Shown: piece by piece, positions 1 through 36,027 of the stretch
How positions within the stretch are numbered: the stretch's first letter is position 1
Layout of the letters: each line of letters opens with the position of its first letter
NCBI GenBank assembly: GCA_031286285.1
Contig: JAITUN010000224.1
Coordinates: 1 to 36,027 of the forward strand
Source of the DNA: Bacteroidales bacterium
GTDB lineage: Bacteria; Bacteroidota; Bacteroidia; Bacteroidales; WCHB1-69
Length of the DNA stretch: 36,027 nucleotides
Reading direction: 5' to 3'
Made by a program: the position numbers and the translations under genes
The notes under the pieces: generated by a model
Database searches by the model: none
What the model saw: the letters and a program-made list of their open reading frames with translations, nothing else
What the model was told of the DNA's origin: nothing

Positions 1-1683
1 TTATATGCTCAAAATTCCACTTCGCCTCTTGTGCCGATTGGTTTGAATAAAAACATTAAATCTGAAAGATGCGATAAAATTATGAAAGATGGAAAACCTA
101 TCGGGTTTTATGACAAAGTATCCAAAACAACATTTAATCTTGCCGGTATTCCGGTTGAATCCGGATCGAAAGTCAAAAAAACGATTGTCAATGTTGTTAT
201 GAAAGAATCTGCCAAAGAGGATGTTGCCACAGTTACCCTAACAGTTGTAGGTGATCCTTGGGGAAATGGCACCGGAGTGCAACTGCTCTTGGATGAAGAT
301 GCTGAAATAGTAGATCATTTTGATGATTGGATGTGGAATGATGATGAACTGTTTTACAGCAACAGCGAATACAAAATTCCTGAAAATGCAAGTTATGATT
401 TTAACAATCCCCATGTAATTCATGATGGTACAGGTTCAGTTGATATTCCGGGAGGAGTTTACGATTTCCTTTTTCTTAGACCCTGGCCCATGCTTGAATT
501 AAATTTTATTCTCTATTGGGCTGGAACAGATGAATATGCAATGGGGGATGATTTTCTGTTTCTCGCGGGCTTTGAATATGTTTTTACAGTAGAAACTGCC
601 GGTGAAGTTGCTTTTGAAACGCCGGAGGATATTAAAATGTCGGATATTATTCTTCCACAGCCTTCTTTAGAATTAACAGATCAGGAAATAATATCGGTTG
701 TTCTTTACAATAATGGTATTGTGAACATTACAGGTGATATTGAGTTGGCTTATAAAGTAAATGGTGGAACAGAAGTAGTTGAAAATTACACTATTTCTGA
801 ATTGCTCCCCGGCGCTGAAATTACTTATACTTTTAACACTAAAGCCAATTTTTCTGCAGTAGGCTTTTATACTGTTGAAGCACGTGTAGAATATGAATCC
901 GATTCAAATCCATATAACAATACGATTACCGGACAGACCAAAAAGTTGGAACTGATTGAACTACCGTTTGAAGATAAATTTGATACCCCAAGCAGCATGT
1001 TAAAATGGATAGTCGTTGATGGAAATAAAGATGGCGTTTCCTGGCAATATGATGATTGGTTTCTTACAGATGCAGACGGAGGAAAAGGTTGCTTACAGGT
1101 TTTGAGTCAATCGTATGGCGCAGATGAGTATTTAATCACTGACCCGATAGCTATTTCTGAACCAAGTTTATGTCATATCAGTTTTTATGCATACGGTTGG
1201 GGCGACTATGACTTTAAACTTCTTTACGGAACCACCCCCAATGTTGAAGAGATGGAACTGTTGGAAGTTCTTACTCTTGATGGCGATGATTGGGCAATCA
1301 ATAATGTGGATTTTGAGTTAGAAACACCCGGAAATTACTTTTTTGCATTTCATTACTTTGGAACTAAGAGCGATAGCGGAGTAAATTTTGACAACTTTAA
1401 GATGGAAGCAGAGCCTCTAATTGGCATCCCTGAAAATCTGTTGAATGAAAAGCAACTCAGATTATATCCCAACCCCGTATCCGGTGTGCTTAATGTAGAG
1501 TTAAAAGAAAAGGTTATTGACAAAGTGGTGGTGTATAATATGCTGGGTAAGAATGTTCACACTGTTTCATTCGTTAATGATTCACTCTATAAATTAAATA
1601 CAACAGATTTTGCTCCCGGAATCTATTTTATTTATGCCAAAACAGAAACGGAAATGGTTTTCTCGAAGTTTGTTGTTAAATAG
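1..1683 (+). CDS. T9SS-secreted adhesin-like protein with DUF2436 and cleaved-adhesin modules (5' partial)
   Basis: The frame is open from the first base, so the gene begins upstream; the GTG at 31 is only an internal codon. The 560 visible residues form modules. At about 226-630 is a DUF2436-like module (VTLTVVGDPWGNGTG, then IPGGVYDFLF) as seen in Porphyromonas gingipains and HagA. A CARDB-like beta-sandwich follows at about 643-945. A cleaved-adhesin / choice-of-anchor-J jelly roll occupies about 964-1410 (LPFEDKFD start, VNFDNFKM end). From about 1459 to the stop is a type A sorting domain (RLYPNPVSG, then APGIYFIY and FSKFVVK). The family is exported by Sec, then through the type IX system, and anchored to the surface. 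A catalytic domain could lie upstream, outside the window; none is visible here. Module calls are from memory of the families; the sorting domain is near certain. Confidence 0.88.
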   Translation, partial: LYAQNSTSPLVPIGLNKNIKSERCDKIMKDGKPIGFYDKVSKTTFNLAGIPVESGSKVKKTIVNVVMKESAKEDVATVTLTVVGDPWGNGTGVQLLLDEDAEIVDHFDDWMWNDDELFYSNSEYKIPENASYDFNNPHVIHDGTGSVDIPGGVYDFLFLRPWPMLELNFILYWAGTDEYAMGDDFLFLAGFEYVFTVETAGEVAFETPEDIKMSDIILPQPSLELTDQEIISVVLYNNGIVNITGDIELAYKVNGGTEVVENYTISELLPGAEITYTFNTKANFSAVGFYTVEARVEYESDSNPYNNTITGQTKKLELIELPFEDKFDTPSSMLKWIVVDGNKDGVSWQYDDWFLTDADGGKGCLQVLSQSYGADEYLITDPIAISEPSLCHISFYAYGWGDYDFKLLYGTTPNVEEMELLEVLTLDGDDWAINNVDFELETPGNYFFAFHYFGTKSDSGVNFDNFKMEAEPLIGIPENLLNEKQLRLYPNPVSGVLNVELKEKVIDKVVVYNMLGKNVHTVSFVNDSLYKLNTTDFAPGIYFIYAKTETEMVFSKFVVK

Positions 1684-1692
1684 AATTATGGG

Positions 1693-3306
1693 TTAATAAA
1701 GGATACTTTGCAGGTCAATTGCCACAACACTCTTATCGCGTTTTTCGTACAATATATTATCAATAATAAATGCGTTTGAAGAGAAAGCAACCTCTGCAAT
1801 CTTTTTCCCATCATTATCAATAATCAATGTTTTTTGATGTTGAGCAATTAACTTATAATCTTTATATTCAAAATAAAATTTCCAAATTTTTCTATCTCCT
1901 ATTGAATAGGTAGTATTGAGTGGGTTGTCGAAAAAATAAATATCATTTAGAGAGGTTTGGGCATGAATATCTCCTAAATCAAATTGATTAATATTCAAAA
2001 AATATCCATTTTTGTTTTCAATAAAAATATCATTACCCACAAAATTTGTCAACGCGCCAAAAGTCATTCTTGAAATTAAATTTTCAGCAATTTTGGTTCC
2101 GGTTTCTATGCTGTATTTACGAATTCCATTTTGAAATAAGAGATAAAGTTCATTATCAATAAGTTTGTAATCATAAATAGAACCACATTCATTATTTAAT
2201 AATGAAAGATATTTCTGCTCGCCTGTTTGTTTGTCGAAAGCAGCAATAAAAGTTTCTCCAAACATCACTGGTCTCTCCATTTTAACTGCAAATCCCTTAT
2301 TAACCATGTAAACCATAGTATCATCCATGAATAATAAAGAATTGCTTGTTAAATCTTTCATAAATGAGTTTTTCCATACAACCTCACCCGATTCTTTCTT
2401 TAATTTAACAATAGTATCTTTGAAAGCAAAGTAGATAAAATTGTTATCAATAAGCGCATTAGAAGCAATATCTCTGATTATATCATCTCCGGTTTGCAAA
2501 GGTGTATAAATAATGGGAATTACATACATCCCGCTTATCAATCCACCAATTATTCCTCCGATAATTCCACCTATAACTGCTCCTGCAATGGCACTATTAT
2601 CGGGTTTAATAATGAGACCTGTTATTGCATGATAATCCCAACCTTTACCTGTTTTAATATTAATAGTATGTAATCCCGAAGCGACCACCATTAAAGTAGA
2701 ATCATTCAGATAGAAATAGTCGTTCCAGCCCAATCCTCTATTAATGTTTCTTTTCCATAATATTTTACTTTTCAGCAGATCAACTCCAAAAAGATTATTG
2801 GTGTAGTATCCTTCTCCTGCGCTTAGATATTCATACGCGACACCTACATTGTATTTTGGATTGGCAAAGTATATATAATTTTTCACTGTCCAAAGAGTTT
2901 CACCGGTATGTGCATCCAACCCATAACCGTCGTTATATTCATTTAAAATCAATAGACTATCAAATTTAAGTAATTCGTGTACATCATAATCAATCGCTTT
3001 GCTCCATAATATTTTCTTATTTATTAAGTCATATTGTAAAATATTTCCTTTCTTTTTCAGTCCGGAAAAAAAATTGAAACCTCTAATTTGTACTGTTAAA
3101 AGTTTTGTTGTGGTGTCAACAAAATAATTCTCAATCCTATCGGGGAATCTATATTCAACTCCAACAATATCGGAACCATCTAAAGAGTTTTTTCCTAAGA
3201 TGATTGGTTCTGAAACTATTTTCAATCCTTTTTTCTGACCAAATGCGGTAGCAGAGAAGAGCATTAAGGCACAAAGAGTGAATAAAAATAATGGTTTGTT
3301 TTTCAT
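1693..3306 (-). CDS. Exported PQQ-type beta-propeller protein with an embedded glycine-zipper segment
   Basis: This 537-residue protein starts at ATG with a clear signal peptide (hydrophobic residues 5-22, cleavage near AFG-Q). The body has repeated blades of the PQQ/outer-membrane-assembly type, for example YDLINKKILW, DAHTGETLW, VDLLKSKILW and FDKQTGEQKY, each a strand ending in aromatic residues after a T/K-G turn. Such propellers are periplasmic or surface scaffolds. Residues about 239-262 (bases 2521-2592) interrupt the blades with a very hydrophobic GxxxG run (AVIGGIIGGIIGGLISGM), unusual in a soluble propeller. Its stop is 9 bases from the stop of the convergent adhesin gene. It lies 66 bases downstream of rnhB, with a hairpin between them. 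No enzymatic motif is recognisable, so the function is unknown. It is not clearly BamB, which lacks such a segment. Confidence 0.8.
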   Translation of the reverse strand: MKNKPLFLFTLCALMLFSATAFGQKKGLKIVSEPIILGKNSLDGSDIVGVEYRFPDRIENYFVDTTTKLLTVQIRGFNFFSGLKKKGNILQYDLINKKILWSKAIDYDVHELLKFDSLLILNEYNDGYGLDAHTGETLWTVKNYIYFANPKYNVGVAYEYLSAGEGYYTNNLFGVDLLKSKILWKRNINRGLGWNDYFYLNDSTLMVVASGLHTINIKTGKGWDYHAITGLIIKPDNSAIAGAVIGGIIGGIIGGLISGMYVIPIIYTPLQTGDDIIRDIASNALIDNNFIYFAFKDTIVKLKKESGEVVWKNSFMKDLTSNSLLFMDDTMVYMVNKGFAVKMERPVMFGETFIAAFDKQTGEQKYLSLLNNECGSIYDYKLIDNELYLLFQNGIRKYSIETGTKIAENLISRMTFGALTNFVGNDIFIENKNGYFLNINQFDLGDIHAQTSLNDIYFFDNPLNTTYSIGDRKIWKFYFEYKDYKLIAQHQKTLIIDNDGKKIAEVAFSSNAFIIDNILYEKRDKSVVAIDLQSILY

Positions 3307-3350
3307 TGATTTATTGTTACGATTATTAATGATTAATGGTTGTTTATTTG

Positions 3351-3370
3351 CCGTTGGCTTCAGCCAACGG
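3351..3370. repeat. Perfect 8-bp stem hairpin between rnhB and the propeller gene
   Basis: CCGTTGGC and GCCAACGG form a perfect 8-bp stem around the loop TTCA, two bases after the rnhB stop. Neither strand has a T-run after it, so it is not a classical intrinsic terminator. It may stabilise the rnhB mRNA 3' end, act as a weak terminator, or be a copy of a dispersed palindromic element. Confidence 0.65.
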
Positions 3371-3372
3371 AT

Positions 3373-3975
3373 TCAAAATTCCAATTTCAGTTGCCCCTTT
3401 ACCTGAAATGTTTTCCGATGGTAAGGTGTTCTACCATACTTGAGTAATGCCTCTTGATGCGCTTGAGTGGGATACCCTTTGTTAGTTTTCCAGCCGTACA
3501 TCGGAAATTCGACATCTAACTTATCCATAAAATCATCTCGAAAAGTTTTGGCAAGGATGGAGGCAGCAGCAATTGACAAGTATTTTCCATCTCCTTTCAC
3601 AATGCATTGATGCGGTATTGCCGTTTCATTTATGAAACGGTTTCCGTCAATGAGCAACAATTCCGGTTGGATTTTCAATTGTTTTACAGCCAAATTCATT
3701 CCTCGAAATGAAGCGTTTAAAATGTTGATTTCGTCAATCACAGTTTCTGAAATAGAAACGACAGAATAAGCAATAGCGTCTTTTATGATGATTTCTCTCA
3801 ACGCTTCCCGTTGTGCTTTGGTCAGTTGTTTAGAGTCGTTAAGTTGTTCATTTATATAATTGAAATGGAAAACAACGGCAGCAGCAAAAAGAGGACCGGA
3901 GAGACAGCCTCTGCCGGCTTCATCGCAACCGGCTTCTATTTTAGGATGTTGAGAAAAATGAGATTTTAATGCCAT
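3373..3975 (-). CDS. rnhB: Ribonuclease HII
   Basis: This protein cleaves RNA in RNA-DNA hybrids and starts ribonucleotide excision repair in the cytoplasm. It is 200 residues long, normal for a minimal RNase HII. The hallmark DEAGRG motif is at residues 18-23, giving catalytic Asp18 and Glu19. LLIDGN supplies Asp110, and VKGDGKYLSIAAASILAK supplies Asp129 with the usual spacing, so the DEDD tetrad is complete. The start ATG at 3975 is supported by the conserved distance to DEAGRG. The gene follows the DUF1761-like gene by 24 bases on the same strand. Its first 12 codons and leader are duplicated at 4537-4580, which suggests a small rearrangement just upstream. The catalytic gene itself looks intact. 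Confidence 0.95.
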   Translation of the reverse strand: MALKSHFSQHPKIEAGCDEAGRGCLSGPLFAAAVVFHFNYINEQLNDSKQLTKAQREALREIIIKDAIAYSVVSISETVIDEINILNASFRGMNLAVKQLKIQPELLLIDGNRFINETAIPHQCIVKGDGKYLSIAAASILAKTFRDDFMDKLDVEFPMYGWKTNKGYPTQAHQEALLKYGRTPYHRKTFQVKGQLKLEF

Positions 3976-3984
3976 AAAGAAATT
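3941..3984. repeat. 44-base direct repeat, copy A (leader and start of rnhB)
   Basis: This segment matches 4537-4580 at 42 of 44 positions in the same orientation, with no similarity beyond either end. The two differences are T/A at offset 25 and A/C at offset 40. It covers the rnhB start codon and first 12 codons. The two copies bracket the DUF1761-like gene. Confidence 0.9.
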
Positions 3985-3999
3985 ATTGCAAAAAAGGTT

Positions 4000-4431
4000 C
4001 TACATTGCCCCCAACAAAATAAAGACAATTGAAGCCACCACAAAATACCCGCCGTCAATTAATAGCAATGCCATAAATCGTTTTCGGTTTGGGGTTTTAA
4101 AGAGCAAACTCGCTTTCATCCAGCCGAAAGCAGCAAAGCCCACCAAAACGGCGAACCAAACATTGTATTTTACTAAAACAAAATACATAAAACCCAATAA
4201 ACAGATAGAGAGCAATTGCATAAGCATGGGCAAAAATGCTTTTAGACTTGGTTTACAGGTACATTTTTCCCCTTTGGAGAGATCGGCGCCGCACGGACAC
4301 TCATCATAGCGCACCGCCCAAAGCCACTTCTTTCCAAAAAGTTGGTTGTACCAAAAAAAACCGACAAAAAATACGGACAAAACGGCAACTATGTACCAAA
4401 GCCCAGAGATTGAGATTTCACAACAATTCAT
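4000..4431 (-). CDS. DUF1761-like integral membrane protein with CxC-x9-CxC loop
   Basis: This is a 143-residue membrane protein with about four hydrophobic segments (residues near 12-28, 64-84, 88-108 and 118-142). The N-terminal FFWYNQLFGKKWL resembles the WYxxLFGKxW signature of DUF1761, a family of unknown function. Between the first two segments is a charged loop, residues 41-60, with four cysteines arranged CPC and CTC (Cys45, 47, 57, 59). I do not remember this as typical of the family, and it could bind a metal or form disulfides. Two further cysteines sit at residues 3-4. The gene and its flanks lie between 44-base direct repeats, so it looks like a late insertion between the DUF6427-like gene and rnhB. 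No promoter is evident. Confidence 0.65.
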   Translation of the reverse strand: MNCCEISISGLWYIVAVLSVFFVGFFWYNQLFGKKWLWAVRYDECPCGADLSKGEKCTCKPSLKAFLPMLMQLLSICLLGFMYFVLVKYNVWFAVLVGFAAFGWMKASLLFKTPNRKRFMALLLIDGGYFVVASIVFILLGAM

Positions 4432-4472
4432 AATTTTCTAATTTTAAAGAATATATGGTTAATAATTAATAG

Positions 4473-4483
4473 TTAGTGGTTAA
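4473..4483 (+). repeat. Intergenic TTAGTGGTTAA motif, copy 1
   Basis: This 11-base motif recurs in intergenic DNA at 15210-15220 (reverse orientation), near 31355-31364 (reverse, 10 of 11) and at 35699-35709. It sits in an AT-rich stretch (4432-4561) that otherwise holds only low-complexity TTAAT/AATTCAAAATT sequence and a decayed duplicate of the rnhB start. Confidence 0.5.
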
Positions 4484-4536
4484 AGTATTATGATAGTAGA
4501 TTTAATTCAAAATTCAAAATTGACTTTTCATTAGCT

Positions 4537-4580
4537 TTAGGATGTTGAGAAAAATGAGATATTAATGCCATAAAGCAATT
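4537..4580. repeat. 44-base direct repeat, copy B (relic of the rnhB start; supplies the DUF6427-like stop)
   Basis: This copy matches 3941-3984 at 42 of 44 bases. On the minus strand it still reads ATG and twelve rnhB-like codons (MALISHFSQHPK), then diverges into unrelated sequence: a dead fragment. In another frame its first 19 bases encode the last residues and stop of the DUF6427-like gene (ALWH, stop). Confidence 0.9.
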
Positions 4581-5521
4581 AAGGTAATAATAGTAATAAA
4601 ATCATTAATATACAATGGATTTTTTTCATAAGCTAAAATAGATAGATAGATAGATAGATGCACAAATAGATATCCTAAAATATCAGGATATGAAGAATTT
4701 GAAAGGAGAATGCAAGCCATGATCAGAACTGCTCTTGTGTTTAGAGTAATAATCCTGTTGCGTTGGAGTTGCACTTTAGCATCGCTTATCAATTTGAATT
4801 TTACAATAAAAAACAGATAAATAATCCCCAAACTAATCAAGGAGAACATCGTAAAGGATAGATTTTCAATAGGGTTGCTCATCACTCCCAAAATTTTAAT
4901 CTGTTGAAAAGTTAATAACCATTCATCAAGGTTGTAGATAAAAAAATGGAATGAAAAGAAGTAAAAATAGAGTAATATAAATCCTAATAGTAAAATTCCT
5001 GTCTCTTTGATTCTAGAAAATTGATTAATAATGAGTGTTACAATTACTATCAAAAGCAAAATAATGCTACTTAAATCAAAGCAAGTAGCAAGCGCTATCA
5101 GAATCCCCGTCCAAAAAACATTGTTTTTTAATCTGATGGAAGTACCTGTCAGGTCAATGCAAATAATAATTAAAAAAAAGAATAGTGTAAAAAAGAAAGG
5201 AGAAATTATGGTTAATGATTTTGTTAACAATAGAATAGAGAGATAATAACAAACAGGTAAGAAAGAGTTTTTAGTAACATATTCATTTTTTTTGAAATAA
5301 TATTGTAAAAATAAGATGTGAAAAAATAATACAGAAATGATAATACTTTTTCCTAAATATTTATATTGAAAGAAAATGCTGGCAAAGCATTTGAATAAAT
5401 AAGGAGTCCCCTCAGGGTTTGCCACATTGGATTTTGTGATAATTGTGTAAACTGCAAAAGCAAATAAACCAATAAGTATTATCCATTGAAGAGCAATCTT
5501 CTTACTGAGCAATTTTAACAT
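4562..5521 (-). CDS. DUF6427-like polytopic membrane protein
   Basis: This 319-residue protein is almost entirely hydrophobic, with roughly ten transmembrane segments starting at residues 10-27 and no catalytic motif. Size, topology and position beside a phosphoribosyl-metabolism gene recall DUF6427, a Bacteroidota membrane family of unknown function; O-antigen-polymerase-like proteins are an alternative. The ATG at 5521 opens divergently from prs, 115 bases away. Two oddities affect the 3' end. A (TAGA)5 tract at 4639-4659 lies in the coding sequence, about 25 codons before the stop. The last codons and stop lie inside the duplicated rnhB start segment. The C-terminus may therefore have been reshaped recently. 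Identification of the family is tentative. Confidence 0.6.
   Translation of the reverse strand: MLKLLSKKIALQWIILIGLFAFAVYTIITKSNVANPEGTPYLFKCFASIFFQYKYLGKSIIISVLFFHILFLQYYFKKNEYVTKNSFLPVCYYLSILLLTKSLTIISPFFFTLFFFLIIICIDLTGTSIRLKNNVFWTGILIALATCFDLSSIILLLIVIVTLIINQFSRIKETGILLLGFILLYFYFFSFHFFIYNLDEWLLTFQQIKILGVMSNPIENLSFTMFSLISLGIIYLFFIVKFKLISDAKVQLQRNRIITLNTRAVLIMACILLSNSSYPDILGYLFVHLSIYLSILAYEKNPLYINDFITIITLIALWH
4639..4659. repeat. Tetranucleotide tandem repeat (TAGA)5
   Basis: Five uninterrupted TAGA units plus one T lie inside the DUF6427-like coding sequence, read on the coding strand as repeated ATCT and giving a Ser-Ile-Tyr-Leu pattern. A change of one unit would shift the frame for the last 25 or so residues. 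Confidence 0.85.
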
Positions 5522-5584
5522 TCAATATTTTTCTGCGAAATAATATTTTTTTTCTGAAAGAATCCAATCTTATATTTTCTTTTC

Positions 5585-5592
5585 TATTTTTG
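5585..5592 (+). promoter_or_regulatory. Candidate -7 promoter element of prs
   Basis: TATTTTTG fits the Bacteroidota -7 consensus TAnnTTTG and lies 44 bases before the prs ATG. No clear -33 TTG is visible upstream, so this is inferred from the -7 box alone. Confidence 0.5.
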
Positions 5593-5636
5593 TTGCCAAT
5601 TAAAAGAAAAAATAAACAAATAATAATAAGAGTTTT

Positions 5637-6575
5637 ATGAACGAAACAACCGCTGCAATTGTAACGGGAAGAGCGAATCCCGAATTGGCAAAAAAAATTG
5701 CTGATGATTTACATGTAAAATTATTGGAAGTAGAGATAGCCCAATTTAAAGATGGAGAAATTCAAGCCTATTATAATGAAACAATTAGAGGTAAATACGT
5801 TTTTATTATTCAACCTACATTCGGACCTGCTGAAAATTGGATAGAGTTATTGATTCTCATTGATGCAGCGAAGCGTGCTTCCGCCTATAAGATTATTGCT
5901 GTAATACCCTATTTTGGTTATGCGCGGCAAGACCGAAAGGATAGACCCCGCACTTCGATAGGCGCAAAGTTAATGGCAAATCTTTTGATAGCTGCCGGAG
6001 TAGATAGAGTGATTACTATGGATTTACACGCAGACCAGATTCAAGGCTTCTTTGAAATTCCTGTTGACCACATGTACTCTTCCAATGTTTTTTATCCTTA
6101 TATTCAAAGTTTAAAATTGGATAATTTATGTATGGTTTCACCGGATACAGGTGGAACGAAAAGAGCATCTACTTATGCAAAAGCCTTGGATTGCGATTTG
6201 GCAATAGGTTTTAAACAACGCGAAAAACAGAACGAAGTCGCTAATTTACAGATTATTGGAGATGTGAGAGGAAAACACTGTATTATTGTGGATGATATTA
6301 TTGATACCGGAGGTACTTTAATTAAAGCAGCCAGTAAATTAAAAGAAAATGGAGCTATATCTGTAATGGCGATGTGTACGCACGGGCTTCTATCAGGAAA
6401 CGGTTTGCAAAACATCGAAAACTCTGTTATTGACAAACTTATTTTAACAGATACAATTCCGCTAAAACAAAAATCAAATAAAGTTGAGATAGTTACAGTA
6501 GCTCACTTATTTGCAGAAGTAATTAATAGTGTTTTAGTTAGAACTTCTATTTCATCACATTTTTTATTCAACTAA
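5637..6575 (+). CDS. prs: Ribose-phosphate pyrophosphokinase
   Basis: This enzyme makes PRPP from ribose 5-phosphate and ATP, feeding purine, pyrimidine, histidine and NAD synthesis in the cytoplasm. The 312-residue length is normal. Recognisable parts are FKDGEIQAYYNETIRG (N-terminal substrate region), YFGYARQDRKDRPR (ATP/flexible loop), the PRPP synthetase signature DLHADQIQGFF, SPDTGGTKRA, the FKQREKQNEV catalytic-loop region and the PRPP-binding loop IIVDDIIDTGGTL. It starts at ATG 5637. It is transcribed alone, with the porin gene convergent 8 bases after its stop. PRPP links it logically to purC and pyrF further along the window, although they are not in the same operon. Confidence 0.96.
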   Translation: MNETTAAIVTGRANPELAKKIADDLHVKLLEVEIAQFKDGEIQAYYNETIRGKYVFIIQPTFGPAENWIELLILIDAAKRASAYKIIAVIPYFGYARQDRKDRPRTSIGAKLMANLLIAAGVDRVITMDLHADQIQGFFEIPVDHMYSSNVFYPYIQSLKLDNLCMVSPDTGGTKRASTYAKALDCDLAIGFKQREKQNEVANLQIIGDVRGKHCIIVDDIIDTGGTLIKAASKLKENGAISVMAMCTHGLLSGNGLQNIENSVIDKLILTDTIPLKQKSNKVEIVTVAHLFAEVINSVLVRTSISSHFLFN

Positions 6576-6583
6576 AATTTCTG

Positions 6584-8455
6584 TTAATCAAAAAACCGCC
6601 AATTAATACCCAAACTTATCAGAAAATCTTTTACAGGATAGTTTGGAGTTGTGTAATTTCTGTAATTGAGCACAGGAGCCAATAGATTACCAATACGGAA
6701 AAAGAAATTGATTCTATCAATCCTAAAAGTAACATTGGCGTCCATAAATACGAAATTACCTACCAATTGTGTGTTTTGAGAATAAAACTTATGTAAAACA
6801 GGCAAATAGGCATCGGCGTAATATGCTGTGTTATACATAATATCACTTCCAACTTGAATTTTCAGGCGCTTTTTAAAAAACTCAAAAATATAAAAAACAG
6901 CTATTTTTCCGGCAAAAAGTGGAACTTTAATAACATCTTTTGTACAATATTGTAAATTTAGATTTGCAGTTATACCTAAGTTTTTATATCGAAAAGGAAT
7001 AAAAGTAGATACCTGCACCATATTCCCGTTATTTTTGTTTTGCATGGGTTTAAACTCTTCTGATAAAAATACATATTTATTTAAATAATAATAATTTACA
7101 GCAATGTTATATTTTTCGTAATTCCAAAAAACACTCAACTTTAATATATTTTGTTTTTGAAATAGTGTATCCCAAAGAAAATTATTGGTACTTATATATT
7201 GCATCATATATTCTGGGGTATGGTAATAATAATTAGCGCTCACTCCTACGAAATGTTCTTTTTCTCTGTTTATGGCACATGTTATTTCTGCATTAGCTGT
7301 GATATCGTTTTTTGAATAGCCATAAAAAGAGTAAAATATTTTTGCTTTAATATCCAATAATTTAAATAAACGGATGTGTGTTCTAGCAAACAAATAGAAA
7401 GAATTAAAGGTTGTGTCTGAGTTTTTTAAATCGGTGTAATCATGCAAGACCCCACCGGCTATATAAAAAAAATTGTTTTTGGAACTTATTACTTGATTAG
7501 GTGAAAAATTACTCCATTGTAATGCGTTTTTGAAAGTATGAAAACGCACGGAGTCATTAGTCACTTTTTCTGAATAATAAGCTCCATGATAAGGGTATTG
7601 CATAGAATCAAATTCATCGTGATAAATCATTGTGGTTTGTGTAAACTGAAAATCGTATGAAAAAGTGCCGAAATATTTTTTCTTTTTGTTTTTCAAATTT
7701 ACATAAGTTTGAATGCCTAAATCGTGAGTGGTAATTTTTGAATTAGCATTTGGAGTAATAACTTCGTAACCTGCATTACTTTGAGCAGTTCTACTCTGAT
7801 AGGATTGGATCTCTAATAAACCTCCATTTTCAAAATTATTTAAAAAGTTAATAATGTAACTAGCTTTCATTCCAAAAATTGAAGAGGGTAATTCATAATG
7901 TATTAGAAAGTCGCCACATAGATTACGTACAGTTTGATGTACAAAGGTTCCCTCATTCACCGAAGAGGAAATATTAGCAACCACATTAACTCCTTTCATG
8001 TTTTTTGCAAATACTGCAAATATTTCATTCTCTTTAGGAAAACTGAGTGTATAAGCAACTCTTGAATAAGTGGTCTGAGGTATAAATAATAACAAGTCAG
8101 ACTGTTTTTTAAAGTAGAGCGGGTAAGGGAGTGTTTGGTACAAAAAACCAGCTTCTTTATCATAATCAAATATTATAGATTGATGTGCTTGTCCACAAAT
8201 GCCTAAATTTTGATGCAAAATATTCTCTTTTAAAATTGGATTGTAGAGATGTGTAGAAATCATACCGGTATCTATCTGTTTATACACTAAAGGTTCAAAT
8301 CCATAAGTTCTATTTTGAGTGTAATAAGTAGGCAAATAATTGGGAGACATATCCATTACAGAATCAATTTCATGAGTAGCATGATATTGAGCAAACACAG
8401 GAGTGATGTTTGTAATTAATAAAAAAAGGGAAAAGAAATAATTTAAGATTCGCAT
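6584..8455 (-). CDS. Putative outer-membrane porin (Porin_10-like)
   Basis: This is a 623-residue outer-membrane beta-barrel candidate. I chose the ATG at 8455 because it starts a clean signal peptide (MRILNYFFSLFLLITN, cleaved near VFA-Q) and leaves an 8-base gap after the upstream gene; an earlier ATG at 8491 would overlap it and precede the signal. After the signal come the N-terminal motifs of the Bacteroidota putative-porin family: LGICGQAHQSIIF, YPLYFKKQSDLLLFIPQTTY and FAVFAKNMKGVNVVANI. Many alternating amphipathic strands follow, ending in an aromatic residue (LGINWRFFD). It is the last gene of a run with a glycosyltransferase and a steroid-reductase-like enzyme. The pore substrate is unknown. 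Confidence 0.8.
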   Translation of the reverse strand: MRILNYFFSLFLLITNITPVFAQYHATHEIDSVMDMSPNYLPTYYTQNRTYGFEPLVYKQIDTGMISTHLYNPILKENILHQNLGICGQAHQSIIFDYDKEAGFLYQTLPYPLYFKKQSDLLLFIPQTTYSRVAYTLSFPKENEIFAVFAKNMKGVNVVANISSSVNEGTFVHQTVRNLCGDFLIHYELPSSIFGMKASYIINFLNNFENGGLLEIQSYQSRTAQSNAGYEVITPNANSKITTHDLGIQTYVNLKNKKKKYFGTFSYDFQFTQTTMIYHDEFDSMQYPYHGAYYSEKVTNDSVRFHTFKNALQWSNFSPNQVISSKNNFFYIAGGVLHDYTDLKNSDTTFNSFYLFARTHIRLFKLLDIKAKIFYSFYGYSKNDITANAEITCAINREKEHFVGVSANYYYHTPEYMMQYISTNNFLWDTLFQKQNILKLSVFWNYEKYNIAVNYYYLNKYVFLSEEFKPMQNKNNGNMVQVSTFIPFRYKNLGITANLNLQYCTKDVIKVPLFAGKIAVFYIFEFFKKRLKIQVGSDIMYNTAYYADAYLPVLHKFYSQNTQLVGNFVFMDANVTFRIDRINFFFRIGNLLAPVLNYRNYTTPNYPVKDFLISLGINWRFFD

Positions 8456-8463
8456 TGGAGAAA

Positions 8464-9252
8464 TTAGTAGATATATGGAAAAATTTTCCACCTGTTGAGT
8501 TGATTAAAACGTTCTCCAAAAAAATGAGAATAACGAAAGTACACGGCTTTAGCTCGAGGCACCAAATTGGCAAAAGCCCAACAGAAGAATACAAAACCGG
8601 CAAACGACCAAGTGAGGATAGCAAATCCCAACCATTCTAACAGTTCACCAAAATAATTGGAAGAGTTTATACGCTCAAAGAAAAACCCTTTGGGGAGGTA
8701 ATAATTATTATCATCTTTCGATTTTCTTAATTGTCGTATTATTCTGTCGGAATGCAAATTTATTATCATTCCAAAAAAGAACACCACAATTCCAATAATA
8801 AATTGTGGCGACCAAAACCAATTAAGTTTATACATATCATCAGGGCAAACTATAAAAAGCCAGGAACCTTGCATGAATGCGTTACAAAAATTAAAAAATA
8901 TCCCAAAAAAAACAACTGAAAGCGGCATTTTGCTATCTCCTTTCATGAGAATAGGGAACACAAAACTTCGTTGTCCGTAATGCAATAAAAATAATAAAAG
9001 GATAAATGAGGTGACAACATTAAAAGGCTTAATACCCATATAGAGCGATACTCCATAAATAATGAGAATTGCAATAAAGACGGGTGTTTCCATGAGCCAC
9101 CAACCCCATTTGCTTTTAATGGAAATTCCCCATCTATTGTTAAAAGTCATTCCGTATGCTACTGTAATAAATTGTAGTGCAATAAAGACTACAACTGCTA
9201 ATCCCAGCATGGAGAATAAAAAACTGTCATAAAATGTGTAAAATGTAAGCAT
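8464..9252 (-). CDS. Steroid 5-alpha-reductase family membrane oxidoreductase
   Basis: This 262-residue membrane protein has the size and layout of eukaryotic steroid 5-alpha-reductases: about six or seven hydrophobic helices and a conserved C-terminal domain (PF02544 type). Family members reduce a C=C bond next to a carbonyl with NADPH. Visible signatures are LHYGQRSFVFP, NLHSDRIIRQLRK, YYLPKGFFFE, SSNYFGELLEWLGFAILTW (with the conserved N and GE-EW pair) and ANLVPRAKAVYFRY followed by a proline-aromatic C-terminus. In human enzymes a histidine cluster follows the RA dipeptide; here it reads KAVYFRY, so cofactor contacts may differ. The gene lies between a glycosyltransferase and a porin, 12 and 8 bases away. 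The substrate is unknown: it could be a host or environmental steroid, or an endogenous enone or lipid. Confidence 0.85.
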   Translation of the reverse strand: MLTFYTFYDSFLFSMLGLAVVVFIALQFITVAYGMTFNNRWGISIKSKWGWWLMETPVFIAILIIYGVSLYMGIKPFNVVTSFILLLFLLHYGQRSFVFPILMKGDSKMPLSVVFFGIFFNFCNAFMQGSWLFIVCPDDMYKLNWFWSPQFIIGIVVFFFGMIINLHSDRIIRQLRKSKDDNNYYLPKGFFFERINSSNYFGELLEWLGFAILTWSFAGFVFFCWAFANLVPRAKAVYFRYSHFFGERFNQLNRWKIFPYIY

Positions 9253-9264
9253 ATATAATTTGTC

Positions 9265-10275
9265 TTATTTTAATTCCTTACCGTTAAATTTTGTTTTTTT
9301 CTTTACATAATGTTGAAAAACAATGGATTTCTTAAAAGTTTGCAGATATATGTTATCATTAATAATATTTCTTTTTTGTTTTATCTTACGAAATTGTCTC
9401 AAAAACGAGAGTTGGGCTCGATATACTGCCCAAGTATCTCTCCAATGCCCCTGAACGAAAAAGAACAATGCGGCTATATGGTCTAAGGGGAAACGTAAGA
9501 GAAAAACAGGGAGAAGTTTCGTTTTAGGTAAGTTTTTGAGTAAAAGAAAAAGGTTATTTCTGAAATTGAGATAAGTTTTTATGGAACTGTTCTTAGGCAG
9601 CGTTCCACCTCCAACATGATAAACTACAGATTTTGGTTCGACCATTATTTTATATCCGGAGTTTTTTACTCTCCAGCAAAAATCTATCTCTTCCATGTGG
9701 GCAAAAAAATCTTCATCTAATCCATTCAATGAGTGATACACGCTACTTCTCACAAAGAGTGCAGCTCCGGTTGCCCAAAATACCTCCATAGCATCATCAT
9801 ATTGTTTCTCATCATTTTCTAACGATTCAAAAAATCTGCCTCTGCAAAACGGGTATCCAAGATAATCAATAAACCCACCGGAAGCCCCGGCATATTCAAA
9901 CTGATCTCTATTCGAATAGGATAATAGTTTGGGCTGAACTACTGCCACTTTGGGATTATTATCTAATATACTAATTATGGGATCTGCCCAGTTTTCCGTT
10001 ACTTCAACATCCGAATTGAGCAAACAGTAATATTCTGCCTCAATTTGTGTTAAAGCATCGTTATATCCTTTAGAGAAACCTCCGTTTTCTTTGTTTTGAA
10101 TAATTTTAACAGATGGAAAATTTGTTTTTATTAGATTTATTGAATTATCGGTAGAGGCATTGTCGGCAACAATTATTTCTGAATATGCAGGCTTAAATTG
10201 AATAAGAAAAGGCAAAAATTCAGCTAAAAACTTTTGCCCGTTCCAATTTAATATAACTATTGCCAACTTTGTCAC
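9265..10275 (-). CDS. Family 2 glycosyltransferase (rhamnosyltransferase-like)
   Basis: This is a GT-A fold transferase of 336 residues using the GTG at 10275. The motifs are LAIVILNWNG at the N-terminus, VADNASTDNS for nucleotide binding, LLNSDVEV (the DxD-equivalent), an ATGAALFVR acceptor-loop segment, and EEIDFCWR near the catalytic base. The C-terminal part holds one or two hydrophobic helices that may dock on the inner membrane. The family adds sugars to surface glycans. The longer frame from ATG 10305 would place the start on top of a good -7 promoter box at 10294-10301, so the GTG, which gives the usual MTKLAIVILNWNG beginning, is preferred. It heads a three-gene minus-strand operon with the reductase-like enzyme and the porin. 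Confidence 0.9.
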   Translation of the reverse strand: MTKLAIVILNWNGQKFLAEFLPFLIQFKPAYSEIIVADNASTDNSINLIKTNFPSVKIIQNKENGGFSKGYNDALTQIEAEYYCLLNSDVEVTENWADPIISILDNNPKVAVVQPKLLSYSNRDQFEYAGASGGFIDYLGYPFCRGRFFESLENDEKQYDDAMEVFWATGAALFVRSSVYHSLNGLDEDFFAHMEEIDFCWRVKNSGYKIMVEPKSVVYHVGGGTLPKNSSIKTYLNFRNNLFLLLKNLPKTKLLPVFLLRFPLDHIAALFFFVQGHWRDTWAVYRAQLSFLRQFRKIKQKRNIINDNIYLQTFKKSIVFQHYVKKKTKFNGKELK

Positions 10276-10293
10276 AACGAAAAATTTTGAGTG

Positions 10294-10301
10294 CAAAGAT
10301 A
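10294..10301 (-). promoter_or_regulatory. -7 promoter element of the glycosyltransferase operon
   Basis: On the minus strand this reads TATCTTTG (TAnnTTTG), with a TTG 17 bases upstream (10321-10319) that could serve as the -33 element. Transcription would begin about 10286, just 11 bases before the GTG at 10275, making an in-frame ATG at 10305 unusable. Confidence 0.65.
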
Positions 10302-10449
10302 ACATAAAAAATAAATTACAACATTATATTAAAAAATAGAATATGCAATGAAAAAATAACTTACTTTGCAGCCTTGTTTTATAATATACCCATAAAGATA
10401 ATCGTTATCTTTTATCATTCATAAAAAATTAACCCAAAAAATTGTAGTG

Positions 10450-10788
10450 ATGGAAAAATTTGAAAAAAACGAAGTATTGTCAAGAGCAGTGAGAGCCGGA
10501 AAGCGAACCTACTTTTTTGATGTAAAAACCACAAAATCAGAAGAAAAGTATTTAACAATTACCGAAAGTAAACGTCGGTTTAATCCTGATACAGGATTGT
10601 TTTCTTATGAAAAACACAAGTTATTCTTATATAAAGAAGATTTTGACAAATTTCAAAATGCATTAGCCGCAATATTAAATTTTATTGAAACAGGAGAACT
10701 TCCTGATGACAGTTTATTTGCATTTGAAAATCCAAAAGTTGAAAATCCCGAATCTGCCGATATTAATTTTGACGATTTAGATGCGTAA
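10450..10788 (+). CDS. DUF3276 / PUR-like nucleic-acid-binding protein
   Basis: This 112-residue cytoplasmic protein belongs to the small PUR-alpha-like family called DUF3276 in Bacteroidota, which binds single-stranded DNA or RNA. The PUR-repeat pattern is visible: VRAGKRTYFFDVKTTKSEEKYLTITESKR, split by turns, then a second strand set ending in YKEDFDKFQNALAAILNFI. An acidic tail follows. The frame begins GTG-ATG at 10447-10452; I take the ATG at 10450. The stop is 2 bases before parA, so it is very likely co-transcribed with parA, parB, DUF5683 and dapB. A weak TACTTTG box lies about 85 bases upstream. Its cellular role is not established; the position suggests a link to chromosome or RNA handling. 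Confidence 0.85.
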   Translation: MEKFEKNEVLSRAVRAGKRTYFFDVKTTKSEEKYLTITESKRRFNPDTGLFSYEKHKLFLYKEDFDKFQNALAAILNFIETGELPDDSLFAFENPKVENPESADINFDDLDA

Positions 10789-10790
10789 AC

Positions 10791-11570
10791 ATGGGTAAAA
10801 TTATTGCCGTTGTTAATCAAAAAGGAGGCGTAGGAAAAACCACAACAGCCGTCAATTTGGCGGCTTGTTTGTCTATTCTGGAACATAAAACCCTTTTGAT
10901 TGATGCCGACCCACAAGCAAACGCAACCATAGCTGTTGGAGTAGAAGAAAAAGATGTTGATTATTGTATCTATGATACATTGATGGGAAATCAATATGTA
11001 TCGGATATTATTAAAAAAACAGGTACCCCAAATTTGGATGTAGTCCCTTCTCATATTGATTTGATAGGAGCTGAAATAGAAATGATAAGTATAGATAGAA
11101 GAGAATACCGCCTGCGCGATCTCTTGCAATCTATAAAAAATGAATATGAATTTATCATTATTGATTGCGCCCCTTCCTTAGGATTAATTACCATAAATGC
11201 TTTGGTAGCTGCCGATTCGGTAATTATCCCCGTTCAATGTGAGTACTTTGCGTTGGAAGGTTTGGGAAAATTACTTAACACGATTCGCATCGTGCAAAAT
11301 GGAATGAACCCGCAATTAGGTATCGAAGGAATTTTGCTTACCATGTACGATGCAAGAACCGCTCACTCTAATGCCGTGGTTGCTGATGTGAAACAATATT
11401 GCAAAAATATTGTTTTTGATACCGTTATTTCCCGAAATGTACGTATTAGCGAAGCACACAGCAATAGTCTCCCCATCATTTTGTACGACATTAAATCAAA
11501 AGGAACAATCAATTACTTGAATTTAGCTAAGGAAGTTTTACTCAAAAATGGATATACTCCACAATCATAA
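10791..11570 (+). CDS. parA: ParA/Soj chromosome-partitioning ATPase
   Basis: This is a MinD/ParA-type ATPase of 259 residues acting with ParB in chromosome segregation. The deviant Walker A VNQKGGVGKTT sits at residues 8-18 with the signature lysine. LLIDADPQAN is the switch I/A' region, FIIIDCAPSLG is Walker B, and a basic C-terminal region with VISRNVRISEAHS matches Soj-type nucleoid-binding proteins. The protein lacks an N-terminal helix-turn-helix, as expected for chromosomal rather than P1-type ParA. It starts at ATG 10791, 2 bases after DUF3276, and its stop lies 4 bases before the chosen parB start. No dnaA or gidAB genes are nearby, so the origin is not obviously in this window. Confidence 0.96.
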   Translation: MGKIIAVVNQKGGVGKTTTAVNLAACLSILEHKTLLIDADPQANATIAVGVEEKDVDYCIYDTLMGNQYVSDIIKKTGTPNLDVVPSHIDLIGAEIEMISIDRREYRLRDLLQSIKNEYEFIIIDCAPSLGLITINALVAADSVIIPVQCEYFALEGLGKLLNTIRIVQNGMNPQLGIEGILLTMYDARTAHSNAVVADVKQYCKNIVFDTVISRNVRISEAHSNSLPIILYDIKSKGTINYLNLAKEVLLKNGYTPQS

Positions 11571-11574
11571 TAAC

Positions 11575-12459
11575 ATGGAAAAAAAACAACCCAACAGATT
11601 AGGAAGAGGACTTAGCACATTATTGGGTGGCTCTGAAATTCCTATTGCAACCGATTCTCTTTTAAGAGTTCCTTCCGATGCAAATTCCATGATCCGGTTA
11701 GATTCGATTGAAGTTAATGAAAGCCAACCACGTAAAGATTTTAACGAACATTCATTGCAAGAACTTGCCCTCTCTATTCAATCCTACGGTATTATTCAGC
11801 CTATTACTGTTCGCCCTATCAAAAACGGTAAATATCAGGTAGTATCAGGTGAAAGAAGATATCGTGCCGCTTTATTGGCAGGGTTGAGAGAAATTCCCGC
11901 GTATGTACGTACAGTAGACGAGATTAATGCGCTGCAAATGGCATTAGTGGAAAATATTCAACGCGAAAACTTGAATGCTATTGAAATTGCATTTACTTAC
12001 CAACGACTTCTTAATGAATGTGATTTATCGCACGAAGAATTGAGCTTAAAAGTAGGTAAAGAAAGAGCCACAGTTACAAACTACCTTCGACTACTTAGGC
12101 TGACCAAAGAAGCCCAACAAGCCATTATTGAAAAGAAAGTATCAATGGCACATGCCCGTACCTTTGTTTCTATTGAAGATATTGAATTGCAAAAAAAAAT
12201 ATTGAAAGATATTATTCAAAACCAACTCTCCGTTAGGCAAACAGAAGCATTGGTGAAAAAATATTTGGAAAATATTAAACCTGCTAAAACTAAAGTTAAA
12301 ATTATTCTCTCTGATGACGTAATGAGTTTTTCCCGGAAATTATCCGATCGTTTAAAGGCGAAAGTAACAATTCAAAAAGAGATTTCTGGAAAAGGGAAAA
12401 TCTCTATTCTGTTTAACTCTAATGAAGAATTAGAAAATATTATAAAATCAATGAGTTAA
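11575..12459 (+). CDS. parB: ParB/Spo0J chromosome-partitioning protein
   Basis: This is the centromere-binding CTPase partner of ParA, 294 residues from ATG 11575. The start is chosen because the family begins with the ParA-stimulating motif RLGRGLSTLLGG right after it, and because the earlier in-frame ATG at 11548 lies inside parA. The CTP-binding region has SGERRYRAALLAG and the arginine-rich VENIQRENLNAIE. The helix-turn-helix is LSHEELSLKVGKERATVTNY, followed by LRLLRLTKEA. A C-terminal dimerisation segment ends the protein. I found no perfect parS site. The closest 10-base core, TTCACGTGAA at 18571-18580, lacks the outer bases. A short palindrome, ATGAGTTAAACTCAT, overlaps the stop. Confidence 0.95.
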   Translation: MEKKQPNRLGRGLSTLLGGSEIPIATDSLLRVPSDANSMIRLDSIEVNESQPRKDFNEHSLQELALSIQSYGIIQPITVRPIKNGKYQVVSGERRYRAALLAGLREIPAYVRTVDEINALQMALVENIQRENLNAIEIAFTYQRLLNECDLSHEELSLKVGKERATVTNYLRLLRLTKEAQQAIIEKKVSMAHARTFVSIEDIELQKKILKDIIQNQLSVRQTEALVKKYLENIKPAKTKVKIILSDDVMSFSRKLSDRLKAKVTIQKEISGKGKISILFNSNEELENIIKSMS

Positions 12460-12474
12460 ACTCATGATGTATAA

Positions 12475-13173
12475 ATGAAAAAAAGGTTTATATTTTTTTG
12501 CATATTCTACATTACATTTTTTGTATATACAATTCATTATTGTAACGCCCAAGTGGAAATGAAACTTGATTCGTTGGAAATGGAAACCGTGGATTCAAAT
12601 GACTCATTGTTTTTTCAAGTTGATACACTTATAGTTTTAACTGAAAATGAGTATTTGGAAACTGAAAATGTTAAAATAGCTAAACTAAAAAAGCACCCTC
12701 CATTGGATTCGGTACAGTTAAAAAAACACAGTCCTAAAAAAGCTTCATGGTTGGCGATTATTCCGGGAGCAGGTCAAATTTATAATAAAAAATATTGGAA
12801 ACTTCCCATAGTTTATGGCGGCTTAGGGGCTACAGGTTTTTTAATCTATTATTATGCCGACAAAACTTCAATTTTTAGAAAAGAGTATGTGGCAAGAGTG
12901 AATGGAAAAACAGATAATCGTAATCCGAAATTGTCAGAATATTCTGATGATAATATTTTAGAACTCAGAAATTTTTATCGCAGAAATATGGAAATTTGTG
13001 TTGCCGTTTGCACCGTTGTTTATTTTCTGAGTATTTTAGATGCTTGTGTTGATGCTCATTTGTATTATTATGACATCTCTGAGAATTTAGCTATTGCAGT
13101 GAAACCCAAAATAGATTATTATCCTATAAATGGATCTACTACAGCCGGCATGGGATTAGTTTTAAAATTTTAA
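12475..13173 (+). CDS. DUF5683 family envelope protein
   Basis: This 232-residue protein has an N-terminal signal (MKKRFIFFCIFYITFFVY, cleaved near CNA-Q), an acidic linker, then the DUF5683 domain. The domain opens with SWLAIIPGAGQIYNKKYWKL and GGLGATGFLIYYYADK, a glycine-rich membrane hairpin, and has a second helix near ICVAVCTVVYFLSILDACVDAH. It ends in beta-strand-like sequence (GMGLVLKF), which suggests an outer-membrane or periplasm-facing location. Its function is unknown. In Bacteroidota the family is regularly found between parB and dapB, exactly as here (15 bases after parB, 2 before dapB), so it is probably part of a conserved operon rather than a cell-division factor by default. 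Confidence 0.85.
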   Translation: MKKRFIFFCIFYITFFVYTIHYCNAQVEMKLDSLEMETVDSNDSLFFQVDTLIVLTENEYLETENVKIAKLKKHPPLDSVQLKKHSPKKASWLAIIPGAGQIYNKKYWKLPIVYGGLGATGFLIYYYADKTSIFRKEYVARVNGKTDNRNPKLSEYSDDNILELRNFYRRNMEICVAVCTVVYFLSILDACVDAHLYYYDISENLAIAVKPKIDYYPINGSTTAGMGLVLKF

Positions 13174-13175
13174 CT

Positions 13176-13862
13176 ATGAAATTAGGAATCATCGGTTATG
13201 GAAAAATGGGTAGAGCGATAGAGCGATTGGCTCCGCAATATGGTTTTACATGTTTTGTTTTTATTGATAATGAAGAGAATTGGTTGAAAAAACAAACGGA
13301 TATTCAAAAATGTGATGTGGCAATTGAGTTTTCTACCCCACAAACCGTTCAGTCAAATCTGTGCAAATGTTTTGAATTGCAAATCCCTTTAGTTTCAGGT
13401 ACTACCGGATGGAGTGAACGAAAAGAGGAGTTTTTAAGAAAATGGCAAAACAAACCCATATCTTTTATTTACGGCTCAAATTTTTCAATTGGAGCAAATC
13501 TATTTTTCAGATTAAACGAATGGCTTGCAAAACAGATGAACAGGCAACCGCAGTACGAGACTTCTATTGAAGAGACCCACCATATTCACAAAAAAGATGC
13601 GCCCAGCGGAACAGCGCTCACTCTTGAAAAAACTATTTTATCACAGTTTACTCATCAAACTAATATTCCGATCATTTCCCACAGAGAAGGCGAAATCGTG
13701 GGAGAACATCTTGTAAATTATGAATCTACAGAAGATGTTATCCAACTTAAACATTCGGCTTTGAGTAGAGACATTTTTGCACACGGGGCATTAAAAGCGG
13801 CAGTGTGGCTAATGAAAAATCCCGGTATCTATGATTTCGGGGAGATATTTGAAAAAGTTTAA
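13176..13862 (+). CDS. dapB: 4-hydroxy-tetrahydrodipicolinate reductase
   Basis: This enzyme reduces the product of DapA to tetrahydrodipicolinate with NAD(P)H, on the route to meso-diaminopimelate and lysine. It has 228 residues, shorter than the 270 of proteobacterial enzymes but normal for this phylum. The N-terminal Rossmann motif is LGIIGYGKMGRAIE. The GTTGW dinucleotide-binding segment, YGSNFSIGANLFF, and the catalytic ETHHIHKKDAPSGTA with the His-His pair and lysine are all present. SHREGEIVGEH and the RDIFAHGALKAAVWL end region complete the fold. It closes the parAB operon. Its stop overlaps the stop of convergent hflX by 4 bases, with no room for a terminator. Confidence 0.95.
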   Translation: MKLGIIGYGKMGRAIERLAPQYGFTCFVFIDNEENWLKKQTDIQKCDVAIEFSTPQTVQSNLCKCFELQIPLVSGTTGWSERKEEFLRKWQNKPISFIYGSNFSIGANLFFRLNEWLAKQMNRQPQYETSIEETHHIHKKDAPSGTALTLEKTILSQFTHQTNIPIISHREGEIVGEHLVNYESTEDVIQLKHSALSRDIFAHGALKAAVWLMKNPGIYDFGEIFEKV

Positions 13863-15049
13863 TACAAAAAATTATTATAAGGATAAATCTGAATATGTAA
13901 CTTCTTAACTTCCTCATAAAGAAGAACCCGCAATTCCTCATAATTCTCTTTGGTTGTAGCAGAAATAAAAATTGATTTGTTCCCCATCTTAGCCATCCAG
14001 GTGGATTTTAATTCCTCCATAGAGATATTACATTTTTCTTTTGGCGTTAAGTCATCGGGGGCTTTCTCAACCCATGTGTAATTGTCTATTTTGTTGAACA
14101 GGTAAAACACCGGCTTGTCACCGGCTTTAATCTCCTGCAAAGTTTGGTTTACCACCTGAATCTGTTCCTCAAAATCAGGATGACTAATATCCACCACGTG
14201 TAGCAAAAGATCTGTTTCACGAATCTCATCTAACGTGGATTTGAAAGATTCTACCAATCCGTGCGGCAGTTTACGAATAAAGCCCACTGTGTCAGATAAT
14301 AAAAAGGGAAGATTTTCAAATACCACTTTCCGAACGGTAGTGTCTAACGTAGCAAACAGTTTGTTTTCGGCAAACACCTCCGACTTGCTGATGAGATTCA
14401 TCAGTGTGGATTTGCCCACATTGGTATAGCCCACCAACGCTACTCTCACAAATTTCTCTCTGTTGCTTCGCTGGGTGAACTTCTGTTTGTCAATCTCTTT
14501 CAATTTTTCTTTCAGCAAGGCAATTCTGTCACGGATGATCCGGCGGTCGGTTTCAATCTCTTTTTCACCGGGACCGCGCATCCCGATACCGCCGCGTTGC
14601 TTTTCCAAGTGCGTCCACATTTTGGTAAGACGAGGCAATAAGTATTGATACTGAGCCAACTCCACTTGCACTTTGGCATGCGCCGTTTGAGCGCGTTTGG
14701 AGAAAATATCCAAAATAAGTCGAGTTCTATCAATCACACGGCAATGCAAAACGGCTTCAATATTGCGGGTTTGTGATGGAGATAGTTCATCATCGAAAAT
14801 AGCGATATCCACTTTGTTTTCGTCTATATAGCAAGCAATCTCTTCCAATTTTCCCGATCCGAGGTAGGTGCGCGGGTCGGGGTAGGGGAGATTCTGAATA
14901 AACTTCCGAACGGCAATGCCGCCGGCAGTATCTGTTAAAAACGCTAACTCATCCAAGTATTCATTCACTTTTTCAAAAGGAACGGCAGAGGTAGCCACCG
15001 CAATCAACACGGCGGTTTCGTTGGCGAGATTTGTAGAAATATCTTGCAT
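13859..15049 (-). CDS. hflX: Ribosome-associated GTPase HflX
   Basis: HflX binds the 50S subunit and splits or rescues stalled ribosomes under stress. From ATG 15049 the protein has 396 residues. The N-terminal HflX domain includes YLGSGKLEEIACYI and FDDELSPSQTRNIE. A helical linker carries RGGIGMRGPGEKEIETDRR. The G domain has G1 GYTNVGKST, G2 with TLDTTVRK, G3 DTVGF and G4 NKID. The frame could open earlier at TTG 15073, but that codon is part of a -7 promoter element (15071-15078), so ATG 15049 with a leader of about 20 bases is the real start. It overlaps the dapB stop by 4 bases at the 3' end. Confidence 0.95.
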   Translation of the reverse strand: MQDISTNLANETAVLIAVATSAVPFEKVNEYLDELAFLTDTAGGIAVRKFIQNLPYPDPRTYLGSGKLEEIACYIDENKVDIAIFDDELSPSQTRNIEAVLHCRVIDRTRLILDIFSKRAQTAHAKVQVELAQYQYLLPRLTKMWTHLEKQRGGIGMRGPGEKEIETDRRIIRDRIALLKEKLKEIDKQKFTQRSNREKFVRVALVGYTNVGKSTLMNLISKSEVFAENKLFATLDTTVRKVVFENLPFLLSDTVGFIRKLPHGLVESFKSTLDEIRETDLLLHVVDISHPDFEEQIQVVNQTLQEIKAGDKPVFYLFNKIDNYTWVEKAPDDLTPKEKCNISMEELKSTWMAKMGNKSIFISATTKENYEELRVLLYEEVKKLHIQIYPYNNFLY

Positions 15050-15070
15050 TTGTAGTTTTTTTTGAGGGCG

Positions 15071-15078
15071 CAAAAGTA
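15071..15078 (-). promoter_or_regulatory. -7 promoter element of hflX
   Basis: The minus strand reads TACTTTTG, a full TAnnTTTG match, about 22 bases before the hflX ATG. It overlaps the TTG that would otherwise extend the gene, which settles the start. Confidence 0.6.
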
Positions 15079-15209
15079 TTATTTGTCCGCAGATTTTAAC
15101 AGAAAACCCAGGAAAAAATCATTCGACTGTGCAAAAACATATTAAAAGACTTAAAACCGAAAGAATAATCAAATGTGTAAAATTTTTAAATCTTTAATTC
15201 TTTAAATTA

Positions 15210-15220
15210 TTAACCACTAA
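15210..15220 (-). repeat. Intergenic TTAGTGGTTAA motif, copy 2
   Basis: This is an exact reverse-orientation copy of the motif at 4473-4483. It lies in the 208-base gap between hflX and tolC, which otherwise contains only the two divergent promoters and AT-rich sequence. Confidence 0.5.
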
Positions 15221-15226
15221 TTATTA

Positions 15227-15234
15227 TATTTTTG
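15227..15234 (+). promoter_or_regulatory. -7 promoter element of the TolC operon
   Basis: TATTTTTG fits TAnnTTTG and lies 23 bases before the ATG at 15258. No clear -33 TTG is seen at the usual distance. Confidence 0.55.
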
Positions 15235-15257
15235 CCGCCATTATTTAAAGGTTGCAA

Positions 15258-16508
15258 ATGAAAAAACAAATTACGCTCCTCTTTTTTTTGTTCCCATTGT
15301 TTATTTTTTCTCAAACCATTGTTACTTTGGAGCAATGCCAACAATGGGCAATTTGCCGCTCTTCTGCCAACGTGCAAAAGGAATTAAACACCCAGCTGCT
15401 TAAAGTAAAGTTAGATGATGCTGCTTCTCACATGTTTCCTACGTTGGAAATTAACGGAAATATCAGCTATCAATCACATGTTCCGCAATTACCTTTAGAA
15501 TTGGGTGTGGATAAACTTTCGAAAGACCATTACGGCGTTTTCTTAGAACTTCAACAAGTAATCTATGCAGGTTCAAAACTTCGTTATGGGAGACAGTATG
15601 AACGAATGATGAATAAATCTGAGATTGATAAATTAGACCTCTCTATTAATGAACTTAAAGAGAATATTATTTCTATATATTTGAATTTATTGATTTTAGA
15701 CAAACAGGTCTCGTTGCTTTCTAGTGTAGAAAATACAATTGATGAACAATTGGCTCAACTTAAAAAACTGTTGGAAAGCGGTGTCGTATATGGAAATACT
15801 GTGGCTCAACTAGAATTGGAAGCGCTTAAAATTGAGCAACAAAAAGGAGAATTAGCATCTACCAAAGAATCTCTAATTTCCTCATTGTCAATTATAACTG
15901 GAAAGGATTTGCGAAATACTACTTTTGTTGTGCCTGACGACCCTTATATCCAAAAAAATACATCTTCTTCACGATTAGAGTTTTCCATATTCGAATATAG
16001 CAAAAAAGGATTGGATTATCAACGAAAATTCTATTTATCTAATAGCTTACCCAATTTTACTTTTTTTGCTTCCGGCGGATATGGAAGACCAACTTACAAT
16101 TTCTTTTCAAATAAATTGGCATGGAGTTATATTGTAGGGATTAAGTTTAACATTCCGGTTATTGCATGGATAAAAACAGTAGGAATTGGCAGTATAATAA
16201 CCTTGCAGAAGAAAATCTTAGAAAGCCAGGAGCGCGACTTTGAAAAATCAAATCAAATTGAGATTCAAGAAAAATGGAACGAAATCCAGAAAATTGAAAA
16301 CTTAATCGTTTTAGATAATCAAATTACAGAGAAATATAAAATTATTACAGAAACATCTAAGGTGCAGCTTCTCTATGGAACTATTACAGCGTATGATTTT
16401 ATTAAACAACAAAATGACGAATTACAATCGCTTATAAATCAAGAAGTACACTTAATGCAATTATTGAAAGCTAAATTCGAGTTTATGGCGTTGAAAGGAG
16501 AACTGTGA
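15258..16508 (+). CDS. TolC-family outer-membrane efflux/secretion channel
   Basis: This 416-residue protein is a TolC-like trimeric outer-membrane channel. The ATG at 15258 (after an in-frame TTG at 15252) gives a signal peptide MKKQITLLFFLFPLFIFSQ. Two related halves follow, each with strand segments and long coiled helices. The first half has TLEQCQQWA, FLELQQVIYAGSKLRYG and a helix through ESGVVYGNTVAQLELEALKIEQQKG, split around Val-Tyr. The second has PNFTFFASGGYGRP, WSYIVGIKFNIPV and a terminal helix with YGTITAYDFIKQQNDE. That order is diagnostic of the outer membrane efflux family. No membrane-fusion protein or ABC/RND pump is adjacent. Instead its TGA overlaps the ATG of a 1205-residue exported protein (TGATG), implying translational coupling and a shared process. 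Confidence 0.88.
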   Translation: MKKQITLLFFLFPLFIFSQTIVTLEQCQQWAICRSSANVQKELNTQLLKVKLDDAASHMFPTLEINGNISYQSHVPQLPLELGVDKLSKDHYGVFLELQQVIYAGSKLRYGRQYERMMNKSEIDKLDLSINELKENIISIYLNLLILDKQVSLLSSVENTIDEQLAQLKKLLESGVVYGNTVAQLELEALKIEQQKGELASTKESLISSLSIITGKDLRNTTFVVPDDPYIQKNTSSSRLEFSIFEYSKKGLDYQRKFYLSNSLPNFTFFASGGYGRPTYNFFSNKLAWSYIVGIKFNIPVIAWIKTVGIGSIITLQKKILESQERDFEKSNQIEIQEKWNEIQKIENLIVLDNQITEKYKIITETSKVQLLYGTITAYDFIKQQNDELQSLINQEVHLMQLLKAKFEFMALKGEL

Positions 16509-19500
16509 TGATACGCTTCGCTGTTTTTTTATCTTTATTTTTTTTTGTCCTAAGAATAAATGCACAACAGAATTATCCCAATGTGCAGTATAATGAGGAA
16601 CTCAAGCAACTTACAATTTTTGTTGACAGAAAACCGGCTATTAAAATAGTGGCTGAAGTGTTTGCTTTTCATCCGGAGTTAGTGGTAGCTCAAGATGCCA
16701 TAACAACCATCTATTTGGATTCCGATTCCATCTACCATCCTTGCACCGATATTAATTATAATCCCACGACTACCGAATTGTGGATTACAAAAAAAACAAC
16801 CGGTTTGGGAAGAGCGCCCTATTTTGACTCCTATCATAAGTTGGAAATAGTAGCCGACGCAATTTATGGAAAAATGAATACCCCATTGCTTGAGTTTCGA
16901 AAAACATTGCCCCAAAACTTAGATAAGCCTGCTTTCTTTCAATCACAAGATTTTTTTGATGCCGAAATTATGAAATCTAATAAGGGCTATAATGATAAAA
17001 ACCCTATGCTGCAACTCTGGGAACTGTTTAAAGCAAATAGTTTTCAACCTATTTCATTACGTCATGTAGTCAATTCGTTTCGTAGAGCTCAATCGGATAT
17101 TAATTCACTGTTGATTGAGTATGCCGTTCAAGGATTTATTGATTATGACCTCCAAAATGATGTGATCTACTATAAAAAAAAATTAACTGATTATTTGAAT
17201 AATGAATCTAAAAGAAGAGACTACGATAATCTCTTTTGGAAATCTAAATCACACAGAGCTACTCTTAATTTAGAAAATTTTGACTTAATTATCTATGATT
17301 GTGATTTTTTTGTGCTTAGTAATACCCATATTGTAAATGTTTATCCTGTTAATGAAACGGTAACAGTGAAGAAAAATAGAGATTTACATTTTTCCGGTCG
17401 TGTTATCGGAGGATTATTTGACTTTGTTGCAAAAGATTGTAGTTTTGATTATGATAAGTTTATGATTACTATGCCTCAAATTGATACTATGATTATGTTT
17501 TCGGAGGATAAATCGAAACCTAAAGATATTTATGGCGAATATCCATTGAAAAAGGTGAAAAATGTGGTGGAAGAGATTTCGGGAACTCTGTTTATTGACG
17601 CTCCTAATAATAAAAGTAGCAACAAAACTATTTCCGATTATCCTATTTTTGAAAGCCGTGAAGGTGGTAAAGTATATTTCGACCAGCCATTTATCTTAAA
17701 TGCAGAGTATAAAAGAGATACTTTCTATTTTATGATTGATTATTTTGTAATCAAAAATTTAGACAACTTTAATATTGATTCTACTAAAATTCCCGGAAGG
17801 TTGGTGTCAGGGAATATTTTTCCTGATATTTATGAGCCTCTCAAACTGCAACCCGATAACTCGCTCGGATTTATTCATTACACTGATTCAAAAGGCGTAC
17901 CATTATTTGATGGACAAGCCCATTTCTATAACACTATTGAATTGTCGAACAATGGATTACGAGGAAAAGGAAAAATTGAATATCTAACTTCAACTGTTGA
18001 AAGCGATAGTTTGGTTTTTTATCTGCAATCTGTTCGGGGTAAAGCAAATAGCTTCCAACTGAAACCGATGTTAGCGGATGTTGAATATCCTGAAGCTGCT
18101 ACCAAACAAGCACGCATGTTTTTTGATTCTAAGAAAAATGAAATGCAGATCACTTCAATAAAAACACCATTTGATGTTTTTGATGAAAGTTCTTTTGATG
18201 GGACATTAACATTGTCGCCAAAAGCATTGACAGGCAATGGAATCCTGAATTTTAAACGTGCTGAATTGCAATCTAAGTTAATGACGCTCAAAAACCATGC
18301 CCTTGAAGCTGAGCATGCTGATCTACGTATTTTTGAAAACGAAAATGAGAAAAAATATGCTTTTATAACAAATAGTTTTTTAGCTCAAATTGATTTTCTA
18401 AAACGTACGGGAGTATTTACGGCTGCTAATCAGGAAAATGCAGAAGTGCGTTTTGTGAGCAATGGCTTTAAAGCAAATGCTCAAACGTTTAACTGGAACC
18501 CCATTGATAAAACGCTGCTTCATTTTACATGGGATGAATCGATAAATGGAATCAACATTAATGCCACTCCTTCACGTGAATTAGTGAAAATGAAGAGCAA
18601 AAAGAGTCTTATTTCCACTATTGAGCAAGGAAAAAGAGGGCTTAGTTTTAATGTTCAAACATTGGACTTCGACTTCGGAAAAAACACAATTGAAGCGAAA
18701 GGTGTGCCTTTTATTCCGGTGGGAGATGCCGCCATTATTCCCCAAAATGGCAATGTGCATATTCAAGAAAATGCTGTATTTTCACCTCTTAATAATGCCA
18801 GAATATTAGCTGCACGAGATAATATGTACCACGAACTCTATAATTGCTCGGTACAGATTGAAAATGGCGATGATTTTAAAGGGAGCGGCTACTACGATTA
18901 TATTGATGCCTTTAATACAACCCAAACGCTTCGCTTTGACACAATTTGGTATTTCAGAGCCACCAAAGGAACTGCCTTCATCCCACCCGAGAACGATTTT
19001 ACTTTAAGTCCTCATTTTGGATTTAGCGGAAATGTAGAACTAAACAGCAACCAAGAGTTTCTTACTTTTTCCGGAGGTGTTTCTATGATTCACAATTGTG
19101 ATTTTAATACACCGGATGCACTGAGAATTAACCAACAAATTGACCCAAAACATATTCTAATTGAAATAAACAACAGGTCTCGTGATGTGAATGACCGAAG
19201 AGCAACTGTTGCCATTGCTTCATCAAACGAAACAGGTAGAATATACACTTCTATGGGAAGTGCTAAAGACCAAGTAAACGATTCTGAATATATAACTTCA
19301 TTGGGATTTATTACGTATAATTATGAAAAACAGGCTTTTCAATCTGCTTCGTTAGAAAAATTGAATAATCCGGCGCTCCCAGGAAATATCATCTCTTTGT
19401 TCAATAAAGAGTGTATTTCAACAGGGGAAGGCGCTATTGACATGGGCGCAAAATTGGGACGTGTTGAATTTAATACCCACGGTCAAGTGGTAAACTATAT

Positions 19501-20125
19501 GCAAGCCGATTCTGCCATAATGCACCTTACAACTTCTATTAATTTCTTCTTTAACGATGAATCGATGAAAATAATGAATGAGTATTTTGCTAATGCTCAG
19601 GATCTAAAATTTGTGGATCCTAATGAAGATAAGAATTACACACAATCGTTAATCAATATTTTGGGACAGGCAGAATATGAGAAGTATGAAAAAGACAGAA
19701 AATCGGGTACACAGCAGGGAAAATTACCGGCACCACTGGATGTTAAGTTTCTATTCTCCACTTTAAATTTTGTGTGGTCGCAAGATAATGGCGCTTTTGA
19801 GTCGCAAAAAACGGTTCCTCTTGTTATTTCAAATGGAAAAAACGTGTATAAAGAGATTCCGGGAAGAATTGTTATAGAGAAGAAAGGCTCTCGAAATACT
19901 TTGTATATCTATTTTGAATTAAAAAAAGATTTTTTCTTTTTTCAGTTTGACAACAACAGTTTGTCGGTATTTTCCTCCGATGAAAAATTTAATAATGCTG
20001 TAACCAACACTAAAGCAAAAGATAAAACTTTGAGTGCGAAAGGAGGAGATGCCGCTTTTTCTTATAAAATCGGCAACCGAGGGCAAAAGACACGGTTTAC
20101 AAGGAAATATTTTCAGAATGATTGA
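16508..20125 (+). CDS. Giant exported beta-rich protein of unknown function, coupled to TolC homologue
   Basis: This protein has 1205 residues from ATG 16508; the frame also has a GTG at 16505, but the ATG overlapping the tolC stop is preferred. It begins with a signal peptide (MIRFAVFLSLFFFVLRINA, then QQNYPN). A short beta domain follows, then a charged helical section at about residues 165-245 that looks winged-helix-like. About 900 residues of repeated beta strands come next, with recurring patterns such as SGRVIGGLFDF, GQAHFYNTIELSNNGLRGKG, FDGTLTLSPKALTGNG and GSGYYDYIDAFN. There are no catalytic motifs, no lipobox, no T9SS domain and no terminal barrel signature. The periodic strands recall extended beta-sheet lipid carriers of the AsmA/LPS-transport kind, but this is only an impression. 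I do not recognise the family. Confidence 0.85.
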   Translation: MIRFAVFLSLFFFVLRINAQQNYPNVQYNEELKQLTIFVDRKPAIKIVAEVFAFHPELVVAQDAITTIYLDSDSIYHPCTDINYNPTTTELWITKKTTGLGRAPYFDSYHKLEIVADAIYGKMNTPLLEFRKTLPQNLDKPAFFQSQDFFDAEIMKSNKGYNDKNPMLQLWELFKANSFQPISLRHVVNSFRRAQSDINSLLIEYAVQGFIDYDLQNDVIYYKKKLTDYLNNESKRRDYDNLFWKSKSHRATLNLENFDLIIYDCDFFVLSNTHIVNVYPVNETVTVKKNRDLHFSGRVIGGLFDFVAKDCSFDYDKFMITMPQIDTMIMFSEDKSKPKDIYGEYPLKKVKNVVEEISGTLFIDAPNNKSSNKTISDYPIFESREGGKVYFDQPFILNAEYKRDTFYFMIDYFVIKNLDNFNIDSTKIPGRLVSGNIFPDIYEPLKLQPDNSLGFIHYTDSKGVPLFDGQAHFYNTIELSNNGLRGKGKIEYLTSTVESDSLVFYLQSVRGKANSFQLKPMLADVEYPEAATKQARMFFDSKKNEMQITSIKTPFDVFDESSFDGTLTLSPKALTGNGILNFKRAELQSKLMTLKNHALEAEHADLRIFENENEKKYAFITNSFLAQIDFLKRTGVFTAANQENAEVRFVSNGFKANAQTFNWNPIDKTLLHFTWDESINGININATPSRELVKMKSKKSLISTIEQGKRGLSFNVQTLDFDFGKNTIEAKGVPFIPVGDAAIIPQNGNVHIQENAVFSPLNNARILAARDNMYHELYNCSVQIENGDDFKGSGYYDYIDAFNTTQTLRFDTIWYFRATKGTAFIPPENDFTLSPHFGFSGNVELNSNQEFLTFSGGVSMIHNCDFNTPDALRINQQIDPKHILIEINNRSRDVNDRRATVAIASSNETGRIYTSMGSAKDQVNDSEYITSLGFITYNYEKQAFQSASLEKLNNPALPGNIISLFNKECISTGEGAIDMGAKLGRVEFNTHGQVVNYMQADSAIMHLTTSINFFFNDESMKIMNEYFANAQDLKFVDPNEDKNYTQSLINILGQAEYEKYEKDRKSGTQQGKLPAPLDVKFLFSTLNFVWSQDNGAFESQKTVPLVISNGKNVYKEIPGRIVIEKKGSRNTLYIYFELKKDFFFFQFDNNSLSVFSSDEKFNNAVTNTKAKDKTLSAKGGDAAFSYKIGNRGQKTRFTRKYFQND

Positions 20126-20128
20126 AAA

Positions 20129-20803
20129 TTAAAAAATCATAAGAAAATTAGAGAAAAGATGATAAAAAACAAACCCGGCAAAGCCTGCAAAAATTAACCC
20201 CCAAATAAATGCCGGCACTCCGGTTGTTTTCTTTAACAAGGTGGTATCGCCTGCTTTATCTTTTTGTTTTATAGAAAAGAACAAGACTATTAATGCTGAT
20301 ATTAGTGCATCAACAGCAATGAATACCGCATACAATAATGCAGCAATATGAATATAATCAACATTGTTAATATAGACTAAATATCCGTTAATAGAGCAAA
20401 AAGCGAGTATCCAAACAAAGCCGTAAATGTTTCTTATCCACAACAACAGCATGAATAGAAAGAGAATAGAGATTCCGAGCAGAAATCCTTTTTCATATCC
20501 GGCATTCAACAAAAAGAAAATGAAATAGGAAACTGCTGAGGCAAAGGGGTATCCAATAAAAGCTACTAAAAAGCTGCCGAATTTTGTTTTGGTAGAGGTG
20601 GTTGTCGTGCCGGAAGCATCATTAAAAAGTTCTATTTTTTTCACATTGCCTTCTAAACAGAGCGTCATCAGTGCATGTCCCAATTCATGAATAGCAGTAT
20701 TTATGATGTTGAACCACTTGCCAATAACAGGAATGCGGGGTAATAGCAGCGCTAACCCCGCAAACCAGTAGATATAAGGAATTTCTAAAAAACTTGATTT
20801 CAA
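20129..20803 (-). CDS. M50-type integral membrane zinc metallopeptidase-like protein
   Basis: This 224-residue membrane protein has the zinc-binding HELGH motif (His39, Glu40, His43) in the second hydrophobic region, as in M50 site-2-protease relatives of the PF13398 type. Five or more further hydrophobic helices follow, at about residues 70-95, 98-118, 120-140, 145-175 and 195-222. The third zinc ligand expected near an N/D-P-G or similar motif is not obvious, so activity is not assured. The only reasonable start is TTG at 20803, 4 bases after the stop of the upstream GTPase-like gene, which makes an operon. Its stop is 3 bases from that of the convergent giant gene. A role in intramembrane proteolysis is the family expectation; the substrate is unknown. 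Confidence 0.78.
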   Translation of the reverse strand: MKSSFLEIPYIYWFAGLALLLPRIPVIGKWFNIINTAIHELGHALMTLCLEGNVKKIELFNDASGTTTTSTKTKFGSFLVAFIGYPFASAVSYFIFFLLNAGYEKGFLLGISILFLFMLLLWIRNIYGFVWILAFCSINGYLVYINNVDYIHIAALLYAVFIAVDALISALIVLFFSIKQKDKAGDTTLLKKTTGVPAFIWGLIFAGFAGFVFYHLFSNFLMIF

Positions 20804-20807
20804 GTTT

Positions 20808-22157
20808 TTATTTTTTAAGATTGTGTTTTTTTACAAATTCATCAAGAACCTCTTCTAAGGTCGGTTTTCCAATCTCTTGCAATTCATAACCCACTTTTAC
20901 CACAGGTTGTTTGATTTTGCAGAAGCGCGGAAGATCAATCGGAGTTCCAATCACAACAGCATCGCAAGGGGTATTGGCGATAGATTTTTCCAAGTCGTTC
21001 ATTTGAGCTTCGCCGTATCCCATAGCAGGCAGTAACGCGCCGATTCCGGGGTAAGTAGCGAAAGTTTCTTTTAATGAACCCACGATGTAAGGTCTTGGGT
21101 CAATCATTTCGGCGGCTCCGTATTTCATGGCAGCTACCGTACCGGCGCCAATCTTCATTTCACCATGCGTTAAAGTAGGCCCATCTTCCACCACCAATAC
21201 TTTCTTTCCTTTTATTAGCTCAGGTTTATCCACCGTTAAAATAGAAGCGGCATCAATAATTGTAGCTTTTGGGTTGATTCTTGCTAAGTTAACTCTAACT
21301 TGGTTGATATTTTCTAAAGAAGCGGAGTCAATTTTATTGATTACGATAACGTCAGCCATACGGGCAACTACTTCACCCGGGTAGTAGCTAACTTCTGCGC
21401 CCGGGCGTAACGGGTCGGCAACTCCAATAAAGAGATCGGGAACATAGAAAGAGAAGTCGTTGTTTCCGCCATCCCAAAGAACGATGTCACAGCCATCGGG
21501 ATCTTTTTCAGCTTCACGAAGAATCGCTTCGTAATCCACACCGGCATAAATCACATTTCTTTTTGTAACCACGTGGGGTTCATATTCTTCCATTTCTTCA
21601 ATAGTACAGTTGTGTTTTTTCAAATCTTCCACACAAGCAAAGCGTTGTACTTTTTGTTTATTCAAGTCAGGGTCGTAAGGCATGGGGTGTCGAACAGCTA
21701 CTACTTTTAAGCCCATAGCTACCAAATACTCAATGATTTTGCGTGAGGTCTGCGATTTTCCGCAACCGGTACGAGTAGCGCCTACAGCAATAACCGGTTT
21801 TGTTGACTTAATCATGGTTTCTTTGGGTCCCATTAAAACGAAATTAGCGCCTGCAGCATTCACAATAGCGCTGATGCTCATTACATAGTTGTAGGGTTTG
21901 TCGCTGTATGCAAAAACGCATTCATCTACATTAAATTTTTTGATTAATTGAGGAAGCTCAGATTCCTTATAGATTGGAATCCCGTTTGGGTATAGATCTG
22001 TCCCCGCTAATTCTTTAGGGTAAGGTCTTCCGTCAATTCCGGGGATCTGTTCTGCGGTAAATGCTACCACATTGTAATTTGGGTTGTGGCGAAAATAGGT
22101 GTTGAAGTTGTGAAAGTCTCGCCCTGCCGCGCCAATGATAATGACATTTTTTTTCAT
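20808..22157 (-). CDS. Cyclic 2,3-diphosphoglycerate synthetase-like P-loop protein
   Basis: From ATG 22157 the protein has 449 residues; the longer frame to 22205 only adds AT-rich leader. The N-terminal part is Rossmann-like (NVIIIGAAGRDFHNF), followed by a P-loop VGATRTGCGKSQTSRK at about residues 125-140, then VRHPMPYDPDL, LWDGGNNDFSFYVPDLFIGV, an NKID motif and EDGPTLTHGEM. This set matches the family of Methanothermus cyclic 2,3-diphosphoglycerate synthetase, which makes an intracellular stabilising solute. Bacterial members have no settled role and may do different chemistry. It is co-transcribed with an M50-type protease. Its promoter faces that of an LptC-like gene across an 18-base inverted repeat. 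Confidence 0.85.
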   Translation of the reverse strand: MKKNVIIIGAAGRDFHNFNTYFRHNPNYNVVAFTAEQIPGIDGRPYPKELAGTDLYPNGIPIYKESELPQLIKKFNVDECVFAYSDKPYNYVMSISAIVNAAGANFVLMGPKETMIKSTKPVIAVGATRTGCGKSQTSRKIIEYLVAMGLKVVAVRHPMPYDPDLNKQKVQRFACVEDLKKHNCTIEEMEEYEPHVVTKRNVIYAGVDYEAILREAEKDPDGCDIVLWDGGNNDFSFYVPDLFIGVADPLRPGAEVSYYPGEVVARMADVIVINKIDSASLENINQVRVNLARINPKATIIDAASILTVDKPELIKGKKVLVVEDGPTLTHGEMKIGAGTVAAMKYGAAEMIDPRPYIVGSLKETFATYPGIGALLPAMGYGEAQMNDLEKSIANTPCDAVVIGTPIDLPRFCKIKQPVVKVGYELQEIGKPTLEEVLDEFVKKHNLKK

Positions 22158-22213
22158 AATGTTTTGATTTTTAAGTTTATATAAAAAAATTGAATAAATT
22201 TTCAATAGGTTTG

Positions 22214-22221
22214 CAAATATA
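22214..22221 (-). promoter_or_regulatory. -7 promoter element of the GTPase/M50 operon
   Basis: The minus strand reads TATATTTG, matching TAnnTTTG, 57 bases before the ATG at 22157. It is the left end of the inverted repeat 22214-22255. Confidence 0.55.
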
Positions 22222-22247
22222 GAGTTTTTATGGTAGGATAAAAACTC

Positions 22248-22255
22248 TATTTTTG
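22248..22255 (+). promoter_or_regulatory. -7 promoter element of the LptC-like gene
   Basis: TATTTTTG matches TAnnTTTG and is the right end of the inverted repeat. Transcription would begin near 22262, so the TTG at 22253 cannot be the start codon of the following gene. Confidence 0.55.
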
Positions 22256-22270
22256 CCGAAAATTTTTCAC

Positions 22271-22828
22271 TTGAACATAAATAAGCATCTTTTTTTTCTT
22301 TTTTTCTACCTCACATTTTTTTTGTGTATCTATTCATGCAGTTCATATTCAGAAAAGGCAGAGATGATGGAATATAATGGTAAGTTTCCCGATGAATCAG
22401 GGATAAATATTGAATATTTTATGAGTGAAGACGGTGAAATTACATTTTCCTTATATGCCCCTGTGATGAATACCTATTATAGTGATAATCCTTTTACCGA
22501 TTTTCCGGAAGGCATAGTAGTTTCATCTTATACTAATGGAGAAAAACATTCCACTCTTACTGCTAATTATGCAATTAAAGAAGATTATACAGAACGTATG
22601 GAAGCTCACGGAAATGTTGTAATTGTAGATTTAGTGAAACAAGAATCTATTCTTACTGAAAAAATTATTTGGGATAAAAAAAACAAGCGTATCCATTCTG
22701 ATGTAGAAGTAACTCAAATAAAATCAGATGGAACAAGAAATATTGGCGACGGTTTTGAAGCTGATGAAAAATTTACTAAATATACTATCAAGAATCCTCG
22801 TGGTGAAATCTTAGCAGAGGAATTGTAA
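22271..22828 (+). CDS. lptC: LptC-like LPS-transport lipoprotein
   Basis: LptC passes lipopolysaccharide from the LptBFG transporter to the periplasmic bridge. From TTG 22271 the protein has 185 residues. It starts with a basic-hydrophobic signal ending in the lipobox-like LCIYSC, so it may be lipidated as in many Bacteroidota LptC proteins. The LptC fold follows: GINIEYFMSEDGEITFSLYA, FTDFPEGIVVSSY, HSTLTANYAIKED, EAHGNVVIVD, SILTEKIIWDKKNKRIHSD and a terminal KYTIKNPRGEI. No ATG is available. The frame extends to TTG 22253, but that codon is inside the promoter, so TTG 22271 or a nearby ATA is the best start. It stands alone, divergent from the GTPase/M50 operon and convergent with the AI-2E-type gene. 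Confidence 0.85.
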   Translation: MNINKHLFFLFFYLTFFLCIYSCSSYSEKAEMMEYNGKFPDESGINIEYFMSEDGEITFSLYAPVMNTYYSDNPFTDFPEGIVVSSYTNGEKHSTLTANYAIKEDYTERMEAHGNVVIVDLVKQESILTEKIIWDKKNKRIHSDVEVTQIKSDGTRNIGDGFEADEKFTKYTIKNPRGEILAEEL

Positions 22829-22849
22829 TAAAGATTTTATCAAAAGTAA

Positions 22850-23959
22850 TTACTCAATTTCGGAACTATTGCTCAAAGTTTTGGGATAATAATTTCCAAA
22901 ATAACTCCCAAAGAATTCTTTTATAATGATCCTAATCATTGAATAAGCCGGTACCGCAAAAATCATTCCAACAATTCCACCTATATAGCCGGCTAATAGA
23001 ATTACAATAAATATTTCAACGGGGTGAACCCGAATACTTTTACCAAAAATAAAGGGGGATAAAAAGAAAGTGTCAATAGCTTTAATAACAACGAAAATGA
23101 TTGCCATTTTCCAAAAGAGCATTGAAAGTGTTTCGGCAGTTGGCTCAGTAGGTAGGAGGGAGGTTATTGATATTGCTAAAGCTAATCCCATTGCTATGAA
23201 AGGACCGATATAAGGTATTATGTTAAAAACTCCTGATAGAAATCCGATTAACAAGGCATTGGGTATATTTGCAAAATAGCATGCCATCCCAATAGCGATC
23301 CCAACAATTACATTATCTATTAATACACCTGAGAAATAACGCACCAACTGAGTACGGGTTTGTGACAAGATTCTATCATAATAATCTCTATATGATGTTG
23401 GAATAGCCCGTTTAATCATTTTAAAGAAAAACTCTTTATCTTTTAAAACATAATAGGATAGAAAAATTACAGAAAATATTAAAATTAGAAGTGTTCCTGC
23501 AAATGAAAAAAGGTTTCCAATTACTTTAGATAAACTAATGGTGCTAATAAATGATTTCATTTGAAGGCTCAAAATTTCGCCGACATGTTCATTTTTAGAC
23601 AGAAATCCATTTTCATATAAAAAAATGTCTGCTTTTTGCAGCCAATTTTCTATTACTGATGTGTAGAGCATAGGGTCAATGGAAGAAACAATATCTATCT
23701 CTTTGATAATAAAAGGAATTAAAAAATAAATTCCTAAAGAAAATAAACTAACCATAAGAAATAAAGTTATCCCCGCTGAGAGCGAAGTTGCATATCTCTT
23801 ATTATTTAGCAACTTTTGTAATAGTTTCATTAAAGGTGAGCCCACAGAAGCAAGCATGATGGAAAGGAGAATAAATATTAAAATTTTAAAAAAGATGTAT
23901 CCTAAAAAAAGGAAGATTCCCAAAAATATAATGACATTGAGTAGGTTTTTATTATTCAT
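22850..23959 (-). CDS. AI-2E family transporter (PF01594 type permease)
   Basis: This 369-residue inner-membrane protein has about eight transmembrane segments. The family is named for autoinducer-2 export but includes sodium/proton antiporters and exporters of unknown cargo. Family signs are the N-terminal hairpin pair of helices, VIFLSYYVLKDKEFFFKMI, then the conserved ALLIGFLSGVFNIIPYIGPFI and the C-terminal SPFIFGKSIRVHPVEIFIVIL with AGYIGGIVGMIFAVPAYSMI. It starts at ATG 23959, 11 bases downstream of tamB, so the two are very likely in one operon. The stop is 21 bases from that of the convergent lptC. No luxS is visible, so AI-2 as cargo is not supported. Confidence 0.88.
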   Translation of the reverse strand: MNNKNLLNVIIFLGIFLFLGYIFFKILIFILLSIMLASVGSPLMKLLQKLLNNKRYATSLSAGITLFLMVSLFSLGIYFLIPFIIKEIDIVSSIDPMLYTSVIENWLQKADIFLYENGFLSKNEHVGEILSLQMKSFISTISLSKVIGNLFSFAGTLLILIFSVIFLSYYVLKDKEFFFKMIKRAIPTSYRDYYDRILSQTRTQLVRYFSGVLIDNVIVGIAIGMACYFANIPNALLIGFLSGVFNIIPYIGPFIAMGLALAISITSLLPTEPTAETLSMLFWKMAIIFVVIKAIDTFFLSPFIFGKSIRVHPVEIFIVILLAGYIGGIVGMIFAVPAYSMIRIIIKEFFGSYFGNYYPKTLSNSSEIE

Positions 23960-23970
23960 TTTTATAGGTT

Positions 23971-26900
23971 TTATTCGGTTTCAGTTTTTCTTTTAGTTTT
24001 TTTCTTTACTTTCCAATTTTCGGAAAACTCTTTTTTATTATTAAATTCTTGTTGAAAGGTGATGCCAATTCCTCCCCCTTGTTGAGGTCTAGTTACATCA
24101 GTATTTGATACGTCATTAAAGTAAAAAGCTCTAATTCTCCAATTTCCTTCTTCATTTAAATAATATTCAACAGAAAGATCGGCAACAAAATTATTGTTGC
24201 TTTTTTGGTGAGGATTTTCTGCATATCCAAAGTTTGTTTTTATTACTCCTCTGTCTTTATGAAATCTTACAGCAGCATTAACAGAATACTCTTTATAATT
24301 TTCCTGATTATTGATATTTACGCCAAAACTAAAATTATTGAGTTGATTAGAGATAAATGATGTAAGAATACTTGACATTAGGTCAAGGCCTGTTCCTAAA
24401 GATTGTTGAGAAACATTCATATTTGATTCGGGAGTTATAAATGTATTAAGAAAGACAAATGAAAAAAATTGACGAATTCCGTTTTGCGGATTGGCAGTAT
24501 CTAATGCTGCAAAAACAGTAAATTGTTCTTCATTGGTTAGTCTTGGAAATTCGAAAGTGAAAGAGGGATTCGGGTTCATTAAATTGCCATTCAATCCCAT
24601 ATACGCTGAAACATCTGTGCGCCCGTTTAAAGTAGGGCTTAATGAATTTAATGAAGTTGATTTTTGGTAAAGAGCGGACACATTGAGTTGCGCCGATGAG
24701 AGCGCCCCGCCAAAGGAAATAGTGCCTCCTTCAACAATAGAAAAGTCTCGTGGAAAGAAATTTTTAAGTGACATATTAAATTTTCCGCTGACAATAGCCA
24801 AGATTCCATCAAGATTCATGTTCCCAGAACTAGAATTATAAGTAAGATGCAATCTCCCAGATGTTTTGCATTTCAATATTCCATCAATAGGTTCCAACTC
24901 TAATTTCACATCAGCATCTCTTGTAACATCAAAAACGAAATCATAATTCAGTGTTGTGGATTGACTCAGCGAGGAAATATTGGTTTCAAGGATTTTGGTT
25001 GGACTATTTTTAACAAAATAGATCCCTTTTGATGATGAAACTGAACTGGCAGATGATAAAGGAAAGGTAATAGTTGAACCGGGCAATGTCTTAATATTAT
25101 GACTTGAAAAATTGAGTTGTTTGGTATTTCCTTGAATAGAAATATCACCGGATACAAACCCATTACCAAAGAAAGGAGAGTCAATGTCTTTGGTTGTATT
25201 TAATGCCAAGATTCTAGGTGTAGAAATATTTAAATCAATAGTAAAATCCTTAAATTTATTATGGTGAACATATCCTGAAAGAGTAGCTTCATTGTTAAAT
25301 TTATCTTTGAGTTGTACTTGTTTGAAGTCAATTCCTTCTCTATTGAATCGAATCTCCTGGTCAGTAATGTAATATACTGTATTTAAGGGGAGAATTCCTA
25401 ATTGAGCTTTTTTTACAATAACCTTGCCATCAAAAAAGAGTGAATCAGGTTTTATCACAAAATCCAAATCTCCGTATGCTTCCCCGGAAACAATATCACT
25501 GAAAGAAGCTAAGAAAGGAGATAAAAATCCTATTTTCAATGTGTCTATTTTAGCATGTATCAGAAACTCTTTATCTTTTGCAATTAACTTCCCTTTTAGT
25601 TCCATCATTTTATTAGGTAATTTTGAAAAATCTGATAAACTAAATTCTGAAAGATTAATATTCATATTTTTATAACTTGAAAATACCCCTCCTGAAAAGT
25701 GGGAAACCCCATCATCAAAAATGTTTGCATCTAAAAAAATATCTCCCATAAGTTCATCATTAAAGACAAAATTTTTCACAAAAGTTTTTCCTTCAACCGT
25801 AATCCGATCACTGTCTGAATTAATAGTAGCCATTAGCGACAAATCTCCTTCAAAGTTCATTTTCATCTTAGAAGTAAAGTTATTAAAAAGTGCAATATCA
25901 AAATTTTCAAATAAAATATTGCATTTTTTCTTAGATTGTTTAGATATTTCACCATTTATACTTATTTTTCCAATATCAGATGATAAAAAACAATGATCAA
26001 ACTTTAAATAATTTTTTCCAAAACTAACACTATTATTATCTTCCATAAATTGCCACATTGATTCTCGTGCAAATAGCTTTGAATTAGTTATTTTTAAAGA
26101 AATATTGTGATTAGAATCTTCATATAGAATACCATTTAATTGATTTAAGTTTTTTACTGAAAAACTCTTCGGATTATACCAAGAGGTCTGAAATTCAATT
26201 TCTTTTTTGTTAATATTGGTGCTAATATCAATATTAGTAAAAGTTAAAGGGTTATTTTTTTGGTAAATGGTTAATGAATCGCATTGAACTCTCATTTCAA
26301 AAAAATCTTTAATATTCATAGATCCATTAATATTCAAGTTGTTTATTTTTCCTAAATTTGTATAATTAATTTGAGGGAATGAAAGATTAAATAGATCATT
26401 ACTTCTGCTGTTTCCTAAATAAATTGAAATTGAAGAATTGCGTGCAATATTTAATTGAGGAAAGATTAATTCGAAAAAATTTCTTGAGTAAAAAAAATGA
26501 ATATCAAAGTTAATATAATGATCTGTGTTGATTGAAGAAATTAACTGATTGGTTTTTGCTTTATAATCAACAAAATCGGGCAAATAGTATTGTATTGCTT
26601 CAGAAATGGCAGTGATGCAATCTTTATGTTCATAATTTGTTTTAAAAGTAATGTTTACTAAATTAGTATGGATGAGGTATTGATGGAAATTCGGTTTATT
26701 GATTGCGTTAAGTCGTAGCCAGTCTACTCTAGATGATTTTTCGCCATTAGAAAGTTTTGCGTAATCAATACGTAAAAAGCCATTTAAATTGTCAATTTGA
26801 CTGCCGCTCATCTCAATGCCAATGGAATCAGTAGTGAAAACTAAATTGGGTGTTTGATTAACTTTTAATAATAATTTTTCGAAACCGGTGGCAGTAGTTG

Positions 26901-28548
26901 AGTCCATTTGAGTTGAAAAATGAGAAAAGAGTTCAGAAAGTTTGATATTAATATTTCTTAACGATGCTACAATAGATGGATTTTCATCGGCAAAATTTAG
27001 ATTTCCCCTAAATCTAAATGACGCCAAAGAATCTGTTACTTTAAGAGCTATCCCTACTTTCTTTTGCATGTAATCACCTCTAAATAGAATATCGTCTAAC
27101 TGATATCCACAAATGTCCATTCTGATAATTCTTCCTTGAACTTTTGCTGAAATTGAAGATAATATGTCTTTAATATTTCCATTATTAATTAGATTTCCCT
27201 CCAAAGAACTCTGTAAATTTACTTTATTTAAGTATTTAGGTTGAGACATAAGATTTCCCAATGCTATCTCCTTGCAGTCAATTTTGCCGGAATATGCAAT
27301 ATTATCTCCTAAAGGTTTTGTCTTGATTTCAATATCAGCATTTCCTATATTGGTTTGTATAGCTAAATTAGTGTTAAATTTTGTTAATGAGCCAATAAAA
27401 TATCCATTTATTTTTGAGTAGATTAACTTATCTAATATTTTTGGAATGATAATTGTTTTTCTTTCCGGCAACTTTAATTGTGAAAGCTCTGAAAAATTAA
27501 TGTTTGCATTTTTTAAGTATAGGTTAAAACTACTATTATTGAAGTCTAGTATGTTTTCAACGGCAAACTCTCCTGCAATGTGTGTATTTTGTTTGTATTT
27601 TAAGTATACATTTTTAGTTTGCAAATGATTAACAGGTCCACTAACATGACCTGAGAAAATGAATTGATTATCCATTCCTTTTAGTTTAGGAACGAAAAAA
27701 ACAATATCTTTCATTGAAATGCTTGCACTTTTCACTTTTGTATCGAAATTAATGAGGTTTACAAAGTCTGTAAAATCAGGAAAATCATTATAACGAAAAG
27801 CAAAATCACCTGAAAACATGCTGTTTGGAGTAGAAAAATGTAGCGAGTCAACCAGCAATCCTTGAGAATAAATACGGAAGTTCCCTGAAAAGTTCGAAAT
27901 TTCAAAACCAGTATATTGGGAGAGGGTTAGGGATTTGATCTTACATGAAATATCCGGTCCCCAAACTAAAAAATTTTCTACGTTAAGGTTAATTCGTTGT
28001 AACTCAAAAAATGCGTAGTCTATTGTATTGTCATCTTTGTACAATCTTTTATCATCATTAATAAAAACAAAGCGCACATTATTGAGAGAAATATTTTCAA
28101 TTAAAAGTTTAAATTTAGGCTCTTTTTTTTCTTTCTTTTTTAATCCTAAAGCCCATATTGCAATATTTACCTTACTTTCCCCTTCATATTTACGAATTAC
28201 AACTTCTCCATCATCAAGTTCTGCAAAAGTGAAACAAAGCTGCCCTTTCATTGTTTTGGCAATATTAATCTTCCCTTTAAGGGTAGTAGCAAAAATCATG
28301 TTTTCAAATTGATAATCTTTTATAGCAAAATTTTTGGCAGTGAGGGTTAGGGTAGGGGAAAGGTAAATTTTATCCACTGTAATCTCTCCGCCGGTAATAT
28401 TTGTTAGGATTTTAGAGGCTTTTAATACGAGAAACTGTTGAACAGGTGGTATTAATACAAGCGCAACAATCATCAAATCAAGTACAACCAAAGACACGAT
28501 GAGCCAAAGAATGGTTTTTAAAATTCGCCTAATTACTTTTTTTAACAT
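23971..28548 (-). CDS. tamB: TamB-like translocation and assembly module protein
   Basis: This 1525-residue protein is a giant AsmA/TamB-type protein spanning the periplasm. An N-terminal membrane helix (residues about 12-35) is followed by GEITVDKIYLSPTLTLTAKNF, the usual first AsmA-like repeat. A very long series of beta-strand repeats follows, and a C-terminal TamB (DUF490) domain occupies about residues 1080-1490, with LDGILAIVSGKFNMSLKNFF, VEGGTISFGG and AYMGLNGNLMNPNPSFTFEF. The family bridges inner and outer membranes and is implicated in phospholipid transport and outer-membrane protein assembly. In this phylum it usually acts without a closely linked TamA; none is seen here. It shares an operon with the AI-2E-type gene. 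A promoter and a 14-base palindrome lie in the 46-base gap upstream. Confidence 0.92.
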   Translation of the reverse strand: MLKKVIRRILKTILWLIVSLVVLDLMIVALVLIPPVQQFLVLKASKILTNITGGEITVDKIYLSPTLTLTAKNFAIKDYQFENMIFATTLKGKINIAKTMKGQLCFTFAELDDGEVVIRKYEGESKVNIAIWALGLKKKEKKEPKFKLLIENISLNNVRFVFINDDKRLYKDDNTIDYAFFELQRINLNVENFLVWGPDISCKIKSLTLSQYTGFEISNFSGNFRIYSQGLLVDSLHFSTPNSMFSGDFAFRYNDFPDFTDFVNLINFDTKVKSASISMKDIVFFVPKLKGMDNQFIFSGHVSGPVNHLQTKNVYLKYKQNTHIAGEFAVENILDFNNSSFNLYLKNANINFSELSQLKLPERKTIIIPKILDKLIYSKINGYFIGSLTKFNTNLAIQTNIGNADIEIKTKPLGDNIAYSGKIDCKEIALGNLMSQPKYLNKVNLQSSLEGNLINNGNIKDILSSISAKVQGRIIRMDICGYQLDDILFRGDYMQKKVGIALKVTDSLASFRFRGNLNFADENPSIVASLRNINIKLSELFSHFSTQMDSTTATGFEKLLLKVNQTPNLVFTTDSIGIEMSGSQIDNLNGFLRIDYAKLSNGEKSSRVDWLRLNAINKPNFHQYLIHTNLVNITFKTNYEHKDCITAISEAIQYYLPDFVDYKAKTNQLISSINTDHYINFDIHFFYSRNFFELIFPQLNIARNSSISIYLGNSRSNDLFNLSFPQINYTNLGKINNLNINGSMNIKDFFEMRVQCDSLTIYQKNNPLTFTNIDISTNINKKEIEFQTSWYNPKSFSVKNLNQLNGILYEDSNHNISLKITNSKLFARESMWQFMEDNNSVSFGKNYLKFDHCFLSSDIGKISINGEISKQSKKKCNILFENFDIALFNNFTSKMKMNFEGDLSLMATINSDSDRITVEGKTFVKNFVFNDELMGDIFLDANIFDDGVSHFSGGVFSSYKNMNINLSEFSLSDFSKLPNKMMELKGKLIAKDKEFLIHAKIDTLKIGFLSPFLASFSDIVSGEAYGDLDFVIKPDSLFFDGKVIVKKAQLGILPLNTVYYITDQEIRFNREGIDFKQVQLKDKFNNEATLSGYVHHNKFKDFTIDLNISTPRILALNTTKDIDSPFFGNGFVSGDISIQGNTKQLNFSSHNIKTLPGSTITFPLSSASSVSSSKGIYFVKNSPTKILETNISSLSQSTTLNYDFVFDVTRDADVKLELEPIDGILKCKTSGRLHLTYNSSSGNMNLDGILAIVSGKFNMSLKNFFPRDFSIVEGGTISFGGALSSAQLNVSALYQKSTSLNSLSPTLNGRTDVSAYMGLNGNLMNPNPSFTFEFPRLTNEEQFTVFAALDTANPQNGIRQFFSFVFLNTFITPESNMNVSQQSLGTGLDLMSSILTSFISNQLNNFSFGVNINNQENYKEYSVNAAVRFHKDRGVIKTNFGYAENPHQKSNNNFVADLSVEYYLNEEGNWRIRAFYFNDVSNTDVTRPQQGGGIGITFQQEFNNKKEFSENWKVKKKTKRKTETE

Positions 28549-28550
28549 AT

Positions 28551-28564
28551 TTGATATATATCAA
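28551..28564. promoter_or_regulatory. Perfect 14-base palindrome in the tamB leader
   Basis: TTGATATATATCAA is a perfect palindrome lying between the -7 box (28562-28569, overlapping by three bases) and the tamB ATG at 28548. It could be an operator. Its AT-richness makes chance occurrence possible. Confidence 0.4.
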
Positions 28565-28569
28565 AGTTA
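28562..28569 (-). promoter_or_regulatory. -7 promoter element of tamB
   Basis: The minus strand reads TAACTTTG, matching TAnnTTTG, 14 bases before the tamB ATG. It would allow tamB to be expressed apart from the upstream trmH run. No clear -33 element is seen. Confidence 0.5.
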
Positions 28570-28594
28570 TAAAACCTGCAAAGAAACGTTTTTT

Positions 28595-29143
28595 TTAAAA
28601 ACAATGAATTGAAGTTTCCCTTATCAAGGCTTTAAATCTTTCCCAAATCACAATTCCTGCTACAATTGTAACATTCAAAGAATGTTTGGTGCCAAATTGC
28701 TGGATCTCAATGGCTCCATCGCATAAAGGGAGCAATGCTTCAGATACCCCAAACACTTCATTCCCCAAAACTATTGCAATTTTTTCTTCAGAAAATTGAA
28801 ATTGATCTAAAGGAATAGAACTGTCGGTTTGCTCAATGAGATAGACATTAATGTTTCTTTGTTTTAAATGTTGTACGAGTTCAACTACATTTTCAACATA
28901 CTCCCATTCTATCGTTTCGGTTGCTCCTAGCGCAGTTTTGGAAATATCTTTATGGGGCGGTTTAGCTGTAATACCACACAGATATAGTTTTTCAACAATA
29001 AAAGCGTCGCAGGTTCTGAAGATTGAACCCACATTATTCATACTCCGAATGTTATCTAAAATAACGATGAGCGGAATTTTAGATTTTTTTTTGAATTGCT
29101 CCGGTGTAATCCGTCCTAATTCATCCATTGATAATTTTTTCAT
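28595..29143 (-). CDS. SpoU/TrmH-type RNA 2'-O-methyltransferase
   Basis: This 182-residue SPOUT methyltransferase has only the catalytic knot domain. Motif 1 is NIRSMNNVGSIFRTCDAF (conserved Asn and Arg). Motif 2 is IAIVLGNEVFGVS, binding S-adenosylmethionine. Motif 3 is IEIQQFGTKHSLNVTIVAGI. The family methylates ribose in tRNA (often position 18) or rRNA; which one cannot be told from the sequence. The start at ATG 29143 fits family N-termini (MKKLSMDELGRI) and overlaps the 3' end of hutI by 23 bases; ATG 29128 would overlap by 8. Translation is therefore likely coupled to hutI. tamB follows after 46 bases. Confidence 0.92.
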   Translation of the reverse strand: MKKLSMDELGRITPEQFKKKSKIPLIVILDNIRSMNNVGSIFRTCDAFIVEKLYLCGITAKPPHKDISKTALGATETIEWEYVENVVELVQHLKQRNINVYLIEQTDSSIPLDQFQFSEEKIAIVLGNEVFGVSEALLPLCDGAIEIQQFGTKHSLNVTIVAGIVIWERFKALIRETSIHCF

Positions 29144-30392
29144 ATTTTTTCCCTTTTAAAAATACCATCTCTATTTTGTTGCTGCCAAAAGCATACGGCA
29201 AAAATTCTATAGAAGGAATCGGTTTTGTAATAAAGAAATTTGCTATTTTTCCTTTTGCAATAGAGCCTGCTATATCACTAATTCCCATTGCATAAGCCGA
29301 ATTAATAGTTATAGCGTTTAACGCTTCTTCCGGCAGCATTTTATACTTGATACAACCTAGAGAGAGAATCAATTGCATATTTCCTGAAGGAGAAGAGCCA
29401 GGATTGTAGTCGGAGGCTAAAGCAATTGGCAATCCTGCGTCAATCATCTTGCGCACAGGTCCGTAAACCATACCGAGAAAGAAAGCGGCACCGGGTAGAA
29501 AAGTAGGCATTGTCTCGGAATTGAGTAAGCAGTTAATCTCTTCCTCTCCTGAATATTCTAAATGGTCAACGGACAAAGCATTGTACTTAACACCTACTTG
29601 AATACCGCCTGAATAACCCAACTCATTAGCATGTATTTTAGGTCGCATTCCATATTTTATGCCTTGCATAAGGATTCGTTCAGTTTCATTCACCGTAAAA
29701 AAACCTTTGTCGCAAAAAACATCAATAAAATCGGCGAGTTCTTCGGCAGCTACCATCGGAATCATTTCATTGATAATGAGGTCAACGTACTCTTGTTGTT
29801 TCCCCTTAAAAGCGAGTGGCACAGCATGTGCTCCTAAAAAATTAGCCCGAATAATTAAGGGAGAGTTTTCTTGTAATTTTCTGATTACGCGCAACATTTT
29901 TAATTCCGTTTCGGTAGTAAGTCCGTAGCCGCTTTTAATCTCCACAGCGCCTGTGCCAAAAGATGCCATCTCATTCAAACGCTCCCAAGCAGCGTCATAC
30001 AATTCCTCTTCACTTGCTATTTTTAATCTTTGGGCAGAGTTTAAAATACCTCCTCCTCGCTTTGCTATCTCCTCGTAGCTCAGTCCTTTTATTTTGTCAA
30101 CATACTCTATTTCACGACTCCCGGCAAAGACGATATGGGTATGTGAATCACAGAAAGAGGGGAACACCATTCTTCCTGTAGCATCAATCTCAGTTACTTT
30201 TTCCTTAATTTTTGATAATTTTTCAAGAGAGAAATCGCACATTTTTCCAAACTCAATAATTTTTTCTTCTTTAGTTAACAAGAATGCGTCTTCAATAGAA
30301 TAGATTTTTCGCATCTCTTTTCCGGCTCGCCAAACCACTGGTTTCTCTTCAACCTGTACTAATTTTTTGATATTTTTTACGAGTATAGCCAT
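29121..30392 (-). CDS. hutI: Imidazolonepropionase
   Basis: This enzyme hydrolyses imidazolone-5-propionate to N-formimino-glutamate in histidine breakdown. I use ATG 30392, giving 423 residues and a 4-base gap after pyrF; ATG 30419 would overlap pyrF. The amidohydrolase-fold signs are complete: DSHTHIVFAGSRE (metal-binding HxH), SYEEIAKRGGGI, EIKSGYGL, RANFLGAHAVP, KIHANELG, ALSVDHLEY and ASDYNPGSSP with the metal-binding Asp. It is chromosomally isolated from other hut genes (hutH, hutU and ftcD are not in the window) and lies between pyrF and an RNA methyltransferase. Either the rest of the pathway is elsewhere or the enzyme serves another cyclic amide. Confidence 0.94.
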   Translation of the reverse strand: MAILVKNIKKLVQVEEKPVVWRAGKEMRKIYSIEDAFLLTKEEKIIEFGKMCDFSLEKLSKIKEKVTEIDATGRMVFPSFCDSHTHIVFAGSREIEYVDKIKGLSYEEIAKRGGGILNSAQRLKIASEEELYDAAWERLNEMASFGTGAVEIKSGYGLTTETELKMLRVIRKLQENSPLIIRANFLGAHAVPLAFKGKQQEYVDLIINEMIPMVAAEELADFIDVFCDKGFFTVNETERILMQGIKYGMRPKIHANELGYSGGIQVGVKYNALSVDHLEYSGEEEINCLLNSETMPTFLPGAAFFLGMVYGPVRKMIDAGLPIALASDYNPGSSPSGNMQLILSLGCIKYKMLPEEALNAITINSAYAMGISDIAGSIAKGKIANFFITKPIPSIEFLPYAFGSNKIEMVFLKGKKYEKIING

Positions 30393-30396
30393 TATA

Positions 30397-31290
30397 TTAG
30401 ATTTTAGAACGAATTTCATCTCTCATTCGAATCACCTCATTACGAGCAAGTTCGTTAAAGTTATCATCTCCGTTTTCTATTTTTTTGTATGCCAATAGGA
30501 TAGAACGTGATGCATTTACCACACCTCCGTTTCCATTTTTGAGGTAGAGTGCAATATCTTCTGCCCTTCCTCCTTGCGCGCCGTAGCCTGGAATTAAGAA
30601 GAAAGTAGTGTCCAATTGTTGACGCACCTCTAGTGCCTCGTCAGCATGTGTACATCCCATCACACCTCCTAAAGAGGAAAAACCGCAAATGCCAAGATAT
30701 TCTTTGCCTAAAGAGTTCAGTTTTTCTCCTACAACTTTATAGACCATCGTTGAGTTTGGACTAAGCCCCAACCCAACAGTTTGCCTAACATCAATAGGCA
30801 GATATTCAATATCTTTTGCACCTGCATTGGAGGTTCTTATGAGGACAAAAACCCCTTTTTCATCGTTTTTTATAAAAGGCAAGAAAGGGGCAATTGTATC
30901 CATTCCCATGTAAGGATTTATTGTCATAAAATCTGCTTCAAAATCACCGGAGAAGTGCGCTTTGGCGTACATTTCTGCGGTTTTTGCAATGTCGCCCCGT
31001 TTAACATCGGCAATAATAATAGCTTTACGATCGCGGAGATAGGAGAGTGTTTTTCGGTAAGCTTCCAAGCCTTGCATTCCAAATGCTTCGTAATAAGCTA
31101 TCTGTACTTTGAAGCACGCAGAAACATCTACTGTGGCATCAATGATCAGTCTGTTAAAAGAAAAAAGCGCGTCACTTATATGGGAGTATGTTTTTGCAAA
31201 TCGTGTTGGAAGATATTCGTAATCTGTATCTAAACCAATACACACATGTCCTTTAGATGCCACATTTTGAAAAAGTTTGTCTATAATCAT
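30397..31290 (-). CDS. pyrF: Orotidine 5'-phosphate decarboxylase (long type)
   Basis: This enzyme catalyses the last step of UMP synthesis, decarboxylating OMP. It has 297 residues, the long (type 2) form with an extended N-terminus, starting at ATG 31290. Key parts are HVCIGLDTDYEYLP (first strand Asp), FKVQIAYYEAFG, the catalytic IIADVKRGDIAKTAEMYAKA with the Asp-Lys-x-x-Asp array, FMTINPYMGMD, and the phosphate-binding FLIPGYGAQGG with NASRSILLAYK. It is followed 4 bases later by hutI. No TAnnTTTG box is seen in the 71-base gap upstream, so it may be read from the tonB promoter. Confidence 0.95.
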   Translation of the reverse strand: MIIDKLFQNVASKGHVCIGLDTDYEYLPTRFAKTYSHISDALFSFNRLIIDATVDVSACFKVQIAYYEAFGMQGLEAYRKTLSYLRDRKAIIIADVKRGDIAKTAEMYAKAHFSGDFEADFMTINPYMGMDTIAPFLPFIKNDEKGVFVLIRTSNAGAKDIEYLPIDVRQTVGLGLSPNSTMVYKVVGEKLNSLGKEYLGICGFSSLGGVMGCTHADEALEVRQQLDTTFFLIPGYGAQGGRAEDIALYLKNGNGGVVNASRSILLAYKKIENGDDNFNELARNEVIRMRDEIRSKI

Positions 31291-31303
31291 ATATTTAAGT
31301 TTA

Positions 31304-31332
31304 AGATTTCTCGCTTCGCTACCAATGACGGC
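31304..31332. repeat. Degenerate copy of a dispersed GTCATTG-GAAGCGA repeat
   Basis: On the minus strand this segment contains GTCATTGGTAGCGAAGCGAG and then AAATCT. It resembles the intergenic repeat family with GTCATTGCGAGCGAAGCGAAGC seen in many Bacteroidota genomes. It is an isolated, GC-richer patch in AT-rich intergenic DNA between the kinase gene and pyrF. The family assignment is from memory. Confidence 0.4.
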
Positions 31333-31345
31333 ATAGGGTTTTACC

Positions 31346-31364
31346 CACTAACCGTTAACCACTA
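31346..31364 (-). repeat. Intergenic TTAGTGGTTAA-type motif, copy 3 (doubled)
   Basis: On the minus strand this reads TAGTGGTTAACGGTTAGTG, two adjacent copies of the GGTTA/TAGTGG unit found at 4473, 15210 and 35699. It touches the stop codon of the histidine kinase gene. Confidence 0.45.
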
Positions 31365-32876
31365 TTTATGTAGCTGTATTCTCATCACTGTTCCTCGTCC
31401 TATTGTAGAAGATTTAACAAACAATTTACCTTTATGGTACTGTTTAATAATCCTTTTTGCTAAAGGCAAACCAAGTCCCCAACCTCTATTTTTTGTTGTA
31501 TAGCCAGGTTTAAAAATGAGTTTAAACTCTTTGGATGAAATTCCTTTACCTGTATCAGTAATGTCAATAAAAAAATGTTTTACTTCTTCTAATAGATCAA
31601 TAATAATCACTCCGTTTCCATCCATAGCATCTACCGAATTTTTGCATAAATTTTCGATTACCCATTCAAAAAGATATTTATTAACATGTAAATTAAAATC
31701 TCTAACGTCATTTCTATTTACTTTGATTTCTACTTTTGAGGATATTCTTGATTGTAAGTACTCTACAAAATCTTCTATAATCGAGGCAATATTTTCTGAA
31801 ACAAGTTCAGGTTCCGATCCGATTTTCGAGAATCTTTGCGCAATGGTTTCCAAGCGTTGTACATCCTTATCAATCTCTTTCATGACTGAGGGTTCAACAT
31901 CCTGTTCTTTAAGCAGTTCACTCCATGCCATGAGTGAAGAGATGGGCGTCCCCAACTGGTGTGCTGTTTCTTTCGACATTCCTACCCAAACTCGATTTTG
32001 TTCTGAGCGTCTTGCAAAACTGAAAATGAGATACCCTGCAATAGCAAAGATAAGAACAATAACAAATTGAATCATTGGATAAAAACGTAATCGCATAAGT
32101 ATCCAAGATTCTTTATATAACACATAACACGTTCCTTGATAGGGTAGATCTATCTGAATTGGTGTATTTTGACTAAGAAAATATTTTATTAATTTACTTT
32201 TATCTTCTTGTGTTTGAATCTTGTTAGGGTTGATTCTGCCGAAAGCTATAATGTCACTTTTAGTACTGTCTGTAATAATAACAGGAACTGCGGCATCATT
32301 TATAACAATTTCCTGAAAGTATGATTCAACCAAATTGTCAATTTCTTTTCGCAAATTGGAGTATATTTTAGATTCTTTGTAATAAATTATGTTATAATTG
32401 TCTTTGTAATAGTATAGTTTTAAGCTATCAAATTCAGATTTTTTATCTCCAAGTTCATTAATATTCTTTAAATTCAAGATTTCACCTTCCATATTTATGG
32501 TGTAGTTAATATTTCCATTTTCGTCTGTAAGTATTGAAGGTATTGTAGAGTTTGAAGAAATAATATCTAAATAAAAAGGAATATTATAATCATCGTTTAG
32601 AGGGGCATCCGTTACTTTTTGCATTGCTTTAGCCAATAAAGTTGCCCGTTTTCCTTCTTCATTACGAATTGTTTTGAAAAATGTTTCCATGTGAGAAACC
32701 AAGTCAGCTTTATAAGTAATAGCATCTGCCCAAACACCTACTTTTCTTCTTTCCTCTTTTCTAATATTACTAATTAGAAAATTAGAATATAATATCATAG
32801 CAATAAGAACTACCGATGCTAGCAAAAAAAGAGTCCAATTCCATCTTTTGTTACTTCCTATTTTCATTTTTTTCAT
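31362..32876 (-). CDS. Orphan membrane sensor histidine kinase
   Basis: This is a 504-residue inner-membrane kinase. Transmembrane helix 1 is at residues 15-36, a periplasmic sensor of about 225 residues spans 37-262, and helix 2 is at 266-287. The cytoplasmic part has the H-box SKETAHQLGTPISSL with phosphate-accepting His306, an N-box ENLCKNSVDAM, the G1 motif DTGKGIS, an F-box FKPGYTTK and G2 GWGLGLPLAKRI. There is no HAMP, PAS or receiver domain, and no response regulator gene nearby, so the partner is encoded elsewhere. The periplasmic domain matches no family I recognise. The start ATG 32876 overlaps the upstream propeller gene by 26 bases (ATG 32867 would also do), so the two proteins are likely made together and may work together. 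Confidence 0.92.
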   Translation of the reverse strand: MKKMKIGSNKRWNWTLFLLASVVLIAMILYSNFLISNIRKEERRKVGVWADAITYKADLVSHMETFFKTIRNEEGKRATLLAKAMQKVTDAPLNDDYNIPFYLDIISSNSTIPSILTDENGNINYTINMEGEILNLKNINELGDKKSEFDSLKLYYYKDNYNIIYYKESKIYSNLRKEIDNLVESYFQEIVINDAAVPVIITDSTKSDIIAFGRINPNKIQTQEDKSKLIKYFLSQNTPIQIDLPYQGTCYVLYKESWILMRLRFYPMIQFVIVLIFAIAGYLIFSFARRSEQNRVWVGMSKETAHQLGTPISSLMAWSELLKEQDVEPSVMKEIDKDVQRLETIAQRFSKIGSEPELVSENIASIIEDFVEYLQSRISSKVEIKVNRNDVRDFNLHVNKYLFEWVIENLCKNSVDAMDGNGVIIIDLLEEVKHFFIDITDTGKGISSKEFKLIFKPGYTTKNRGWGLGLPLAKRIIKQYHKGKLFVKSSTIGRGTVMRIQLHK

Positions 32877-33642
32877 AAATCCAAATAGTATTGTTTTGAA
32901 GTAAGAGAATCATTTTATTTCTATAAAACAAAGTTTGGGCAACATTAGAAAATGGAAGTTTTTGTTTTTCATTACTCATTGATATGTAGTTATATATATT
33001 TACTTCGTTATTATTTGTATAGTAAATCAATTCAGTTGTAACTTCCACAGGATTGGAAGTAAAAACAGGGATCGACTTATAAAAAGTTCCAAAGGGATCG
33101 AATAAAAACACGCCTAATTCAGGATCTTGAAATGCCAAACTTTTTTCTTCCAACTCGATCATTTGTTTTGGGTCAAAATATGGAAAGTTAATTGGAGTTT
33201 TTGAAATTTCGCGCATATTAAAATCGAGTGTAATCAAATATTTATTTGAATGTTGATAAAGATGAATTTGATTTGCAGCTGAATAGGAAGCCAAAGAGAT
33301 AGAAAAGTAGTTAGCATCATGTAAAGAGATTGGTGAATTAATAATTGCAAGTTGTTCATTTAAAAATAGAATTGCACCTGCATCTTTGTAGAAAATCATT
33401 ATTTTCATTGGATTAAAAACATCTACGGAGGAGATTGTGCCTAATGTAAAGTCAGAAAAATTATACAAAAGTTTGCCATTTGGTGAGAATTTAGATAAAT
33501 GTGCATCTTTTACTGCATATATATTTCCATAGGGATCGTTCTTTATATAATCTGCATTTACATTAGGAATTTGTATTTGAGCATAAGAGCCACATAGTAA
33601 TGAAGAAAAGAAGTAAATTAAGCAAAAGCGAAAAAAAATCAT
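32851..33642 (-). CDS. Exported beta-propeller-like protein coupled to the histidine kinase
   Basis: This 263-residue protein has a signal peptide (MIFFRFCLIYFFSSLLCGSYAQ). Six or so short blades follow, of the pattern DPYGNIYAVKDAHLSKFSPNG, split by turns, then YLITLDFNMREI, FLFDPFGTFYKSI and a final blade IWIYEKNE. This looks like a small NHL/six-bladed propeller without enzymatic residues. It lacks a lipobox or sorting domain, so it is probably periplasmic. Its start overlaps the purC stop by 4 bases (ATGA) and its end overlaps the histidine kinase gene by 26 bases. The simplest idea is an accessory sensor subunit for the kinase; an envelope role independent of signalling is also possible. 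The family is not identified. Confidence 0.8.
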   Translation of the reverse strand: MIFFRFCLIYFFSSLLCGSYAQIQIPNVNADYIKNDPYGNIYAVKDAHLSKFSPNGKLLYNFSDFTLGTISSVDVFNPMKIMIFYKDAGAILFLNEQLAIINSPISLHDANYFSISLASYSAANQIHLYQHSNKYLITLDFNMREISKTPINFPYFDPKQMIELEEKSLAFQDPELGVFLFDPFGTFYKSIPVFTSNPVEVTTELIYYTNNNEVNIYNYISMSNEKQKLPFSNVAQTLFYRNKMILLLQNNTIWIYEKNENRK

Positions 33643-34349
33643 TGGCTCGTTAATCTTTTTAAAATATCATAATAAGATTCTTCCAATTTCCCCATATCTC
33701 TTTTGAATCTGTCTCTATCTAATTTTTCTTTGGTTTTTTTATCCCAAAAACGTGCGGTATCTGGGGAGATTTCATCAGCTAATAAAAGATTGTTATTTTC
33801 ATCGTACCCAAATTCTAACTTCATGTCAATCACGTCAATTCCCACATTATCAAAAAGTTGAAAAACTATTTCATTAATGTGCATAGAGAGTTCATAAATC
33901 CGCATAAGTTCTTCGTAAGAGATAACATCAAGTGCAACTGCATGATGTTCATTAATTAAAGGGTCATTAAGGGAATCACTTTTTAAACAGATTTCAAAGA
34001 TCGTATTTTTTGGGCGAATTCCTTCCTCCATATCCAATCTTCTAGCTAAAGAACCTGCAATAACGTTTCTGACAATGAACTCTAGGGGAAACACTGTTAT
34101 TTTTTTGCATAATTGGTTTCGGTCGTCAATACGTTTTATGAAATGTGTTTTCACACCTTTATCTTCAAGTGTTTGGTAGATAATTTCAGAAATTCTATTG
34201 TTTAGAATGCCTTTATTTTGAATTAATGATTTCTTCACGCCATTGTAGGCAGAGATATCATCTTTATACAAAATAACTACCAACGAGGGATCGTCGGTAG
34301 TATATAGTTGTTTGGCTTTGCCATCAAAAAGGAATGTTCTTTTTTCCAA
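33639..34349 (-). CDS. purC: Phosphoribosylaminoimidazole-succinocarboxamide synthase (SAICAR synthase)
   Basis: This enzyme joins CAIR and aspartate with ATP in purine synthesis. The 236-residue length is the normal single-domain bacterial form. Signatures are FDGKAKQLYTTDDPSLVVILYKD (split by the ATP glycine loop), DDISAYNGVKKSLIQNKG, FPLEFIVRNVIAGSLARRL, the signature LVI-less but clear DVIDMKLEFG and LLADEISPDTARFWDKKT. The start is TTG 34349, 4 bases after the tonB stop; no ATG is available. The stop overlaps the next gene by 4 bases. This unusual placement ties a purine gene to tonB and a sensor kinase pair, presumably by co-transcription only. Confidence 0.94.
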   Translation of the reverse strand: MEKRTFLFDGKAKQLYTTDDPSLVVILYKDDISAYNGVKKSLIQNKGILNNRISEIIYQTLEDKGVKTHFIKRIDDRNQLCKKITVFPLEFIVRNVIAGSLARRLDMEEGIRPKNTIFEICLKSDSLNDPLINEHHAVALDVISYEELMRIYELSMHINEIVFQLFDNVGIDVIDMKLEFGYDENNNLLLADEISPDTARFWDKKTKEKLDRDRFKRDMGKLEESYYDILKRLTSQ

Positions 34350-34353
34350 TATT

Positions 34354-35040
34354 TTAGTGAATTGTGAATCGAATGGGGATTTGGTAGAAACAACGAACAG
34401 CTTTCCCCATCTGTTTCCCCGGGTTCCATTTAGGCATCATTCTAACTACACGCATAGCTTCTTGGTCAAGTTCAGGATAAACCCCTACCAAAACTTTAAC
34501 CCCACTAATGCTACCATCTTTTTCAACCACAAACTCAACGAATACTTGACCTGAGATTCCATTATTACGGGCCACTTCAGGATATCTTAAGTTTGATTGA
34601 AGGAAAGCGTACATAGCATCAAATCCTCCTGCTGGTTCGGGCATCTCTTCCACAAAACGCAATGGAGGTGAGTTATCTACTTCTTCTTCAACAATTGGAA
34701 TGGGGACATATTCTTCAACTGCTGCGTCTAAATCAAAATCCTGACTAAAATCAAAATCAGTATTAACTTTAATATTATCTTCAACAAGCTGAAGAATAAT
34801 TTCTGTTTGCTGAGCTACGGGTGGTGGCGGCGGCGGCGGGGTCGGGTCGGTAGCAATAACATCCTCATCCATAACTATAATAAGTTCATCATCTTGTATG
34901 CTTATCTCTTTTGCTAAATCTCCAGTAGCAAAAAGTTCAAAGCCGACATAAACTAATCCTAATATCACAACAAATCCGATAAGTAAGAACGTGTTTTTTC
35001 TTCTATCAAGATCACCTTTATAAGATTTTTTTTCAAACAT
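34354..35040 (-). CDS. tonB: TonB-like energy transducer
   Basis: This protein couples the inner-membrane proton gradient (through ExbBD) to TonB-dependent outer-membrane receptors. In 228 residues it has an N-terminal membrane anchor at about residues 18-38 (FLLIGFVVILGLVYVGFELF). A periplasmic linker follows with seven prolines in a row (PTPPPPPPPVAQQ) and acidic stretches. The C-terminal TonB domain has LQSNLRYPEVARNNGISGQV, then VEFVVEKDGSISGVKVLVG and MRVVRMMPKWNPGKQMGK. The C-terminal domain is the common Bacteroidota form. No exbBD is adjacent. It has its own promoter element at 35084-35091 and heads the dense minus-strand run. Confidence 0.94.
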   Translation of the reverse strand: MFEKKSYKGDLDRRKNTFLLIGFVVILGLVYVGFELFATGDLAKEISIQDDELIIVMDEDVIATDPTPPPPPPPVAQQTEIILQLVEDNIKVNTDFDFSQDFDLDAAVEEYVPIPIVEEEVDNSPPLRFVEEMPEPAGGFDAMYAFLQSNLRYPEVARNNGISGQVFVEFVVEKDGSISGVKVLVGVYPELDQEAMRVVRMMPKWNPGKQMGKAVRCFYQIPIRFTIH

Positions 35041-35083
35041 AATGGTATTTTTTATTTTGTTTTTGATTAAAATTCAATGACTG

Positions 35084-35091
35084 CAAAAATA
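35084..35091 (-). promoter_or_regulatory. -7 promoter element of tonB and the genes behind it
   Basis: The minus strand reads TATTTTTG, matching TAnnTTTG, about 43 bases before the tonB ATG. It is the only good promoter box I see before the run tonB-purC-propeller-kinase-pyrF-hutI-trmH. Confidence 0.55.
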
Positions 35092-35147
35092 ATATTTTTT
35101 AAACATAATTCACCCGAATCAATAAAATTATTATTAATAATGGTATG

Positions 35148-35693
35148 TTAATTAATAATAATTTGTAGTTGTTTGTACAATTCATTTATATCGCCGTTAT
35201 TTATAAACAAAACATCCGCTTGTTTGATACATTCTGTAATATTTTGTTTGTTAGGGTCATCAGTAATCATTTCCCGTTGTTCGTTACGTAAAAATGTTTC
35301 AAAAGAGATTTGGTCAGTTTCAGAATTACGTGCAAAGATTCTTTCATATCTAATTTTTGGGTCAGCATCCACCGCCCATAAAGCAAAACGTTCTTTGGTA
35401 CGCAAAGAAGCGATCTCACCGGGAGTTCTAATACTTTCAATAACAGCATTAATGTCATATTTAACAGCTTCTTTGTACAGTTCGTCAATAATAAACGACG
35501 GCGAATGTTCCTTCCGTAATCTGTTGGCTAACATTACGTAAGTATCACGATTGAGCGGCAGGTTCTCTATTTTGGCTACTTTTATCAAATAGTCACGCAC
35601 AGAGTAATGTTTAAAACCGTAGTTATTAACTAAATAGTCAACAATTGTTCCTTTTCCTGCTCCGATGGTTCCGGTAATGCCGATGATTTTCAT
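35148..35693 (-). CDS. UPF0200-like P-loop nucleotide/nucleoside kinase
   Basis: This 181-residue P-loop protein starts with IGITGTIGAGKGTIVDYL (Walker A at residues 8-15), as in dephospho-CoA kinase and dNMP kinases. It then has HYSVRDYLIKVA, the LID-region-like MLANRLRKEHSP, VIESIRTPGEIASLR and WAVDADPKIRYERI, ending ADVLFINNGDINELYKQL. The run of motifs, especially the SIRTPGE and DADPKIRYERI pair, resembles archaeal UPF0200 proteins more than CoaE, which has a different lid. It should phosphorylate a small substrate with ATP, identity unknown. A bona fide coaE probably lies elsewhere. It stands alone on the minus strand, 107 bases upstream of tonB and divergent from the flippase-like gene. 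Confidence 0.8.
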   Translation of the reverse strand: MKIIGITGTIGAGKGTIVDYLVNNYGFKHYSVRDYLIKVAKIENLPLNRDTYVMLANRLRKEHSPSFIIDELYKEAVKYDINAVIESIRTPGEIASLRTKERFALWAVDADPKIRYERIFARNSETDQISFETFLRNEQREMITDDPNKQNITECIKQADVLFINNGDINELYKQLQIIIN

Positions 35694-35698
35694 AGAGG

Positions 35699-35717
35699 TT
35701 AGTGGTTAATGGTTAGT
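35699..35717 (+). repeat. Intergenic TTAGTGGTTAA-type motif, copy 4 (doubled)
   Basis: TTAGTGGTTAATGGTTAGT holds an exact copy of the motif at 4473-4483 plus a second GGTTAGT unit. It is directly upstream of the UPF0200-like gene start. Confidence 0.45.
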
Positions 35718-35785
35718 ATGAGCGTTGTTAGTACGCCTTATTTTGTGGGCGAAAATATATTTTTCTGCAGATAGGCTAAAAAGAA

Positions 35786-35793
35786 TACTTTTG
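35786..35793 (+). promoter_or_regulatory. -7 promoter element of the flippase-like gene
   Basis: TACTTTTG matches TAnnTTTG and sits 18 bases before the ATG at 35812. Confidence 0.55.
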
Positions 35794-35811
35794 CAAATTG
35801 AATTTTGAAAA

Positions 35812-36027
35812 ATGATTCTCAAAAAAGAACAAAAAGATACTATTATCACAATTCTTACAAAAGGGACAATCGTACTTATCAATTTTGCAATCGTTGTATG
35901 TATTACTCAATTTTGGGGCGCTGAGGGGAAAGGTTATCAGGCTCTCTTTATTACAAATTTAGGGCTTATTGCCAATGTAACTAATATTTTTACGAACAGC
36001 AGTATATCTTATTATGTAAGAAAAGTG
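35812..36027 (+). CDS. Probable polysaccharide/oligosaccharide flippase, N-terminal part (3' partial)
   Basis: An open frame begins at ATG 35812 and runs off the window end, giving 72 residues. There are two hydrophobic segments (residues about 10-32 and 42-62), the first preceded by a charged start. The segment TQFWGAEGKGYQALFITNLG, followed by ISYYVRK, fits the first two helices of Wzx/MATE-like polysaccharide exporters, where a GxxGxG turn follows helix 1. A promoter box stands 18 bases upstream. It may open a surface-glycan cluster beyond the window, but only this fragment can be judged. Confidence 0.7.
   Translation, partial: MILKKEQKDTIITILTKGTIVLINFAIVVCITQFWGAEGKGYQALFITNLGLIANVTNIFTNSSISYYVRKV

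Follow-up and report, generated by a model that had tools for sequence, protein, structure and literature searches.

A near-perfect inverted repeat between lptC and a GTPase/M50 operon of a Bacteroidales bacterium is probably a pair of back-to-back housekeeping promoters

Housekeeping promoters of Bacteroidota are characterized by a -7 box with the consensus TAnnTTTG (PMC7366714, PMC9723704). A -33 element is seen in B. thetaiotaomicron promoters; in the available text of the same report, this element is not identified in F. johnsoniae (PMC7366714). For E. coli, bidirectional promoters have been described in which the two transcription starts flank or lie within a shared -10 element (Warman, Forrest, Stringer, Wade, and Grainger; PMC12825309). 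The accessible part of that report places the two starts most often 18 bp apart, with distances of 10 and 23 bp also common, and states that competition at the bidirectional promoters tested had an effect only under strong activation of one direction. A limited literature search found no account of bidirectional promoters in Bacteroides or Bacteroidetes.

Here, we analyzed a palindromic sequence between two divergent transcription units, lptC and a GTPase/M50 operon, in a Bacteroidales bacterium. The window is the whole stretch of DNA that was analyzed (36,027 nucleotides). The genus sample consisted of six genomes, i.e. that of the window (G000; 3,156,700 bases) and five congeners (G001-G005), and the family sample consisted of 104 genomes. 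The G000 assembly (3.16 Mb) is larger than those of the congeners (1.1-2.4 Mb), has a contamination estimate of 6%, and contains two contigs, C63 and C322, with an identical back-to-back promoter site; part of the bin may therefore be redundant or foreign.

The sequence at 22213-22256 reads GCAAATATAGAGTTTTTAT GGTAGG ATAAAAACTCTATTTTTGC, with two 19-nt arms paired at 18 of 19 positions around a 6-nt spacer (Table 1; arm limits from the inverted-repeat scan). The scan thus confirmed the near-perfect inverted repeat described in an earlier note on this DNA, including its single mismatch and 6-base spacer; the extent given there, 22214-22255 with 18-base arms, falls one base short at each end. 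The outward-pointing TAnnTTTG box that the note saw in each arm is also present. No other repeat with at least 18/19 pairs and a spacer of 3-20 nt was found in 232,169 scanned bases of G000 (the window and 20 further stretches). Under the same criteria, simulated first-order Markov sequences yielded 0 repeats per 1 Mb when genome-like and 2 per 1 Mb when intergenic-like, and the chance expectation from simulation is about 0.0002 per region of the size in which the palindrome lies.

Table 1. Features around the inverted repeat; promoter elements and transcription starts are predictions
Feature	Position	Strand	Remarks
M50B-like peptidase gene	20129..20803	-	Pfam PF13398, E 2.5e-34; presumed second operon gene, 4 nt after the GTPase gene
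P-loop GTPase gene	20808..22157	-	Remote relative of cyclic 2,3-diphosphoglycerate synthetase (9sxb_A, E 9.5e-5)
Left arm	22213..22231	-	Predicted extended -7 region of the GTPase/M50 operon promoter; minus-strand reading ATAAAAACTCTATATTTGC
-7 box TATATTTG	22214..22221	-	GTPase/M50 operon; predicted start about 22209 (minus)
Spacer GGTAGG, 6 nt	22232..22237	.	Part of the 11-mer ATGGTAGGATA
Right arm	22238..22256	+	Predicted extended -7 region of the lptC promoter, ATAAAAACTCTATTTTTGC
-7 box TATTTTTG	22248..22255	+	lptC; predicted start about 22260
lptC	22273..22828	+	Pfam PF06835, TIGR04409; lipoprotein-like leader

The palindrome would represent two housekeeping-sigma promoters placed back to back, that of lptC on the plus strand and that of the GTPase/M50 operon on the minus strand. 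With the Bacteroidota sigma-ABfr promoter (-7 TAnnTTTG, -33 TTTG) the locus shares both -7 boxes, an AT-rich spacer, and a short distance to the gene, but it carries no -33 TTTG and has two outward copies 26 nt apart. Predicted divergent transcription from one pseudo-symmetric stretch, possibly with exclusive polymerase binding, recalls the E. coli bidirectional promoters. Unlike those, however, the palindrome has no shared -10/-7 element with starts typically 10-23 bp apart; its -7 boxes are distinct and non-palindromic, and the predicted starts are separated by about 51 bp. The resemblance to ordinary divergent overlapping promoters lies in polymerase footprints that would overlap and -7 boxes that do not; the arm identity of 18/19 is unusually high for such a pair. 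The palindrome is predicted to work like a divergent overlapping promoter pair.

The local -7 profile was derived from 48 TAnnTTTG sites located at most 250 nt before ORFs of at least 100 codons in the same 232 kb of G000. A was the commonest base throughout positions -11 to -4 and T at -2, with the core TATTTTTGC. Both palindrome arms match this profile, each with an A-tract followed by TAnnTTTGC. The bare TAnnTTTG was barely enriched between ORFs (88 sites, 1.06/kb) relative to the inside of ORFs (269 sites, 0.70/kb), a ratio of only 1.5; the box alone is thus weak evidence, and it is the extended form that matters. Allowing at most 2 mismatches, the extended pattern TAAAAAYTCTATNTTTGC was found 64 times in G000 versus 8 times for the reversed control, and the corresponding counts in the five congeners were 17 versus 3, 46 versus 3, 53 versus 10, 48 versus 5, and 43 versus 11. 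This excess and the fit to the profile indicate that each arm is a predicted promoter element typical of the genus, comprising the Bacteroidota housekeeping -7 box and an upstream A-tract. The half site TAGAGTTTTTAT has five matches in G000 (two for the reversed control), two of which are the palindrome arms; the remaining three comprise one that leads into the -7 element variant TATTTTCGCC and two without such a continuation. The transcription starts were predicted from the box placement of F. psychrophilum, which the available text of its report gives as -12 to -5 (PMC9723704). By eye, neither promoter has a -33 TTTG or TTG at the expected distance of about 17-23 nt before its -7 box; a T5 tract lies there in both. 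The 48-site profile of G000 likewise had no clear -33 consensus, and a sigma-70 promoter scan of 22100-22400 gave no match.

The conservation of the two arms was assessed separately. The GTPase gene was found in five of the six genus genomes, in one of them as a contig-end fragment, and its upstream sequence in G001-G004 is ATAAAAATnCTATATTTGC, at the same place as the left arm of the window. Of the 104 family genomes, 69 had a GTPase match, and 31 loci were taken, including that of the window. All 31 have a CAAAnnTA box at a distance of 54-78 nt before the first GTPase codon, as placed by alignment to that of the window; within the same 200 nt, the reversed motif occurred in 4/31 loci and an opposite-facing TAnnTTTG in 12/31. 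By eye, the genes beyond the GTPase promoter differ among genomes. At the other gene, an A-tract followed by TATTTTTGCC lies upstream of lptC in G000, G001, G002, and G004, so that the box is conserved in four of the five genus genomes with an orthologue, G000 included; no clear -7 box was seen upstream of lptC in G005. G001 retains the lptC box even though GTPase is not its neighbour. The divergent promoters proposed in the earlier note for lptC and the GTPase/M50 operon are therefore upheld by boxes conserved at orthologous genes as well as by the local profile.

The palindrome itself is absent from all four congeners with the GTPase locus, including G002 and G004, where lptC is divergent from GTPase as in G000. 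The TA-to-TA gaps in G000, G002, and G004 are 26, 293, and 121 nt, respectively. Inverted-repeat scores before GTPase were 16 in the window, 11 in G001, 7 in G002, 6 in G003, and 5 in G004, and the next-best score among all loci scored was 13 (L040), in unrelated sequence. The nearest dyad in the genus, that of G001, covers the same GTPase box and is a different one, with 11-nt arms and a 9-nt spacer. An opposite-facing TAnnTTTG within 60 nt was present in 5/31 family loci, that of the window included, and the others had no comparable palindrome. Lack of arm conservation, which the earlier note had named as refuting its reading, thus applies to the palindrome and not to each -7 box taken separately. 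Each predicted promoter is conserved at its own gene, whereas the close juxtaposition is not.

An origin of the compact arrangement is suggested by the 11-mer ATGGTAGGATA, which spans the palindrome spacer. It begins 18 nt (window) or 52 nt (G002) before the lptC -7 box. Of 3,000 Markov sequences modelled on the G002 intergenic region, 14 had a shared word of at least 11 nt, and the 11-mer is missing from G004. This one word in one congener suggests a wide ancestral arrangement followed by deletions that fused the promoters. Deletions in the window lineage would have eliminated the intervening 100-300 nt seen between the promoters of the two congeners, and the final step to 18/19 symmetry could have been chance or homogenization of the arms by template switching. 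Taken as a whole, the palindrome is very probably two back-to-back housekeeping promoters, which recent deletions in this lineage have probably compacted.

How much symmetry such a pair would show by itself was estimated from other promoter arms. Two good outward promoters, each consisting of TAnnTTTGC and an A-tract, would take on the look of an inverted repeat. Identity of at least 18/19 between unrelated promoter arms was rare: among 34 distinct G000 arms it was reached by 4 of 561 pairs, one of them being the palindrome itself, and it was found in 0 of 1,012 between-pair comparisons of G000 back-to-back arms, and in 25 of 5,356 arm pairs from other family members. G000 contains 33 back-to-back pairs with gaps of 10-40 nt versus 1 for the reversed control. 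With the 23 pairs that have separate arms, the expected number of palindromes of this quality in G000 is at most about 0.2, which makes the palindrome uncommon, not astonishing; from ordinary promoter pairs, the genome would reach an arm identity of 18/19 with a chance of about one in five at most. The symmetry largely follows from both promoters being near consensus, and with both arms recognized as promoter elements only a modest excess remains. The symmetry test used the 23 of 33 G000 pairs with separate 19-nt arms (the remaining 10 were too short and were dropped) and revealed no clear general symmetry, with means of 12.35 within pairs and 12.00 between pairs. At gaps of 25-29 nt in the other family genomes, the mean symmetry was 13.08 versus 12.30 for re-paired arms, a value reached in 2 of 2,000 re-pairings; this small excess leans towards a symmetry-seeking process.

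In another reading, template switching (quasi-palindrome correction) acting on two similar pre-existing promoters would have made the symmetry, which would have no function itself. Homogenization of arms by template switching is already known, according to the available parts of two reports (PMC7202029, PMC8604942). At one position, both window arms carry the C of AAAAAC. The four congeners that have the GTPase locus show T there in the GTPase arm (AAAAAT), and the lptC arm has T in G002 but A in both G001 and G004. However, this is one base, for which a convergent or chance change suffices, and the process accounts at most for the last steps of arm similarity. We consider it a possible contribution without expecting it to be the explanation. 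The earlier note had proposed a dimeric regulator at this site, with joint control of lptC and the GTPase/M50 operon. Such an operator could well take the form seen here, a long and almost perfect AT-rich dyad flanked by divergent genes, and the slightly raised symmetry at gaps of 25-29 nt and the different short dyad over the GTPase box of G001 point the same way. Against this, the dyad is missing in G002 and G004 despite the same divergent gene pair, and the GTPase arm is conserved even without any second arm. A search of G000 for the whole palindrome at up to 3 mismatches returned only the palindrome itself. The five neighbouring genes scanned against Pfam and NCBIfam encode an M50B peptidase, the GTPase without a family, LptC, an AI-2E-type transporter, and a 1,206-aa protein without a family, and none is a regulator. 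The unconserved dyad, its single copy, and the lack of a regulator among the five neighbours scanned make a dedicated operator at the palindrome unlikely, and joint control by a dimeric regulator is, in our estimate, very improbable.

Two further readings concern the repeat as a structure. As single-stranded DNA the palindrome folds into a strong hairpin (-12.8 kcal/mol, z -9.2), as expected for an intrinsic terminator, a structured RNA, or a cruciform element. It lies, however, upstream of both predicted starts, so it would not be transcribed from them, and it is not conserved; no intrinsic-terminator site was found in 22100-22400, and the search for Rfam families gave one miRNA match (E 0.34, 17 bits versus a gathering score of 117) that was taken as chance. 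A structural element of this kind is extremely unlikely. Invertible promoters flanked by inverted repeats are known in Bacteroides, and the repeat could by analogy be an invertible promoter, as in Bacteroidales phase variation, or the end repeat of a mobile element. With just 6 nt between the arms, inversion would flip nothing useful, and no further copy of the repeat was found in G000; this reading can be given almost no probability.

If the two arms are promoters, their proximity bears on how lptC and the GTPase/M50 operon would be transcribed. The statement in the earlier note that the two promoters occupy almost the same DNA is correct for the spacer/-33 region, which is shared, and not for the -7 boxes, which are 26 nt apart from TA to TA and do not overlap. 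Because the spacer/-33 regions overlap, polymerase competition between the lptC and GTPase/M50 promoters, the alternative offered in the earlier note, is sterically plausible. A polymerase on one promoter would cover the spacer/-33 region of the other, and only one could be bound at a time. With two strong promoters the consequence would be mutual exclusion, with two weak ones hardly any effect. The suggestion that LPS transport and the GTPase operon respond together is not borne out, since binding that excludes the other polymerase would leave the two units independent or antagonistic, as is reported for bidirectional promoters of E. coli (PMC12825309).

Back-to-back pairs were then considered across the family with the pattern GCAAAnnTA-N(10-40)-TAnnTTTGC and its reversed version as control. 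All 104 family genomes contained such pairs, 2,972 in total versus 84 for the control, i.e. about 35 times commoner, where 40 of the 104 genomes come from one genus and orthologous sites are counted repeatedly. By gap, there were 954 pairs at 10-14 nt (control 15), 70 at 15-19 nt (18), 537 at 20-24 nt (11), and 327 at 25-29 nt (12), and a further 1,084 at 30-40 nt, or about 493 per 5 nt. The 15-19 class was below both neighbouring classes in 15 of 17 genera, several of them with small counts; the genera without the deficit were g8 (14, 1, 1) and g10 (1, 1, 4). In the genus of the window the four classes from 10-14 to 25-29 held 19, 11, 16, and 14 pairs, so the deficit is weak there and comes mostly from other genera. 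Among 75 listed of the 327 pairs in the 25-29 class, which was chosen because the window belongs to it, 74 sites were broken down further. After likely orthologues were collapsed to 52 sites, gaps of 25 to 29 nt accounted for 10, 20, 11, 5, and 6 of them, so that the 26-nt gap of the window represents 20 of 52. The flanks of the 15 of 33 G000 pairs with assigned loci comprised 8 divergent gene pairs, 1 case with both neighbours in the same direction, and 6 cases left undecided by contig ends or an over-long ORF call.

A gap of 15-19 nt puts the opposite -7 box on the -33 position, and a clash of the -33 region with that box may explain the deficit. This is preferred over helical phasing, which was set aside as the cause of the spacing; the second deficit it calls for, at 25-29 nt, is mild (327 versus 537 and about 493). 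The pattern also admits a stronger reading, in which back-to-back promoters are a regular, selected architecture of this Bacteroidales family with preferred gaps, and the window repeat is its extreme case. Many pairs at 10-14 nt, very few at 15-19 nt, many from 20 nt on, and the over-represented 26-nt gap in the sample would be the preferred gaps. At 26 nt, the A-tract that precedes one -7 box would fall on the opposite -33 position and one tract could serve both promoters; the palindrome would then be a natural outcome. We consider such a selected architecture doubtful.

The genes on both sides of the palindrome were also inspected. For lptC, TTG 22273 is a likelier start than the TTG at 22253 chosen by the ORF caller, which overlaps the lptC -7 box; by eye, the aligned start is TTG in G001, G002, and G004 and ATG in G005. 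With 22273 as the start, the leader would be about 13 nt long and LptC would begin with a lipoprotein-like signal peptide. A second, distant LptC-like gene with 32% identity is present in the same assembly (G000:C320:2620-3132). The product of the gene upstream of the M50B-like peptidase gene is one that we take to be a GTPase, the name used in the earlier note. It is highly conserved, with 81-94% identity in the family loci taken (the fragment left out) and 66-86% in the best 80 wider contig loci. It had no family match at 0.001 in Pfam and NCBIfam, and 9sxb is its one significant PDB relative by sequence.

The window repeat itself would be an ordinary promoter pair in an unusually symmetric form. 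It carries a caution for this phylum, as an AT-rich palindrome that separates divergent genes in Bacteroidota can be an echo of promoters, not an operator. The spacing pattern in the family is more interesting than the palindrome and points to a possible packing rule for divergent promoters of Bacteroidales. If confirmed by mapped starts, this would be a packing rule for non-palindromic -7 boxes in a phylum with a sigma-factor consensus other than that of E. coli.
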